Shown here piece after piece: positions 1 through 64,000 of a stretch of 64,000 bases of DNA. The stretch comes from Candidatus Sulfotelmatobacter sp. Lineage in GTDB: Bacteria > Vulcanimicrobiota > Vulcanimicrobiia > Vulcanimicrobiales > Vulcanimicrobiaceae. The DNA is taken from positions 62,001 to 126,000 of the forward strand of contig DATJRY010000013.1 of the NCBI GenBank assembly GCA_035504415.1. The letters are read 5' to 3'. Every line of letters begins with the position of its first letter. The stretch's first letter is position 1. Under the pieces are notes generated by a model. The model saw only the letters and a program-made list of their open reading frames with translations, was not told where the DNA came from and did no database searches. The position numbers and the translations under genes were made by a program.

Positions 1-288
1 AACACGCTGACGGCCGTCGTCGTGCCCGACGGCGTCGACGCCGACGCGATCCGCGCCACCATCCTCGAGCGTTTCGACATGTCGCTCGGCACCGGGCTCG
101 GTAAGGTGAAGGGCAAGGTGTTCCGCATCGGGCACTTGGGCTCGTTCAACGATCTGATGCTGGCCGGCACGCTCTGCGGCGTGCAGATGGGGCTCGAGCT
201 GACGGGCGTCGCGCACGGTGACGGCGTCACGCCGGCGCTGACCTACCTGGCGGCGCCGGCGGCAGAAAAGCAGCTCGCGGCGGTCTGA
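1..288 (+). CDS. Serine/alanine-glyoxylate aminotransferase, C-terminal end (partial)
   Basis: Only the last 95 codons are in the window; the reading frame is open from base 1 to the TGA at 286-288. The block FRIGHLGSFNDLMLAGTL is typical of the C-terminal domain of class V PLP-dependent aminotransferases of the serine-glyoxylate/alanine-glyoxylate group, which convert glyoxylate to glycine. The PLP lysine and cofactor domain lie upstream, so the exact substrate cannot be read here. The next gene starts 4 bases after the stop and encodes a 2-hydroxyacid dehydrogenase. The pair could therefore oxidise glycolate to glyoxylate and aminate it, but that pathway link is inferred from adjacency. Confidence 0.8.
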   Translation, partial: NTLTAVVVPDGVDADAIRATILERFDMSLGTGLGKVKGKVFRIGHLGSFNDLMLAGTLCGVQMGLELTGVAHGDGVTPALTYLAAPAAEKQLAAV

Positions 289-292
289 GCAC

Positions 293-3232
293 GTGAGCGC
301 GCAGGCGACCGCGCGCGAGCCGATCCTGACCCGACGCATCGAAGCACGGCTGCGCGCCGCGACCAGCGGCGAGGTCTGGTTCGACCGCACGACGCGCGGC
401 ATGTACGCGACCGACGCGTCGATCTATCAGATGATGCCGCTCGGCGTCGTCGCCCCGCGCCACGCCGACGAGCTCGACGCGATCCTGACGATCGCGCGCG
501 AAGAAGGCGTGCCGGTCACCGCGCGCGGCGGCGGGACCTCGCAGTGCGGGCAGACCGTCAACCGCGGACTGATCGTCGACGTCAGCCGCCACCTGCGCGA
601 GCTGATCGCGCTCGACGTCGCCAACCGGCGCGCGCGCGTCCAGCCGGGCATCGTGCTGGACGTGCTCAACCGGGCGCTCAAACCGCACGGCTTGTTCTTC
701 CCGGTCGACCCTTCGACGGCCAGTCGCTGCACCATCGGCGGCATGACCGCCAACAACAGCTCGGGTGCGCGCTCGATTCGCTACGGCATCATGGCCGACA
801 ACGTGCTCGGCATCGACGCGCTGCTGGCCGACGGCACCCGCGCGTGGTTCGGCGAGGTCGGAACGAACGGCGACGTCGGGCCAGCGCGCTACGCCGAGCT
901 GCTGGCGCGCGTGCGCGCCATCGCCGCGCGCGAGGCGACCGAGCTCGACGCCCGCATTCCCAAGGTGCTGCGCCACGTCGGCGGCTACGCGCTGCACAAG
1001 GTGCGCCCGGAGGCGGCCTTCAACGCGGCGACGCTGCTGGTCGGCTCGGAGGGGACGCTGGCGCTGTTCCGCGAGGTCGAGCTGGCGCTGCAGCCGCTGC
1101 CCGAGCACAAGGTGCTGGGCGTCTGCCACTTCCCGCGCTTCGCCGACGCGATGCGCGCGACGCAAGCGCTGGTCGCGCTCGATCCGGTCGCGGTCGAGCT
1201 GGTCGACCGCACGATGATCGAGCTGGCGCGCGGCATCCCCGCCTTCGCCGCGACGATGGCGAAGTACGTGCGCGGCGAGCCGGACGCGCTGCTGCTGGTC
1301 GAGTTCACCGCCGACGACCCCGAGCCGTTGCGTGACCGGCTGACGGCGCTGGCCGACGCGATGGCGGACCTCGGATTCGGGGGCGGCGTCGTCGGGCTGA
1401 CCGATCCGGCGCAGCAAGCCGAGATGCTCGACGTGCGCTCGCAAGGCCTCAACATCATGACCTCGATGCGCGGCGACGCCAAGCCCGTCTCGATCATCGA
1501 AGACTGCGCCGTCCCGCTCGAGCACCTGGCCGAGTACACCAGCGCGCTGACCGACGTCTTCACCAAGTACGGCACCACCGGCACCTGGTACGCGCACGCG
1601 TCGGTCGGCTGTCTGCACGTGCGGCCGGTGCTCGACATGAAGTCGGACGCCGACGTCGGCAAGCTGCGCGCGATCGCCGAGGAGGCGTTCGCGCTGGTGC
1701 GGCACTACGGCGGCGCGCACTCCGGCGAGCACGGCGACGGCATCGTGCGCTCGGAGTTCCACGCCGAGATGTTCGGGCCGCGCATCGTCGCCGCGTTCGG
1801 CGAGGTCAAGGCGGCCTTCGATCCGGCCAACCTGCTCAACCCCGGCAAGATCGTCGACGCACCCAAGATGGACGACCGCGCCAACTTCCGCTATGGTCCC
1901 GGCTACGCGCCGCTCCCGCTGGCGACAGCGCTGGACTGGTCGGCGTGGGGCGGTTTCACTGGCGCCGTCGAGATGTGCAACAACAACGGCGCCTGCCGCA
2001 AGGACGCCGGCGGCGCGATGTGTCCATCGTACCGGGTGACCGAGGACGAGCACGACGTCACCCGCGGGCGCGCCAACGCGCTGCGGCTGGCGTTGACCGG
2101 TCAGCTCGGCGCCGACGCCCTGACCTCCGCGGGCCTCTACGACGCCCTCGACCTGTGCGTCTCGTGCAAGGCCTGTCGCCGCGAGTGCCCGACCGGCGTC
2201 GACATGGCGCGCATGAAGATCGAGTTCCTGGCCCACTACCGCAAGGCCCACGGCATCCCGCTGCGCAGCCGCCTCGTTGCGGCGCTGCCGTGGATCGCGC
2301 ACTACGCCGGGCCGCTGCGAGCGCTGGCCAACCTGCGCGATCGTATCCCGGGTCTCGCGCGGGTGCTGGAGCCCCTGAGCGGGATGAGCGCGCAGCGCGA
2401 GCTGCCGCGCTGGAGTGCGCGTCCGTTCCGCGAGCGCGAAGCGGCAGCGACCACTTCGGCGCCGCAGGGCGAGATCGTGCTGTTCGTCGACACGTTCAAT
2501 CGCTGGTTCCAGCCCGCGGTGCTGCGCGACGCGCTGCGGGTGCTGGTCGCAGCCGGCTACGCACCGCGCTTTGCATCGGCGGACGGCGCGCAGCCGCTGT
2601 GCTGCGGACGTACGTACCTGGGCGCGGGGATGACCGACGCCGCGCGGAAGCAAGCGACGCGCACGATCGCCGCGCTGCTGCCGTTCGCGCGCCGCGGCGT
2701 ACCCATCGTCGGTCTTGAACCCTCGTGCCTGCTCACGCTGCGCGACGAATTTCTCGCGCTCGTCCCCACCGACGACGCGCGCCTGGTCGCCGACCACGCG
2801 CTGCTGTTCGAAGAGTTCGTCGCGCGCGAACTGGACGCCGGCCGGTGGAACCCGCCGCTGCGTTCACTCGACGCGCGGGCCGTCGTCCACGGCCACTGCC
2901 ACCAAAAGGCGTTCGGCGCGATGCCGGCCGTCCTGCGCGCGGTGCGCGCGATCCCCGGCCTCGCGGCCAGCGCGATCGAGTCGTCGTGCTGCGGGATGGC
3001 CGGGACGTTCGGCTACGAGCGCGAGCACGTCGGCATCTCGTTGCGGATGGCCGAGCGCGACCTGCTGCCGGCGGTGCGCGCCGCCGGCGAAGACACGTAC
3101 GTCGTCGCCGACGGTTTCAGCTGCAAGCACCAGATCGAGCACGGCGCCGGGCGCGAACCGCTGCACGTGGCGCAGCTGTTCGCGCTCGCGCTCGACCGTG
3201 CGGAGACTACGGCAGGCCGAGCTCCGACTTGA
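293..3232 (+). CDS. Fused FAD-linked and Fe-S 2-hydroxyacid dehydrogenase (GlcD-GlcF / YdiJ type)
   Basis: A 979-residue protein with a GTG start 4 bases after the aminotransferase stop. Residues about 50-230 form a PCMH-type FAD domain (ARGGGTSQCGQ near 78-87), followed by an FAD-linked oxidase C-terminal domain ending near LLNPGKIVD. After it comes a ferredoxin-like part with Cys clusters near 561 and at CVSCKACRRECP near 620, then two CCG-type modules (CCGRT near 768, SSCCGMAGT near 898) with HGHCHQK near 866. This is GlcD fused to GlcF, as in YdiJ-like enzymes. Candidate substrates are glycolate, D-lactate or D-2-hydroxyglutarate, with electrons passed to a quinone or cytochrome. Its 3' end overlaps the convergent protease gene by 26 bases. 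Confidence 0.85.
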   Translation: MSAQATAREPILTRRIEARLRAATSGEVWFDRTTRGMYATDASIYQMMPLGVVAPRHADELDAILTIAREEGVPVTARGGGTSQCGQTVNRGLIVDVSRHLRELIALDVANRRARVQPGIVLDVLNRALKPHGLFFPVDPSTASRCTIGGMTANNSSGARSIRYGIMADNVLGIDALLADGTRAWFGEVGTNGDVGPARYAELLARVRAIAAREATELDARIPKVLRHVGGYALHKVRPEAAFNAATLLVGSEGTLALFREVELALQPLPEHKVLGVCHFPRFADAMRATQALVALDPVAVELVDRTMIELARGIPAFAATMAKYVRGEPDALLLVEFTADDPEPLRDRLTALADAMADLGFGGGVVGLTDPAQQAEMLDVRSQGLNIMTSMRGDAKPVSIIEDCAVPLEHLAEYTSALTDVFTKYGTTGTWYAHASVGCLHVRPVLDMKSDADVGKLRAIAEEAFALVRHYGGAHSGEHGDGIVRSEFHAEMFGPRIVAAFGEVKAAFDPANLLNPGKIVDAPKMDDRANFRYGPGYAPLPLATALDWSAWGGFTGAVEMCNNNGACRKDAGGAMCPSYRVTEDEHDVTRGRANALRLALTGQLGADALTSAGLYDALDLCVSCKACRRECPTGVDMARMKIEFLAHYRKAHGIPLRSRLVAALPWIAHYAGPLRALANLRDRIPGLARVLEPLSGMSAQRELPRWSARPFREREAAATTSAPQGEIVLFVDTFNRWFQPAVLRDALRVLVAAGYAPRFASADGAQPLCCGRTYLGAGMTDAARKQATRTIAALLPFARRGVPIVGLEPSCLLTLRDEFLALVPTDDARLVADHALLFEEFVARELDAGRWNPPLRSLDARAVVHGHCHQKAFGAMPAVLRAVRAIPGLAASAIESSCCGMAGTFGYEREHVGISLRMAERDLLPAVRAAGEDTYVVADGFSCKHQIEHGAGREPLHVAQLFALALDRAETTAGRAPT

Positions 3233-4160
3233 TGTACTGCCAACCGCTGAAGAGTTTGAGCGGGGCGCCCGAGTCCTGGATGGTCGCGACGTGGATGCCG
3301 ATCAACGTGACCTTGTTGTTCGGCTTGTCGTTGTAATAGAACACCGGGCCGCCGCTGTCGCCGGCTTGCGACTGATAGTTCGCCCCGTACTGGTTCTTGA
3401 GCGTGCCGTAGTCGCTCTGCCAGGTGATCCCGGTTTTGGTGATCTTGCCGGTCGAAAGCGGCACCGTGATGGCGCCCTGCATGCAGATGTCGGTGTTGAC
3501 GGCGGGCGGCGCGGTCTTCGCCGTCACCGTGAAGTAGGCGTCCTTGGCGCGCCAGATCCGGTCCTTGGTCGCCGTGACGAACGGATCGATGATCGTCAAC
3601 GCCGAGTCCGAGCTGCGATTGTTGTACGGCGGGTTCTTCTGCACCGAGCCGATCTTGTTACCGCCGCCCATGTCGGGCTGACCGACGTTCGAACCGGTCG
3701 TGCCGACCCCAACGACGTGTGACGACACGACCGCGTAGACGCTGCTGGCCTCGACGATGACCGTCAGCGTACCGTAGCCGGTCCCTTGGCCCAACATTTG
3801 CACGCCGCCCCACAGCGGGCGCACTTTGCTGTTCTTGCTCGGTGCATCCAGGGGCATCGCCTGGGTGCTGGAGTCGAACGAGGCCGTCACGCGCTCGACG
3901 TGCAGCGGGACGTCGCCCGCCAGCCGCCGCAACGCGTCCTCGCGTGCTCGAACCAAGTCGTCCGGCGCGCTCTTGTCGATGCCGATGTAGAGCCGCCCGT
4001 CGTCGTCCACGTACGTGACGCGCACCGGCAGGTCGTCCAGCTCGCGAACGACGCTCGCGTCGAGGCCCGCGGCCAGCGGTGCGGCGCGATCGGTCCGACC
4101 GCGATGCACCATGAAATCCGACACGCGCTCGTGCGCGCGCGCCAACTCGTCTGTTGCCAT
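3207..4160 (-). CDS. Trypsin-like (chymotrypsin-fold) serine protease
   Basis: A 317-residue protein. GDSGGPV at residues 267-273 supplies the nucleophile Ser269 and oxyanion-hole glycines of S1-type proteases. His148 in VVSSHVVG and Asp185 in SSDSAL are the likely partners, but the His sits in an unusual context instead of the usual AAHC. No signal peptide or membrane segment is visible at the N-terminus, so it may act in the cytoplasm or leave by another route. Residues 1-115 are not recognised and could be a pro-region. An AAGGG stretch lies 8 bases before the ATG. The family call is good; the substrate is unknown. Confidence 0.72.
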   Translation of the reverse strand: MATDELARAHERVSDFMVHRGRTDRAAPLAAGLDASVVRELDDLPVRVTYVDDDGRLYIGIDKSAPDDLVRAREDALRRLAGDVPLHVERVTASFDSSTQAMPLDAPSKNSKVRPLWGGVQMLGQGTGYGTLTVIVEASSVYAVVSSHVVGVGTTGSNVGQPDMGGGNKIGSVQKNPPYNNRSSDSALTIIDPFVTATKDRIWRAKDAYFTVTAKTAPPAVNTDICMQGAITVPLSTGKITKTGITWQSDYGTLKNQYGANYQSQAGDSGGPVFYYNDKPNNKVTLIGIHVATIQDSGAPLKLFSGWQYIKSELGLP

Positions 4161-4238
4161 GATTCACACCCTTTGCACACCCGTTCGCTCGCCGCTCGGC
4201 GAGGGGAACCGCTCACGAAGAGCAAGGTTCCTCGCCGA

Positions 4239-4279
4239 GTATAATCGCCTCTTCGCACGGGCGCAAGAGGCGATTATAC
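4239..4279. promoter_or_regulatory. Perfect 15-bp inverted repeat containing TATAAT on both strands
   Basis: Bases 4239-4253 and 4265-4279 are exact reverse complements separated by 11 bases. Each arm contains TATAAT, so a consensus -10 box is present on both strands (plus 4240-4245, minus 4278-4273). The minus-strand copy would give the protease gene a leader of roughly 100 bases. Read as RNA it is also a stable stem 12 bases after the stop of the 4291-4803 gene, but it has no T tract. It may be a promoter/operator or a terminator. Confidence 0.5.
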
Positions 4280-4290
4280 GCCGCGCGCGA

Positions 4291-4803
4291 TCAGTCGTCG
4301 CGCAAGACGAAGAACTCTTCGCGCACGACCGCGACGGGCGGGGCGTCCTCGATCGTCCGGTCGGCCGCATCACCCGCGGGGTGGCGTTCGGCGGCTACCA
4401 TGCGCGAGGCGGCCAGCGGGTCGTCGCCGGATGCGTCGTCCTCGATCAGCGCCGAACGGACGGTGCCCCCGTGCGCCGTGACCTCGCGCTCGATCTCGAC
4501 CGGATCCATCCCCTCGGCCACCAGCACCGCGTCGCCCTCGACGATCGTGCCGTCGACGAGCAGCGCGTCTTCCTCCTCGACACCGTGCTCGCGCAACACA
4601 TCGTACAATGTACGGTCGCTGTCGCGATGAAACCACCGCATGATCGGGTTCCGCTCAGCGGCGCGCTGACTCGTCTGTGCACCGTGCGTCACGCCGATCC
4701 AGGTGTGCATGCCGTCGCGGTGCAAAGCGTGCGCCGTCTTGTTGGCCGCTTCGCGTGACGGGAAGCTGGCCACGATCGTGATCTTGTCGTCGAATTCGTC
4801 CAT
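4291..4803 (-). CDS. Conserved-looking small protein of unknown function
   Basis: A 170-residue acidic protein with GGAGG six bases before the ATG, which supports the start. The first 40 residues (TIVASFPSREAANKTAHAL) resemble the small alpha/beta repeat of YflT/general-stress-type proteins, but the match is weak. The rest is charged and contains a segment around DALLVDGTIVEGDAVLVAEG. There is no signal peptide, transmembrane segment or catalytic motif I can name. It stands alone between the quinone oxidoreductase and the protease on the same strand. Function unknown. Confidence 0.6.
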   Translation of the reverse strand: MDEFDDKITIVASFPSREAANKTAHALHRDGMHTWIGVTHGAQTSQRAAERNPIMRWFHRDSDRTLYDVLREHGVEEEDALLVDGTIVEGDAVLVAEGMDPVEIEREVTAHGGTVRSALIEDDASGDDPLAASRMVAAERHPAGDAADRTIEDAPPVAVVREEFFVLRDD

Positions 4804-4865
4804 GCGAAACCTCCGCCGTGCACGTACCCGGCGTCGCCTCCGCCCTATCGACGATCTGCGTCACG

Positions 4866-5837
4866 TTAGGGGACGAGCAGCACCTTGCCGGTGCTCGCGC
4901 GCGATTCGACATGGCGCTGCGCTTCGGCCGCGTCTTTGAGCGCGTATCGCGCGCCGACGACGACGTTCACCGCGCCGCTCGCGACCAGGTCGAGCGCGGC
5001 TTGCATGCCGGGGCGCAGGTCCGCCGGCCGGGCCGCGCGATAGCCGCCGGTCGAATAGCCCAGAACCGCGCGATTCGACATGTGCAGATCGTTGCTCGCG
5101 ACGTGCCCGGGCTCGCCGGACGCCATCCCGAACACCGCGTAACGGCCGAACGGGGCGAGCACCGGGAAGAGCGCGGCGAACATCGGGCCGGCGACGGAAT
5201 CGAGCACGACGTCGACGCCGCGATCGCCGACCGCGGCCTTCACGCGCGCCGGGACGTCGGCGATGTGGTGATCGATGGTGACGTCGGCACCGGCTTCGCG
5301 CGCGACGGCCAGCTTCTCCGAGCCGCCGGCGACGCCGACGATCGTCGCCGCGCCGAGCGCGCGCGCCATCTGGATCGCGATCGTGCCGACACCGCCGGCG
5401 GCCGCGCTGATGGCGACCGTCTCGCCGCGCTGCATGCGCGTCGTCATCGTCAGCAGGTTGTACGCGGTGACCAGCATCGTCGAAGCCGACGCCGCCTCGT
5501 CGGAGACCGCGTCGGGCAACGGATACGTCAGCACCGTCTTGGCGCGCGCGATCTCGGTGTAGCCGCCGTCTTCGGGGAACGCCGCGACGCGCTGGCCGAC
5601 GCGAAAATCGGTCACCCCCGCGCCCAGCGCGAGGATCGTACCGACGCAGTCCAGGCCCGGCGTGAACGGCGGCGGGCTGCCGCGATAGCCGCCCTTACGC
5701 CGCTGGATGTCGGCGAAGTTGATGCCGCTCAGGGTGACCCGGATCGTCACCTCGCCCGGGCCGGGCGTGGGATCGGGTTGCTCTTTCCAGAGCAGGACCT
5801 CGGGGCCACCGGTTTGCTCGACGACGATCGCGTGCAT
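4866..5837 (-). CDS. NADPH:quinone oxidoreductase / MDR-family dehydrogenase
   Basis: A 323-residue medium-chain dehydrogenase/reductase. The N-terminal GroES-like part contains LSGINFADIQRRKGGY and PFTPGLDCVGTI; the nucleotide-binding part contains AAAGGVGTIAIQMARALGA. The zinc-binding cysteines of alcohol dehydrogenases are absent, which places it with the QOR/zeta-crystallin group that reduces quinones or enones with NADPH. The length is normal for the family. A hairpin separates it from the 60-residue gene upstream, so it is probably transcribed on its own. The physiological substrate cannot be read from sequence. Confidence 0.85.
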   Translation of the reverse strand: MHAIVVEQTGGPEVLLWKEQPDPTPGPGEVTIRVTLSGINFADIQRRKGGYRGSPPPFTPGLDCVGTILALGAGVTDFRVGQRVAAFPEDGGYTEIARAKTVLTYPLPDAVSDEAASASTMLVTAYNLLTMTTRMQRGETVAISAAAGGVGTIAIQMARALGAATIVGVAGGSEKLAVAREAGADVTIDHHIADVPARVKAAVGDRGVDVVLDSVAGPMFAALFPVLAPFGRYAVFGMASGEPGHVASNDLHMSNRAVLGYSTGGYRAARPADLRPGMQAALDLVASGAVNVVVGARYALKDAAEAQRHVESRASTGKVLLVP

Positions 5838-5865
5838 GCGGCGCGCCTTCGCGCCGACGGTCGAA

Positions 5866-5885
5866 CACCCCGCCCGCGCGGGGTG
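5866..5885 (-). terminator. Strong GC hairpin, terminator-like
   Basis: CACCCCGC (5866-5873) and GCGGGGTG (5878-5885) pair perfectly around a 4-base loop. The hairpin starts six bases after the stop codon of the 60-residue minus-strand gene and precedes the quinone oxidoreductase. There is no T tract, so it is a candidate weak or factor-dependent terminator. Confidence 0.5.
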
Positions 5886-5891
5886 CGAACG

Positions 5892-6074
5892 CTACTCCGC
5901 GCGCGTGATGGAGAGAACGCCGTAGCGGCGCTCGAAGCGCTTGCGGTCCTCGGCGAACATCGCGCGAACGCGATCCGATTCGACCTCAGCCGCGCGCTGC
6001 GCCGCCTCGTCGTTCTTCGCCTTCAGGGCCGCTTGGGCTGCCTTCACCGCGGCGACGGTCGGTTTCGTACGCAT
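5892..6074 (-). CDS. Small Ala/Lys/Arg-rich helical protein of unknown function
   Basis: An ATG at 6074 opens a 60-residue frame. The sequence is charged and probably one long helix or coiled coil (VKAAQAALKAKNDEAAQRAA, then EDRKRFERRYGVLSI). It follows atpC on the same strand after tandem hairpins and is itself followed by a strong hairpin, so it looks like a separate small transcription unit. No known domain was recognised. Confidence 0.5.
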   Translation of the reverse strand: MRTKPTVAAVKAAQAALKAKNDEAAQRAAEVESDRVRAMFAEDRKRFERRYGVLSITRAE

Positions 6075-6118
6075 AGAGCGTGGTTGCGCGTCGGCCCGAA
6101 ACGACCTGCGCGCCGGAT

Positions 6119-6158
6119 CGGCCGCAGGCCGAACGTGACGGCTTCGCCGCAGCGAAGC
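6119..6158 (-). terminator. Tandem hairpins after atpC
   Basis: GCTTCGC (6141-6147) pairs with GCGAAGC (6152-6158) around a tetraloop, immediately after the atpC stop on the minus strand. A second hairpin CGGCC/GGCCG follows at 6119-6131. Together they probably end the ATP synthase transcript, although no T run follows. Confidence 0.5.
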
Positions 6159-6160
6159 GA

Positions 6161-6577
6161 CTATACGCCGGCGACGTGCAGGCGAGCGTGGGCGAAGTCG
6201 ATCTTCGCCTGCGCGCGGCGCCAAGCAGCCTGATCGCCGCCGGCCGCACGCTGCTCGTCTTGCGCCGCCTGGAGGTCGGCGCGCGCCTGGCCGATGTCGA
6301 TCTCGTCGCGTGCGAGCGCCGCGTCGGCCAGGATCGTGATCTTGCCGGGCAGCGCTTGGAGAAAGCCCTCGCCGCACGCCAGCTCGAGCCGGTGCGTCGC
6401 GCCCTCGCCTTCGCGGACGTTGGCGCGCAGCACTCCCGGCCGCAGCGCCGTCAAGAACGGCGCGTGCGATGGGAGAATACCGACTTCGCCTTCGGTGCCG
6501 ACGGCGATGACCAGCTCCGCCTGTCCATCGTACTTGACCGACAGCGGCGTGATGAGCTGAAACGGGATCGCGCTCAT
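6161..6577 (-). CDS. atpC: ATP synthase F1 epsilon subunit
   Basis: A 138-residue epsilon subunit: an N-terminal beta-sandwich (LITPLSVKYDGQAELVIAVG, GEVGILPSHAPFLTAL) and a C-terminal helical hairpin (RDEIDIGQARADLQAAQDE). It couples the rotor to the c-ring and can inhibit ATP hydrolysis in F1Fo. It is the last ATP synthase gene in the run. A 119-base GC-rich repeat separates it from atpD, and the final bases of that repeat supply the sequence just before its ATG. Confidence 0.95.
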   Translation of the reverse strand: MSAIPFQLITPLSVKYDGQAELVIAVGTEGEVGILPSHAPFLTALRPGVLRANVREGEGATHRLELACGEGFLQALPGKITILADAALARDEIDIGQARADLQAAQDEQRAAGGDQAAWRRAQAKIDFAHARLHVAGV

Positions 6578-6696
6578 TTTAACGGCGCTCCGCCCCGGGC
6601 TCCGCGCCCCCCACGCGTAGCGTGGGGCCCCCGGGACCGACCTCGCAACAACATGGTGCTCAGGGCGCGATGGTTCTGCGCTCGGTCCATCACCAT
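6578..6696 (-). repeat. GC-rich intergenic repeat, copy A (atpD-atpC gap)
   Basis: This element fills the gap between the atpD stop and the atpC ATG. It closely matches 61760-61876 over its whole length, although the two sit 55 kb apart. Read on the minus strand, both begin ATGGT(A/G)ATGGACCGAGCGCAG, share GCGAGGTCGG in the middle and end GCGGAGCGCCG(C/T)TAAA directly before the next gene's ATG. A CCCCACGC/GCGTGGGG hairpin is central. It also carries a 40-codon frame whose TGA overlaps the atpC ATG (ATGA). Confidence 0.75.
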
Positions 6697-6703
6697 ACTG
6701 CTG

Positions 6704-10590
<3,887 letters not shown>

Positions 10591-10606
10591 GGCGTGCTTT
10601 CTCGGG

Positions 10607-11143
10607 CTAGTTCGTGGACAAGAGGCGGGCGATGTCGGCCAGGCGGCCGGCGACGGTCCCGTCGGCGACGCGGTCGCCCAGCGTGATGCGGACACCGCCG
10701 ATCAGATTGGGATCGACGCTCTGCGTGACGTCGAACGGCGTGCCGTAGGCCTTGGTGAGGCGGTCGACGATCGACTGCAGCTCGCCGGGCTCGAGCGGCC
10801 GCGCACTGGTGACGCGCAGCAGCTGCGCGCCGCGCGCTTCGCGCTCGAGGATCTCGTACTGGCGCAGGATCTCTTCGGCCAGCGACTCGCGGCGCTTGCG
10901 GATGAGCAGCAGCACCGTATGCAGCGCGATCGGGTCGAGGCCGGCGAACGCCTGCGCGATCACCGACTCCTTCTCTTTGCGGTCGACCACCGGCGAGCGG
11001 TAGAAGCGCCGGACCTGTTCGTCCGACATGAGCGCGTTGACGAAGGTCCGCAAGTCGCGCTGAATCTGGGTCGTCTTGGCGGCGTCGGTCGCCAGGCCGA
11101 AAACGGCCGTCGCGTAGCGGCGGGCGAGTGTTTCGTTCGGCAT
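10607..11143 (-). CDS. atpH: ATP synthase F1 delta subunit (OSCP)
   Basis: A 178-residue delta subunit with the N-terminal [13 protein letters not shown] motif and the C-terminal block [21 protein letters not shown] that defines the family. It joins the peripheral stalk to the top of F1. Its ATG shares one base with the atpF stop (TGATG), implying translational coupling to the peripheral stalk subunit upstream. Confidence 0.95.
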
Positions 11144-11634
11144 CAGCCGGCCTTCCGCGCGGCGAGATCGGACACCGTGGCCTCGACCAGGCGATTGTCG
11201 GTCGCGGTATCGATGCGCGACCCGGCCTGCGCGCTGGCTTTCACCAGCGCCTTCTCGATGAACTCGACGCGCAGCCGGTCACGCGCCTGCATCCGGGCCC
11301 GCTCCAGCTCGTGGTCGGCGTTGCGCAGGATGCGCTCGGCCTCGGCCTTGGCTTGCTCGAGCGCGTGCGCCCGCTCGCGCTGCGCGACGGACTCGACCCG
11401 GCTGCGGATCTCGCGCGCGTCCTCGTCGGCACGCTCGATCTCCGCGCGGGCCTCGGCGACGGCGCGTTTCATCTCCTCGCGGTGCTTCTCGGCTTCCGCC
11501 AACTCGTCGTTCTTGGCGGCCTGGTAGCTCGAGAGCGCCGGCTTGATCCACTTGTTGAAGCCCCAGATCGCGACCAGTACGAAGATGACCGCGCCGGCCA
11601 TCTGCGAGACGAGCGCCAAGGTGTCCAGGCTCAT
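11143..11634 (-). CDS. atpF: ATP synthase Fo b subunit
   Basis: A 163-residue peripheral-stalk subunit. One N-terminal membrane helix (GAVIFVLVAIWGFNKWIKPAL) is followed by a long charged coiled coil. It overlaps the preceding b-like gene by ATGA and the following atpH by one base. Two b-type genes in a row suggest a b/b' heterodimer stalk, as in cyanobacteria and alphaproteobacteria. Which of the two corresponds to b' cannot be settled from sequence alone. Confidence 0.9.
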   Translation of the reverse strand: MSLDTLALVSQMAGAVIFVLVAIWGFNKWIKPALSSYQAAKNDELAEAEKHREEMKRAVAEARAEIERADEDAREIRSRVESVAQRERAHALEQAKAEAERILRNADHELERARMQARDRLRVEFIEKALVKASAQAGSRIDTATDNRLVEATVSDLAARKAG

Positions 11635-12059
11635 GCCGCTCCTCCGATCGCGCGGCCGACCATCTCATCGGCCAGCGCATCGACGATGCGGGCTTCTTGC
11701 GCCCGCGCCGACTGGAGCTCGGTCTCGACTTGGGCGTGCGCCTTCTGCACGATCTCCAGCGCGCGCCCTTGCGCGTCGCTGATGATCGCGTCGGTCTCCT
11801 TGCCGAAGGCCTGACGCTTCGCCGCGATCGCCTCGTCCGCGGCCAGCCGCGCTTCGTGGCGGCGTATCTCGGCCTGGCCGCGCAACGACTTCACGTCCTG
11901 ATCGAGCGCCTCGACGTCATGCTTCAAGCCGTCGATGTACGCGCGGCGACGCGCGATCGCCGCACCGACCGGCTTGAAGAAGATGACGTTCATGATCGCC
12001 AGGAAGACGATGAAGTTGACGATTTGGACGACGACCGTCCCGTCGAGAGAGAGCAGCAT
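11631..12059 (-). CDS. ATP synthase Fo b'-like subunit
   Basis: A 142-residue protein with a single N-terminal membrane helix (VVQIVNFIVFLAIMNVIFFKPV) and then a charged coiled coil. The FKPVGAAIARRRAYIDG block after the membrane helix is typical of b and b' subunits. It lies directly after atpE and overlaps atpF by four bases. Together they are best read as the two different peripheral-stalk subunits b' and b. Confidence 0.88.
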   Translation of the reverse strand: MLLSLDGTVVVQIVNFIVFLAIMNVIFFKPVGAAIARRRAYIDGLKHDVEALDQDVKSLRGQAEIRRHEARLAADEAIAAKRQAFGKETDAIISDAQGRALEIVQKAHAQVETELQSARAQEARIVDALADEMVGRAIGGAA

Positions 12060-12089
12060 ACTCTGTTCTATCCGCGCGCCGTGCGCAGG

Positions 12090-12389
12090 TTAGTGACCGG
12101 CTCCCACGAGCGGGGCGACGATCTTCTGGACGAGCGTCGGGACCGGCGCGACGACCAGCAACAGGTAGAACGCGAGGACCAGCGCGATGATCGGGAAGGC
12201 TTCCAGGACGCCGACGCCCAGGAACATGAAGGTGAAGATGTTGCCGCGGGCTTCGGGCTGGCGCGCGATCGATTCGACGGCCTTCGACGCGACGATACCG
12301 TCGCCGATGGCCGAGCCGAGGGCGACCGCCGCGACGATGATGGCGAAGCCGACGATCAGCAGGGCGACGACCAAACTCTCAGGACTCAC
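12090..12389 (-). CDS. atpE: ATP synthase Fo c subunit
   Basis: A 99-residue, two-helix c-ring subunit. Helix 1 is Gly/Ala-rich (VALGSAIGDGIVASKAVESIARQPE), the polar loop RQPE is present, and the ion-binding Glu63 lies in GVLEAFPII. The residues after Glu63 (Ala, Phe) lack the Ser-Thr sodium-ligand pattern, so it is probably proton-coupled. It has an extended N-terminus and a C-terminal tail, so it is longer than the usual 70-85 residues. Confidence 0.95.
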   Translation of the reverse strand: MSPESLVVALLIVGFAIIVAAVALGSAIGDGIVASKAVESIARQPEARGNIFTFMFLGVGVLEAFPIIALVLAFYLLLVVAPVPTLVQKIVAPLVGAGH

Positions 12390-12401
12390 GATGGACCTTT
12401 C

Positions 12402-13136
12402 TCAGTGTTCCTCGGACGTAGCCAAGGACAGATAGACGATGGCGAGGAGGGTGAACACGAACGCTTGGATCGTGCCGATGGCGAAGTTGAAGAACTCGAT
12501 CCCGATCGGCGCGAACGCGGCCGCGACCGAGACGTTGACCGGGCCGATGACGATGTTGGCGACGATCAGCGTCGCGACGACGAACAGCAGAATCTCGCCC
12601 GCGAGGATGTTGAACGCGAGGCGCATCGCGAGGACGACCGGCCGGGCGATCTCCTCGAGCAAATTGATCGGGAAGAGCAGCCAAAACGGCTGGAACAGGT
12701 GCGCGTAGGCCTTGATCCCGCTGCGGCGGATCGCCAAGAACTGGATGCCGAAGAACACGACCAGCGCGAACGCCGCCGTGGTGTTGAGATCGGCCGTCGG
12801 CGAACCGCCGAACGGCAACCCGAACGCCTTCACGAACAGCACGCCGAACTCGTTGAGGATCCAGATGAACAAGAAGATCCCGACGAAGATCGGGACGAAG
12901 CGTTCGCCTTTGGGCCCCAGCGTGCCGACCGCGAGATCGGAGAGGAACTGGATGATCCCTTCGAACGTCGCTTGCCGCTTGGTGAGGCGATTCGAACGGT
13001 ACGACGCACCGATGTACCAGAAGAACGCGAGGGCGATCGCCATCGCGACCCAGGTGGTGAGGATCGTGTCCTTATGGACCGTCCCCAGCACGGGCCACAC
13101 CCAGGTGGTGTGTTCTCCGATCTGCTCTTGGTGCAC
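12402..13136 (-). CDS. atpB: ATP synthase Fo a subunit
   Basis: A 244-residue, multi-helix a subunit. The essential arginine is Arg172 in ARPVVLAMRLAFNILAGE; other family blocks are PFWLLFPINLLEE and IQAFVFTLLAIVYLSLA. It forms the two proton half-channels against the c-ring. The GTG start shares one base with the stop of the AtpI-like gene (TAGTG), supporting co-translation with the assembly factors upstream. Confidence 0.96.
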   Translation of the reverse strand: MHQEQIGEHTTWVWPVLGTVHKDTILTTWVAMAIALAFFWYIGASYRSNRLTKRQATFEGIIQFLSDLAVGTLGPKGERFVPIFVGIFLFIWILNEFGVLFVKAFGLPFGGSPTADLNTTAAFALVVFFGIQFLAIRRSGIKAYAHLFQPFWLLFPINLLEEIARPVVLAMRLAFNILAGEILLFVVATLIVANIVIGPVNVSVAAAFAPIGIEFFNFAIGTIQAFVFTLLAIVYLSLATSEEH

Positions 13137-13579
13137 TAGTGTCCCCGTTGAATGCTGCGCCGGTACTCGAGCGCGTACAATGCCAGTGGCGTGAAGAACC
13201 CCGCGATGTACAGCCCGATCGTCCAGAACTGTCCGAGGCGAAGGGCGACTGCCACCGGGAGGATGCCGACCGCGAGAATGCGGACCTGACCGTTGAGGGT
13301 GAAGATGGCTCGGGAGCGACCGCCGCCCAGGAGCCGTTCGTTCTCGCGCATCACCAACAACATGTTCAGCACGCCGAGCGCCCCGCCCAACGCGAGCTGA
13401 AGGCTCGCGAGGGGATTCCGCAGTGCCACGAGAGCGACCAGCGGGATGAGGAAGAACGACGTCCGCACGCAGACCAGCCGCTTGCGGGCATGATATTCCC
13501 GCAGATCGGCTGATGACTCGGCGCCGCCCTCATTAGGCCCCCGTTCGGGCCTGCCCTCCTCGACGTTTCTCGCAACCAT
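13136..13579 (-). CDS. AtpI-like ATP synthase assembly protein
   Basis: The ATG at 13579 gives 147 residues. A charged N-terminal region is followed by four hydrophobic helices (TSFFLIPLVALVAL, LALGGALGVLNMLLVM, ILAVGILPVAVAL, FWTIGLYIAGFFTPLALYA). Size, topology and position immediately before atpB match the ATP synthase protein I family, which helps assemble the c-ring. Sequence similarity in this family is low, so the call rests on topology and context. The in-frame extension to 13681 overlaps the AtpZ-like gene and is not preferred. Confidence 0.8.
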   Translation of the reverse strand: MVARNVEEGRPERGPNEGGAESSADLREYHARKRLVCVRTSFFLIPLVALVALRNPLASLQLALGGALGVLNMLLVMRENERLLGGGRSRAIFTLNGQVRILAVGILPVAVALRLGQFWTIGLYIAGFFTPLALYALEYRRSIQRGH

Positions 13580-13583
13580 CCTG

Positions 13584-13769
13584 CTACCGCTGGGCCAGGA
13601 ACGGCCGGAGCGCGACGACGATCGCTGCGACGCCGGCGGCCAGTCCGACGAGCAAGCCGACGAGAGGCCACTCCTGCCCACCGGTTTGCCGTGCCAAGAT
13701 GATGCCCACCGCGAAGCCGCCGATCACCGTCGCCGCGAATGCGGCGGCGGCCGCGAGCAAGCGCGTCAC
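13584..13769 (-). CDS. AtpZ-like two-helix membrane protein
   Basis: A 61-residue protein with two membrane helices (LLAAAAAFAATVIGGFAVGII and PLVGLLVGLAAGVAAIVVAL). Small two-helix AtpZ proteins commonly precede atpI and atpB, and members have been linked to Mg/Ca uptake and synthase assembly. The GTG start overlaps the wecB stop in a GTGA, so translation is probably coupled to the glycan gene upstream. Five bases separate its stop from the AtpI-like ATG. Confidence 0.75.
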   Translation of the reverse strand: MTRLLAAAAAFAATVIGGFAVGIILARQTGGQEWPLVGLLVGLAAGVAAIVVALRPFLAQR

Positions 13770-14944
13770 GCCGCGGCGGCCGCCGGCGCGAATTCCTCGG
13801 GGGCGGGGCCGTCTCGCAGGACGTGGAGCAAGCCGGCGACGATCCGTGCCGCCGCGTGCCCGTCACCGTACGGGTTGGAGGCGCGCGCCATTGCGTTGTA
13901 GAGCGCGCCGTCGCCGAGCAGGCGGCGGGTCCAGCTCACGATGTCGTCTTCGTCGGCACCGATCAAGCGCAAGGTTCCCGCGTCGAGCCCCTCGGGCCGC
14001 TCGGTCTCGCGCCGCATGACGAGGACCGGCTTGCCGAGCGTCGGCGCTTCCTCTTGCAGGCCGCCGGAATCCGTCAGCACCAGGTGCGCGGCCGCAACGG
14101 CGGCCACGGTCGCGGCATAGTCGAGCGGCTCGACGAGCCGCACGCCCGGCACGCCGTCGAGCACGCGGTGCACGACCGGGCTGACCATCGGCGAGGGGTG
14201 TACCGGCCAGAGCACCAGCGGGCGCTCGGGCGCGGCGACGATGCGCGCGACGGCGCGCGCGATCCCTTCGATCCGCTCGTGGTTCTCGCGGCGGTGAGCG
14301 GTGACGAAGAGCAGCGGTCGCGCCGGGTCGAGTCCGCTCAGCGCGGCCGGCGCGGGCACCTGGCCGCCGCGTACGCGCGCCTCGGTTTCGAGGAACGCGT
14401 CGATGACGGTGTTGCCGGTGACCAGCACGTAGGCGTCGTCGACGCGTTCGGCCAGCAGATTCTGCTTGGCACGCGCGGTCGGCGCGAAGTGCAAGCGCGT
14501 CAGCACCCCGGTGATGCGGCGGTTCGCCTCTTCGGGAAACGGCTCGGCGGTGGTCGAGGTGCGCAGGCCCGCCTCGACGTGACCGACCGGGATGCGCTGG
14601 TAGAACGCCGCCAGCGCGGCCGCGGTCGAGGTGGTCGTGTCGCCGTGGACGAGCACGACGTCGGGGCGCGCGTCGAGCAGCGCGCGCTCCATCCCGATCA
14701 GCACGCGGGTCGTGATCTCGGTCAGCGACTGGCCGGGCGTCATCACGTCGAGATCGACGTCGGGGACGATGCCGAACAATCGCAGCACGTCGTCGAGCAT
14801 CTCGCGGTGCTGCGCGGTCACGCACACGATCGGCTCGATCGCGGGACCGGCGTTGCGCAAGGCGTGCACGACGGGGGCCATCTTGATCGTATCGGGACGC
14901 GTGCCCATCACGGCCATCACGCGCAGCGGCCGCACGGCGGCCAT
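13766..14944 (-). CDS. wecB: UDP-N-acetylglucosamine 2-epimerase, non-hydrolysing
   Basis: A 392-residue GT-B-fold enzyme. MGTRPDTIKMAPVV, VHGDTTTSTAAALAAF, HVEAGLRT, EEANRRI, VTGNTVIDA and TDSGGLQEEAPTLGKPVLVMR match the family from end to end. It interconverts UDP-GlcNAc and UDP-ManNAc for surface polysaccharide or teichuronic-type polymers. It is coupled to wecA upstream (TGATG) and to the AtpZ-like gene downstream (GTGA). The 392 residues agree with the usual 370-390. Confidence 0.95.
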   Translation of the reverse strand: MAAVRPLRVMAVMGTRPDTIKMAPVVHALRNAGPAIEPIVCVTAQHREMLDDVLRLFGIVPDVDLDVMTPGQSLTEITTRVLIGMERALLDARPDVVLVHGDTTTSTAAALAAFYQRIPVGHVEAGLRTSTTAEPFPEEANRRITGVLTRLHFAPTARAKQNLLAERVDDAYVLVTGNTVIDAFLETEARVRGGQVPAPAALSGLDPARPLLFVTAHRRENHERIEGIARAVARIVAAPERPLVLWPVHPSPMVSPVVHRVLDGVPGVRLVEPLDYAATVAAVAAAHLVLTDSGGLQEEAPTLGKPVLVMRRETERPEGLDAGTLRLIGADEDDIVSWTRRLLGDGALYNAMARASNPYGDGHAAARIVAGLLHVLRDGPAPEEFAPAAAAA

Positions 14945-15945
14945 CAGGCGAGCTTGAGGGCGTGCGCGCCGCCCGAGAGGAACAGCGCCACGACGCCCAG
15001 CGCGACGCACAGCGCGTAGATGAGCAGCACGGCTTGGCGCACGTTCAGGCCGAAGCGGAACACCAACTGGTGGTGGAAGTGCCCGCGGTCGGCCTCGTAG
15101 ATCTTCTTGCCGGCGCGCGTCCGCCGCACGATCGCGACCGCCGTGTCGACGATCGGCAAGCCGAGCACGATCAGCGGGACGAGCAGCGAGATCGTGAAGG
15201 CCTGTTTGCTGCCGCCCAAGATCGAAACGGTCGCGAAGACGTAGCCGATGAACAGCGCGCCCGAGTCGCCCAGGATGATCTTGGCCGGGTTGTAGTTGTA
15301 GGGCAGAAAGCCCAGCGCGCCGCCGACCATCGCGGCCAGGATCAGCGCGATCTCCGGGTGCCCGAGCGTCAGGTTGATGACGAGCAAGAACATCCCCGAG
15401 ATCGCGGCCAGCCCCGAGAGCAAGCCGTCGAGCCCGTCGATGAAGTTGATCGCGTTCATCATCCCGACGTACCACAGCAGCGTGAACGGGATCGCGACCC
15501 ACAGCGGCAGGTAGATCAACGCGCCGTGCGCGTGGAACGGATCGCGCACGAACCAGATGCCGAACCCGTAGAGCATGGAGACCGACGCGACGATCACCTG
15601 CGCGAGCAGCTTCATGCGCGGCGACATCCCCATCACGTCGTCCCAGATGCCGACCAGCATGATCAGCGTGCCGCCGAAGATCAGCCCGACGATGTCGTGG
15701 ACTTGGGTCAGCTCGCGCAAGTAGTGCGCGTTGATCAGGTAGCCGATCGACGAGAACAGCGCGAACGCGAAACCGAGATAGACGGCGATCCCGCCGATGC
15801 GGGGCTTGGGGACGTCGTGCATCCGGCGCTCACCGGTCTCGTCGAGCATCCCGACGGAGAGCGCGAGCCGGCGCACGTACGGTGTCGTGAACAGCGACGT
15901 CGCGAAGGCCAGCACCAGGACGGCGGCAATCAGCAGGGCGGTCAC
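14944..15945 (-). CDS. wecA: Undecaprenyl-phosphate GlcNAc-1-phosphate transferase (WecA/TagO/MraY family)
   Basis: A GTG at 15945 gives a 333-residue polytopic protein. The diagnostic loops are all present: GIWDDV, NAINFIDGLDGLLSGL, ILGDSGALFIGYVFA and the cytoplasmic RGHFHHQL histidine motif. The HFHH form and absence of MraY-specific loops favour the WecA/TagO branch, which starts a polysaccharide on undecaprenyl phosphate. The following wecB supplies UDP-ManNAc, which fits. The start overlaps the deaminase stop by GTGA. Confidence 0.93.
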   Translation of the reverse strand: MTALLIAAVLVLAFATSLFTTPYVRRLALSVGMLDETGERRMHDVPKPRIGGIAVYLGFAFALFSSIGYLINAHYLRELTQVHDIVGLIFGGTLIMLVGIWDDVMGMSPRMKLLAQVIVASVSMLYGFGIWFVRDPFHAHGALIYLPLWVAIPFTLLWYVGMMNAINFIDGLDGLLSGLAAISGMFLLVINLTLGHPEIALILAAMVGGALGFLPYNYNPAKIILGDSGALFIGYVFATVSILGGSKQAFTISLLVPLIVLGLPIVDTAVAIVRRTRAGKKIYEADRGHFHHQLVFRFGLNVRQAVLLIYALCVALGVVALFLSGGAHALKLA

Positions 15946-16508
15946 GAGATGGGGTGTTCGACGCCGGGGGTGTACGGTTCCAGGTCGACACCGGCCTCGG
16001 CCAGCAATTCTTGCGCCACCGGGTCGGGATACGGGTCGGCGTAGACGATTCGCCGCACGCCCGCGCTGATGAGCAGCTTCGAGCAGCCCGCGCACGGCTG
16101 GTGGGTGCAGTAGGCGGTCGCCCCCTCGAGGCTGACGCCGTGCAGCGCCCCCTGGACGATCGCGTTGGCCTCGGCGTGGGTCGCCCGCAGGCAGTGCCCG
16201 TCGACCATCAGGCATCCCACGTCGCTGCAGTGCGAGACGCCGCGGGGCGCCCCGTTGTAGCCGGTGGTCAGGATGCGCCGCTCGCGGGTCAGCACCGCCC
16301 CGACCATGGCCCGCGGGCAAGTCGCCCGCGTCGCCACCGTCCGCGCGATCTCCATGAAATACTCGTCCCAGCCCGGCCGCGCCGTTCCGGATACGACCCC
16401 GGTTCCGTTGGCCCGCTTCTCGTCGTGCACCGAGTTCCACGTATTCGGCATCCCGTCGGAAGCCGCCCGTCCGACGCGCTTTCTGGACCCGGGCTTGCGG
16501 TACGTCAA
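15942..16508 (-). CDS. dCMP deaminase (ComEB-like)
   Basis: A zinc-dependent cytidine/deoxycytidylate deaminase. From the TTG at 16508 it has 188 residues, with His111 and Glu113 in THAEANA and Cys139/Cys142 in QPCAGCSK as the zinc and proton-shuttle residues. The extra C/H cluster HCSDVGCL is typical of dCMP deaminases. It converts dCMP to dUMP for thymidylate synthesis. The start is uncertain: an ATG at 16451 gives 169 residues and may be the true one. Coupling with wecA (GTGA) puts it at the head of the wecA-wecB-atp run. Confidence 0.88.
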   Translation of the reverse strand: MTYRKPGSRKRVGRAASDGMPNTWNSVHDEKRANGTGVVSGTARPGWDEYFMEIARTVATRATCPRAMVGAVLTRERRILTTGYNGAPRGVSHCSDVGCLMVDGHCLRATHAEANAIVQGALHGVSLEGATAYCTHQPCAGCSKLLISAGVRRIVYADPYPDPVAQELLAEAGVDLEPYTPGVEHPIS

Positions 16509-16525
16509 CGTACCATCGCCTACTC

Positions 16526-18238
16526 CTAGGGGGTGAGTGCGAGGGCGCTCGGCGTGCCGGCGAGCGTGTAGGTCCGCGTCACGGCGGTGTAGGGCGGGTC
16601 GATCTCGACGACCGTGCCCGCGAGCGTCGCGGCAAAGAGGTTGCCGGCACCGTCGACCACCATGGCCGTGGCGGGCCGGCTGAGGTGGACGGTCGCGAAC
16701 GGCGCGTCCGTATACGGCGGCGCGAACACCGCGATCGGGTCGCCGGTGCCCGTCGCGCCGACGAACAAGTCGCCGTTTCCGGCGAGCGCCAGCGCAACCA
16801 GCCGAAGCTGGGTCGTCGTCGCGAGCAGGTTCGTACCGTCCGCCGGCGGCCCGAACTCCGTGACGTCGAGCGACCCCACGTTGCCGACGAACAGGTCACC
16901 GACCGCATCGAGCGCGAGCGAGCCCGGGTTGTTCACGCCGCTGGCGATCGTGTACGTCGTCGTGTACGGCGCTGCGAAATCGTAGACCGCGTTGAGGTCG
17001 GGCGCCGACACGAAGATGTCGCCCGCCGGATCGACGAGCAGGCCGGTGAGACTCGAGCTGGCGGTGTTCTCGGTGAGGACCGGTGCAGCGGTATACGGCG
17101 GCGCGTACTTCGTGACGTTGTTGGCCCCGCTGTTGAGCGCGTAGACGTTGAGCGCCGCGTCGACACCGACGCCGGTCACCGAGTCGGTGCCGTTCGTGAT
17201 CGAGACCGCCGGCGCGCCGGTATACGGCGGGACGATCTCCGCGACGTCGGCGCCGTCGGCAACCCACAGGTTCTTCGCGCCGTCGACCACGAGTCCGACC
17301 GGATCGGTGAGTCCGCTCGAGAGCGACGCGGTCGCCGTCGTGCTCGGCGGGACGAACTCCGCGATCTGGTCGGCCGCGCCTTCGGCGGCGAACAGCGTCT
17401 GCACGTCGTTCGTCACCGTGAAGCTCGCCGTGCAGACGGCGCCGCTGGTCTGGCAGGTCGCGTCGCCGTAGCTCGCGGTCAAGGTGAACGTCTCGACGCT
17501 GCCGTTCGTGCCGGGCGGCGTGAGCGCGAGCGTGTTCGGCGTCGTCGTCGTCGGGTTCGCGATCGTGAAGCCGCTTCCGGCGGCGGACGCGACGGTGAAC
17601 GTCGGCGCGCCGGGGCCGACGATGACGTTGCCGTCGGCGTCGAGCGCCTGCACCAGCAGCTTCTGCGCCGCGGTACCGTAGAGCGTGAAGCCGGCGCCCT
17701 GCGAGCCGTGCACCGCGTAGGCACCGCTCGCCACCGCGAGCGCGGTCGGGATGCCGTTCAGCGTGAGGGCAACCGTGTTCGTCTGTCCCTGCGCGACCGT
17801 GAAGTCGACGAGCTGGCCGGCGGAGAGCTCGTTGCCGGTCGCGTTCGCGCCGTCGTACGTCGCGAGCGACGCATCGTAACTCCCCGGAGGCAGCGTGATC
17901 GTCAGCGTGCACTGCGTGCTCGCCAGCGTCGAGGTGCAGCCGGCCGCGGTCGGCGTGAGGGCGACGGTCTGGTTCACGACGCTCGTCCCGCCCGGATCCG
18001 TCGTCACCGCGATTGTCATGCTCTGCGTCGCCGGCGACACGTAACGCGGCCCGCGCCGCGCCGCACTCGCCGCGTTCGCCTTGGGAATCGCGATCGTGAA
18101 CCGCGCTATTCCGCGCCCGTGGCCCGCGGGTTGTACGCTCGTGCCGGGGCGCGGAGCGACCGAATCGGTTCCACTCCCGGAGCACGCGGTCAGCGCGGCA
18201 CAGAAAATGATGGCCGACCATGAAAACGCGGTTCGCAT
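16526..18238 (-). CDS. Secreted lipoprotein with NHL/beta-propeller-like PPYT repeats
   Basis: A 570-residue exported protein. The signal peptide ends in the lipobox LTAC, with lipidated Cys19. Residues about 45-290 look like Ig-like or adhesin-type beta domains. From about 295 onward a blade repeats: a short strand ending in PPYT or PPST is followed by a segment such as LVVDGAKNLWVADG or LALDAVGDLFVGNVG. This is the pattern of an NHL or virginiamycin-B-lyase-like propeller of six or so blades. An AAGGGG ribosome site lies 5 bases before the ATG. The role is unknown; surface binding is plausible. Confidence 0.8.
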   Translation of the reverse strand: MRTAFSWSAIIFCAALTACSGSGTDSVAPRPGTSVQPAGHGRGIARFTIAIPKANAASAARRGPRYVSPATQSMTIAVTTDPGGTSVVNQTVALTPTAAGCTSTLASTQCTLTITLPPGSYDASLATYDGANATGNELSAGQLVDFTVAQGQTNTVALTLNGIPTALAVASGAYAVHGSQGAGFTLYGTAAQKLLVQALDADGNVIVGPGAPTFTVASAAGSGFTIANPTTTTPNTLALTPPGTNGSVETFTLTASYGDATCQTSGAVCTASFTVTNDVQTLFAAEGAADQIAEFVPPSTTATASLSSGLTDPVGLVVDGAKNLWVADGADVAEIVPPYTGAPAVSITNGTDSVTGVGVDAALNVYALNSGANNVTKYAPPYTAAPVLTENTASSSLTGLLVDPAGDIFVSAPDLNAVYDFAAPYTTTYTIASGVNNPGSLALDAVGDLFVGNVGSLDVTEFGPPADGTNLLATTTQLRLVALALAGNGDLFVGATGTGDPIAVFAPPYTDAPFATVHLSRPATAMVVDGAGNLFAATLAGTVVEIDPPYTAVTRTYTLAGTPSALALTP

Positions 18239-18390
18239 GGCCGCCCCTTCGACAAGCCGGACGACCAGCCTACGGTACGGTTACTCGTTAGCGACTTCTT
18301 TACCGCCGGCGCTGACCGGACCCGGATCGCCTGCGTCGACTCCCCCGGGTCGAGCACGCAGATGCTTGGCTGCGCCAACGAGATGCGATG

Positions 18391-18894
18391 CTACGGTGAA
18401 ACGAAGATATATTCGTTGAATGCGATTGAGCAGCCCTTGGGCAAGTGCATGAGTTTCCGACGAGCAATTCGCGAGAGCAGGCCTCTTTGCCGGCGAAGCT
18501 GACGCTGCTCGGCACTCGCCGCGACTTGCTGCTCCCTGGGCGAAAACTCGCTCGAATTTTGAAACGTGCTCACGGCGATAAGACTGTTGTCAAGACTGAC
18601 GTAGAACCACGCTGGTCGTGCAGTGCCTCTTTTGCCGACGCTGATCCTCGGCGGAACATCCAGCGTTAGACAGACACGCCGCGGGACCAATCCAGGCTTC
18701 ATGAAGCTCGTCTGAGGCATCGGGTTGAAGGTCGGCTTCCCGTGCGGGAACGGACCTGAACCAATTGCTACGGCCGAACTTCCTTCGTTGCAAAAGAGAA
18801 GAAGCGCGAGAACGGCGGCACAGGAATTCAGAAGGACCCTCAAGACGCCGCATTGCGGCCGAAGCCGAAGCCGTGGGGCCGGTATACGCGGCAC
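18391..18894 (-). CDS. Possible secreted protein, unknown function
   Basis: A 167-residue frame from a GTG at 18894; a TTG start about 18 codons later would give a more compact signal peptide. Residues about 20-42 form a hydrophobic export segment (LLNSCAAVLALLLFCNEGSSA), and the rest is mixed with SLDNSLIAVSTFQNSSEFS. GC and codon use are noticeably lower than in the neighbours, so it may be acquired or a decayed gene. It starts 21 bases after the zinc-ribbon gene. No family recognised. Confidence 0.4.
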   Translation of the reverse strand: MPRIPAPRLRLRPQCGVLRVLLNSCAAVLALLLFCNEGSSAVAIGSGPFPHGKPTFNPMPQTSFMKPGLVPRRVCLTLDVPPRISVGKRGTARPAWFYVSLDNSLIAVSTFQNSSEFSPREQQVAASAEQRQLRRQRGLLSRIARRKLMHLPKGCSIAFNEYIFVSP

Positions 18895-18915
18895 CGCGCT
18901 CTCGGGCGACGAGCT

Positions 18916-19089
18916 TTACGTCGGGCGCTCGCTGTTCCGTCCCTCGGACATCACCTTCCAGAGCGCTTCGCCGTGATCGACGACGTGCGATTCCCGGCAC
19001 CTGCCGCAGTAATACGTCCGCAGGTCACGCCCCGAAGAGGTGTCTTTCTCCTCTTGGTTCATCTCGATCCCGCACCGTGGACACTTCAT
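18916..19089 (-). CDS. Small zinc-ribbon protein
   Basis: A 57-residue frame from the ATG at 19089 to TAA. It begins MKCPRCGIEM and has a second pair at YCGRCRESH, so CPRC and CGRC can hold one zinc ion. The remainder is charged (DHGEALWKVMSEGRNSERPT). Two well-spaced CxxC pairs argue strongly against chance. It lies 47 bases downstream of upp on the same strand. Function unknown; zinc-ribbon minis of this size often bind nucleic acid or protein partners. Confidence 0.7.
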   Translation of the reverse strand: MKCPRCGIEMNQEEKDTSSGRDLRTYYCGRCRESHVVDHGEALWKVMSEGRNSERPT

Positions 19090-19136
19090 CGGACTGCCTT
19101 CGGGCTCGCGCGCCCGCGCGCCCCTGAAAAGCGGCT

Positions 19137-19793
19137 CTACGGCGTGCGCGCGCTGACCGGAACGCTGCTGGTCGAGCCGAACATCCGATCCCCGGCGTCG
19201 CCGAGGCCGGGGACGATGTAGCCGTGGTCGTTGAGCCGCTCGTCGACCGCGGCGGTGACGATGCGCACGTCGGGATGCTCGTCGCGCAGGGTCGCGATGC
19301 CTTCGGGCGCGGCGATCAAGCAGATGAACGTCGCCCGCGTCGCGCCGCGCTCGGCCAAGACCGAGAGCGCCGCCGAGCCGGAGTGGCCGGTCGCGAGCAT
19401 CGGGTCGAGTACGAACACCTCGCGCGCGGCCAGATCGTCCGGAATGTTGGCGTAGTACGGAATCGCCGCCAGCGTCTTGGGGTCGCGATAGAACCCCAGG
19501 TGCGCGACGACCGCGTCGTCGACGACGGCCAGAAATCCCGGCAACAGGCCTAGCCCGGCGCGCAAGATCGGCGCCACGACCGGCCGGCTCGCGATGCGCT
19601 GCACGCGCGCCAACTGCACCGGCGTCTGGATCTCGAGCTCGGTGAGCGGAAGCACACGCGTCGCCTCGTACGCGAGCAACTGACCCGTCTCTTCCACCAA
19701 ACGGCGGAAGACTTGCGTCGGCGTCGAGGCGTCGCGGATACGGGCCAGGCGGTCCTGGACGGCCGGATGATCGACGATCAGCGTCTCGCTCAT
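19137..19793 (-). CDS. upp: Uracil phosphoribosyltransferase
   Basis: The ATG at 19793 gives 218 residues. VPRRL-type N-terminal helices, RPVVAPILRAGLGLLPGF, FYRDPKTLAAIPYYANIP and the PRPP-binding loop VFVLDPMLATGHSGSA identify the enzyme, which makes UMP from uracil and PRPP. The C-terminal uracil-binding block GYIVPGLGDAGDRMFG is intact. An in-frame extension to 20006 antisense to the next gene is rejected. It is a single-gene salvage unit, followed by the zinc-ribbon gene. Confidence 0.95.
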   Translation of the reverse strand: MSETLIVDHPAVQDRLARIRDASTPTQVFRRLVEETGQLLAYEATRVLPLTELEIQTPVQLARVQRIASRPVVAPILRAGLGLLPGFLAVVDDAVVAHLGFYRDPKTLAAIPYYANIPDDLAAREVFVLDPMLATGHSGSAALSVLAERGATRATFICLIAAPEGIATLRDEHPDVRIVTAAVDERLNDHGYIVPGLGDAGDRMFGSTSSVPVSARTP

Positions 19794-19839
19794 CCCGCGC
19801 CGGTTCTCGAAACGCGGCGCCGGCCCTGGGCTCGGTAGA

Positions 19840-19845
19840 TATACT
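19840..19845 (+). promoter_or_regulatory. Candidate -10 box TATACT, five bases before an ATG
   Basis: TATACT ends five bases before the ATG at 19851. Transcription would then start at or next to that ATG, giving a leaderless message, or a leader of about 24 bases if the ATG at 19875 is used. No clear -35 box was seen. Confidence 0.4.
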
Positions 19846-19850
19846 GTTCG

Positions 19851-20138
19851 ATGACGGGGTACAAGTCGCGGGCCATGACCGCCTTCGACCGTCTCGACAC
19901 CGCCATCGACACCAATCTGCCCGCGACCCGCGTGCGCCGTGAGCATGGACGCACCCACTGGGTGCTGGGCGAGGACAGCTTCGAAATCGCGGCGGACGGG
20001 GCGCACCGCGCGGACCTGCGGGTGCTGCGCGGCGTATTGCGGCCGACGGTGCTCAACTACGACGTGCGGCTCGACGATCTCGACGCCTTCGTCGGCGATG
20101 TCGCCGGCGTGCTCGGCGCTGGCGCTTCCGCGGCGTAG
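19851..20138 (+). CDS. Small acidic protein of unknown function
   Basis: A 95-residue frame from the ATG at 19851; the ATG at 19875 (MTAFDRLDTAID) is an equally good start and gives 87 residues. It has no signal peptide or membrane helix. The pattern WVLGEDSFEIAADG and LRPTVLNYDVRLDDLDAFV suggests a compact alpha/beta fold. It is transcribed divergently from upp, with a TATACT box just upstream. Not recognised. Confidence 0.55.
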   Translation: MTGYKSRAMTAFDRLDTAIDTNLPATRVRREHGRTHWVLGEDSFEIAADGAHRADLRVLRGVLRPTVLNYDVRLDDLDAFVGDVAGVLGAGASAA

Positions 20139-20233
20139 CCGCGTTTCGACAGCCCGTTACGAGACCCGCGCGGTCGTCAAAGCTGAACGGACCCGCAGCA
20201 GGATGCCGGGCGCCGGCGTGGGAGCGAAGGGCG

Positions 20234-21367
20234 ATGGCCACGACGGACACCGCTTTCGTGCACGGCCCCGCGCGCGCGCCGTACGCTGACGACGCCGTCG
20301 CCGAGCCGCTCGTCCTCTCGACGACGTTTCTGCGCGGCGCCGACGGCAGCTATCCCGCGCAGGGATACTCGTACGCGCGCGACGCGAACCCCAACCGCAG
20401 CGAGCTCGAAGCGCGCATGGCGCTGCTCGAAGGGGGCGTCGACGCGGCGGCCTTCGCCAGCGGGATGGCGGCCGCGGTGGCGCCGTTCCAAACACTGACG
20501 CCCGGGGATCACGTCGTCGTCGCCGAGGACAGCTATTACGGCGTGCGCGAGACGCTGCGCACGCACTTCACCGGCTGGGGGTTGCGCGTGTCGCTCGTCG
20601 ACGCGAGCGACCTTGACGCGCTGGCCGGCGCCCTCGAGGAACGCACGCGGCTCGTCTTCGTCGAATCGCCGTCCAACCCGATGCTGCGCGTCTGCGATCT
20701 GACCGCGATCGCCGCGCTCGCGCACCGCGTCGGCGCGTTGCTGATCTGCGACAACACGCTGGCGACGCCGGTCTTCCAGCGCCCCCTCGCGCTGGGCGCC
20801 GACCTGGTCGTGCACGCGACGACGAAATACGTCAGCGGCCACTCCGACACGCAGGGCGGCGTGATCGTCTGCGCCGAGCGAACGCCGCGCTGGGAGGCCG
20901 TGCGCAGCCTGCAAAAGGCGCTCGGCGCGATTCCCTCGCCGTTCACCTGTTGGCTCTCCTCGCGCGGCTTGGCGACGCTCCCGGTGCGCATGCGCCAACA
21001 GTCGGCCTCGGCGCTGCGGCTGGCCGAGTTGCTCTCGGCGCATCCGGCCGTCGAACGCGTGCTGCATCCGCTGCTGCCCGACAATCCGGAACGCGCGCTC
21101 GCGCTGCGCCAGATGAGCGGCGCCGGCGCCGTCTTCTCGTTCTGCGTGCGCGGTGAGGAACGCGACGCAATGCGCGTCGCGGCTGCGGTGACGCTGTTTC
21201 AGCGCGCGACCAGCTTCGGCGGACCCGAAAGCCTGATCGAGCACCGCGCCTCGGTCGAGGCGCCGGGGACGAAGACGCCGCGGACCCTACTGCGGCTGGC
21301 GATCGGGTTGGAGGACGTCGACGACCTCTGGGCCGATCTGCGGAACGCTTTGGAGACGAACGGATGA
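20234..21367 (+). CDS. PLP-dependent trans-sulfuration enzyme (cystathionine gamma-synthase/lyase family)
   Basis: A 377-residue Cys/Met metabolism enzyme. The PLP lysine is Lys198 in ATTKYVSGHSD, with Asp173 in ICDNTLATP pairing to the pyridine nitrogen. FASGMAA and FVESPSNP are family blocks. The active-site Tyr region YSYARDANPN is present. It probably makes or splits cystathionine, or degrades Met/Cys with lyase activity; which one cannot be decided. It overlaps the hydrolase gene downstream by ATGA, so the two are co-translated. A GAAGGG site precedes the start. Confidence 0.88.
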   Translation: MATTDTAFVHGPARAPYADDAVAEPLVLSTTFLRGADGSYPAQGYSYARDANPNRSELEARMALLEGGVDAAAFASGMAAAVAPFQTLTPGDHVVVAEDSYYGVRETLRTHFTGWGLRVSLVDASDLDALAGALEERTRLVFVESPSNPMLRVCDLTAIAALAHRVGALLICDNTLATPVFQRPLALGADLVVHATTKYVSGHSDTQGGVIVCAERTPRWEAVRSLQKALGAIPSPFTCWLSSRGLATLPVRMRQQSASALRLAELLSAHPAVERVLHPLLPDNPERALALRQMSGAGAVFSFCVRGEERDAMRVAAAVTLFQRATSFGGPESLIEHRASVEAPGTKTPRTLLRLAIGLEDVDDLWADLRNALETNG

Positions 21368-21909
21368 GCGACGATGCGACGACCAGCGCGGTGATCGTGA
21401 TCGACCTGCAAACCGGCATGCTCGACGGCGAAACGTTACCGCGCCTGCACGATGCCGACGCGCTGCTCGAGCGCGTGCGGGCCGTCATCGCGTGGGCGCG
21501 GCGAACCGGCCGTCCGCTGGCGTTCATCCGCCATGACGGGGAGCCCGGCGATCCGCTCGAACCCGGCGCACCGGGCTGGCCGCTGTTCGCGGCGTTGGGG
21601 CGACGCGACGACGAGCCGATCTTCTCGAAGACCGTCGCCGACGCGTTCAGCCAACCCGCGCTCGGCGCGTGGCTCGATGCTCAGGGTACGAGCGAGGTGA
21701 TCCTGCTGGGCGCGCAGAGCGACGAGTGCGTGGCGGCGACCACGCGCGGTGCGCTCGGGCGCGGGCTGCGCGCGATCGTCGTCGGCGACGCGCACAGCAC
21801 CTATCCGTCCGGCGGCCTGAGCGCCGCCCAGATCATCGCGCGCGAGAACGACGCGGCGGCGCAGGCCGGGGCGCGGCTGACCTCGACCCAGACGCTGATC
21901 GCGCGCTAG
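21364..21909 (+). CDS. Isochorismatase-like cysteine hydrolase
   Basis: A 181-residue member of the isochorismatase-like hydrolases. The triad is visible as Asp14 (VIVIDLQTGM), Lys89 (FSKTVADAF) and Cys122 (QSDECVAATTRGA). Members hydrolyse amides and vinyl ethers such as nicotinamide, carbamoylsarcosine or isochorismate; the substrate here is not known. The four-base overlap with the trans-sulfuration gene suggests a shared amino-acid role. Its stop overlaps the convergent AraC gene by four bases. Confidence 0.85.
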   Translation: MSDDATTSAVIVIDLQTGMLDGETLPRLHDADALLERVRAVIAWARRTGRPLAFIRHDGEPGDPLEPGAPGWPLFAALGRRDDEPIFSKTVADAFSQPALGAWLDAQGTSEVILLGAQSDECVAATTRGALGRGLRAIVVGDAHSTYPSGGLSAAQIIARENDAAAQAGARLTSTQTLIAR

Positions 21910-22658
21910 CGGGACACGCGTCGCGCACGCCGACCCGGCGTCGTTCCGAACGCGCCGCGGAAAGCGGCGATGAACGCGCTCGGCGAGGCGTAGCCGGCAT
22001 CGAACGCGGCGTCGGTGACCGAACCGCCCGCGCACAGCGTGCGTTCCGCGACGACGAGTCGCAGGCGGCGCTGCCAGGCCGCAACGCCGCAGCCGAGTTG
22101 GGCCGCGAAGACGCGCTCGAGCGTGCGCGGGCTGACGCCGGCGCGCTGCGCGAGCAACGCCGCCGGGAGCGGCGCGTCCGGATTCGCCAGCGCGTGCTCG
22201 GCCGCGCGCCGCGCGCGTGGATCGGACGGCAGCGCGAGCGCATGCGGGACCTCGGCGAGCGCGGCTACCTCGTCGAGCACCACACCGATCAGCCGCGCGT
22301 CGCCCGCGTCCCGCCGATCGAACGTGCCACGCGCGACGAGCCGTTCGATCAGCGCGTGCAGCAGCGGCGTGACCGCGACGGCCCGCGCCGTGCGCGGCGT
22401 GGCCGGCGGCAGGTAGAGGATGCGCAGCTCGACCCGGCGTGAGGCGTGCAGCGCGACTGGCGTTTCGGGCGCGACCAGCAGCGCTCGATCCGGTGCGACG
22501 GTGGCCAGCAGGTGCGGCGCACGCGCCAGCGCCGCGCCGGTCTGCGTCGTGATCAGGCGGTCCCAGCCGGGCGGTGCCGGCGGCGTCAGCGCCGCGCCCG
22601 CGAAGCCCAGGCCGAACCAGCGCAGCGGGTGGATCTCGTCGTGGCGCGTTCGCGACAT
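21906..22658 (-). CDS. AraC-family transcription regulator
   Basis: The ATG at 22658 gives 250 residues. The C-terminal 90 residues contain the two helix-turn-helix units: ALLAQRAGVSPRTLERVFA and TDAAFDAGYASPSAFIAAFR, followed by FGTTPGRRAR, the classic end of AraC domains. The N-terminal part is a cupin-like sensor (LLATVAPDRALLVAPETPVAL). It is transcribed away from the VOC gene and may control it. The effector is unknown. The longer in-frame extension to 23591 runs antisense to other genes and is rejected. Confidence 0.88.
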   Translation of the reverse strand: MSRTRHDEIHPLRWFGLGFAGAALTPPAPPGWDRLITTQTGAALARAPHLLATVAPDRALLVAPETPVALHASRRVELRILYLPPATPRTARAVAVTPLLHALIERLVARGTFDRRDAGDARLIGVVLDEVAALAEVPHALALPSDPRARRAAEHALANPDAPLPAALLAQRAGVSPRTLERVFAAQLGCGVAAWQRRLRLVVAERTLCAGGSVTDAAFDAGYASPSAFIAAFRGAFGTTPGRRARRVSR

Positions 22659-22700
22659 CGCGTGGCGCGGCGACGCGAGACGAGTGCCGATCGAATCGGT

Positions 22701-22706
22701 TATGGT
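22701..22706 (+). promoter_or_regulatory. Candidate -10 box TATGGT, six bases before an ATG
   Basis: TATGGT lies in the 54-base divergent region between the AraC gene and the VOC gene and ends six bases before the VOC ATG. The predicted transcript would begin at or very near that ATG. No clear -35 box was seen. Confidence 0.35.
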
Positions 22707-22712
22707 CTGGCC

Positions 22713-23105
22713 ATGCACGACGACCGTCCCTCCGCCCCCATCACGCACTTTGCGATCAACGCCGACGACGTCGAGCGTGGCCGCGCCTTCTACGAGTCCG
22801 TGTTCGGCTGGCGCTTCGACGCGTGGGGTCCGCCGGACTTCTACATGATCGAGACCGGCGCCAAGCCGCACGGCTCGCTGCAAAAGCGCCGCGAGCTCGT
22901 GCCCGGCACGAAGACGATCGGCTTCGAGTGTTCGGTCAACGTCCCGGATCTCGGCGCGACGCTGGCACGGGTACGCGCCGCCGGCGGCGCCATCGTGATG
23001 GAGCGGGTCACGATCCCGACCGTCGGCGACCTTGCCTTCGTCGAGGACACCGAAGGCAACGTCATCGGCATCATGCAGCCGGTCCCGGGCGGACCTGCGA
23101 CCTAA
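22713..23105 (+). CDS. VOC-fold glyoxalase/dioxygenase-like protein
   Basis: A 130-residue vicinal-oxygen-chelate protein. It starts ITHFAINADDVERGRAFYES and has the core FGWRFDAWGPPDFYMIETG; the second half ends VEDTEGNVIGIMQPV, where the conserved Glu-type metal ligand is expected. Such single-module proteins act as dimers in glyoxal detoxification, antibiotic resistance or dioxygenation. The substrate cannot be named. It is divergent from the AraC regulator. Confidence 0.8.
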   Translation: MHDDRPSAPITHFAINADDVERGRAFYESVFGWRFDAWGPPDFYMIETGAKPHGSLQKRRELVPGTKTIGFECSVNVPDLGATLARVRAAGGAIVMERVTIPTVGDLAFVEDTEGNVIGIMQPVPGGPAT

Positions 23106-23656
23106 TCGGCCTGCCAGTTGGGGTTGGTGATGCTGACCAGGATCGCGTCGCGCCAGTCGCCGGCGATGCGCAAGTAGTCGCGTGCGTACCCTTCGACGAC
23201 GAAGCCCAGGCGGCGCAGCACGCGCCCGCTGCGCTCGTTGGTCGGGTGGTAACTGGTCTCGACGCGGTGCAGGTTCAGCGCGGTGAACGCGTAGTCGAGG
23301 ACGGCCCGCGCGGCTTCGGTCATGTATCCGTGACCTTCGTGCGCCGCGTCGAGCGAGTAACCGATGACCGCGGCTTGGATGTTGCCGCGACGGATCGCCC
23401 ACAGGTTGACGATCCCGATCAGCTCGTCGCCGTCGCCGACGTGCAGCGCGAAGCGCGCGCAACGACCGTCGAGCTGCTCGCGCCACGTCTGCTCCAGCTC
23501 GCGGCGATGGAAGGCCACCGTGAAGAACTCCGGCGCGCGCTGGGGTTCCCACGGATCGAGGTGCGCGCGGTTGCGCGCGTAGTACGCGCACGCCGCCTCG
23601 GCGTACGCGGGCACGAGCGGCTCCAAGCGGAGCCGCTCCGTTCGCAGCGCCGGCAC
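23102..23656 (-). CDS. GNAT acetyltransferase, RimJ/RimL type
   Basis: A 184-residue N-acetyltransferase. It opens LRTERLRLEPLVPAYAEA and has GIVNLWAIRRGNIQAAVIGY, then the acetyl-CoA block DAAHEGHGYMTEAARAVLDY and the C-terminal LNLHRVETSYHPTNERSGRVL and LGFVVEGYARDY. These match RimJ/RimL-like enzymes that acetylate ribosomal-protein N-termini or small amines. Ten bases separate it from the glyA stop upstream, so it is probably co-transcribed. Confidence 0.88.
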   Translation of the reverse strand: MPALRTERLRLEPLVPAYAEAACAYYARNRAHLDPWEPQRAPEFFTVAFHRRELEQTWREQLDGRCARFALHVGDGDELIGIVNLWAIRRGNIQAAVIGYSLDAAHEGHGYMTEAARAVLDYAFTALNLHRVETSYHPTNERSGRVLRRLGFVVEGYARDYLRIAGDWRDAILVSITNPNWQAD

Positions 23657-23666
23657 GACCGCGCCG

Positions 23667-24914
23667 CTACGGAACGTCGTGCCGCGCCGTCAGCTCGGCG
23701 ACGCGTGCGCGCAGCGTCTCTTTCTTCTCGCCGGCGACGACGTCGTCGAGCGCCGCGCCGATGATGCGCCCGACTTCGCGCGCCTCTTCCTCACCGAAGC
23801 CGCGCGAGGTGATGGCGGGCGAGCCGATGCGGATGCCGCTGGTGACGGCCGGCTTCTGCGGGTCGAACGGGATGGCGTTCTTGTTGACGGTGATGCGGAT
23901 CTCGTCGAGATACTGCTCGACGGCCTTGCCGGTCAGGCCCTTGGGTCCCAGATCGACCAGCAGCAGGTGCGTGTCGGTCCCGCCGGCGACCAGCCGCGCG
24001 CCGGCACGCTGCAGCTCTTGGCCCATCGCCTTCGCGTTGGTCAGCACCTGTTGCTGATAGGTGCGGAACGAGGGCTGCAGCGCTTCGTTGAACGCCGCCG
24101 CCTTGGCGGCGATGACGTGCATGAACGGGCCGCCTTGGATGCCGGGGAACACGCTCTTGTCGATCGCGGCGCCGTGCGCTTCGGTGCACAGGATCAGGCC
24201 GCCGCGCGGGCCGCGCAGCGTCTTGTGCGTCGTCGAGGTGACGAAGTCGGCCAGCGGCACCGGCGAGGGATGCAGGTCGACGGCGACCAGCCCCGCGATG
24301 TGCGCCATGTCGACCATCAGCAACGCGCCGATCTCATCGGCGATCTCGCGGAAGGGCGCGTAGTCCATCGTGCGCGGATACGCGCTGGCGCCGGCGACGA
24401 TCAGCTTCGGCTTGTGCTCGCGCGCCAGCCGGAAGACCTCGTCGTAGTCGATCAGCTCGGTGTCTTTGCGCACGCCGTACGCGACGGCGTTGTAGAGCTT
24501 GCCGCTGAAGCTGACCTTCGTGCCGTGGGTGAGGTGACCGCCGTGCGCGAGCGACATGCCTAGGATCGTGTCGCCGGGCTGCAGCACCGCCATCATGACG
24601 GCCATGTTGGCCTGCGCGCCGGCGTGCGGCTGCACGTTGACGTGCTGCGCGCGGAAGAGCGCCTTGGCGCGATCGATCGCCAGCGTCTCGGCGACGTCGA
24701 CGAACTCGCAGCCGCCGTAATAGCGCCGGCCCGGGTAGCCTTCGGCGTACTTGTTGGTCATCACCGACGCGGTCGCCTCGCGCACCGCGCGGCTGGCGTA
24801 GTTCTCCGAGGCGATCAGCTCGAGGTTGTCGCGCTGGCGGCGCTCTTCGTGCTCGATCGCGGCGGCGAGCTCGGGATCTTGGGCGGCGAGCGTCAGCGGC
24901 TCCAGCAAGTCCAT
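23667..24914 (-). CDS. glyA: Serine hydroxymethyltransferase
   Basis: The ATG at 24914 gives 415 residues. The N-terminal block [14 protein letters not shown], the folate/PLP motif [15 protein letters not shown] and the PLP lysine Lys231 in [14 protein letters not shown] are intact. It interconverts serine and glycine with tetrahydrofolate and is the main source of one-carbon units. With the aminotransferase and 2-hydroxyacid dehydrogenase at the left end it could form a glycolate-to-serine route, though these genes are 20 kb apart. Confidence 0.97.
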
Positions 24915-24925
24915 CGGTTGCGAAT

Positions 24926-25183
24926 CTAACCTCGGTCGTCGGTGTCGGTGCGGCGGCGTATCAGCGTGGTGGCCGAATAATCGGGCTTCGCCGTCGGCGT
25001 GCGGCGCGCCCCGGTGAACCGTAGGACGTTCACCAGCACCAGCAGCCCGACGGTCACCACCAGCGCGATCCAGAACCAGGGGCTGGTGTAGCGCGGGACG
25101 GTGTGGTCGAGCAGATACTCGGCCAGTGCCACGACGACCGCGACCAGTGGGACGAGGTTGGCGAGGGTTTGGCGGTCGATCAC
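24926..25183 (-). CDS. Two-helix membrane protein, unknown function
   Basis: An 85-residue frame from a GTG. Two hydrophobic helices ([16 protein letters not shown] and [18 protein letters not shown]) are followed by a short basic, polar tail. It lies 11 bases before glyA on the same strand, so it is probably co-transcribed with it. No domain recognised. Confidence 0.6.
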
Positions 25184-25227
25184 GGCGGCACGATGGACAC
25201 GGCGGGCTCCCGGTGAAAGCGCAGGCG

Positions 25228-25953
25228 ATGCGCCTCGCCCTTTCGAGTTCGTCGTTTCGACGACCGCTCGCGACCGCCGCGGTCACGCAGCTCGAGTGGC
25301 TCGAGCGCTGCGCGAACGTGCTGGACGTCGACGGGGTGCTGGTCGCCGCCGCCGACTTCCCGCGCACCGACGCCGACTACGTCGCGCAGGTCCGCAAGGT
25401 CGCGGTCGACCTGGGGATCGTCCCCTTCGGGCTCGATCTGCCCGGCTTGCTCGACCCGGCCACGCCGGTCGCCGTGCGCGAGCTGCTGCTGGCGCTGGCC
25501 CAGCGCTTCGGCGCCGCCGTGGTCCGCACGACGCTGCCGCCGCCGGGCGAGGTTCCGCCCGCCACCTTCGTCGAGACCGTGGTGGTCGCCAAGGCCGTCT
25601 CCAAGGCCGCCAAGGCCGCCAACGTCACGGTGCTCGTCCCGGCCGCGCCGGGGACGCTCGGGGCGACCCTGCCCGAGGTCCGGCACCTGCTCAAGGACGT
25701 CGACAGCGCCTGGCTGCGGGCGGTGCCGCCCGCCGTGGCGGCGGCTGCCGATCAAGCGGCGCGAGGGCCGGTGCCGGCCGTCAGCGCCGGCCCGCAGGAC
25801 GACCCGGCCGCGGTAGTCGCGGCGGCCGGCGGCTCGTGGGTGCTGCTCGAGCTCGCGGCGTCGGCCGACCCGTGGGACGAGGCCGCGCAGGCGGTTGGGC
25901 GCTTGCGCGACGCCGCCGCGGCGCGCCGGCTGGCGGCGCGCTCGCGGGGCTGA
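25228..25953 (+). CDS. Xylose-isomerase-like TIM-barrel protein, divergent
   Basis: A 241-residue protein from the ATG at 25228 (a GTG at 25213 is in frame). The first 80 residues resemble sugar-phosphate isomerase/epimerase barrels: [36 protein letters not shown] and [11 protein letters not shown]. The later part is rich in Ala and Val and lacks clear metal ligands, so catalysis is doubtful. It stands alone and converges on the LCP gene across the structured-RNA region. Function not known. Confidence 0.6.
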
Positions 25954-25969
25954 GGGGCTGAAAGAGGGG

Positions 25970-26108
25970 GACGAGACCGCAAGGGCCGTCTGGAACCAGG
26001 TAGAGACCTGCCTATGGCAGGTGGGTGCGGCCCGGGCGCCCAGATACCGGCCGCAGAGCGGTCGGCAATGCCGGTCGTATCCGGAGCTTGTGCTCCCTAG
26101 GTTTCGAC
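25970..26108. ncRNA. Candidate structured non-coding RNA
   Basis: This is the only large gap between convergent genes nearby (25954-26178). GACGAGACC (25970-25978) can pair with GGTTTCGAC (26100-26108), eight of nine positions. Inside, GGGCCG (25983-25988) pairs with CGGCCC (26028-26033) around the hairpin ACCTGCC/GGCAGGT (26006-26022). Two more hairpins are CCGGCCGC/GCGGTCGG (26047-26065) and GGAGC/GCTCC (26083-26096). The result is a branched fold closed by an outer stem. I could not match it to a known RNA family, and the strand is not clear. It could also be a two-way terminator. Confidence 0.45.
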
Positions 26109-26178
26109 GTTGGTCCACCACCGTGGAACTACGCGAGCCAGCGCAGTCGTCGTCCGCCCAGCCATCGTATACCCCCGG

Positions 26179-27219
26179 TCAAGTCTTGACAGCCGCCGCG
26201 GCAGGCGCCGGGTCGGCTGGAACGGTCAACAGCATCTGGCGGACGAGCCGGGCCTTGGCCGCCTCGTCCGGGATGATGCTGTCGCCCTCGCCCGGCAGAT
26301 CGACGTCGCCGGTGTAAGGCACCTGCGCGCTGCGGAACGCGGCCGGGGTGAAGTCGCGGAAGGCGTTCGCGAGGCTGATCTCCTCCGCCGCGCTCAGGTT
26401 CGTCTCGACGTCCTTGCGCACGACGCCCAGCAGCGCCGCGGCGTGCGCCAGCGTCGCCAGCTTGTCGCCCCGCAGCTTGGCGAGGATCGCACGGATCACT
26501 TGCTGCTGGCGCAGGATGCGGCACGGATCGCTGCACCAGTCGTGACGAAAGCGCGCGTAGCCGATCGCCTGCGCCCCGGTCAGATGTTGCCAGCCGGGCT
26601 TGAGGTGGACGTGGAGATGACCCCACGAGTCGTCGTAATCGATCGGCCCGTTGCGGCCGGCGTGCCGCAGCGCCAGCGAGTTCTCGACGTCGAGATCGAT
26701 CCCGCCCAGCGCGTCGATGAGATCCTTCGTCGTGTCGATGCGCAGCACGACGTAGCGATCGAAGGACGGAACGCCCAGCCAACTCGCGACGACCGCTTGC
26801 GATTCCTTGATGCCGCCTTCCGCCTGCGCGGCGTTGATCTTCGCGCGCCGGCCGCTGGGCAGCGTCGCGACCATGTCGCGCGGCACCGACAGCTCGGCGA
26901 TGCGGTGGTGGACGAGATCGAGTCCGACCGCCATGATGACGTCGCTGCGCGAGTGCGCCGACGTCTCTTGGTCGAGCGGATCGTAGTCGTAGTCGAGGCC
27001 GACGACCAGCACGCGCAGGAGGTCGCGGTGGAACAGGCTGACCGGATCGGGCACGATCGCTTGCAGCGGCGAGGTCCAGCGTCCGGTGCGCGCGCCGATC
27101 GCGGCATACCCGATCGCGGTCGCGACCGCGAACAGGACGGCGAACGCCAGCAGGCGGCGCAGGAGGGGGAAACGACGACCGTCCGGCGGTTTGCCGGCGG
27201 TCGAGAGATCGACCGACAT
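26179..27219 (-). CDS. LytR-CpsA-Psr (LCP) family protein
   Basis: A 346-residue protein with a single N-terminal membrane anchor (LLAFAVLFAVATAIGYAAI) and an extracytoplasmic LCP domain. Typical blocks are LLRVLVVGLDYD, RSDVIMAVGLDLV, LSVPRDM, INAAQAEGG and GWQHLTGAQAIGYARFR. LCP proteins move undecaprenyl-linked glycans to the cell wall in Gram-positive bacteria and are less usual in diderms. The wecA/wecB pair in this window could provide the lipid-linked glycan. That link is inferred. Confidence 0.88.
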   Translation of the reverse strand: MSVDLSTAGKPPDGRRFPLLRRLLAFAVLFAVATAIGYAAIGARTGRWTSPLQAIVPDPVSLFHRDLLRVLVVGLDYDYDPLDQETSAHSRSDVIMAVGLDLVHHRIAELSVPRDMVATLPSGRRAKINAAQAEGGIKESQAVVASWLGVPSFDRYVVLRIDTTKDLIDALGGIDLDVENSLALRHAGRNGPIDYDDSWGHLHVHLKPGWQHLTGAQAIGYARFRHDWCSDPCRILRQQQVIRAILAKLRGDKLATLAHAAALLGVVRKDVETNLSAAEEISLANAFRDFTPAAFRSAQVPYTGDVDLPGEGDSIIPDEAAKARLVRQMLLTVPADPAPAAAAVKT

Positions 27220-27273
27220 GGAGATACCTGACGAGAAGCGAGAGGTCCGGCGTGTCGCGCCGGAACGGTTCGG

Positions 27274-27921
27274 CTAGCTCGTGCGGTACGGCGGTGCGCG
27301 ACCGGTGCGGCGGTCGAAGGCGGGGGCGAACGCGCGCCGCAGCGGGACGCGCGCGCGGGCGAGATGGGTGGGCGCGTGGGCGCCGCGCGCCAGCACCAGG
27401 CCGCACACGTAGGCGATCAGCTCCGCCGCGGCGCGGGCCGACCAACGGGTGAGGCGCGCGAACACGAAGCCCAGCGCGAAGGCGAACGATGCGTGCGCGG
27501 CGAGGCTGACCGCGACCGGGCCGCCGAGCCAGATCGTCCCGCCCATCACGTGGCCGCTGACGACGAGCTGCTCGAGCGTCTCCATCGTGCACAGGACGCC
27601 CAGCTCGAGCGCGACGATCAGGGGCGCCAAGCGCAGCACGGTGCGATCGTCGAGTGCCTGCGCCGGGACGCGCAGCCACGGCAAGCTGCGCCCGCTCGGG
27701 ACGAAGATGCGGCGCACGAGGATCGCGATCAGCAGCGCCAGGCAGCCGGCACCGACGACCAGCGAGGGCAGCACGTCGAGCGTGCTGTGGTCGGTGTAGC
27801 TGTGCGGTCCGAAGAGGCCGGCGTTGGAGAGGCTCTCCAACACCGGATCGACGAGCGCGGCCGCCGAGATCGCCGTCGCGAGGACGAAGATCGCGCGCAC
27901 CGCCGCCGGCGAAGGGCGCAT
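27274..27921 (-). CDS. Polytopic membrane protein, unknown function
   Basis: The ATG at 27921 gives 215 residues. Helices are visible at the N-terminus (IFVLATAISAAALVDPVL), VLPSLVVGAGCLALLIAILV, APLIVALELGVLCTM and VSLAAHASFAFALGFVFA; the C-terminal tail is basic (RRAFAPAFDRRTGRAPPYR). It precedes the LCP gene by 54 bases on the same strand. No family recognised. The in-frame extension to 29595 runs antisense to nudC and is rejected. Confidence 0.65.
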   Translation of the reverse strand: MRPSPAAVRAIFVLATAISAAALVDPVLESLSNAGLFGPHSYTDHSTLDVLPSLVVGAGCLALLIAILVRRIFVPSGRSLPWLRVPAQALDDRTVLRLAPLIVALELGVLCTMETLEQLVVSGHVMGGTIWLGGPVAVSLAAHASFAFALGFVFARLTRWSARAAAELIAYVCGLVLARGAHAPTHLARARVPLRRAFAPAFDRRTGRAPPYRTS

Positions 27922-28020
27922 CCCGCGACTGTTCGGCCGCCGGTCCGCCCCTCCCCGTCGCGAGAAGCCGGCGCTTGCCGTGCGGGGCCGCCCGAGACGG
28001 GCCGGGAAGCGCGCTCGCCG

Positions 28021-29001
28021 ATGGACGGTCACGCAGTTCGCTTGCCCTATGCCGGGGTCGGGCTCGACCGGCTCGCCGTCCGGCGCAAGGACGACGCCGC
28101 GGTGGCCGCGCTGTTCGCGCACGACGCGACGCGGCTGGTTCCGATGTGGGGCGAGCGCAGCTTCCTGGCCGCCGATTCGTCGGCGCCGAACGCGCAGCGG
28201 CCGCCGTTGACGCCGGCGCTGCGCGCCGCGATGCGCGCCGCGCGGATCGACGCGGCGCTGCTGGGCGTGCGCGAGGACGGCAGCGCGCTGTTCGCCGCCG
28301 ACCTCGCTCCGCTGGCCGACGGCGAGCGCGAGGCGCTGCTCGGGCCGGGCACTTTCCAGCCGCTGCGCGACATGCGCACGCGCATCGGCGAGGCCGACCT
28401 CGCGCTGCTCGGCTACGCGCGCGCGCTCTTGCACTGGCATCGCACGACCGGCTACTGCGCGATGTGCGGCGCGCCCACGCGCTCGGCCGAAGCCGGCCAC
28501 GTGCGCGCGTGTCCGAACGAGCACCTGCACTACCCGCGGATCAATCCCGCCGTCATCATGCTCGTCACCTCGCCCGTGGGCGAGCCGCCGCGTTGCGTGC
28601 TCGGCCGTCACGGCGGGCTGCCGCCGCACATGTACTCGACGTTGGCCGGCTTCGTCGAGCCGGGCGAGAGCCTCGAAGAGACCGTCGCGCGCGAGGTCGC
28701 CGAAGAGGTCGGTTTGCGCGTCGACGCGATCGTCTATCAGGCCTCGCAACCCTGGCCGTTCCCGGCGCAGCTGATGATCGGTTTCCACGCGCAAGCCGCG
28801 GTCGCGCCGCTGCACGTCGATCCCGCGGAACTCGACGACGCTCGCTGGTTCAGCCTCGAGGAGGTGCGCGCGTTCGGTGAGGCCGGCGATCCCGACGCGA
28901 GGTTCACCCTGCCGCGCCGCGACTCGGTCGCGCGCTACTTGGTCGAACGCTGGATGGAGCGCTACGCCGGGGAGCGACCGCGCCCAAGCACCGCACCGTA
29001 G
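28021..29001 (+). CDS. nudC: NAD(+) diphosphatase / NAD-cap RNA hydrolase
   Basis: A 326-residue NudC. The Nudix box spans 210-232 (GFVEPGESLEE, then REVAEEVGL) and is followed by the NudC signature SQPWPFP at 242-248. The enzyme splits NADH or removes NAD caps from RNA. The zinc finger is odd: Cys146, Cys149 and Cys164 are present but the fourth ligand is not Cys. The segment reads CPNEH, so His168 may replace it. Its 3' end overlaps the convergent photolyase gene by 40 bases. Confidence 0.9.
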   Translation: MDGHAVRLPYAGVGLDRLAVRRKDDAAVAALFAHDATRLVPMWGERSFLAADSSAPNAQRPPLTPALRAAMRAARIDAALLGVREDGSALFAADLAPLADGEREALLGPGTFQPLRDMRTRIGEADLALLGYARALLHWHRTTGYCAMCGAPTRSAEAGHVRACPNEHLHYPRINPAVIMLVTSPVGEPPRCVLGRHGGLPPHMYSTLAGFVEPGESLEETVAREVAEEVGLRVDAIVYQASQPWPFPAQLMIGFHAQAAVAPLHVDPAELDDARWFSLEEVRAFGEAGDPDARFTLPRRDSVARYLVERWMERYAGERPRPSTAP

Positions 29002-30398
29002 ACCTCGATCGCGCGCCGCCGCGCGAAGGCGTGCTCGACGATCGGCTCGGGATAATCGCGGCCGATCAGGCAGCCCGCCTCGACCTGCACGAGGGGCGGC
29101 ATCTCCCAGGGCGCGTGCACGTAGCGAACCGGGACGCGCGCGAGCGCCGGGAGATGCGCGCGCACGAACGTGCCGTCGGGGTCGAACGTCTTCCCCTGCA
29201 GCACCGGGTTGAAGACGCGAAAGTACGGCGCCGCATCGGTCCCGGTCGAGGCCGACCACTGCCAACCGCCGTTGTTCGCGGCGAGATCCGCATCGGCGAG
29301 GCACTGCTCGAAGTACCGCTCGCCGCGGCGATAGTCGATCAGCAGATGCTTGGTGAGAAACGAGGCGACGATCATCCGCAATCGGTTGTGCATCCACCCG
29401 GTCGCCTCGAGTTGTCGCATCGCGGCGTCGACGATCGGATAGCCGGTCGCGCCCGCGCACCAGGCGCGCCAACCGTCCTCGTCGTCGCGCCAGCGGAGCG
29501 CGCGCGCCGCCGTGACGAACGGCTCGTGCGCGACGCGCGGGTGGTGTGCGAGCAGCTGGTGGTAGAAGTCGCGCCAGATCAGCTCGCCGAGCCACGTACG
29601 GGCCTGCGCGCCGGCGTGCACGACCGCGCGAATGCCGATCGTCCCCGCGCGCAGATGCGGAGAGAGCCGCGAGGTGCCCTCGCGGGCGGGTACGTTGCGC
29701 TCCTGTCCGTACGCGTCCGCACGTTCGGCGACGAACCGCCGCAGCAACCGGTTTGCCTCGGTCGCGCCGGCGCGCGGGTACGCGCGGTTCGACGCGTGGC
29801 CGTACGCTTCGGGGCGCGGGACCGCGAGCGACGCCCCGAGCGCCGCCGCCGCGACCGTTCGTCCACGCAGCGCGCGCTGCGTCCGCAGCGGTGGACGCGG
29901 ATCGGCGGCGAAACGCGCCTCCCAGCGCCGGCGGTACGGCGTGTACACGGTATAGGGCTTGCCACCGTCCTGCACGACCTCGTCGGATCCGTAATAGACA
30001 TGGTCCGGCACGCCGTGCACCGCGAGTCCAGCCGCGCGAAAGAGCAGCTCGGCGCGGCCGTCGCGCGCGTGCACGTCCGGATCGGTATCGCGTCCGTAGA
30101 AGAGCGCGCGCGCATCGAGACGGCGCGCGAGCGCCAGCAGCTCGACCGGTGCGTCGCCCTCGAGCACCACCACGTCGCTACCCAGCGCGTTCAAGCGCTC
30201 GCGGAGCTCGGCGAGCGCGTCGAAGAAGAACTGGACGATCGGGGCCCCGACCCGTGGCCCGCGCAGCAGCACCGGATCGAGAACGAAGGCGCACGCGATC
30301 TCCTCGCTCGCCCGCAGGGCCGCGTCCAACACCGCATGGTCGTCGAGCCGCAGGTCGCGTCGCAGCCAGACCAACGAACGTGCTACACGCTCTCTCAC
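28962..30398 (-). CDS. phrB: Deoxyribodipyrimidine photolyase
   Basis: A 478-residue photolyase. The N-terminal Rossmann domain starts LVWLRRDLRLDDHAVL. The FAD domain contains EGTSRLSPHLRAGTI, LGELIWRDFYHQLL, GYPIVDAAMRQLEATGWMHN and NNGGWQWSASTGTDAAPYFR, with the tryptophans of the electron path. It repairs cyclobutane pyrimidine dimers with blue light, implying an organism exposed to sunlight. AAGGA lies eight bases before the GTG start. It is divergent from the epimerase operon. Confidence 0.95.
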   Translation of the reverse strand: MRERVARSLVWLRRDLRLDDHAVLDAALRASEEIACAFVLDPVLLRGPRVGAPIVQFFFDALAELRERLNALGSDVVVLEGDAPVELLALARRLDARALFYGRDTDPDVHARDGRAELLFRAAGLAVHGVPDHVYYGSDEVVQDGGKPYTVYTPYRRRWEARFAADPRPPLRTQRALRGRTVAAAALGASLAVPRPEAYGHASNRAYPRAGATEANRLLRRFVAERADAYGQERNVPAREGTSRLSPHLRAGTIGIRAVVHAGAQARTWLGELIWRDFYHQLLAHHPRVAHEPFVTAARALRWRDDEDGWRAWCAGATGYPIVDAAMRQLEATGWMHNRLRMIVASFLTKHLLIDYRRGERYFEQCLADADLAANNGGWQWSASTGTDAAPYFRVFNPVLQGKTFDPDGTFVRAHLPALARVPVRYVHAPWEMPPLVQVEAGCLIGRDYPEPIVEHAFARRRAIEVYGAVLGRGRSPA

Positions 30399-30451
30399 CC
30401 GTTGGTCCTTCCCCGGAAGGCAGTCGCGTCCGCCCGCGGAACGCCCGGGGC

Positions 30452-31462
30452 GTGACGCCGATCCAGCTCACCGCCGAGCCGCTGGAGCTCCCGCTCAAGC
30501 ACACCTTCACCATCACCCGTTCGTCGGCGACCGTCAGCCGCACGGTGCTCGTGCGGCTGCGCTGGAACGGCATCGAGGCGCTCGGCGAGAGCGCGCCGTC
30601 CGAACGGTACGACGAGAGCGTCGAGAGCGTCGTCGCCGGGCTGCGGGCGCACGCGCTCGGCGCGGACCCGTACGCGCTCGACCGGCTGTTGGCGGGCTTG
30701 CCGCCCGCGCAGCGGTGCGGGCTCGACCTCGCGCTGCACGATTGCGTCGGCAAGGACGTCGGCCGGCCGCTCTGGCGGCTGCTCGGCCTCGATCCCGGCG
30801 CGACGCCGGTCACCTCGTTCACCATCGGGATCGCCGCGCTCGACGAGACGCTGGCCAAGGTGCGTGAAGCCGGCAGCCACCCGATCCTCAAGATCAAGCT
30901 CGGCACCGGCGCGGAGATCGAGACGATCGCTGCGATTCGCGCCATCTACACCGGCACGATCCGCGTCGACGCGAACGAAGGCTGGACGCCCGAGCAGGCG
31001 GTGACGCTGCTGCGCGAGCTGGCGCGCTACGACGTCGAGTTCTGCGAGCAGCCGATTCCGGCCGGCACGCCCGAGCGGTTGCGCTGGATCCGCGAGCGTT
31101 CGCCGATCCCGCTGGTGACCGACGAGGACTCGGTCAACGCGAGCGACCTGCCGGCGCTGCGCGGCTGCGTCGACGGCGTCAACGTCAAGCTGGTCAAGTG
31201 CGGCGGTATCCGCGACGCGCTGGCGATGATCGCGACCGCGCGCGCGCTGGGCCTGAAGATCATGCTGGGCTGCATGGTCGAGAGCGCGATCCTGGCGACG
31301 GCCGCGGCGCAGCTCAGCCCGCTGGTCGACTGGGCCGATCTCGACGGCCCGTTCCTGACCGCGCACGATCCGTTCGCCGGCGTGACCTATGCCGACGGCA
31401 AGCTGGTCCTGCCCGACGCGCCCGGACTCGGCGTGCGCGAACGCGCGGAGGCCGTCCGCTGA
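30452..31462 (+). CDS. Enolase-superfamily epimerase/racemase (dipeptide epimerase or DgcA type)
   Basis: A GTG at 30452 gives 336 residues of the mandelate-racemase/muconate-lactonising branch. The acid/base lysine is in LKIKLG (Lys147/149), the metal ligands are Asp173 (VDANEGW), Glu199 (CEQPI) and Asp224 (VTDEDS), and the second lysine is in NVKLVKCGG. A DLD motif near the C-terminus is like that of L-Ala-D/L-Glu epimerases. The DUF1611 gene follows directly. That pair has been described as DgcA/DgcN, an N-acetyl-glutamate racemase with a D-glutamate N-acetyltransferase, so either activity is possible. Confidence 0.85.
   Translation: MTPIQLTAEPLELPLKHTFTITRSSATVSRTVLVRLRWNGIEALGESAPSERYDESVESVVAGLRAHALGADPYALDRLLAGLPPAQRCGLDLALHDCVGKDVGRPLWRLLGLDPGATPVTSFTIGIAALDETLAKVREAGSHPILKIKLGTGAEIETIAAIRAIYTGTIRVDANEGWTPEQAVTLLRELARYDVEFCEQPIPAGTPERLRWIRERSPIPLVTDEDSVNASDLPALRGCVDGVNVKLVKCGGIRDALAMIATARALGLKIMLGCMVESAILATAAAQLSPLVDWADLDGPFLTAHDPFAGVTYADGKLVLPDAPGLGVRERAEAVR
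31447..31461 (+). promoter_or_regulatory. Strong ribosome-binding site before a CTG start
   Basis: GGAGG at 31447-31451 lies seven bases before CTG at 31459, and that CTG overlaps the epimerase stop (CTGA). The downstream frame has no ATG, GTG or TTG at a suitable place until residue 20, which would remove the first beta-strand. A CTG initiation codon is the best reading. Confidence 0.6.
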
Positions 31463-32517
31463 GCCGCCGCTACGCGATCCTCGCGACGCACGCGTTCACC
31501 TCGCGCGCCGCCAAGATGGCGCACGGCGTCATCCGCTACGGCAGCGACGTCGTCGTCGCGGTGATCGACCCCGACTACGCCGGCCGCAGCGTGCGCGAGG
31601 TGCTGCCGTACCTCGCCAGCGACGCGCCGATCGTCGGCACGCTTGCGGAGGCGATGCGCTTCGAGCCGACCGCGCTGCTGGTCGGCATCGCGCCCGCCGG
31701 CGGCGCGCTGCCCGACGAGTTCCGCGCCGCCATCGCCGAGGCGCTGCGCGCGCGGCTCGAGGTCGTCAGCGGCCTGCACGCGATGCTCAACGACGACGCG
31801 GAGCTGGCCGCCTTGGCACGCGAGCACGACTCGCGCATCTGGGACCTGCGGCTGCCGCCCGCGGCGCCGCTCTTCTCCGGCGCCGCGTGGGACGTCGAAG
31901 CGAAGATCGTCTTGACCGTCGGCAGCGACGCCGCGGTCGGCAAGATGACCGCGTCGCTCGAGCTGTGCCGCGCGTCGCGCGCGCAGGGCGTCGAGGCGAC
32001 CTTCGTGCCGACCGGCCAGATCGGGATCGCGATCGCCGGCTGGGGCACCGCGATCGACCGCGTCGTCTCCGACTTCGCCGCCGGCGCGGCCGAACAGCTG
32101 GTGCTCGAGGGCGAGCGGCGCGCGCGCGACCTGCTGTGGGTCGAAGGCCAGGGCGGGATCACGCACCCCGCCTTCGCGCCGGTGACGCTGGCGCTGCTGT
32201 ACGGCAGCGCGCCCGACGCGCTGGTGCTGGTGCACAACGTCAGCCGCACCAGCATCGAAGGCTACGACGTGCCGCTGCTCTCGTACCGCGCGCTGATCCG
32301 CACCTACGAGGGGCTGTGCGCGGGCGTCAAGCCGGCGCCGGTGATCGGGATCGCGCTCAACACGCGCGACTGCGAGCCCGCGCACGCCGCCGCCGAGATC
32401 GCGCGGGCGCGCGAGGAGACGGGGCTGCCGTGCGAAGACGTCGTGCGCAACGGGCCCGACGCGCTCTACGCCGCCATCGCGCCGAAGATCGTCAAAACGG
32501 GAGTGCTGCATGTCTGA
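31459..32517 (+). CDS. DUF1611 P-loop protein, DgcN-like D-glutamate N-acetyltransferase candidate
   Basis: From the CTG at 31459 the protein has 352 residues. The N-terminal Rossmann-like half contains GVIRYGSDVVVAVIDPDYAG and LLVGIAPAGGALP. The C-terminal half has a P-loop (VGSDAAVGKMTA, residues 154-165), PTGQIGIAIAGWGTAIDRV and WVEGQGGITHPAF, the DUF1611 signatures. DUF1611 proteins next to the racemase DgcA have been reported to N-acetylate D-glutamate. It overlaps the epimerase by four bases and the peptide-binding protein gene by eight. The family call is good; substrate by analogy. Confidence 0.8.
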   Translation: MSRRYAILATHAFTSRAAKMAHGVIRYGSDVVVAVIDPDYAGRSVREVLPYLASDAPIVGTLAEAMRFEPTALLVGIAPAGGALPDEFRAAIAEALRARLEVVSGLHAMLNDDAELAALAREHDSRIWDLRLPPAAPLFSGAAWDVEAKIVLTVGSDAAVGKMTASLELCRASRAQGVEATFVPTGQIGIAIAGWGTAIDRVVSDFAAGAAEQLVLEGERRARDLLWVEGQGGITHPAFAPVTLALLYGSAPDALVLVHNVSRTSIEGYDVPLLSYRALIRTYEGLCAGVKPAPVIGIALNTRDCEPAHAAAEIARAREETGLPCEDVVRNGPDALYAAIAPKIVKTGVLHV

Positions 32518-34135
32518 ACGGCCGGCGCTGGCGCTCCTGGCGGCGTTCTTGCTCGCGAGCTGCGCGCCCAGCGCGCCGGTCGCGAGCGGCACGACGCAGC
32601 GCAACGCCTGGACCGAACCGGGCCACCTGCGCATCGGCTCGTCCGAGGAGCCCGACTCGCTCAACCCGATGTACGCCAACGATCAAGCCGCGGGCGACGT
32701 CGCGAACCTGCTCTACGAGCCGCTCTTCCGGTACGACCAGAACGGCGAGTTCGTCCCGGCCGCCGCGACGGTCGTGCCGACGCTGGCCAACGGCGGGATC
32801 AGCCGCGATGGCAAGACGATCACCTTTCACTTCCGCCACGGGATGCGCTGGTCCGACGGCGCGCCGTACGACGGACGCGACTTCGTCTTCACCTGGCACG
32901 CGGTGATGAACCCGCACAACAGCGTGCGGCTGCAGATCGGCTGGGACGACGTGCGCGCGATGCAGCTGCGCGATCCCTACACCGTGGTGGTGCGGCTCAA
33001 GGCGATCAACGCCGGGATCCTCGGCGACCTGGCCGGGATCGGCGGCTCGGGCTATCCGCCGATCCCGGCGCATCTGCTGGCCACGCTCCCCAGCCTCGAC
33101 CGCGCGCCCTTCAACGCCGCCCCGATCTCCAGCGGCCCGTTCGTGCTCACCAAGTGGAACCACGGCGCCTCGCTCGAGTTCGCGCCCAACCCGTACTACT
33201 GGCGCGGCGCGCCCGGCTTGCAGCAAATCAGCTATCGCATCATCCCCAACTCCGAGACGCTGCTCTCCGAGATCCGCACGCACGAGATCGACGTCTACGA
33301 CTCGGTCAGCGAGAACCAGATCGGCGAGCTGAAGACGCTGAGCGGGGTGACGATCAGCAAGCACCTCAGCGCGAACTGGCGGCGCCTGCAGTTCAACTGC
33401 GCCAAGCCCCAGCTGTCCGATCCGCGCGTGCGGCTGGCGATCGCCGAAGGCGTCGACTGGGACTGGATGCTGCGCACGATCTTCCACGGCTACGACGAGC
33501 GCGCGGCGAGCGACGTCGTGCCGACCTCGTGGGCCGCGCCGCCGATCAAGCCGTGGCCGTACGATCCGGACGCCGCGAAGCGATTGCTCGACGCCGCCGG
33601 GTGGACGGTCGGCGCCGACGGGATGCGTGCCAAGAACGGCATGCCGCTGGCGTTCTCCGTCTCGACCACCCCGGCCAAGCAGGCCAACGTGCAGGCCGAA
33701 GTCCAGATGCAGCAGCAGCTGCGCACGCTCGGCATCGCCCTGGAGATCAAGAACTACCCGACCAACCTGCTCTTCGCGCACGACGGTCCGATCTATACCG
33801 GGCGCTACGACAGCGAGTTCACCATCGAAACCAACGGCCCCGATCCGGACAACGAGGGCGCCTGGAGCGAACGCTTCATCCCGCCGGTCGGCGCCAACAC
33901 CAGCTGGCTGCGCGATCCGATCATCACGCAGACCAGCCACGCCGCGCTGCTGACGTACGACCGCGCCAAGCGCCGCGCGCTGTACTGGCGCGAGGAAGCG
34001 CGCATCCACCAATTGGTGCCGGCGGTGTTCTTCTATTGGCAGAATCAGTACGCGGCCGTCAACAGCGACCTGCGCGGCTGGCGGCCGGCGACGTACTTCT
34101 CCGATCTGTGGAACGCGTGGGAGTGGCGCATCTGA
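32510..34135 (+). CDS. Peptide ABC transporter substrate-binding lipoprotein (SBP family 5)
   Basis: A 541-residue lipoprotein with a lipobox LLASC near residue 18. It has the family 5 pattern: GSSEEPDSLNPMYAND, ADGKTITFHFR-like region (RDGKTITFHFRHGMRWSDG), DFVFTWHAVMNP, SSGPFVLTKWNHG and LSDPRVRLAIAEGVDW. Such proteins bind peptides in the periplasm. No permease or ATPase gene follows, so the rest of the transporter must be elsewhere. Its place in an epimerase operon fits uptake of cell-wall or D-amino-acid peptides. Confidence 0.88.
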   Translation: MSERPALALLAAFLLASCAPSAPVASGTTQRNAWTEPGHLRIGSSEEPDSLNPMYANDQAAGDVANLLYEPLFRYDQNGEFVPAAATVVPTLANGGISRDGKTITFHFRHGMRWSDGAPYDGRDFVFTWHAVMNPHNSVRLQIGWDDVRAMQLRDPYTVVVRLKAINAGILGDLAGIGGSGYPPIPAHLLATLPSLDRAPFNAAPISSGPFVLTKWNHGASLEFAPNPYYWRGAPGLQQISYRIIPNSETLLSEIRTHEIDVYDSVSENQIGELKTLSGVTISKHLSANWRRLQFNCAKPQLSDPRVRLAIAEGVDWDWMLRTIFHGYDERAASDVVPTSWAAPPIKPWPYDPDAAKRLLDAAGWTVGADGMRAKNGMPLAFSVSTTPAKQANVQAEVQMQQQLRTLGIALEIKNYPTNLLFAHDGPIYTGRYDSEFTIETNGPDPDNEGAWSERFIPPVGANTSWLRDPIITQTSHAALLTYDRAKRRALYWREEARIHQLVPAVFFYWQNQYAAVNSDLRGWRPATYFSDLWNAWEWRI

Positions 34136-34136
34136 C

Positions 34137-35021
34137 GTGCTGCGTCTCATCGAGCGGCCGGAGGGGCATCCGGTGCTGCACGTGCCGGGAGCGACGCGCG
34201 CGGTCGTCTCGTGGAACAGCCCCGCGCCCAGCGGCGCGCTGGCGCTGATCGCGCACCGGGTCGACGGCAGCGTCTCCGACCCGCTGCTCTACGTGCGTTG
34301 GTCGGAGCATGAGCGCCGCTCGCTGGACGGCGCCGACACCACGACTCGCATCCAGACCGACGTCGTGCACAGCGACGTCCCGCTCTCGGGCGTGGGCATC
34401 TCGACGACGGTGCCGCTCGACGCGGTCGCCGTCGCCGCCCCGCCGCCGCCGGGTGCGCTCGCGCCGGTGCGGCCGCGCGTGAACCCGCTCGACGTGCCGC
34501 CGCTGCGGCAGGACGTCGCGACCCATCCCGAAGCGCACGGCAAGTGGTGCTCGGCCGCCGCGCTGGCGATGCTGCTGCGCTTCCACGGCATTCCGGCCGA
34601 CGTGGCCGGCGTCGCGCACAGCGTCGAAGACGCGGCCTACGGCGGGACCGGCAATTGGGTGTTCAACGCCGCCTACGCCGGCGCGTGTGGGCTGCGCGGT
34701 ATCGTCGCGTTCTTGCGCGGCATCGATCACGTCAGCGCGTTCGTGGCCGCCGGGCTCCCGGTCGCGATCTCGATCGCGTGGCGCCGCGGCGAGCTGTCGG
34801 ACGCGCCGCTCGAGCAGAGCGACGGCCACCTGATCGTGGTGCGCGGATTCGAGCGCGGCGCGGTGCTGGTGCACGATCCGGCCCACAAGGGCGTCGCGAC
34901 CCGCTACCCGCGCGCGGCGCTCGAGCGCGCCTTCCGCGGTCACGGCGGCGTCGCGTATCTGGTCGCGCCGCGCGAACGCACCACCGAGCTGGTCGTCCTG
35001 ACCAACGATCCCGCCGCGTGA
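34137..35021 (+). CDS. C39-like peptidase domain protein
   Basis: A 294-residue protein. Residues 1-120 form an unrecognised beta-rich region with a proline-rich linker. The C-terminal part is a papain-fold C39-like domain: GKWCSAAALAMLLRFHG carries the likely nucleophile Cys, SDGHLIVVRGFE the His and VHDPAH the Asp. Such proteins cut peptides or crosslinks. It starts two bases after the binding-protein stop and overlaps trmL by GTGA. No signal peptide is seen. Together with the epimerase it suggests peptide breakdown. Confidence 0.75.
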   Translation: MLRLIERPEGHPVLHVPGATRAVVSWNSPAPSGALALIAHRVDGSVSDPLLYVRWSEHERRSLDGADTTTRIQTDVVHSDVPLSGVGISTTVPLDAVAVAAPPPPGALAPVRPRVNPLDVPPLRQDVATHPEAHGKWCSAAALAMLLRFHGIPADVAGVAHSVEDAAYGGTGNWVFNAAYAGACGLRGIVAFLRGIDHVSAFVAAGLPVAISIAWRRGELSDAPLEQSDGHLIVVRGFERGAVLVHDPAHKGVATRYPRAALERAFRGHGGVAYLVAPRERTTELVVLTNDPAA

Positions 35022-35536
35022 GCACGCAGCCGCAGCAGCGGGTGGTCGACGCGCACGACGTGCGCGACGTCCCGCTGCACCTGGTGCTCGTCGAGCCGCA
35101 GATTCCGCCCAACACCGGCAACGTCGCGCGCTTGTGCGCGGCGACCGGGTGCGCGCTGCACCTGGTGGAACCGCTCGGCTTTCGGCTCGACGACCGCGCG
35201 CTCAAGCGCGCCGGACTCGACTACTGGGACGCGCTCGGCGTCGTCGTGCACCCCTCGCTGGACGCCTTCTTCGCGGCGTTCGCGCCCGAGCGCAGCTGGC
35301 TGCTCAGCACGCGCGCGCAGCGCCGCTACGCCGACGCGTCCTTCGCGCGCGGCGACGCGCTGGTGTTCGGCAAAGAGACCGCGGGCTTACCGCAAGCGTT
35401 GCTCGACGCCCACCCCGAGCGCGCGCTGCGCATCCCGATGCGCGCCGGCGCGGTGCGCTCGATCAACCTCTCGACGGCGGTCGGCGTCGTCGCCTACGCG
35501 GCGCTGGCGACGCTGGGTTTCCCCGGACTGCGCTGA
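35018..35536 (+). CDS. trmL: tRNA (cytidine/uridine-34 2'-O)-methyltransferase
   Basis: A GTG at 35018 gives 172 residues of the SpoU/TrmL group. The start of the SPOUT fold reads LHLVLVEPQIPPNTGNVARLC, and the knot region is LVFGKETAGLP, RIPMRAGAVRSINLSTAVGVV. It methylates the wobble ribose of certain tRNAs. It overlaps the C39 gene (GTGA) and, at its 3' end, the convergent MFS gene by 43 bases. Its link to the peptide genes is probably only positional. Confidence 0.93.
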   Translation: MSTQPQQRVVDAHDVRDVPLHLVLVEPQIPPNTGNVARLCAATGCALHLVEPLGFRLDDRALKRAGLDYWDALGVVVHPSLDAFFAAFAPERSWLLSTRAQRRYADASFARGDALVFGKETAGLPQALLDAHPERALRIPMRAGAVRSINLSTAVGVVAYAALATLGFPGLR

Positions 35537-36696
35537 CCGAAGCGCGACTCGGCCGGCAGCATGAGCGCCAGCACGAACGCCAGCAGCGCCAGGCCGCCGA
35601 TCGTCAACACCGAGGTCGCGACCCCGAAGTGGTCGGCGATGGTGCCGAGCACGGGCGTGAACATCCCGCCCAGCGAGACCGCCAGCCCCAGCGTCACGCC
35701 CGACGCCAAGCCCAGGCGATTGGGCAGATACTCCTGGCCGAGCACGACGAACGACGCTTGCGCCGAGACGAAGATGAACCCGGTCGGCAACAGCACCGCG
35801 ATGGCCAGCCACAAGCCGCCGCCGTGCGTGAGCGCGACCAGCAGCGGGAAGAGCAGCGCGGTCAGCCCGGTCGACCACAGCAGCACCGGCTTGCGGCCGA
35901 CGCGATCGGCGATCGGACCGCCGGCGATCGTCCCGGCGACGCCGCACAACAGGAACGCGGTCAGCACCGCGCCGCCGACGGCCTTGGGCGCGTGCAGCAC
36001 GTCCACGACGTAGAGCGGGATGAACGAGACCGAGCCGATGTACGCCATCGAGCGGACGACGACGTAGCAGCTCAGCTTCCAGAACGAGCGCCAATCGTCG
36101 ATGCCGTTGGCGGTGCGCGTCTTCGGCTTGGCCGGCGCGAAGCTGCTCAGCCGCCGCAGCTCGAGCAGCACGAGCACGCCGACGATGGTGACCGGGATGA
36201 TCGCCGCCAGCGTGCCGCGCAACGCCCACGTCGTCAGCGCGAGCGCGGCGAAGGTCGGACCGATCGCGAACCCGAGGTTGCCGCCGACGATGAACCAGCG
36301 CATTCCCGTCGCCTTCTTCTCGCCGGCCACGTAGTTGGCGAAGCGCGCCGCCTCGGGGTGGAAGCTGGCGACCCCGATCCCGCTGACCAGCGCGGCCAGG
36401 TAGAGCAGCGGCAGCGTGGGCAGCACGCCCAGCGCGGCGACGCCCGCGCCGGCCAGAAAGATTCCCAGCGCGATCAGCCACGGCATCGAGTAACGATCGG
36501 CCAGGTGGCCGATGCTGGGCTGGATGACCGACGAGGACATCGCTTGGGCGAAGACCAGCCCGGTGGCGGCCGCGATCGTGATGTGGTCCTGGGCGATCAG
36601 GTACGGCAGCAGCGCCGGGATGAAGCTCTGGTTCGCATCGTCGACGACGTGCGCGCCCGCCAGCAGCACCATGGAGCGCGGGTCGAAGCGGGACAT
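35494..36696 (-). CDS. MFS transporter, fosmidomycin-resistance (Fsr)-like
   Basis: The ATG at 36696 gives 400 residues with about 12 membrane helices. It starts RSMVLLAGAHVVDDANQSFIPALLP and has IQPSIGHLADRY, GIGVASFHPEAARFANYV and PIADRVGRKPVLLWS. The H-x-x-x-D at the start and GxxxxFHPEAA are features of Fsr-type exporters, which remove fosmidomycin and other small drugs. It follows the regulator gene by 50 bases on the same strand, so it may be controlled by it. The natural substrate is unknown. Confidence 0.85.
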   Translation of the reverse strand: MSRFDPRSMVLLAGAHVVDDANQSFIPALLPYLIAQDHITIAAATGLVFAQAMSSSVIQPSIGHLADRYSMPWLIALGIFLAGAGVAALGVLPTLPLLYLAALVSGIGVASFHPEAARFANYVAGEKKATGMRWFIVGGNLGFAIGPTFAALALTTWALRGTLAAIIPVTIVGVLVLLELRRLSSFAPAKPKTRTANGIDDWRSFWKLSCYVVVRSMAYIGSVSFIPLYVVDVLHAPKAVGGAVLTAFLLCGVAGTIAGGPIADRVGRKPVLLWSTGLTALLFPLLVALTHGGGLWLAIAVLLPTGFIFVSAQASFVVLGQEYLPNRLGLASGVTLGLAVSLGGMFTPVLGTIADHFGVATSVLTIGGLALLAFVLALMLPAESRFGQRSPGKPSVASAA

Positions 36697-36746
36697 CGAG
36701 CCTATCGTCCCATGCCTGGACGGACCGTGCATGCGAGCAAAGTCGC

Positions 36747-38057
36747 TCAGGCACCCCCAGGACGGAGCCGACGCAGCAGGGCGGCGAAGCGCGGGTCGCT
36801 GCGCATCGGGTCGAACTGCGGATGGTGGAGGGCCAGCACGATCCAGGGGTCGCGCTCGGTGCGGCCGCGCTCGAGCAGTCCCAGGACGTCATCCGTCTGG
36901 CCGAGCGCCTGTTGGACCAGGGCCAGGTTGGACGGCGAGACGTAGCGTCCGCGCTCGGCCAGCGCGCGCAGCTCGGCGACGATCGCGACGGCGCCGGCTC
37001 GGTCGCCCCGACCGGCCAGCGCCGTCCCGCGCAACGCCAGAAACTCTTGCTCGTAGCCGTCCGGGTGGGGCTCGTGAACCAGCTCGAGGACCTCGTCGTA
37101 GCTGCCCGCGAGCTGCAGCGCCTGAGCCAGGTAGAGCCGGGCGTGCGCCGAGGCGGCGTCGCGGGCGCGAATGGCGCGCAGCCGTTCGACCGCCTCCGGG
37201 TAGCGCCGCTCGAAGGTCAGGGTGACGGCCAGCGTCGTCTGGACGACCGTCGAGAACGGCTCGGCGGCGGCCGCCGTCGTGAGGATGCGGGTGGCCTCGG
37301 CGGTGCGTCCGTCGATCAAGTGCAGCCACGCCGCGAAGATGGCCGGATCGCTCTGGTCGGCCTCGACGGCGGCCGCCTGCGCATACCAATTCGCGGCAGC
37401 CGCGAAGTCGCGCTCGTAGTAGCACGCGACCTGACCCAAAACCAGGTACGGCTCCATCGCCGGACCGGCCAACGCCAGCGCCGTCTGCGCGGAACTTTGC
37501 GCCGGCCGATACGCTTCGTGCGGCGGCACGAACAGGTACTCGGCGGAGAGCGCGTACGCGCGCGCCAAGCCCGCGTGGGCCGCCGCGAAGCGCGGATTGA
37601 CTTCCAGCGCACGACGATAGTAGTAGATGCTGCGATGCAGCGCGTCGGCGGTGCGCTTCTCGAAGAAATAGCGCGCGCGTGAGTGCCAACGCCGCGCCGC
37701 GACGTCGCCGCCGCCCATCTCGATCTGGCTCAGCGTCACGCGCGCGACGAAGCGGTAGTCGTCGCGATCGGTGATGATGAACGTCTCGCGCGGCGAGTAC
37801 CGGTTGAGCACCTCGCGCAGCTGCTCGACCTCCGCGCGTATCATCGCCGGCGGCGCCGGAATGCCTTGCCCGACCACCTCGGCGACGTCGAACAGGGTGA
37901 CCGTCTGCCCGGCCTTGCGCACGAAGTACTCCAGCAGCTCGAACATCCGCGGCTGCAGGCGAATCGTGGTGGCGTGGGAGTCCAGCGTGCGGGCGAACGT
38001 GTCGAGCGTGAACGGCCCGAACGCGAAAACCTCGAGCGCCTGCTCCGGGTTGGTCAC
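36747..38057 (-). CDS. Winged-helix (OmpR/CadC-type) regulator with TPR repeats
   Basis: GAAGGA six bases before the GTG at 38057 fixes the start, giving 436 residues. Residues about 8-105 are an OmpR-like DNA-binding winged helix (AFGPFTLDTFARTL, LQPRMFELLEYFVRKAGQTV, SPRETFIITDRDDYRFV). The rest is a run of TPR-like helical pairs (SIYYYRRALEVNPRFAAAHAGLARAYAL, YLVLGQVACYYERDFAAAANWY). No membrane helix or receiver domain is seen, so it differs from CadC. It may sense through protein contacts. Confidence 0.82.
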   Translation of the reverse strand: MTNPEQALEVFAFGPFTLDTFARTLDSHATTIRLQPRMFELLEYFVRKAGQTVTLFDVAEVVGQGIPAPPAMIRAEVEQLREVLNRYSPRETFIITDRDDYRFVARVTLSQIEMGGGDVAARRWHSRARYFFEKRTADALHRSIYYYRRALEVNPRFAAAHAGLARAYALSAEYLFVPPHEAYRPAQSSAQTALALAGPAMEPYLVLGQVACYYERDFAAAANWYAQAAAVEADQSDPAIFAAWLHLIDGRTAEATRILTTAAAAEPFSTVVQTTLAVTLTFERRYPEAVERLRAIRARDAASAHARLYLAQALQLAGSYDEVLELVHEPHPDGYEQEFLALRGTALAGRGDRAGAVAIVAELRALAERGRYVSPSNLALVQQALGQTDDVLGLLERGRTERDPWIVLALHHPQFDPMRSDPRFAALLRRLRPGGA

Positions 38058-38107
38058 CGAGCGTCCTTCTGCAAGCAGTGGCAAGGCGCTTGCCGAAATC
38101 GCGTCGG

Positions 38108-38809
38108 ATGGCGATTCTCTCGGTGGACGCGCTCGAACGCACCGTCGTCACGTGCCGCCGCTGTCCGGAGTTGCGCGCGTACTGCGCACACGTCGGCGCG
38201 ACGAAGAAGCGCGCGTTTCGCGATCAGACGTATTGGGCCAAGCCGGTCCCGGGCTGGGGCGATCCGGACGCGCGCGTGCTGCTGGTCGGCCTGGCTCCGG
38301 GCGCGCATGGCTCAAATAGGACGGGGCGCCCCTTCACCGGGGACGGGAGCGGCGAGTGGCTGTATCGCGCGCTCCATCGCGCCGGGTTCGCCAGCCAGCC
38401 GCATGCGATCGACCGCGACGACGGCCTGGTCCTGAGCGACGTCTACATCACCGCGGCCGTGCGCTGTGCGCCCCCGGCGAACAAGCCGACGCCGGCCCAG
38501 CGCGCGCGGTGCCTGCCGTACCTGCGCGACGAGCTGCGCGCCCTACGGGCCGTGCAGGTCGTCGTCACGCTTGGCAAGTTAGCCGACGACACCGTGCACT
38601 CGCTCATTCGTGAAGCGCAGGGTCAGCGCGGTCCGCGGGCACCGTTCGCGCACCTGGCCGAGAGCGCGGTCGAGCTGCCGGGCGGCCGCGCCGCGACCGT
38701 GCTGGCCTCCTATCACCCCAGCCGTCAGAACACCAACACCGGCGTCTTGACCGAACCGATGCTCGACGCCGTCTTCGCGCGTGCGCGCGCGCTGCTCACT
38801 GCTGATTGA
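38108..38809 (+). CDS. Uracil-DNA glycosylase, family 5 (UDGb)
   Basis: The ATG at 38108 gives 233 residues (a GTG at 38078 is an alternative). The first motif is GLAPGAHGSNRTGRPFTGD and the last is SYHPSRQNTNTG, both characteristic of family 5 UDGb. Four cysteines for a [4Fe-4S] cluster are likely: CRRC and the Cys of RAYC near the N-terminus, with VRCAPP and ARCLPY further on. Motif 1 has Ala where other UDGs have Asp, as in family 5, which also acts on deaminated purines. It starts back to back with the regulator. Confidence 0.9.
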   Translation: MAILSVDALERTVVTCRRCPELRAYCAHVGATKKRAFRDQTYWAKPVPGWGDPDARVLLVGLAPGAHGSNRTGRPFTGDGSGEWLYRALHRAGFASQPHAIDRDDGLVLSDVYITAAVRCAPPANKPTPAQRARCLPYLRDELRALRAVQVVVTLGKLADDTVHSLIREAQGQRGPRAPFAHLAESAVELPGGRAATVLASYHPSRQNTNTGVLTEPMLDAVFARARALLTAD

Positions 38810-38927
38810 CCCGCGCACATCGTGGGTATTGCGAGTGCGACCGACGTCACGACCGTGGCGTGCGGCCGGTTTCGTGCGTGCTTGGCAGGCATACTGACTC
38901 GCGGCGCTGGGTACTTTCGCGATCGCT

Positions 38928-39125
38928 ATGGAGTTCCGCATCGACGACAAAGACCTGAGCGCCTTCCTGGTGTACGCGAGCCGCGAGCGTAGTCTCGACG
39001 CGTCGCTGCGAGCAGCCAACCGCTACGGTCGCTCCGACGAACATCGCCGTTCGATCGACGCGCTGCGCGAGCTCAACAAGAAGATGCTCTTCCGCGAGAC
39101 CCGCCGCAACTCGCACTTCTTCTGA
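38928..39125 (+). CDS. Small basic protein, unknown function
   Basis: A 65-residue frame starting MEFRIDDKDLSAFLVYASRE. It is charged and mainly helical (SLDASLRAANRYGRSDEHRR, SIDALRELNKKMLFRETRR). A TACTTT box lies ten bases before the ATG, which would give a near-leaderless transcript. A perfect 12-bp hairpin follows the stop. Not recognised. Confidence 0.5.
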   Translation: MEFRIDDKDLSAFLVYASRERSLDASLRAANRYGRSDEHRRSIDALRELNKKMLFRETRRNSHFF

Positions 39126-39145
39126 CGCTTCGGCCAAGCTCATGG

Positions 39146-39180
39146 GCTGGTCGCCGACGCCAGCGCGCTCGGCGACCAGC
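39146..39180. terminator. 12-bp perfect hairpin between convergent genes
   Basis: GCTGGTCGCCGA (39146-39157) pairs perfectly with TCGGCGACCAGC (39169-39180) around an 11-base loop. It lies between the stop of the small plus-strand gene and the stop of the methyltransferase on the minus strand. It therefore probably ends transcription in both directions and marks the edge of the restriction-modification cassette. Confidence 0.65.
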
Positions 39181-39824
39181 TACGCGAGCCGCAGTTGATC
39201 TTCTGCCACTTTGCTGTGATGCGCGTACGTCTTCCAGGAGATATCGTAGGCGGCGGACTGATTACCCCAAGCCGTCCACCCCTCTCGAGTTCCGCGGGCA
39301 AAAAGTTCTAGGAAGGGCCCGCGGCTGCACGCCTCAACGAGCTCATACAACTCATCCGGTTTCCGACTATGCTCACGCTTCCGCGTCTCTAGCATGTTGA
39401 CTTGCCGACGACCTGGGGCTAGAGTTCGAGCATTCTTACCCTTGACTCCGAATAACACAAGCTCGGTTACGTTCCGAAAATAGAAACCCACCCCACGCCC
39501 ATCAGAGCCTCCATCCTTGCGGACTTTGTGCCACACAAGGTTTGTTTTGTATCGGAAACCCCATGCTTCCATCAATCGAATCCCGTCCGGGAGCAAGGCA
39601 TTCGGTACCCAGAGGTACAGGTGCGCGACGTCTGCACTAACGTCCGGCACGGGAAGCGACGCTATGTCCTCAAGCGTCATCGTTTCGTAGCGGCTGAGGC
39701 GCCTGTGTTCCGGTGCCATCTTGCCGGTTCGATTTTGAAACCGCCAAGGTGGATCGGCAAGAATAGTCCCGAACCGTTTGCCCGACGTGCATCTAAGTAA
39801 GTCGCGCGACGCTGCCTTATTCAT
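39180..39824 (-). CDS. MT-A70-family DNA adenine methyltransferase
   Basis: The ATG at 39824 gives 214 residues. The catalytic DPPW motif is at 24-27 (ILADPPWRFQ), followed by TLEDIASLPVPDV, LYLWVPNALLPDGIRLMEAWGFRYKT and a C-terminal QVNMLETRKREHSRKPDELYEL. This is the MT-A70 fold that puts a methyl on N6 of adenine, a known partner of BglII/BstYI-like endonucleases. It overlaps the endonuclease gene by ATGA. GC is lower than in the surrounding chromosome. Confidence 0.88.
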   Translation of the reverse strand: MNKAASRDLLRCTSGKRFGTILADPPWRFQNRTGKMAPEHRRLSRYETMTLEDIASLPVPDVSADVAHLYLWVPNALLPDGIRLMEAWGFRYKTNLVWHKVRKDGGSDGRGVGFYFRNVTELVLFGVKGKNARTLAPGRRQVNMLETRKREHSRKPDELYELVEACSRGPFLELFARGTREGWTAWGNQSAAYDISWKTYAHHSKVAEDQLRLA

Positions 39825-40666
39825 GATTCGCTCCAATCGGATATACACGCCGGACGAATGCCTAGAGCCAGCACCGGACATCCGCCGTTCCTACCAGAAT
39901 TGAGTCGATAGAGCAACTTGCCCATCCACGTCGTGCTCGCGCCGTACTTAGCCGCCGTCGGCTTTGGATCGCCGTCCTCGTTGACGGCAATCTTCCCCGT
40001 CTTTGTGAGCGCTGGTCCAAGCTTTTGAAACACCGGGTTAAGGTCGCCTGAACGTGTCACCAGGACCGCAGCATCGATGATGCCACACTCCCAGAACGCG
40101 CGAAACGCGTAGAGATCCCGGTCAAACGTTTGGTCCTTGCTGTTCCACTCCAAGTCGAACGCAACGCGCTCCTTCACGTAATCGATCTTGTGCGCGTCGA
40201 TGAAGCGCTCGCGCGTCGTCTCTGCCGACTTCGAACCGCGCGAGCGCACGAGTGTTCCGCGACGATTGAGACGCGTCGTCTCTTCAAGCCAGGTTAGATA
40301 GACTCGCAAGTCCGCGCGAATAACCGTTTCATGCCATCCGTCTGGTCGAAGCATCGCGCTAAAGGCCTTGGGAATATCTGACTCGTTCCCGCCGGGCATG
40401 CGAATCTGGGTCGTGGTCAGGGTAAACGAACCGAGCGCGGCCAAGAGCTGCTCGAATTCAGCCTGACGAGTTTCTGAAAGTATAAGTGCCGCATTGCGGT
40501 AACTGTACACCTCATACTTTTCCAAAATGTGAACCGGAAGCTTCGAGCGGACGAGAGCCGGAGGGTCCGCATTCTCGTTCGGCGCCGAGGCGACATCGGA
40601 ACTCTCAACAAGGAGAGAAAAAGCGTCGTCAATTTCGGCGTCGCCAGACCCGAGATCGTCGTCCAA
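39821..40666 (-). CDS. Type II restriction endonuclease, BglII/BstYI-like
   Basis: A TTG at 40666 (preceded by GGGGGT) gives 281 residues. The central region VHILEKYEVYSYRNAALIL and the catalytic block AFDLEWNSKDQTFDRDLYAFR (Asp171, Glu173, Lys177) followed by GIIDAAVLVTR match the BglII/BstYI family. Members cut A/GATCT-like sites. The site here cannot be inferred from sequence. It lies directly before the methyltransferase gene with which it overlaps. GC is lower than in the surrounding genes. Confidence 0.82.
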   Translation of the reverse strand: MDDDLGSGDAEIDDAFSLLVESSDVASAPNENADPPALVRSKLPVHILEKYEVYSYRNAALILSETRQAEFEQLLAALGSFTLTTTQIRMPGGNESDIPKAFSAMLRPDGWHETVIRADLRVYLTWLEETTRLNRRGTLVRSRGSKSAETTRERFIDAHKIDYVKERVAFDLEWNSKDQTFDRDLYAFRAFWECGIIDAAVLVTRSGDLNPVFQKLGPALTKTGKIAVNEDGDPKPTAAKYGASTTWMGKLLYRLNSGRNGGCPVLALGIRPACISDWSES

Positions 40667-40749
40667 GCTACCCCCAATACCCGACCGACCGGCTGGCCCT
40701 CGCCGCCGGATCTGGCGCGTGAATCGAACACGCGTACGTTGTTGTTATC

Positions 40750-41001
40750 CTATGCTCTTCTGGACGTTTCGTCAACGCGTGTCAGCCGAACAAGTCCACC
40801 GGAGACCATAAAGGCAGGGTCCTTCCGAAGATCACGCATGCAAGTCGTGCGCGGCGTCTTCCTCGTAGCGCTCGCCGTGGTGAGCTCGGGATATGACTCC
40901 GACAAGCCCCGCCACAGGTCTCGGGTCGAGCACACGGTATCTAGGTGGTGCGCTTTCAGCCAAGCCTCGGCGGCACGGGCGAAACGTGATCTCCTTCGCA
41001 C
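40750..41001 (-). CDS. Small winged-helix-like protein of the restriction cassette
   Basis: An 83-residue frame from a GTG at 41001, two bases after the aspS stop; AAGGA in the end of aspS lies five bases before it. The sequence (AAEAWLKAHHLDTVCSTRDLW, CMRDLRKDPAFMVSGGLVRLT) suggests three helices and a beta wing. It could regulate the restriction genes, be a DNA-binding subunit or be a leftover fragment. GC is lower than in aspS. Confidence 0.5.
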   Translation of the reverse strand: MRRRSRFARAAEAWLKAHHLDTVCSTRDLWRGLSESYPELTTASATRKTPRTTCMRDLRKDPAFMVSGGLVRLTRVDETSRRA

Positions 41002-41003
41002 GG

Positions 41004-42765
<1,762 letters not shown>

Positions 42766-42773
<8 letters not shown>

Positions 42774-43662
42774 GTAAGGCGGCCTTGACTCCGGTGAGGT
42801 AGTGATATTGATACGAGAGCGTGCGCCCGAAGCCGGGCTCGGCGGCGCTTCGCTCGATCCAGCCGCGCAGCGGCGGCACGGCGTTCACGAGATCGTACAA
42901 CGCCAGCGAGAGCGGTGTCATCCCCAAACGCAGGCGCACGTCCCACGCCGGGTGTTTGCGGTAGAAACGCACCGTCGAACGGCCCGCCAGCTCGTACTTC
43001 TTCTGCTGCTCGTCCCACGGGATGTACTGATAGTGGTAGTTGACCGCGCGCGGCTCGTAGACGATCGGCACGCCGGCGTGCTGCAAGCGGTAACCCAGCT
43101 CGAGATCCTCGTGGCCGTAGCCGGTGAAGCTCTCGTCGAACCGCCCGACCCGGTCGAGCTCGCTCTTGGGAACCGACGCGTTGCCGGTCAGGAAGTACAG
43201 CCAGCTCAGCTTCTTGGGCTGCTCGCCGTGCAGCGGCCGGCGCAGCGCCGGATCGTCGCGTTTGCGCAGGTACTCCTCGTACGTGTCGACCTGCACTTCC
43301 ATGCCGACCACGGCGCGCACGCCCGGCCGATCGTGGTGCGCGAGGTGGCGCGTGAGCAAGTCGGGCGAGGCGATGATGTCGGAGTCGGTGAACAGCACGA
43401 TCGCGCCGCGCGCCGCCGCGATGCCGGCGTTGCGCGCGCCCGCGCGCCCGCTGTACGGGCCGGGCAGGTGACGCACGAACGGGTGGTCGCGCGCGACCTC
43501 GGCGAGGTACGCGGCGGTGCCGTCGTCGGAGTTCGAGTCGGCGACGATGACCTCGTAGTCGCGCGGGCGATCCTGCGCGATCAGCGCGGGGATCATCAAG
43601 CGCAGCGTATCGATGCGGTTGTACGTCGGAACGACGACGGAGAGGCGCGGCAGTTCGGTCAT
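42766..43662 (-). CDS. Family 2 glycosyltransferase
   Basis: A 298-residue GT-A enzyme. It has [38 protein letters not shown], the donor/metal motif TDSD in [12 protein letters not shown] and the acceptor-side block [19 protein letters not shown]. No membrane helix is visible. It transfers a sugar from a nucleotide donor to a growing glycan; sugar and acceptor are not known. It is the last glycosyltransferase of the cluster, coupled to the GT9 gene (ATGA) and to aspS (eight-base overlap). Confidence 0.9.
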
Positions 43663-44636
43663 AGCAGAGAGGCGACGGCGGCGACGATCTCGGCGCGCGA
43701 AGCGCGCAACGAGGCGTCGGACTCGTCCGGCGGTTTCCGCAGCACGGCGTTCGGCACGCGGTACGGCGACCATTCCTGGGAGGCCAGCCGAAACCAGGCG
43801 TGCTCGAACAGGACCACGGTCGGCACGTGGACGGCGCTTGCGACATGCGTCGCACCGGTGTCGATGGTGACCACGCAGGCGGCGCGTTCGAAGGCCGCCG
43901 TCCAGACGTGGAACGGCAGCTCGCCGCGCACCGCGTCGGCGACCCCGGCCGCGGCCACCTGTGCGCCCAGCTCGCGCGCGTCCTCCCCGTAGGTCGCGAC
44001 CAGCGGCCGGCCCAGCACGCGCAGCTCGCGGAACAGCTGCAGGCAGCTGGCCGTCGTCGAGCCGCGCTCGGTCCAGCGGCGCCCCAGTTGGACGATGATC
44101 GGCGCCGGCGGCAGGTCGGCGACCGCCGCGCGGTCGGCGTCGGTGACCGGCAGCACCAGCTCGCGCGAGAGCGTCGTCGCACCGGCCGCCACGACCACCG
44201 CCAGCACCTGATCGACCTCGTGCGCGACGACGCGGCTGGGGTCGCGTTCGGCGCGCACCGGGTCGGCCTGCGAGAGCACGACCTCGCTCAACCGCAAGCG
44301 CAGCGACGCGCGCGCGGCCCAGCGCGAGGCGTAGGTGTAGCCGACGCGGCGGCGCGCGCGAGTCGCCGCGATCAGCCGATGATCGACGTCGCGCGGCGCC
44401 AACGCGACCGCCAAGTCGACGTCGTGGAAGCGCGCGCCGAACACCTCCGGCCGCACCTCGGCGGGGTAGTCGACGACCGCGTCCACGTCGGGCGAGCGCT
44501 CGACGACGACCGCGTTGTAGCGGCTGGCGACCAGCGTGACGTGCGCGTCGGGGAACGAGCGGCGCACCGACGCGATCGCAGGCGTCGAGAGGATCAGATC
44601 GCCGACGCGATCGGTCCGCGAGAGCACGATGCGCAT
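43659..44636 (-). CDS. Family 9 glycosyltransferase (heptosyltransferase-like)
   Basis: The ATG at 44636 gives 325 residues of the GT9 type. MRIVLSRTDRVGDLILSTPAIASVRR is the standard N-terminus, PIIVQLGRRWTERG and VVTIDTGATHVASAV the nucleotide-sugar region with the D-T-G-x-x-H motif. GT9 enzymes usually use ADP-heptose, which this operon makes. It is five bases from the GT2 gene upstream and overlaps the next GT2 by ATGA. Confidence 0.9.
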   Translation of the reverse strand: MRIVLSRTDRVGDLILSTPAIASVRRSFPDAHVTLVASRYNAVVVERSPDVDAVVDYPAEVRPEVFGARFHDVDLAVALAPRDVDHRLIAATRARRRVGYTYASRWAARASLRLRLSEVVLSQADPVRAERDPSRVVAHEVDQVLAVVVAAGATTLSRELVLPVTDADRAAVADLPPAPIIVQLGRRWTERGSTTASCLQLFRELRVLGRPLVATYGEDARELGAQVAAAGVADAVRGELPFHVWTAAFERAACVVTIDTGATHVASAVHVPTVVLFEHAWFRLASQEWSPYRVPNAVLRKPPDESDASLRASRAEIVAAVASLL

Positions 44637-44641
44637 GCGGT

Positions 44642-45568
44642 CTACGCGCGCTTCGCGCGGGCCAGCTCGTCGTAGTAGGCCGCGCTGGCCAGGAGGCGCG
44701 CGGCCGCGAGGCGCACCGTCGAGAGCCGCTCGTCCTCGTCCGGCGTGCCGACCATCCGTTCCAACCGCCCGACCAGCGGGCTGCGCCGCAACGCGTCGCC
44801 GAGCAGCCGCTGCGGCGTGGTGTCGCCGATCGCCAGCGCGACCCGCCAGCTCGGATGGAGCTGCTCGAGCCGCACCGCCGTGCGCGCCTGCGCGCGGACT
44901 TGGCGCAGCATCCCCGCCACGTTCGTTCCCTTGGGCCGCGGCTTGTAGTGGAACGCGACCGCGCGCCGGTTGAAGACGGCCTTGGTCCCGATCGCGCGCA
45001 AGCGCAGGCCGAGCTCGATGTCCTCCCAGCCGTACTCGCTGAACGACTCGTCGAAGCGGCCGCCCACCGCGTCGAGCCGCGCGCGGCGCACCGACACGTT
45101 CGAGGTCCAGAACCAGTTGGCGCTGTAGTTGCGCAGCGACCAGACCGGCGGCGGGAGCGCGTCGAACGACTCGGTGTTGATCACCGCGCCGCGCACGACG
45201 ACGTCGCCGTGCTTGGCGTCGCTGCGCAGGTGCTCGGCGGCGAAGACGGGCGTCGGCAGCACGTCGTCGTCGATGAACGCGATGCGTTCTCCGCGCGCCG
45301 CCGCGATGCCGGTGTTGCGCGCGTTCGCCAGGCCGCCGTTGGGTTGGCGGATCGCGGTGAAGGCGCACGTCGCGAGCGCCTTGGCGCGCTCGATGACCGC
45401 CGGCGTGTCGTCGTGCGAACCGTCGTCGACCAGCACGACCTCGTACTGGTCGGGCGCCAGCGTCTGATCGAAGCACGCCTCGAGCACCCGCCCCAGCAAA
45501 TGCGCGCGATTATACGTACACAGTTGAATAGTGAGTGCGCAATCATTCTGCGCTCGGTCTGTCAACAT
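44642..45568 (-). CDS. Family 2 glycosyltransferase with repeat-derived N-terminus
   Basis: A 308-residue GT-A enzyme. The core starts ALTIQLCTYNRAHLLGRVLEA, with EVVLVDDGSHDDTPAV, GGLANARNTGIAAARG and the DDD metal motif in IAFIDDDVLPTP, then SEYGWEDIELGLRLRAIG. The first residues MLTDRAQNDC match the start of the intergenic repeat frames at 6.7 and 61.9 kb (MDRAQ). The first twenty codons are AT-richer than the rest. It is seven bases after the GT9 stop. Confidence 0.88.
   Translation of the reverse strand: MLTDRAQNDCALTIQLCTYNRAHLLGRVLEACFDQTLAPDQYEVVLVDDGSHDDTPAVIERAKALATCAFTAIRQPNGGLANARNTGIAAARGERIAFIDDDVLPTPVFAAEHLRSDAKHGDVVVRGAVINTESFDALPPPVWSLRNYSANWFWTSNVSVRRARLDAVGGRFDESFSEYGWEDIELGLRLRAIGTKAVFNRRAVAFHYKPRPKGTNVAGMLRQVRAQARTAVRLEQLHPSWRVALAIGDTTPQRLLGDALRRSPLVGRLERMVGTPDEDERLSTVRLAAARLLASAAYYDELARAKRA
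45539..45568 (-). repeat. Repeat-like segment, copy C (start of a glycosyltransferase gene)
   Basis: On the minus strand this reads ATGTTGACAGACCGAGCGCAGAA and continues; GACCGAGCGCAGAA is shared with copy A, and with copy B except for a three-base insertion. As in those copies it follows a stop codon within a few bases and starts with an ATG in the same frame. Here it forms the N-terminal codons of the glycosyltransferase. Confidence 0.5.
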
Positions 45569-45575
45569 AGTGGTG

Positions 45576-46568
45576 TCAGTGGTCGGCGGGGATCAGCAGG
45601 CCGTCCAGGGCGCGCAGGATGCCGCGCGTGTCGAGCTCGCGCACGCAGGCGAAGTCGGGGCAGGTCTCCTTGCGATGGCCGGACGGGCACGGATAGGTGG
45701 CGCGCACGACGGCGACCCGCGCGCCGAGCGGTGCCCAGCGGTCGGGCTCGTCGGATTGCAGCGCGAAGATCCCGACCGTGGGCGCGCCGACGGCGGCCGC
45801 GACGTGCATCGGCCCGGAGTCCATCGCCAGCACCGCGCGCGCGCGCTCGGCCAGCGCGCCGAACGTGCCGATGGTGGTCGCGCCCGCGACCGGGGTGACG
45901 CCGCGGCCCGAGCGATCGGCGATCGCTTCGGCGATCGGCGCGTCCTGGGCGGTGCCGGTCACCAGCACCCGGACGTCGTCGCGCGCGCGCAGCGCCTGCG
46001 TCAGCTCCACGAACCCGTCGACCGGCCAGCGCGCGCGCTGCGCCGAGAGCCCGCGGGTCGGGTGCAGGATGACGAACGGTCCCTCGACGTCGTGCACGCG
46101 CAATAGCGCGTTCGCGACCTCGCGGTCCTGCGCGGTCGGCACGAACGCGGGGCGCGCGTCGGCGGCGTCGCAACCGAGCGCGCGCGCGTAGTCGAGCAAG
46201 ATCTGGGTCCAGTGGCTCGTGCGGTCGCCCAGCTCGCTGCGCACCACGACCCGTTGGGTGAAGAGGCCGGAGTAGAGGCGCCGGGCCTGGCCGACTCGCT
46301 GCGCGATCCGCGCGCGCCACGGCAGCAGCGCCGTGCCGAGCGTGGCCCAGGTGACGACCGCCGCGTCGTAACCGGCGGCCAGCTTCGCTCCCCACGGCAC
46401 GACCGCGTCGAGCTCGGGGATGCGGCGGGCGAGATCGGCGTGCGCGGGCAGAACGACGGCGTCGACCGCCGGCCAACGGGCGCGCAGGGCGCGCGCCACG
46501 ACCCCGGCGAGCAGCGTGTCGCCGAGCCCTCCGCCGGCGGCCACCAGCAACGCCCGATCAGAACCCAT
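45576..46568 (-). CDS. Family 9 glycosyltransferase (heptosyltransferase-like)
   Basis: A 330-residue GT9 protein. The N-terminus LLVAAGGGLGDTLLAGVVARAL, the middle FVILHPTRGLSAQRARWPVDGFVELTQAL and VLAMDSGPMHVAAAVGAPTVGIFALQSDEPDRWAPLG are diagnostic for ADP-heptose-LPS heptosyltransferases. The C-terminal CPSGHRKETCPDFACV cysteine cluster is common in this group. The gene overlaps the GT9 gene upstream by 11 bases. Confidence 0.92.
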   Translation of the reverse strand: MGSDRALLVAAGGGLGDTLLAGVVARALRARWPAVDAVVLPAHADLARRIPELDAVVPWGAKLAAGYDAAVVTWATLGTALLPWRARIAQRVGQARRLYSGLFTQRVVVRSELGDRTSHWTQILLDYARALGCDAADARPAFVPTAQDREVANALLRVHDVEGPFVILHPTRGLSAQRARWPVDGFVELTQALRARDDVRVLVTGTAQDAPIAEAIADRSGRGVTPVAGATTIGTFGALAERARAVLAMDSGPMHVAAAVGAPTVGIFALQSDEPDRWAPLGARVAVVRATYPCPSGHRKETCPDFACVRELDTRGILRALDGLLIPADH

Positions 46569-47502
46569 CCTGCACGGCTTCGACCAGCGCGGCTCCCGTA
46601 CCGCCGGCGACCACCGAGGCGCGCAGCATGCGCGACGAAGACGCCCACGGCCACCAGCGCCGGACTTGGTCGCCGAAACGAGCGTCCGGGAACACGTCGA
46701 CGACCGGCGTCCCCAGCATCCCGGCGACGTGGGCGGCGCCGGTGTCGACGGTCACCACCGCCCGGGCGCCGTCGAGCGCGGCCACCCAGTCGGCCAGCCG
46801 GGCGAACGTCGCGACGGGGACGCCGAGCGCCCGTTCGGCCGAGGCAGCGTCGCCCGGAGCGGCGACGACCAGCAGTCCCGCCGGCTGGAGGCGCATGACC
46901 GCCGAGCGCAGCGCCTCGTCGGGGACGCCGATCGCGGCCCACTTCGGCCCCGCCTGCAGCAGCACCGGGCCGCGCTCGCGCGGCGGCGCGGTCGCGACGA
47001 ACAGCGAGCGCAGCCGGGCGGCGTCGGTGGTCGGCCGTTCGGGTTCGACCAGGCCGCGGCCGAGCCGGTAGAGCACCTCGACCTCGTGCGCCGCCTCGCC
47101 GCCGATGCGCTGCGAGCGCGCGACCCGCGCGGTCGTGCGCGCGCGCACCCAGAGCGTCTTGAACGGCCGCGCCCAGCCGGTGGTGAAGCCGATTCGGCGC
47201 GGGATCGGCGCCGCCAGCGCGAACGCTTCGGGCTCCTCGCTGGCGATCAGCGCGACGTCGTAGCGCATCGCCGCGATCTCGTCCTTCGCGCGCGCGGTGC
47301 TGGCCGGCGTCGAACCGTGCGCGGGCCACGGAATTCGCTCGAGCACGTGCTCGGCGATCAGCACGCCCGGCGCGTAGAGCCCCGCGTTGCGCGTCGTGAG
47401 CGCCATCCCGACGGCGTGACCCGCTGCGCGCAGGCCGGCCACCAGTGGCGCGCAGACCGCGGCGTCGCCGATCCCGTCGAGCCGAACGACCAGGACGCGC
47501 AC
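46558..47502 (-). CDS. Family 9 glycosyltransferase (heptosyltransferase-like)
   Basis: The GTG at 47502 gives 314 residues. The N-terminus RVLVVRLDGIGDAAVCAPLVAGLRAAGH and the nucleotide-binding block AVVTVDTGAAHVAGMLGTPVVDVFPDARF place it in GT9. PVLLQAGPKWAAIGVPDEAL covers the hinge region. It is the first of the two adjacent GT9 genes, so successive heptose additions are plausible. It starts five bases after the GT2 gene. Acceptor unknown. Confidence 0.9.
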   Translation of the reverse strand: MRVLVVRLDGIGDAAVCAPLVAGLRAAGHAVGMALTTRNAGLYAPGVLIAEHVLERIPWPAHGSTPASTARAKDEIAAMRYDVALIASEEPEAFALAAPIPRRIGFTTGWARPFKTLWVRARTTARVARSQRIGGEAAHEVEVLYRLGRGLVEPERPTTDAARLRSLFVATAPPRERGPVLLQAGPKWAAIGVPDEALRSAVMRLQPAGLLVVAAPGDAASAERALGVPVATFARLADWVAALDGARAVVTVDTGAAHVAGMLGTPVVDVFPDARFGDQVRRWWPWASSSRMLRASVVAGGTGAALVEAVQDGF

Positions 47503-47507
47503 CGCGC

Positions 47508-48365
47508 TCAGTCGCGCAGGTGCGTGCGCAGCTCGTTCGTGTAGACGTTGTCGAGCAGCGCTTCGCGCGCCAACGTCTGCACGACGCGCGGCGCGTGCGG
47601 CGTGCTGGCCAGCCCGGCCAGCAGCGGCTGCGCGAACGGCGGCGCGAACACGCGCGCGCGCAGCAAGTTCAGCGCGTACGCGCCGGTGGCGAGCTTGACC
47701 CGCCCGGTCGGGTGCTTGCGCACGAAGCGCGCCGCCATGCGCGCCTTCTCGATCGCTTTCCCGAGCGCTTCTTCCAGTGACTCGGTCGTCGGCGGCTTGA
47801 TGTGCCAGAGGTAGGCGTCCCAGGCGAAGGCGCGTTTGACGCCGTGCTGGCGCAGCCGCACGCCGACGTCGGTGTCCTCCCAGCCGTACAGGTCGAAGCT
47901 CTCGTCGAAGCAGCCGACGGCCCGCAGATCGTCGGTCGGCACCGAGACGTTGCACGTGACGAAGAAGGCGTTCGAGAAGTTGGCGGCGCTGGGCACCGGG
48001 CGGTCCGCCGCCGAAGGGACGTTGACGATCGGCCCCGAGACCGCCAGCGCGCCGCGTCCGTCGTGCGCCCGCGCGTGCGCGGCCAAGAACGTCGGCGGCA
48101 GCACGACGTCGTCGTCGACGAACACGACGTGATCGCCGCCGGCCTGCGCGATCCCCGCGTTGCGGGCCTTGCCGCGATTGGGTTCCGCGACGTACACGTA
48201 ACGCGCGTCGTGCGCGCGCGCGACGGCGGGCGTCGCGTCGCTCGAGCCGTTGTCGGCGACGACGATCTCGAACGGCGGCGCCTCGACCTGCGCGCGCAGC
48301 GAGGCCAGCGCGCCGTCCAACAGCGGCGCCCGGTTGCGGGTCGCGATCACCACCGAGAGGTTCAC
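47508..48365 (-). CDS. Family 2 glycosyltransferase
   Basis: A GTG at 48365 gives 285 residues. LSVVIATRNRAPLLDGALASL, EIVVADNGSSDATPAV, NRGKARNAGIAQAGGDHVVFVDDDVVLPP and FDLYGWEDTDVGVRLRQHG mark a GT-A transferase of the type found twice more in this operon; the DDD gives the metal site. The start overlaps the LpxB-like stop by GTGA. Sugar and acceptor unknown. Confidence 0.9.
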   Translation of the reverse strand: MNLSVVIATRNRAPLLDGALASLRAQVEAPPFEIVVADNGSSDATPAVARAHDARYVYVAEPNRGKARNAGIAQAGGDHVVFVDDDVVLPPTFLAAHARAHDGRGALAVSGPIVNVPSAADRPVPSAANFSNAFFVTCNVSVPTDDLRAVGCFDESFDLYGWEDTDVGVRLRQHGVKRAFAWDAYLWHIKPPTTESLEEALGKAIEKARMAARFVRKHPTGRVKLATGAYALNLLRARVFAPPFAQPLLAGLASTPHAPRVVQTLAREALLDNVYTNELRTHLRD

Positions 48366-49573
48366 GCGGCCTCGCCTTCGAGCAACGCCCGCGCCATCCG
48401 CTCGGCGGCACCGGCTTGGCCCGCGTAGAGGGCCCGCAGCTCGGCCCCGGTCTGCGCGCACCAGGCGGCGTCGTGCCAGCGCTCGGCCGCGGCGTGCGCG
48501 ACCTGCGAGGGCAGCAGCGTCCCGATGATCTCGAGGTCGAGGGTACGCCCGGCGTCGATGTTCGGCTGCGCGAAGTGCGTGAAGCGGCGGGCGACGGCCA
48601 GCGCGGCGGCACGTTTGATCGGCGTGCCGATCAGCGGCAGCTTGCCGACGTACTGCAACGGGCCGCCGATGACGGCCAGCTCGGGCGCATTGAACGGCGT
48701 GCAGACGACGGCCGGGACTCCCAGCGCCGCCAGCTCGATGACCTTGGTGCCGGGGATCGAGATCGCGAGCCGCGCGCGCGACGCCGCGCGCATCGCCGCG
48801 CGCACCAGCGGAAAGCGTTGGCCGTCGGCGACGATCGCACCGTCGAGCAGCTCGGCGTGCACGCCGTAGGAGAGCGGATGGATGCCGCCGCGCCGCAGCG
48901 AGACGCGCAACTCCTCGTCGGTCACGAACGGCGAGCCGGCGAACGCGATCGGCACCTCCGGCAGCATCCGGCGCAGGTTGAGCGCGACCCGCACGAACAG
49001 CGGAAACACGTTCGCGACCTCCAGCTTGCGCGAGCCGGGGAACAGGACGATCCCGTCGCGCGCGTCGTCGCTGGGCGGATCGCCGAACGCGCCGGCCGCC
49101 TCGCCCAGCGCGCCGTCGATGGCGAGGTTGCCGACCACCTCGATGCGCTCGGGCGGCGTCCCCCAGCCCAGCAGCTGCGTGCGGTTGGCCTCGTCGACGG
49201 CGAACACGCGCGCGAACAGCTTGGCGTACGAGCGCCGCGAGAACTTGTACGAGGTTGCGACACCGCCCAGCCGCGCGTGCACGCGCGCCGCGTGCGCGAG
49301 GTCCCCGCCCAGGTACTGCACGCGGTCGACGCGCTCCGGCAAGCCTGCGACGCCGCGCCCGAGCGCGAGCCGCAGGTAGGCCGCCGGCGGATAGGCGTGC
49401 ACGCCGGGAAACAGCGCCTCGACGTACCCCGCTTCGTGACCGGTCGCGAAATCGTCCGGCACGCCGATGACGTGGATCTCGGTCGCCGGGTCGCGCGCGC
49501 GCAGCGCTGCGACGAGCGGCCGCACCCACCCGGCGAACTCGCCCGGCCCGTTGGCGGTCATCGCGATGCGCAC
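48362..49573 (-). CDS. LpxB-like GT-B glycosyltransferase
   Basis: A 403-residue GT-B protein resembling lipid-A-disaccharide synthase. MRIAMTANGPGEFAGWVRPLV is an N-terminal GxGE-type motif; VDRVQYLGGDLAHAARV, VAVDEANRTQLLGWGTPPERIEVVGN, GIVLFPGSRKLEVANVFPLFV, ISIPGTKVIELAALGVPAVV and the terminal KPLP-like segment follow. True LpxB is 380-390 residues and acts on UDP-diacylglucosamine. This one may instead be the divergent LpxB-like group, whose substrate is unknown. No lpxA, lpxC or lpxD is seen in the window. Confidence 0.78.
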   Translation of the reverse strand: MRIAMTANGPGEFAGWVRPLVAALRARDPATEIHVIGVPDDFATGHEAGYVEALFPGVHAYPPAAYLRLALGRGVAGLPERVDRVQYLGGDLAHAARVHARLGGVATSYKFSRRSYAKLFARVFAVDEANRTQLLGWGTPPERIEVVGNLAIDGALGEAAGAFGDPPSDDARDGIVLFPGSRKLEVANVFPLFVRVALNLRRMLPEVPIAFAGSPFVTDEELRVSLRRGGIHPLSYGVHAELLDGAIVADGQRFPLVRAAMRAASRARLAISIPGTKVIELAALGVPAVVCTPFNAPELAVIGGPLQYVGKLPLIGTPIKRAAALAVARRFTHFAQPNIDAGRTLDLEIIGTLLPSQVAHAAAERWHDAAWCAQTGAELRALYAGQAGAAERMARALLEGEAA

Positions 49574-49579
49574 GGCGCG

Positions 49580-50065
49580 CTAGCTCTGCGCGCGCACGCG
49601 CGCCAGCAGGTCCGTCGTGCTGCGGCCGGGCTGGTGCGGGGCCAGCACGATGTGCCCGCCGTGCGACTCGACGACGTAGCGTTCCGGCAGCTCGTCGATG
49701 CGGTACTGCGCGCTCTTGACGTGCACGTCGGGCGCGAGTCGGTCGAGCGCGACCTCGGGGGTGCGTTCGGCGAAGCCGACGATCGCGTCGACGCTGCGCA
49801 GGGCGGAGAGCACGCGCGCGCGATCGTCGAAGCCGACAATGGGGCGGTCCGAGCCCTTGCCGAGCTGGCGCACCGACTCGTCGCCGTTGAGCAGCAGCAG
49901 CAGCACGTCGCCTTGCGCGCGCGCCCAGGCCAGATAGCCGACGTGGCCGGCGTGCAGCAGGTCGAAGACGCCGTTGGTCGTGACCACGGTGCGGCCGGCC
50001 GCGCGCTGCTCGTCACGCCAGCGCGCCGCCTCTTCGAGCGAGAGCACGGGCGCGAACTCAGCCAC
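49580..50065 (-). CDS. hldE2: D-glycero-beta-D-manno-heptose 1-phosphate adenylyltransferase
   Basis: A 161-residue nucleotidyltransferase (also called RfaE2). The N-terminal TNGVFDLLHAGHVGYLAWAR contains the HxGH catalytic motif and VHVKSAQYRIDELPE the C-terminal ATP site. It makes ADP-D-glycero-D-manno-heptose from heptose 1-phosphate. In E. coli it is fused to the kinase as HldE; here both are separate and overlap by eight bases. The final epimerase HldD was not found in the window. Confidence 0.93.
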   Translation of the reverse strand: MAEFAPVLSLEEAARWRDEQRAAGRTVVTTNGVFDLLHAGHVGYLAWARAQGDVLLLLLNGDESVRQLGKGSDRPIVGFDDRARVLSALRSVDAIVGFAERTPEVALDRLAPDVHVKSAQYRIDELPERYVVESHGGHIVLAPHQPGRSTTDLLARVRAQS

Positions 50066-51044
50066 CGTTGGCGTGCTCCAGCAGCGCGACGATCTCGGCC
50101 GGGCCGGCGGTGGCGGTGCCGAGCTTCTCGACCACCGCGCCGGCGGCGAAGTTCGCCAGCTGCGTCGCCGACTCGGCCGGGATCCCGGCCGCCAGCGCCA
50201 GCGTCAAGACGGCGACGACGGTATCGCCGGCGCCCGACACGTCGTACACCGTGCGCGCGACGGCCGGAACGTCGGCGCGTTCCCCGCCGGCGCCGAACAG
50301 CGACATCCCGTGCTCGCCGCGGGTGATCAGCACGTAGCGGCAGCCGAGCTCGGCCAACAGCGCGCGCCCGGCCCGCTCGAGCGACGCGTCGTCGGTGATC
50401 GCGATCCCGCTGGCGCGCGCGGCCTCGCCGACGTTCGGCGCGATGCACGTCACGCCGGCGAAGATGCCGATGTTCTGCGGCTTGGGGTCGGCGACGACGA
50501 CCGGGGCGCCCAGCGCCGCTTCGACCAAGTCGCGATGGAACAGCCCCTTCGCGTAGTCGCTGAGCACGACGGCGTCCGCGTCGCGCACCGCCGCGCGCAC
50601 GGCGTCGACGACGCGCGCGCGATCGTCGGCCCCCAGCGGCGCGACCGACTCCCAGTCGGCGCGCACGACTTGCTGGTTGTGCGCGACCACCCGCGTCTTG
50701 CGGGTGGTCGGCCGGTCGCGCAACACGACTATCCCGCGCGTGTCGACGTCGATGGCGGCGAACAGCTCGCGCACGCGGTCGCCTTCACCGTCGCTGCCGA
50801 CGCCGCCGACGAACGTCACCCGCGCGCCCAGCGCGCGCAAGTTGTTGGCGACGTTGCCGGCGCCGCCCAGGGTGAAGGTGTGCTCGCGCACCGCGACGAC
50901 CGGAACCGGCGCCTCCGGCGAGATGCGCGAGACGTCGCCCCAGATCCACTCGTCGATCATCACGTCGCCGACGACGACGACGCGCCGCCCGGCCATCCGC
51001 GCCAGCAGCTCGGTCGCGCGTGACGCCGCGATCACCTCAGCCAC
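50058..51044 (-). CDS. hldE1: D-glycero-beta-D-manno-heptose 7-phosphate kinase
   Basis: A 328-residue PfkB-family sugar kinase (RfaE1). VVVVGDVMIDEWIWGDVSRISPEAPVPVV is diagnostic for heptose kinases. FTLGGAGNVANNLRALGA and the catalytic DTVVAVLTLALAAGI in YDVSGAGDTV are intact. It phosphorylates C1 of heptose 7-phosphate to the 1,7-bisphosphate. It overlaps gmhB upstream and hldE2 downstream by eight bases each, so the three work as a unit. Confidence 0.95.
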   Translation of the reverse strand: MAEVIAASRATELLARMAGRRVVVVGDVMIDEWIWGDVSRISPEAPVPVVAVREHTFTLGGAGNVANNLRALGARVTFVGGVGSDGEGDRVRELFAAIDVDTRGIVVLRDRPTTRKTRVVAHNQQVVRADWESVAPLGADDRARVVDAVRAAVRDADAVVLSDYAKGLFHRDLVEAALGAPVVVADPKPQNIGIFAGVTCIAPNVGEAARASGIAITDDASLERAGRALLAELGCRYVLITRGEHGMSLFGAGGERADVPAVARTVYDVSGAGDTVVAVLTLALAAGIPAESATQLANFAAGAVVEKLGTATAGPAEIVALLEHANGG

Positions 51045-51564
51045 GGGCGACGATCCATTCGGCCGCCTCGAGCAGCGTGCTCGCGCGCAGGTCGGGCTCG
51101 GGGCCGGCGTAGGGATACGGCCCCGGCACCAGGATGCCGGGAACGCCGACGGCGTGCCCCAGCGCGACGTCGCTGCCGCGGTCGCCGACGACCGCGCCGC
51201 GGCCGCCGGAAAGGTCGAGATCCAAATCCGCGACCGCGCGTTCGACCAGGCCGGGCGAGGGCTTGCGGCACGTGCAGCCGGCGTCGTAGTGCGAGCACCA
51301 GTACCAGCCGTCGACGCCCGCGCCCGACGCCTGCAGTTGCCGATCGACTTCGGCGTTGACGGCGCGCACGTCGTCCTCGCCGAAGTAGCCGCGCGCGATC
51401 CCCGATTGGTTCGAGACGACCACCAACGCGTAGCCGCGCGCGCGCAGCAGCGTCAGCGCCTCGACCACGGTCGGCAACACGGTGACGCCCGACGGCTCGC
51501 CCAGAAAGCCCTTGTCCTCGATGATCGTTCCGTCGCGGTCGAGGAAGACCACCGCACGGCTCAC
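51037..51564 (-). CDS. gmhB: D-glycero-beta-D-manno-heptose 1,7-bisphosphate 7-phosphatase
   Basis: A GTG at 51564 gives 175 residues of the HAD family. The catalytic FLDRDGTIIED (Asp9 nucleophile, Asp11) is followed by VVVSNQSGIARGYF and the GmhB zinc site CSHYDAGCTCRKPSPG. It takes the 7-phosphate off the bisphosphate between the kinase and adenylyltransferase steps. It overlaps the small unknown upstream by GTGA. Confidence 0.94.
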   Translation of the reverse strand: MSRAVVFLDRDGTIIEDKGFLGEPSGVTVLPTVVEALTLLRARGYALVVVSNQSGIARGYFGEDDVRAVNAEVDRQLQASGAGVDGWYWCSHYDAGCTCRKPSPGLVERAVADLDLDLSGGRGAVVGDRGSDVALGHAVGVPGILVPGPYPYAGPEPDLRASTLLEAAEWIVARG

Positions 51565-51866
51565 AACGGTCCGGTCCGGAAACGCTCCATGCGAATCCAG
51601 AGCCGCTGCGCCACGTCGAGCGGAACGCCGGCGTGCGTCAGGTCGGCGGTGCTGAACGCGCCGGGGAACCTCTTGAGCACGCACCAGCGCTGCCCGCTGC
51701 GGCGCAGCGCCGCCTCGCGACCGTCGGCCGCGCGCAGCGCGACGTAGTCGCCCGACGCGACGATCGACGACGCCCGCGCGGGCGGCGCACCGTGCTGCGC
51801 GAACGTCATCGCCCCGGGGCTCTGGTAACATGCGGCCGGCCCGCCGTGGTGGACGGTGGCGGTCAC
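51561..51866 (-). CDS. Small protein inside the heptose operon, unknown function
   Basis: A GTG at 51866, overlapping the gmhA stop as GTGA, gives 101 residues; an ATG at 51809 would leave 82. The second half, YVALRAADGREAALRRSGQR and WCVLKRFPGAFSTADLTHAG, looks like a small folded beta/alpha unit. No membrane segment or known motif is visible. Its position between two pathway steps, with overlaps on both sides, suggests a role tied to heptose or the glycan. I do not recognise it. Confidence 0.65.
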   Translation of the reverse strand: MTATVHHGGPAACYQSPGAMTFAQHGAPPARASSIVASGDYVALRAADGREAALRRSGQRWCVLKRFPGAFSTADLTHAGVPLDVAQRLWIRMERFRTGPL

Positions 51867-52438
51867 GCGAAGAGCAGCTCCTGTTCGACCAAATCGCAGA
51901 CGATGTGCCCCATCGTGATGTGGACCTCTTGGACGATCGCGCTGTAGCCGTCGGGCCCGACCAGGGCGTAGTCCGCGATCGCAGCCACCGGTCCGCCGCC
52001 GTTGCCGGTGAAGGCCACCGTGGTCGCGCCGACTTCCTTGGCGCGGCGCAAGCCGGCGACGACGTTCTTCGAGGTGCCGCTGGTGGTGATGCCGACCACG
52101 ACGTCGCCCGGGCGCGCCAGCGCTTCGACCATGCGCGCGAACAGCTGCTCGTAACCGAAATCGTTCGCGATCGCCGTGACCGCGGAGGTGTTGACGGTGA
52201 ACGCTTCGGACGGCAGTCCGCCGCGCTCGCGCAAGAAGCGGCCGCTGAACTCGGCCGCGAGGTGCTGCGCGTCCGCGGCGCTGCCGCCGTTGCCGAACCA
52301 CCACACGCGGTGGCCCTCGCGAAACGCGCGCGCGATGGCGCTCGAGATCGCTTCGACCTGCGCACGATAGTGCGGCCGCTCGAGCTGACCGCGCCGGTCG
52401 GCGAGCAGCTCGTCGAATCCGCGGCGGCCTTCGATCAC
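51863..52438 (-). CDS. gmhA: Sedoheptulose 7-phosphate isomerase
   Basis: A GTG at 52438 gives 191 residues with the SIS fold. FREGHRVWWFGNGGSAADAQHLAAEFSGRF, the central GYEQLFARMVEALARPGDVVVGITTSGTSKNVV and the C-terminal VQEVHITMGHIVCDLVEQ match GmhA. It converts sedoheptulose 7-phosphate to D-glycero-D-manno-heptose 7-phosphate, the first step. The start overlaps accB by GTGA and the stop the 101-residue gene. Confidence 0.94.
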   Translation of the reverse strand: MIEGRRGFDELLADRRGQLERPHYRAQVEAISSAIARAFREGHRVWWFGNGGSAADAQHLAAEFSGRFLRERGGLPSEAFTVNTSAVTAIANDFGYEQLFARMVEALARPGDVVVGITTSGTSKNVVAGLRRAKEVGATTVAFTGNGGGPVAAIADYALVGPDGYSAIVQEVHITMGHIVCDLVEQELLFA

Positions 52439-52908
52439 ACTTCGATCCAAAACAGTTCCTGTCCCAAGCTCACGAGCTCGCCGTTCTCGACCAAGATGCG
52501 CGTGACGGTTCCGCTGTAGTCGCTGGTGATCTCGTTCATCAGCTTCATCGCCTCGAGGATACACAGCGCACCGCCGGCCTGGACGCGGCTGCCGACCTCG
52601 ACGAACGGGTCCGCGCCGGGGGAGGCGGCGCGGTAGAAGACGCCGACCAGGGGCGCCGTGACGACGCGAACGTTCGGTGGCGGCGTGCGGCTCTCGCTCG
52701 GCGCCGGAGCCGGGGCTGCCGCCGCGGCCGGCGCCGCCGCCGCGGCCGGGGCCGCCAGAACGACCGGCGCCGGGGCTGCGACCACGGTGGGGTCGCGCCG
52801 CACGATCTCGATCTCGACCTCGCCGGTCCGCACGCGGATCGCGTCCAGGTCGAACTCCGCGGCGATCTCGCCGAGCGCGCGTACGCGCGCCGCCTCGTCC
52901 TGCTCCAT
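52435..52908 (-). CDS. accB: Acetyl-CoA carboxylase biotin carboxyl carrier protein
   Basis: The ATG at 52908 gives 157 residues. A helical N-terminal region is followed by a flexible Ala/Pro linker (about 44-78) and the biotinyl domain with Lys122 in LEAMKLMNE. It carries carboxybiotin for acetyl-CoA carboxylase in fatty acid synthesis. Usually accC follows accB; here it does not and the gene is joined to gmhA by GTGA, so it is displaced from its usual partner. Confidence 0.93.
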   Translation of the reverse strand: MEQDEAARVRALGEIAAEFDLDAIRVRTGEVEIEIVRRDPTVVAAPAPVVLAAPAAAAAPAAAAAPAPAPSESRTPPPNVRVVTAPLVGVFYRAASPGADPFVEVGSRVQAGGALCILEAMKLMNEITSDYSGTVTRILVENGELVSLGQELFWIEV

Positions 52909-54182
52909 CACAGCGTCACTTCGGCGAGGAGATGGGCGACTTCCGCCGACGGGCCGGCCAAGGGCAAGCGCCGGTCCTCCCGCGCCACCAAATCCCGCAG
53001 GACGATCTCGGCGGCCGCCAGCTCGGCGTCGCCCAGGATCAGGGCCCAACGGGCGTTGTTGCGGTCGGCCGTCTTGAAGTGCGCTTGGAGCTTGCGGTCC
53101 TGCCAGTCGGCGAAGGTCGGCCGCGGCACCCGCTCGCGCAGCGCGGCGACGATCGGAAACAGCCGCTCGCGCGCCGCGGCGCCCAGCGCGATGGCTTGGA
53201 TCCCGACCCGCGGCGGGGCGTGGTCGCCGGCCGTCGCCGCGACCATCATCAGGAAGCGTTCGAGGCCCAGCCCGAAGCCGACCGCCGGCGTCGGCGGCCC
53301 ACCCAGCTCGCCGACCAGGCCGTCGTACCGCCCGCCGCCGCAGACCGTGCTTTGCGCGCCCAGCGCGTTCGAGGTGAACTCGAACACCGTGCGCGTGTAG
53401 TAATCCAGCCCGCGCACGATGCGCGGGTTGACGACGTAGCGCAGACCCAGCGCGTCGAGATAGCCGAGCAGCGCGTCGAAGTGCGCGCGGCAGTCCGTGC
53501 ACAAGAGGTCGATCAACTTCGGCGCGGTCTGGACGAACGGCAGGTCGCGCGCGTCCTTCGAGTCGAGGATGCGCAGCGGGTTGCGCTCGAGGCGGCGCTG
53601 CGAGTCTTCGCTCAATTCCGCCGCGTGGGGACGGAAATGCGCCAACAGCGCCTCGCGATAGCGCGGGCGGCAGACGGCGTCGCCGACCGTGTTGACGTTG
53701 AGCGTCGCGTCGTCGATCCCGTAGCGCGCGATCAGCTGTGCCGCGATCTGAATGACCTCGACGTCGGCTTCGGCGCCGGCGATGCCGAAGCACTCGACGC
53801 CGAACTGGTTGGCCTGCCGGTAGCGTCCCGCTTGCGGCCGCTCGTAGCGAAAGAACGGCCCGATGTAGTAGAGCCGTTGCGGCCCCTGCGCCAGCAGCTT
53901 GTGCTGCAGCAGCGCGCGCACGACGCCGGCCGTCCACTCCGGCCGCAGCGTCATGCTGCGCCCGCCCTTGTCGAGAAAGGTGTACATCTCTTTCTCGACG
54001 ATGTCGGTCGTCTCGCCGACCCCGCGCACGAACAGCTCGGTCGCCTCGAACATCGGCGTGCGGATCTCGCCGTAGCCGAACCGGCCCGCGATGTCGCGGC
54101 AGTCGGCCTCCAGGCGGTTCCAGCGGGCAGATTCGGGCGGGTAGACGTCGTTGGTGCCGCGGGGGGCGCTGATCGGGTTCAC
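52908..54182 (-). CDS. hisS: Histidyl-tRNA synthetase
   Basis: A GTG at 54182 gives 424 residues. The class II motifs are RGTNDVYPPESARW, IRTPMFEATELFVRGVGETTDIVEKEMYTF, TLRPEWTAGVVRALLQH (motif 2) and the histidine-specific GLDYYTRTVFEF with GGGRYDGLV. It attaches histidine to its tRNA. It overlaps accB (TGATG) and heads the 12-gene block that ends with aspS; hisS-aspS is commonly a direct pair in bacteria. Confidence 0.96.
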   Translation of the reverse strand: MNPISAPRGTNDVYPPESARWNRLEADCRDIAGRFGYGEIRTPMFEATELFVRGVGETTDIVEKEMYTFLDKGGRSMTLRPEWTAGVVRALLQHKLLAQGPQRLYYIGPFFRYERPQAGRYRQANQFGVECFGIAGAEADVEVIQIAAQLIARYGIDDATLNVNTVGDAVCRPRYREALLAHFRPHAAELSEDSQRRLERNPLRILDSKDARDLPFVQTAPKLIDLLCTDCRAHFDALLGYLDALGLRYVVNPRIVRGLDYYTRTVFEFTSNALGAQSTVCGGGRYDGLVGELGGPPTPAVGFGLGLERFLMMVAATAGDHAPPRVGIQAIALGAAARERLFPIVAALRERVPRPTFADWQDRKLQAHFKTADRNNARWALILGDAELAAAEIVLRDLVAREDRRLPLAGPSAEVAHLLAEVTL

Positions 54183-54206
54183 GGTCGACCCGCCCCGTTC
54201 GCCACT

Positions 54207-54605
54207 TTAGGTGATCGCGCCCTCGCGCGGCTCGAGCAGCTCGACCGGAATCCCGTTGGGGTCCTCGACGAAGGCGATCCAGCGGGTCCCGCCCGGCGAC
54301 TTCTTGGGCTCCTTGAGGATCTTGACGCCCAGCCCGCGCAGCCGCTCGATGTTGTCGGTCATGGCGCCGTCGACCTCGAGCGCCAGATGCTCGTAGCGGT
54401 TGCCCAGCTCGTACGGGGGGTGGTCTTCCAGGTCGTAGACCAGCTCGATGTACGCGTCCCAGCTCGACCCGACGAACGCCATGTCGGCGTTGCCGGGATA
54501 GTGCAAGGGACCGTCGAGCAGCTTGAGCCCCAGCTTGTTGACGTAGAAGTCGATCGACGCGTCCATGTCGCTCACGAAGATCGAGGTGTGCAGATAGCGC
54601 GGCAT
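54207..54605 (-). CDS. VOC-family lactoylglutathione-lyase-like protein
   Basis: A 132-residue VOC protein. RYLHTSIFVSDMDASIDFYVNKLGLKLL contains the N-terminal His ligand, and GNRYEHLALEVDG with FVEDPNGIPVELLEP supplies the others including the Glu. The layout is that of glyoxalase I, which needs two-His/two-Glu metal ligands. It begins face to face with the next gene, leaving no space for separate promoters unless that gene starts later. Confidence 0.82.
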   Translation of the reverse strand: MPRYLHTSIFVSDMDASIDFYVNKLGLKLLDGPLHYPGNADMAFVGSSWDAYIELVYDLEDHPPYELGNRYEHLALEVDGAMTDNIERLRGLGVKILKEPKKSPGGTRWIAFVEDPNGIPVELLEPREGAIT

Positions 54606-54660
54606 GATGCCGAAGCGCTACGACGAACGTGCCACGCCTTCCCACATCCGCGAGGGGACG

Positions 54661-55671
54661 ATGCGCGAACTGACGGTCGCGGCCGAGACCGACGTGATGA
54701 TCTGGAACGGCGTCGCGGTCGACCGCGGACGCGTCTTCGTCAGCGGGCCGCGCTGGGCGGGGACCGGCGCGCCGGCGGTGGCACGCATCGATGCCGGCAA
54801 CACGCTGCTGCCGTATCCCGGCGCGGCCTGGAACGCGTGGCAGCCGGGCGCCGATCCGCGCGGCGCGTTCGTCAACGTCAACGCGATCCATCACGACGGC
54901 GCGCGCGGCCTGTGGATCGTCGACACCGGGACGCCGGCGTTCGGCGGCGACGCGGTGCCGGGGGCGACGAAGATCGTGCACGTCGACCTCGACCGCGATG
55001 CGGTCGTCCGCACGTATCCGCTCGGTCCCGACGTCGTTCGTCCCGGCACCTACACCGACGACATCCGCATCCACGGTGGGAACGGCTACATCACCGACGC
55101 CGGCAACGCCGGCTTGATCGTGCTCGACCTGTCCACCGGCGCCGCACGCCGCGTGCTCGACGGCCACCCGGCCGCGATCGCGCCGCCCGATCGCCCGATC
55201 GTCGTCGACGGCGACACGCTGTACGCGCCCGACGGCTCGCTGGCGCGCATCCAGAGCGATCCGCTCGAGCTCTCGCCCGACGGCGCGTGGTTGTGCTTCG
55301 GGCCGCTCGAAGGGCCGTGGTCGCGCGTCCCGACGCGCGCGCTCGACGATCCGTCGCTCTCCAGTGCGGAGCTCGCCGCGTTGGTCGAGCCGTGGGCCGA
55401 TCTGCCGCCGATCGGCGGTTCGGCGATGGATGCCGACGGTAGCCTGTACTTCACCGATCTGGCCGCCTGCGCGCTCAAGCGCCGCGCGCCCGACGGCACC
55501 ATCACCACGCTGGTACGCGACGGGCGGTTGCACTGGGTCGACGCGCCGTTCATCGACGACGCGCGCACGATCTGGCTGCCGACGCCGCAGCTCGACCGCG
55601 TCGCGCTGTTCCACCACGGCACCTCGCAGGTGCAGTGGCCGGTGCGGCTCTACCGCTTCAGCTTGGACTGA
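54661..55671 (+). CDS. Major royal jelly/SMP-30-like beta-propeller protein
   Basis: The ATG at 54661 is preferred over 54604: GAGGGG lies just upstream and it leaves room for the VOC promoter. It gives 336 residues of the MRJP/yellow type: AWNAWQPGADPRGAFVNVNAIHH, LWIVDTGTPAFGG, TDAGNAGLIVLDLSTG and LELSPDGAWLCFGPLEG. There is no clear signal peptide. Related propellers hydrolyse lactones or bind small molecules. The 3' end overlaps the convergent gene by 14 bases. Confidence 0.75.
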   Translation: MRELTVAAETDVMIWNGVAVDRGRVFVSGPRWAGTGAPAVARIDAGNTLLPYPGAAWNAWQPGADPRGAFVNVNAIHHDGARGLWIVDTGTPAFGGDAVPGATKIVHVDLDRDAVVRTYPLGPDVVRPGTYTDDIRIHGGNGYITDAGNAGLIVLDLSTGAARRVLDGHPAAIAPPDRPIVVDGDTLYAPDGSLARIQSDPLELSPDGAWLCFGPLEGPWSRVPTRALDDPSLSSAELAALVEPWADLPPIGGSAMDADGSLYFTDLAACALKRRAPDGTITTLVRDGRLHWVDAPFIDDARTIWLPTPQLDRVALFHHGTSQVQWPVRLYRFSLD

Positions 55672-56233
55672 TCCGCGTCGCGCCGCGTTCCCCGTCGATT
55701 TGGGCCTGCAGCCATCGCAGCAACCGGCGCACGACCACGACCAGCACGAGGCCGACGGCGAGGATGCCGCCGCCGGCCCACGGCAAGACCCGATCGCTCG
55801 CGACCCGCACGGCGGGAGTGGAGGCGAGGTCGGTGGCGACCCCACCGGCCGTGAGGTGGACGAGCGCTCCGCGAAAGACGGTCGCCTCCCCGGCGGTGCC
55901 CGGGTAGACGCTCTGCACGAACGCGTGCACGTTCGCGCCGCCCAGGTCCTCCGTCTGCTGCGTCCCGTCGGGAAAGCGGACCGTCACGTTCGCCGCCGTC
56001 GCCGTCCGCTGCGAGGGCGTCGCTATGGGTCCCATCACGGTGACGACGTCGACGGGAACGCGTACGCACTCCGCGGCGCTCGGCGATTGCGCGCGCACGC
56101 AGGCCGCCTTTGCATACGCCTGCGCGAGGGCGACGTCGCGCGGGAGCTGCACCACGCCGGCAACCAGGGCGATCACGCCGAACGTCAGCACGACGCCGAG
56201 CATACCGGTGGCGAGACAGCCGAAGAATCGCAT
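55658..56233 (-). CDS. Membrane-anchored protein, unknown function
   Basis: The ATG at 56233 gives 191 residues. An N-terminal helix (LATGMLGVVLTFGVIALVAGV) and a C-terminal helix (ILAVGLVLVVVVRRLL) flank an extracytoplasmic domain of about 110 residues (FPDGTQQTEDLGGANVHAFV). Two cysteines, at CVRAQSPSAAEC, could form a disulfide. It lies 11 bases after the exported protein upstream. No family recognised. Confidence 0.6.
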   Translation of the reverse strand: MRFFGCLATGMLGVVLTFGVIALVAGVVQLPRDVALAQAYAKAACVRAQSPSAAECVRVPVDVVTVMGPIATPSQRTATAANVTVRFPDGTQQTEDLGGANVHAFVQSVYPGTAGEATVFRGALVHLTAGGVATDLASTPAVRVASDRVLPWAGGGILAVGLVLVVVVRRLLRWLQAQIDGERGATRISPS

Positions 56234-56244
56234 CGTGTTGCCGC

Positions 56245-57015
56245 TTAGGGATGCGCGCCGGGAACCAACTCGGTCGCCGCGAGCATACCCGCGGCGTTCG
56301 CGGTGATCGTCGCGGCGGTGTTTCGCGGGACGACGAGCGTCTTGCCGGTCGCCATCGCAACCACGACGCCGCGCATGCGCAGCGTGCCGCTGCCCGCGAA
56401 GAACGTGTAGTAGCCGAGCGCGCCGGAAGCCGGAATCGGGTACGCCGCGTGCGGCGCGAAGCGCAGGATCTGGTTCGCGATCGTCAGCGTCCCCGGGCTC
56501 GGCACTTGATTCGGGAACTCGTTCTTGAAGATCGACACCGAGCCGGTCTTCGCGAGCGGCGGCGCACTCGGATCGTTGACCGGATAGTTGAAGTCCGATC
56601 CTTGCACCAGGAGATGGATGCCCAGATACGCCTGGTTCCCGGGACCGACGTCGCCGGCCGTGTGCACGCGGCCCTGCACCGTGTAGACCGTCAAGCCGTT
56701 GTGGGCCGGGACGATGGTCGGCGCCGATGCCGGCCGGCTCGGCACGCGATGCGCGAACCACCAGCTGGTCACGCCGCTCACGTTGGTGATGCACTCGGCG
56801 CCGTGGTGCGTATGCGCCTGCAGCCACGTCGGCGCGCCGGTCTGATAGATCTCTTGCCACATGTCCCAGGCCTTGGCCGGGGTCCCGTCTTCGTTGCGGA
56901 TGCCGCCCGCCACGACGCAGCTGCCGCGATCGACGACGGTGATGCCCGGCACCGCAGCGGCCGGTGCCGCGAGCACCAGCATCAGCCCGAGGGCACCCAA
57001 CCATCGCGTACGCAT
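56245..57015 (-). CDS. Exported cupin-like protein
   Basis: The ATG at 57015 gives 256 residues with a signal peptide (RWLGALGLMLVLAAPAAAVPG). The mature part has WLQAHTHHGAECITNVSG and YTVQGRVHTAGDVGPGNQAYL, two His/Glu-bearing segments typical of cupins, which bind a metal or sugar. The C-terminus ends with a beta-rich segment. It sits between the autotransporter and the 191-residue membrane protein on the same strand. Substrate unknown. Confidence 0.68.
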   Translation of the reverse strand: MRTRWLGALGLMLVLAAPAAAVPGITVVDRGSCVVAGGIRNEDGTPAKAWDMWQEIYQTGAPTWLQAHTHHGAECITNVSGVTSWWFAHRVPSRPASAPTIVPAHNGLTVYTVQGRVHTAGDVGPGNQAYLGIHLLVQGSDFNYPVNDPSAPPLAKTGSVSIFKNEFPNQVPSPGTLTIANQILRFAPHAAYPIPASGALGYYTFFAGSGTLRMRGVVVAMATGKTLVVPRNTAATITANAAGMLAATELVPGAHP

Positions 57016-57076
57016 GCGCCGGGCTTTCGAGTGCCTGCTCGGCTTCCCTACGTCAACGAATCGGCGATCCGGTCGT

Positions 57077-60000
57077 TCACCAGTGGAAGCGCACTCCGAG
57101 GTCGCCCCGTGCACCGGCGCTGTGGACGCCCGCCGGCGCGACGGAAAACTGATAGCCGCCTTGCGCGTACAGGTCGTCGTGCTGGCTGATGCGCCAGGTC
57201 AGACCGCCCGCGGCTTCGAGCCGGGTCGTGCTCATGAGCAGCGGCGCGCCGCCGAAGCTCCCGAAATCCGTCTTCGCCAGGCCACCCCAGTCCCACCACA
57301 CGTTCGCGCGCACGTACGGCTGCCAGAGCTGCGCGTGCGCGCCGGCGATCGTCCACTCGCCGCGCACGCCGACCCGTAACGCGGCTCCCGACGTCGCGCC
57401 CAGATCCACCGCGCCCAGCCCGTCGTTCGTATCGTCGAACGCGACGTGCTGCCAGACCAGCTGCAGCTGCGGCTCGAGTGAAAAGCGCCCGCTGCCGTGG
57501 AGCGGATCGCCCGTTTCCACCGACGCGACGAAGCCGTGGCCGGGCGTGGTCAAGTCCGTGTCGAGGGTCGTCGCGCGGGCGTCGTACCACGTGCTTTGCA
57601 GAACGGAGTCCACGTACCATCCGCCCGAGCCGTAGTGGATCCAATACAAGCCCGCGGCGTTCGTGTCGAGCGACGCGGTACCGGTTTGCGTCTGCGCGTA
57701 ACCCGTTGCCGACCCGTTGGTGACCAGGCCGTCGACGTCCGCGCTCGCGTTCACGTGCGCGACGTACACGCCGACGGTATCGCGGCGCCCGTCTTGGCGG
57801 CGGCTGCGCCACAGGTCGACGCCGAACTGTTCGCCGAACAGCGAGCCGCTCGCGCGCGGATCAGCGAACGCCAGGTAATGGTCGTCGATCTCTTGCGCGA
57901 ACGTGCGCCCCCACACGGCGTGCACCCAGCCTGACGCGTCGTCGGCGGGGTCGCCGGGTCCCAACGCGTTGCCGCGGCGCTCGTGCAGCGTGCCGAGGAT
58001 CGCGATCCCCGCTTCGCGCGCGAGCGGCTGCAGCACGCCGTAGGTGGCGATTTCCGGCCCGATGATCGGATAGGTGCCCGGCGGCAGCACGGAGGGCGGC
58101 GGCTTGAGCGGCAGGTTGTCCTTGCCGTTCTCGGCCGGCCCGGGTTCCGCCGTCGGAATCGCCGGCAATGCCGTGGGCGAGGGCGGCGGGTTCGTCGGCA
58201 CGGCGGAAGCGCTCGGCGTCGGTTCGGGTGACCTCGTCGGCACCGGCGTCGGCGGCCCGGGCGTCGGTGTCGGCGGCGCGGGTGTGGGTGTCGGCGGTGC
58301 CGGGGTCGTCGTCGGCCGCGGGGTTGGCGTAGGCGGAGTCGGCGTCGGGACCGGTGTCGGCGTCGGCGGGATCGGCGTCGGCACCGGCGTGGGAGTCGGC
58401 GTTGGCGGCGTTGGTGTCGGAATCGGCGTGGGCGTCGGCGGCATCGGCGTCGGTGTCGGCGGTATCGGCGTCGGCACCGGCGTGGGCGTCGGCGGCACCG
58501 GTGTCGGAACCGGCGTGGGTGTCGGCGGCGTCGGCGTCGGGGTCACGGGCGGTGCTGTCGGCGTCGGTTCCGCAGTCGGCGTCGGCTCCGGGGTCGGCGG
58601 CTCCGGCGTGGGCGTGGCGGTCGGCTCGGGCGTCGGCGGCACGATGAACGCGTCACGGAGGAACCAGTCGTTCGGATCGCTGCCGTCGATGCCGCCTTGG
58701 AAGAGCCGATAGTCGAATGCGCCCGCGCGCACGTCGTCGAGCAGCATGAACGCGTCGGCGTTCGTCGTCGCACCGTTGAGCGCGAGCACGATCGAGATGC
58801 CGTTTCCGGTCGTGAGCGCACCGGGACCGTCGGTGTTGCGGATCTCCAGACCCGTCGAACCCTGGACGACGCCGCCGTTGACGACGATGCGGTCCGACGG
58901 TGAGCTGTCGTCGCCGAGATAGGTATTGAGCACCACCCGGCCGCCCGAGCCGGTCATGTTGGAGACGACCAGCGTCAGGTAGCTGGACAGCTGCGTCGTC
59001 GAGCCGGTCGGCGGCGAGAAGACGACCGCACTGTCGAAGTTGCTCAGGTTCGAGATGACCGAGCTGCCGGTCATGTTCCAGGTCGTTCCGCCGGTGAGGT
59101 CGATGACGCTGGTGCTCGTGCTGTCGGTCAGCGCCGCTCCGGTGAGCTGGGAGCCGTCGGCGGCGAGCGTCAGCGCCGAGCCTTGCGACGCGCTCAACAG
59201 CACACCGTTGCGGCCCGTCGCCGTCACACCCGACGCGGTGATGGTGCCGCTTCCGCCGACGCCGGCGAACGCGGCCGCCGCGGCGTCGACGGTCGTACCG
59301 CTCAGCGTGAGCGCGTTCGCGGGGCCCTGCAGCAGAAAGCCGTTGCTGCTCGCGCCACTGGTGGTGACCGCGCCGCCGCTCATCGTCAGCGTGCCGCCGC
59401 TTTGCAATAGCGCCCCCGCGGCCGACGCACCGGTGGTGGTGATCGACGTGTCGGTCAGCGAGATGGAGCCGCCGGTGTCCGCGCGCACGCCCACCGTGTT
59501 GCGCCCGCCCGTCGCGATCGAGCTGCCCGCGTCGAGCGAGAGGGTGCCGCCCGCGGTGGCCTGCGCCCCGTAGCCGCCGGCGCTGGCCGGAACGCCGATC
59601 GTCACGGCGCTTCCGGACACCGTGCTGTTCGCGCCGCTGGCGAGGATGCCGATCTCGTTGTTGCCCGTGCCCGGCGCGGACACCGTCACCCCGTTCAGGA
59701 GGACGCCGCCACCGCCGGTCGCCTTGATGCCGACGTCACTGCCCGCACCGGAGATCGTCAGGGTGGTGTCGCTCGCGCCGAGCGTCCCGCCGGCGGACCA
59801 CAGGCCCGTCTCGCCGCCGCCGTTTCCGCCGATCGTATACGATCCGCCGGTGAGCGTCCCGGTCGCACCGGTCGTCACCACCACGCCGACGTCGTTGCCG
59901 CCGCCGCCCAGCATCGTCAACGTCAAGCCGGTCGCCTCGATCGCGCTGCCGGCGCCACTGCCCTTGAGGCCGGTGTTGCCGCCGCCGCCGGGGTTGAACG

Positions 60001-60397
60001 TGATCGAACTCCCCGAATCGAGCGAAATCGTGCCGCCGCCGCCGGCGAACGCGCCGGTGCCCGCGCCGTAGCCGTTCATCTGCACGGTGATCGCGGTGCC
60101 GCCGATGAAGCCGTTCGCGCCGCTCGCCGACAGACCGGTACTGCCGCCGTTGGTCGCCGGCCTGACGGTGACGCCGCTCGCCGTGACGTTGCCGTTGTTC
60201 GCGGTGACGCCGGTCGATCCGGGCGAGAGGACGGTGCCGGGCGGGATCGTGCACGCTCCGCCGTTTTGCGTCACGGACGACTGGCCGTTCGAGGTGTTCA
60301 CGGTGCAGTCGGCGGCGTTCGCGCCGCGGCCCTCGGCGGCGAGCAGCACCACGAGGATGGCACCCACCGCGCGCCTGCACGCCGACGGACGCCTCAT
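57077..60397 (-). CDS. Type V autotransporter with beta-helix passenger
   Basis: The ATG at 60397 gives 1106 residues. A signal peptide ([18 protein letters not shown]) precedes a Gly/Ser/Thr-rich passenger to about 580, with repeated short strands such as [13 protein letters not shown] that suggest a right-handed beta-helix. A Pro/Thr-rich linker runs from about 585 to 735. The last 310 residues form the outer-membrane barrel ([33 protein letters not shown]) and end RFHW, with the aromatic C-terminal residue of barrel proteins. The passenger may bind surfaces. It implies a diderm envelope. Confidence 0.88.
58195..58650. repeat. Pro/Thr coding repeat of the autotransporter linker
   Basis: Tandem, imperfect copies of ATCGGCGTCGGCACCGGCGT and GGCGTCGGTGTCGGCGGC run through this stretch on the plus strand. 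On the minus strand they encode PTPTPVPTP-like residues linking passenger and barrel. Such arrays are prone to length change by slippage, which would alter the linker length. Confidence 0.8.
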
Positions 60398-60412
60398 CGT
60401 GTTTTCCGATGC

Positions 60413-60458
60413 GCTGCATCGACCATGCAGCGGCCCTCCACTGAGAACCGGGTGGAGG
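60413..60458 (-). promoter_or_regulatory. Two adjacent hairpins in the autotransporter leader
   Basis: CCTCCAC (60435-60441) pairs with GTGGAGG (60452-60458), and GCTGCAT (60413-60419) with ATGCAGC (60425-60431). They lie just upstream of the autotransporter ATG on the minus strand, and 80-130 bases after the EamA stop. They could end the EamA transcript or control autotransporter translation. No T run is seen. Confidence 0.4.
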
Positions 60459-60541
60459 CAACAGCATGGCACGCGAGCGGCGCGCGATCCAGGTAGCCGG
60501 CACTCACCGCCAGCCGACGTATGCGCGAACCGAAGGCCCGG

Positions 60542-61471
60542 TCAGCCGAGATCTCGGATGCGCACCGGCGCGGGGACCGGTACGAACGTCGCCGCCAGCG
60601 CGCTGCACAACAGCAACCCGGCGATCACCGTCAGCGGCGTCCACTGCTCGTGGGTCGCCAGCGACGCGGCGACGCCGACGGCCAGCGCCGTGTACTCGAC
60701 GCCGATGGTGGCGACCGAGACGCCCAGGCGGCGCACGACGGCGGCGAAGGCGGTCTGCCCGATCAGGGTCGAGCCGACGACGACCTCGCCGAAGAACCAC
60801 CACGCGACGGTCGGCGTGTCGACGACGTGCGCGACCGCGCGCTCGCCGCCGGGCGCCAGGCCCAGCAGCCACATCGTCAGCATCGCGACGGTCCCGACGA
60901 TGCACATCAACGTCGCCGGCCGCACCCGCGCACCGATGTAACGCAGCAAGCACGAGTAGGCGCCGAACGCCGCCAGCCACGCGACCAGCAGCGCGTCGCC
61001 GAGCAACCCCGCGCGATCGTCGCTCTGGGTGAGCGTCAGCAGCGCGACGCCGGCGATGCCGAGCGCGAGCGCGACGACGCCGCGCCGGTCCAGGCGCGTT
61101 CGGAACACCAGCGCGGCCAACGCCGTGTTGGTCACCGGCGTGAGGCCCAGGACGAACGAGACGTGCGCGATCGACGTCTGCCGTGCCGCCAAGGTGAAGA
61201 ACAGCGAGACCCCGGCACCGAACACCACGCCCGCCGCGAGCGCCGCGATCCAGCGGCGCGGGTCGAGCCGCGGCGGATCGAGCCGCCACGCGACGGCGAG
61301 CCCGATCGCGAAGACCGGCAGCGTCCACGCGCCGCGCGCGACGGTGATCGTGAAGCCGTCGAAGATCGACGGCTCGGCCGCGAACAACACCTTGCTGGCC
61401 GGCGTCAACAGTCCCCAGCCGGCGCCGACCAACAGCACCAGCACGAAGCTGGTCACCCCGCGCGCGGACAC
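60542..61471 (-). CDS. EamA/DMT-family transporter
   Basis: A 309-residue, 10-helix permease. It starts TSFVLVLLVGAGWGLLTPASKVLF and has the duplicated EamA structure, with IAHVSFVLGLTPVTNTALAALVF in the first half and VGSTLIGQTAFAAVVRRLG with IGVEYTALAVGVAASLA in the second. Members export amino acids or other metabolites. The GTG start lies 13 bases after the small membrane gene. Substrate unknown. Confidence 0.85.
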   Translation of the reverse strand: MSARGVTSFVLVLLVGAGWGLLTPASKVLFAAEPSIFDGFTITVARGAWTLPVFAIGLAVAWRLDPPRLDPRRWIAALAAGVVFGAGVSLFFTLAARQTSIAHVSFVLGLTPVTNTALAALVFRTRLDRRGVVALALGIAGVALLTLTQSDDRAGLLGDALLVAWLAAFGAYSCLLRYIGARVRPATLMCIVGTVAMLTMWLLGLAPGGERAVAHVVDTPTVAWWFFGEVVVGSTLIGQTAFAAVVRRLGVSVATIGVEYTALAVGVAASLATHEQWTPLTVIAGLLLCSALAATFVPVPAPVRIRDLG

Positions 61472-61483
61472 GAGCTCGAGCGA

Positions 61484-61759
61484 TCAGGCGCCGACGATGC
61501 GTGCGATCGTGAACGGCGCCGTCAACGCGGCACCGATCAAGAAGAACCCGACGAACACGCACAGCGAGCGCAACGGCCCGAAGCCCAGCAACGCCAGCAC
61601 GATCGGCGCGACGAGCAGCGTCGTCGTCTCCAGGTTGTGGAAGTGCTGCAGCCGCCCGACCCCGTCGAGTCCCTGCTGTGTCCACAGCATCTGCGAAAGA
61701 CGCCACGTCACGCCGAACGCCAGCGCGTAACCGACCAAACGAATGATGAAGCCGACCAT
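61484..61759 (-). CDS. Small membrane protein, unknown function
   Basis: A 91-residue protein with helices near IIRLVGYALAFGVTWRL, TTTLLVAPIVLALLGFGPLRSLCVFVGFFLIGAALTAP. Its ATG is the end of repeat copy B, in the same way as atpC uses copy A. It is followed after 13 bases by the EamA gene, so the two are probably co-transcribed. No family recognised. Confidence 0.65.
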   Translation of the reverse strand: MVGFIIRLVGYALAFGVTWRLSQMLWTQQGLDGVGRLQHFHNLETTTLLVAPIVLALLGFGPLRSLCVFVGFFLIGAALTAPFTIARIVGA

Positions 61760-61876
61760 TTTAGCGGCGCTCCGCCCCCGGCTGCGCGCCCGCCACGCGT
61801 CGCGCGGGGCCCCCGTTCCGACCTCGCATCGAACGTATCGGCAAAGCGTGATTCTGCTGCGCTCGGTCCATTACCA
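61760..61876 (-). repeat. GC-rich intergenic repeat, copy B (after purH)
   Basis: This is a near-full-length match to 6578-6696. It begins next to the purH stop and ends at the ATG of the 91-residue gene, filling the gap exactly. The central hairpin is partly kept through compensating changes (CGCG instead of ACGC). Its coding frame (MVMDRAQQNHALPIRSM) differs in length and at the end from that of copy A, so the nucleotide sequence is better conserved than the peptide. Confidence 0.75.
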
Positions 61877-63481
61877 TCAGTGGAGGAAGTAGCGGTAGGT
61901 GCTGAAGACGAGGGCGATGTCGCGTTCGTCGGCAGCGGCGATCACGTCGGGGTCGCGGATCGACCCCTGCGGCGCGATGACGGCCGTGCAGCCGGCGTCG
62001 GCGGCGGCGTGCAAGCCGTCGGGAAACGGAAAGAACCCGTCGCTGGCGCACGCCGCGCCGGCGGCGAAGTCGTGCGCCCGATGGGCGGCGATCTGGACCG
62101 CGCTCACACGATTGGTCTGCCCCGCACAGATACCACGCGAAACCCCGTCCCGGACCAACACCACGCCGTTGGACTTGACGTGCCGCACGATATCCCAGGC
62201 GAAGACGAGGTCCCGCCACTCGCCGGGGCTCGGCGCCCGCTGGGAGACGACCGTCCAGCGTTCGGCCGGCGACTGCGGGTCGTCGTCCTCGGCCAGCACG
62301 CCGCCCAGCGCGCTGCGGACGCGCAGCTCCGCCGCGATCTTCTCCGGCGCGCCGGGGCGAAAGCGCATGATGCGCAGCTGCTTCTTCTTGCGCAAGCGCT
62401 CGAGGGCGGCGGGCTCGAACGCCGGGGCTGCGACGATCTCGAGGAAGAAGTCCCACAGCGCGTCGACGGCGGCCGCGTCGACGGTGCCGTCGACGGCGAT
62501 GATCCCGCCGTAGGCCGAGACCGGGTCGGCCTGCAGCGCCTCGCGCACCGCCTGGGCGACGTCGTCGCGCTCGGCGACGCCGCAGGGGACGGTGTGCTTG
62601 ACGATCGCCGCGCGCCGCATGGCGTCGAACGGCAACGGCGAGGAGCCCGGGGCGAAGCCGTGCTGCGCGCGCACCAACAGACGCAACGTCGCGTCCAGGT
62701 CGAGCAAGTTGTTGTACGAGAGCGCCTTGCCGCCCAGTTGCTCGGGCAGCTGCGCCTCGCGCGCGAGGTAGAAGGCGGCGCGATCCTGCGGATTCTCGCC
62801 GTAGCGCAGCGGCTGCTCGATCGGAATCGTCAGCGCCAGCGAGCCGGGCAGCTCGTTGGCGACCAGTCCCGACTCGAGGTAGCGCGCGATCGCGCTGTCG
62901 TACTCGGCCGTGCGCTCGAAGGCGCGCGTCGCGAAGCTGCGGCGGGTCGCGTGATCGACGCCGCCTCGCCCCAGCGCCGCGATGTACGCGTCGTACTGGC
63001 CGGGATCGCTGAGCACCGTGACGTGATCGAAGTTCTTGGCGGCCGCGCGCAGCAGCGAGACGCCGCCGATGTCGATCTGCTCGATCGCCTCTTGCAGCGT
63101 CGCGCCTTCGCGCGCGACCGTCATCTCGAACGGATAGAGGTTGACGACGACGGTCGCGATGGTCGGGATGCCGTGCTCGCGCGCCTGGGCGCGGTGCTCG
63201 GCGTTCTCGCGGTCCTGCAGGATGCCGCCGAACACGTTGGGGTGCAGCGTCTTGACGCGGCCGTCGAACAGCGACGGATAGCCCGTCAGCTCGCCGACGT
63301 CGCGCACCTCGATCCCCTCGGCCAGCAAGTGGGCGCGCGTGCCGCCGGTGGCGAACAGCGGCGTGCCCGCGTCGGCCAGCGCGCGCGCCAGCGGGACGAC
63401 GCCGGTGCGGTCGTAGACGGAGAGCAGCGCGGCGCCGGCGACCGGCGCGCGCGCGGGCTCAGGTGACGAGCGCGGGTTCAC
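61877..63481 (-). CDS. purH: Bifunctional AICAR transformylase/IMP cyclohydrolase
   Basis: A 534-residue PurH. The N-terminal cyclohydrolase half has LLSVYDRTGVVPLARAL, ATGGTRAHLLAEG, VKTLHPNVFGGIL and VVVNLYPFEMTVA. The transformylase half has LRYGENPQDRAAFYL, IVKHTVPCGVAERDD, DPVSAYGGIIAV and ASDGFFPFPDGLHAAADAGCTAVIAPQGSIRD. It does the last two steps of IMP synthesis. The GTG start lies 23 bases inside the end of smc; the stop abuts repeat copy B. Confidence 0.97.
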   Translation of the reverse strand: MNPRSSPEPARAPVAGAALLSVYDRTGVVPLARALADAGTPLFATGGTRAHLLAEGIEVRDVGELTGYPSLFDGRVKTLHPNVFGGILQDRENAEHRAQAREHGIPTIATVVVNLYPFEMTVAREGATLQEAIEQIDIGGVSLLRAAAKNFDHVTVLSDPGQYDAYIAALGRGGVDHATRRSFATRAFERTAEYDSAIARYLESGLVANELPGSLALTIPIEQPLRYGENPQDRAAFYLAREAQLPEQLGGKALSYNNLLDLDATLRLLVRAQHGFAPGSSPLPFDAMRRAAIVKHTVPCGVAERDDVAQAVREALQADPVSAYGGIIAVDGTVDAAAVDALWDFFLEIVAAPAFEPAALERLRKKKQLRIMRFRPGAPEKIAAELRVRSALGGVLAEDDDPQSPAERWTVVSQRAPSPGEWRDLVFAWDIVRHVKSNGVVLVRDGVSRGICAGQTNRVSAVQIAAHRAHDFAAGAACASDGFFPFPDGLHAAADAGCTAVIAPQGSIRDPDVIAAADERDIALVFSTYRYFLH

Positions 63482-64000
63482 GGTCGTCCGCCGGCGGAGG
63501 CGGGGCGACGGGCTGTTCGTCGAGGGTCGCGCTGATGATGGAGCTCACGCCGGGCTCCTGCATCGTGACGCCGTACATGCGCTGCGCCAACTCCATCGTC
63601 TTCTTGTTGTGCGTGACGATCAGCATCTGCGCGGTGGTCGAGACGTCGCGGATCTTGGTCGAGAGCCGTTCGACGTTGGCGTCGTCGAGCGCGGCGTCGA
63701 CCTCGTCGAGCAGGTAGAACGGTGACGGCTTGACCGCGATCAGCGCGAAGATCAGCGCCGAGGCCGTCATCGCGCGCTCGCCGCCCGAGAGCGCCGCCAG
63801 GTTGGTCATCTTCTTGCCCGGCGGCTGCACCGAGATCTCGATCCCGGTCTCGCTCAGGTTCTCCGGGTTGGTCTGCCACATCTCGGCCGTTCCGCCCGGG
63901 AACAGCTCGACGAACGTCTCGGTGAACTTCGCGCGCACGGCCTCGAAGGTCTCGTTGAACTGCACCTGACAGGACGCCTCGATCTCGGTGATCGTCGCCA
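63459..64000 (-). CDS. smc: Chromosome segregation protein SMC, C-terminal head (partial)
   Basis: The frame is open to the end of the window, so the gene starts beyond it. The visible 180 residues are the C-terminal ATPase head: FNETFEAVRAKFTETFVELFPGG, the ABC signature LSGGERAMTASALIFALIAV, the Walker B PFYLLDEVDAALDDANVERL and the His-switch region MLIVTHNKKTMELAQRMYGV. A Pro-rich tail follows. SMC with ScpAB folds and separates chromosomes. It overlaps purH by 23 bases, an unusual partner. Confidence 0.95.
   Translation of the reverse strand, partial: ATITEIEASCQVQFNETFEAVRAKFTETFVELFPGGTAEMWQTNPENLSETGIEISVQPPGKKMTNLAALSGGERAMTASALIFALIAVKPSPFYLLDEVDAALDDANVERLSTKIRDVSTTAQMLIVTHNKKTMELAQRMYGVTMQEPGVSSIISATLDEQPVAPPPPADDREPALVT

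Follow-up and report, generated by a model that had tools for sequence, protein, structure and literature searches.

A class-wide conserved Eremiobacterota operon: a probable variant of the pathways known for D-glutamate and cell-wall peptides

Which substrate is served by an operon that joins an enolase-superfamily epimerase to a DUF1611 protein, a peptide-binding lipoprotein and a C39-like peptidase? The question was raised by a window of 64,000 nucleotides, which is the whole stretch of DNA analysed here. The source is an Eremiobacterota metagenome-assembled genome (MAG) of 4.17 Mb and 95.7% completeness. Its closest named relatives are Candidatus Eremiobacterota (WPS-2) MAGs of soil and palsa origin. 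The sequence-only reading had placed an operon of four plus-strand genes at 30452-35021. The coordinates and families of the four genes were verified by reading of the sequence and by Pfam. The end at 35021 did not stand, and trmL continues the operon to its last gene (Table 1).

Table 1 Features of the operon, in positions of the window.
Feature	Position	Strand	Details
A, enolase-superfamily epimerase/racemase	30452..31462	+	336 aa, GTG start
GGAGG, probable ribosome-binding site of N	31447..31451	+	read in sequence
N, DUF1611 protein (DgcN-like)	31459..32517	+	352 aa, CTG as probable start, overlap with the A stop codon (TGA)
SBP, SBP_bac_5 solute (peptide)-binding lipoprotein	32510..34135	+	541 aa, lipobox LASC
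C39-like cysteine peptidase	34137..35021	+	294 aa
TrmL-type tRNA 2'-O-methyltransferase	35018..35536	+	last operon gene

The genes are tightly packed, with overlaps of 4 nt (A/N), 8 nt (N/SBP) and 4 nt (C39/TrmL) and a gap of 1 nt between SBP and C39. The Pfam families were MR_MLE_N/C for A, DUF1611_N/C for N, SBP_bac_5 and Peptidase_C39_2 for the next two proteins and SpoU_methylase for the trmL product. The N- and C-terminal DUF1611 domains scored 94 and 211 bits, and the family motifs are present. Relatives of N also start with GTG or CTG at the same place, and the GGAGG lies 7 nt upstream of the probable N start. The operon is flanked by a divergent photolyase gene upstream and a convergent MFS transporter gene downstream.

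Eight further Eremiobacterota loci encode the five proteins in the same order, with identities of about 61-86%. DUF1611 was detected above the cut-off in 113 of the 149 genomes of the phylum, and nearly all of these belong to the same class. A class-wide comparison covered 46 loci, window included. Forty-two of them are of the first-copy type, and the other four are three loci of a second-copy type and one lone DUF1611 gene beside a hydroxyproline-like cluster. A lies close to N in 45 of the 46 Eremiobacteria loci that have N. Within the first-copy loci, N is immediately preceded by A in 40 of 42 and SBP is downstream of N in 41 of 42. The C39 gene comes next in 35 of 42 and is missing in some loci. 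The trmL gene was found in 24 of 42, counted where there was room for it, and the photolyase gene in 9 of 42. Across three families of the class, SBP remains linked to A and N, as in most cases does the C39 gene. Over the 46 loci the A-N-SBP-C39 block is retained, and the majority of the genes that flank it differ. The kept order in the 42 first-copy loci, together with the variable flanks, indicates that the block is a selected unit. The gene arrangement is not due to chance, and the operon is a real, class-wide conserved catabolic operon. TrmL is probably a passenger in it. Genes for DUF72 and SHMT also recur near the block.

The epimerase A is a member of the dipeptide-epimerase/DgcA clade. 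The two-lysine system for 1,1-proton transfer (K147/K149 and K246), the metal ligands (D173, E199 and D224) and the DLD motif at 296-298 were identified, and all catalytic and metal residues are intact. A maximum-likelihood tree of 57 sequences placed A within a 100/99 clade with YcjG, DgcA and the Deinococcus, actinobacterial and Bacteroides enzymes. The Eremiobacterial enzymes are sister to the Bacteroides dipeptide epimerase group that includes 3IJI, with a support of 98/97. The best solved relative of A is 3IJI at 41% identity; the identity of A to YcjG is 35%. Clustering with muconate cycloisomerases or o-succinylbenzoate synthases (OSBS) had been named as part of the outcome that would speak against the sequence-only reading. 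A is excluded from the former, is not grouped with OSBS, although the long MenC branch is placed with little certainty, and also carries the DxD motif. The DxD on the eighth strand, D296-L-D298 of A, aligns to D297/D299 of YcjG. The DLD had earlier been said to fit a dipeptide epimerase, but it is uninformative as a discriminator and was rejected, since DgcA, YcjG, all dipeptide epimerases and A have it alike. The tree was also rejected as an arbiter: annotated DgcA and YcjG sequences interleave, and it is therefore unable to separate DgcA from YcjG function. A itself lies outside the annotated proteobacterial DgcA group.

The top-scoring NCBIfam models for A and N were DgcA (NF042940) and DgcN (NF041892). 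A scored 231.5 bits against a curated cut-off of 400, and N scored 213.6 bits against 480. The dipeptide epimerase models gave A 156.3 bits (NF011708, cut-off 343) and 110.8 bits (NF041118, cut-off 500), both below threshold. The DgcA model gave 221.8 bits to a Bacteroides dipeptide epimerase and 424 bits to E. coli YcjG, which exceeds the cut-off of 400. Because YcjG itself passes, automatic naming is not evidence for an N-acetyl-D-Glu racemase in A. The rank in NCBIfam was rejected as DgcA evidence on this ground and because the Bacteroides enzyme scores like A. Neither automatic DgcA/DgcN calls nor DLD-based calls settle the substrate of this enzyme group.

DgcN has been described as the key gene of a D-Glu racemisation pathway (PMC12363236), and the DgcN/DgcA pathway as one route of D-Glu use (PMC10845958). 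The EC numbers of the pathway are given in PMC11747546. A and N are each about 30-34% identical to the DgcA/DgcN pairs of Pseudoalteromonas and Pantoea. In those pairs, as here, the DUF1611 gene adjoins an MR/MLE enzyme gene, and A shares with their DgcA the same clade and identical catalytic residues. The operon differs in its A-N order and in the added SBP and C39 genes. N and the other Eremiobacterial DUF1611 proteins form a 100/98 clade outside the DgcN group, nearer to the actinobacterial than to the proteobacterial DgcN. The closest solved relatives of N are 2OBN, which is presumably from Anabaena, and 2G0T. 7XRJ, which the tree shows as almost the same sequence as the Ruegeria DgcN, matches N at 154 bits. 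The earlier claim that A and N are the reported DgcA/DgcN pair thus holds for the families and their pairing; the match itself fails on the NCBIfam scores and on the position of both proteins outside the proteobacterial groups.

The pocket of A was compared at single positions. A keeps R23 (YcjG R21) and R52/Y53 (YcjG R50/Y51), which are common to DgcA and YcjG. We take Arg24 of the YcjG 20s loop and Asp297 to be substrate contacts, with Arg24 contacting the side chain. In an ungapped alignment, D296 of A falls on YcjG Asp297 and A26 falls on YcjG Arg24. At the YcjG-24 position, a basic residue (Arg or Lys) is present in YcjG, in the Bacteroides enzyme, in 4GFI and in each of the five annotated DgcA proteins. 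Among the first-copy Eremiobacterial enzymes it is Glu in 32 of 41 and Ala in 6 of 41, and a basic residue occurs in 0 of 41. Judged from these residues, the pocket seems to keep part of a Glu-type signature and to lack another part. The replacement of the basic residue by Ala or Glu means that D-Glu is not assured as the substrate of A, and the case for D-Glu made in the earlier reading is weakened. A D-amino acid other than D-Glu is possible, since the side-chain pocket differs from those of both DgcA and YcjG. No assayed enzyme of the A subgroup was found described in the literature searched. The YcjG-24 position, together with the operon, offers a concrete test case for substrate-range shifts in these epimerases.

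The C39-like peptidase gave a predicted model of high confidence (pLDDT 95.2, 36 sequences), in which a beta-sandwich of about residues 1-105 is followed by a papain-like C39 domain. Q125, C138 and H231 are invariant, and D247 is nearly invariant. The closest structures are C39 peptidases at Z 16.5-17.4 and the pseudomurein endoisopeptidase PeiR at Z 16.0. The N-terminal domain alone gave general beta-sandwich matches, the best at Z 8.3, and nothing specific. The papain-like C39 fold and the catalytic Cys/His/Asp are shared with 3ERV and PeiR (8Z4H/8Z4N), whereas the window protein is stand-alone, with its N-terminal beta-sandwich and without an ABC-transporter fusion or leader-peptide partner. 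No signal peptide was seen in the window protein, and a cytoplasmic location is therefore probable. In its position next to the epimerase the peptidase resembles NlpC/P60 beside the epimerases of Bacteroides and Deinococcus, and by analogy it may do the same job. A C39 peptidase is by itself no proof of D-peptide substrates.

The SBP protein matched PF00496 at 244 bits, and a recognisable lipobox was found in the called start region of 36 of 45 relatives. No permease or ATPase gene was found among the called genes around the operon. Probed family by family, the genome holds 14 SBP_bac_5 genes, one OppB-type permease with OppC beside it and one Opp-type ATPase pair; contig C17 carries the sole Opp-type set that was found. 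In sixteen further genomes of the class, SBPs number 9-20 and OppB-type permeases 1-6. The E. coli proteins MppA and OppA share one transporter. By analogy, a shared Opp transporter would be the simplest reading for SBP.

The A/N pair was also followed into other lineages. In Thermoleophilia and related Actinobacteria, A and N occur as a pair, and at several of these loci one or two M29 aminopeptidase genes are present as well. The actinobacterial cluster that lies between DgcN and the M29 genes (L013:3783-5324) had no Pfam match. The extra gene of L004/L007 is unrelated to the sphingomonad hypothetical protein. Opp-type ABC systems lie beside the pair in Haloprofundus and Pantoea, and in Ruegeria a D-amino-acid transaminase is added. 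Plasmid clusters of the sphingomonads Sphingobium and Croceicoccus combine XRE, serine hydrolases, a dipeptide epimerase, a TonB receptor and DUF1611, with a dipeptidase in one and a peptide transporter in the other. These clusters share DUF1611, a dipeptide epimerase-like enzyme and peptide machinery with the operon, but have the TonB receptor, serine hydrolases and dipeptidase instead of the SBP lipoprotein and C39.

Elsewhere in the source genome lies a second copy of the N-A pair, which shares 53-54% identity with the first. There, N and A precede an XRE/cupin regulator gene and a further SBP_bac_5 gene; on the upstream side lie a divergent TonB receptor gene and a PF00144 serine hydrolase gene. 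Comparable loci elsewhere in the class carry additional PF00144 hydrolases. This copy resembles the sphingomonad clusters in its XRE, serine hydrolase and TonB receptor genes. Both a peptide role and a free D-amino-acid role occur around the A/N pair, and SBP and the peptidase tilt the Eremiobacteria case toward peptides. The earlier proposal of peptides rather than free D-Glu alone gained support from the second copy and from the sphingomonad, Thermoleophilia, haloarchaeal and Pantoea loci.

Our main reading, given a probability of about 50%, is that the operon salvages D-amino-acid-containing peptides by uptake, hydrolysis and inversion as acyl or dipeptide derivatives. The lipoprotein would capture short peptides and deliver them to an Opp-type ABC transporter, whose genes lie at another place in the genome. 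The C39-like cysteine peptidase may cut peptide or isopeptide bonds in them. From the likeness to DgcN, the DUF1611 enzyme would acylate the D-amino acid once it is released. On the N-acyl or aminoacyl derivative of the D-amino acid, A would invert the configuration at the alpha carbon by two-lysine 1,1-proton transfer, and the L form would be freed by ordinary hydrolases. D-Glu from peptidoglycan would be the default substrate, and a D-Glu/cell-wall reading of the operon is plausible. At the gene level, no peptidoglycan link was found in the first-copy loci, where no NlpC/P60, MpaA or Mpl gene adjoins. Nothing useful on a connection of Eremiobacterota with D-amino acids emerged from the literature search. 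The operon is probably a variant of the known D-glutamate and cell-wall-peptide pathways. If peptide salvage is correct, the range of DgcN-DgcA-type D-amino-acid catabolism would widen to include peptides and an entire class of uncultured soil bacteria.

A related scheme is possible but tentative. It is an acylate-invert-hydrolyse cycle for a non-Glu D-amino acid or mixed peptides, in which DUF1611 would make the acyl or aminoacyl derivative, A, with Glu or Ala for Arg24, would invert it, and C39 would release the L-amino acid. The plain DgcA/DgcN pathway is unlikely. N would acetylate free D-Glu with acetyl-CoA, A would racemise N-acetyl-D-Glu to N-acetyl-L-Glu, and SBP, C39 and TrmL would have no role. 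The two families side by side, their top-scoring NCBIfam models, the common R23 and R52/Y53 and the described pathway (PMC12363236, PMC10845958) favour it. However, A and N score far below the cut-offs and lie outside the DgcA/DgcN groups, and the DgcA model is not specific (YcjG 424 vs 400). The basic residue of the five annotated DgcA is Ala in the window enzyme, and no LysR (DgcR) gene adjoins A. The conservation of SBP and C39 is too strict for bystanders.

Recycling of murein peptides is similarly doubtful. A would be an L-Ala-D/L-Glu-type dipeptide epimerase, C39 would replace NlpC/P60, and N would have another task. Such a role fits 3IJI, the best solved relative, which is close kin of the Bacteroides finegoldii dipeptide epimerase whose gene adjoins NlpC/P60. 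It also fits the Deinococcus epimerase, which stands with an SBP, permeases, an M20 peptidase and NlpC/P60, and the M29 aminopeptidases beside the actinobacterial pair, which could split an L,L-dipeptide. A shares its clade and the DLD with the Bacteroides enzyme (3IJI/3IJL/3IJQ) and E. coli YcjG, but has no NlpC/P60 or MpaA neighbour and carries A26 in place of the Arg24-type residue. Its constant partner DUF1611 is absent from the Bacteroides and Deinococcus epimerase neighbourhoods, and no Mpl was found above the cut-off in the genome. Very unlikely is the reading as a conserved housekeeping neighbourhood in which no pathway is shared, to which the terminal trmL and the recurring DUF72 and SHMT genes would point. 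The genes overlap, and A-N-SBP is retained in 40-41 of 42 loci, whereas the presence of photolyase, MFS and even trmL varies. Moreover, N-A-SBP is rebuilt at a second, unrelated locus.

The NCBIfam DgcA model scored the E. coli epimerase YcjG at 424 bits, which is higher than its cut-off of 400, so DgcA and L-Ala-D/L-Glu epimerases are not told apart by this model. A second DUF1611-epimerase pair is present in the same genome, accompanied by an XRE/cupin regulator, an SBP (SBP_bac_5 family), a TonB receptor, and a PF00144 serine hydrolase. In the alignment, its epimerase carries Gly where the first enzyme has R23, and Leu in the column of YcjG Arg24.

DUF1611 genes were also observed in other settings. 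At L077, the gene stands alone without an epimerase and adjoins DHDPS, proline racemase, and DAO genes, a neighborhood resembling the hydroxyproline breakdown gene set. This lone gene indicates that DUF1611 proteins may act on amino acids of other kinds. In Phaeobacter, a DUF1611 gene shares an overlap with the gene of a PLP alanine/ornithine-type racemase, which is a further case of DUF1611 paired with a racemase.

Within the window, the DUF1611 start overlaps the epimerase stop as CTGA, preceded by GGAGG, and CTG is probably the start codon as judged from the sequence. The same CTGA was found in two compared loci (L008 and L031), and GTGA instead in two others (L006 and L009); a non-AUG start conserved across the window and these four loci is a candidate feature. 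In some relatives (L004 and L007), a gene is inserted between DUF1611 and SBP, encoding a protein of ~340 aa whose N-terminus resembles a signal peptide and which gives a weak squalene-hopene-cyclase-C-like match.

This genome contains 14 SBP_bac_5 genes but just a single OppB-type permease and a single pair of Opp ATPases; 16 other genomes of the class contain 9-20 SBPs versus 1-6 permeases. The sole OppBC genes found lie in the vicinity of genes for gamma-glutamyltranspeptidase, a beta-keto acid cleavage enzyme, and a MutS-domain protein, as well as a P-loop protein that matches DUF1611 weakly.

Coordinates of the features compared
Feature	Location
E. coli YcjG	L072:8931-9896
Second DUF1611-epimerase pair	L034:6280-10591
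Lone DUF1611 gene and neighbors	L077:7326-14040
Phaeobacter DUF1611-racemase overlap	L121:4917-7168
DUF1611 start	window 31447-31465
Inserted gene	L004:8050-9072; L007:8050-9081
Opp-type transporter genes	G000 (this genome) contig C17:37748 and 366319-367562; L137
OppBC neighborhood	L137:6733-13634
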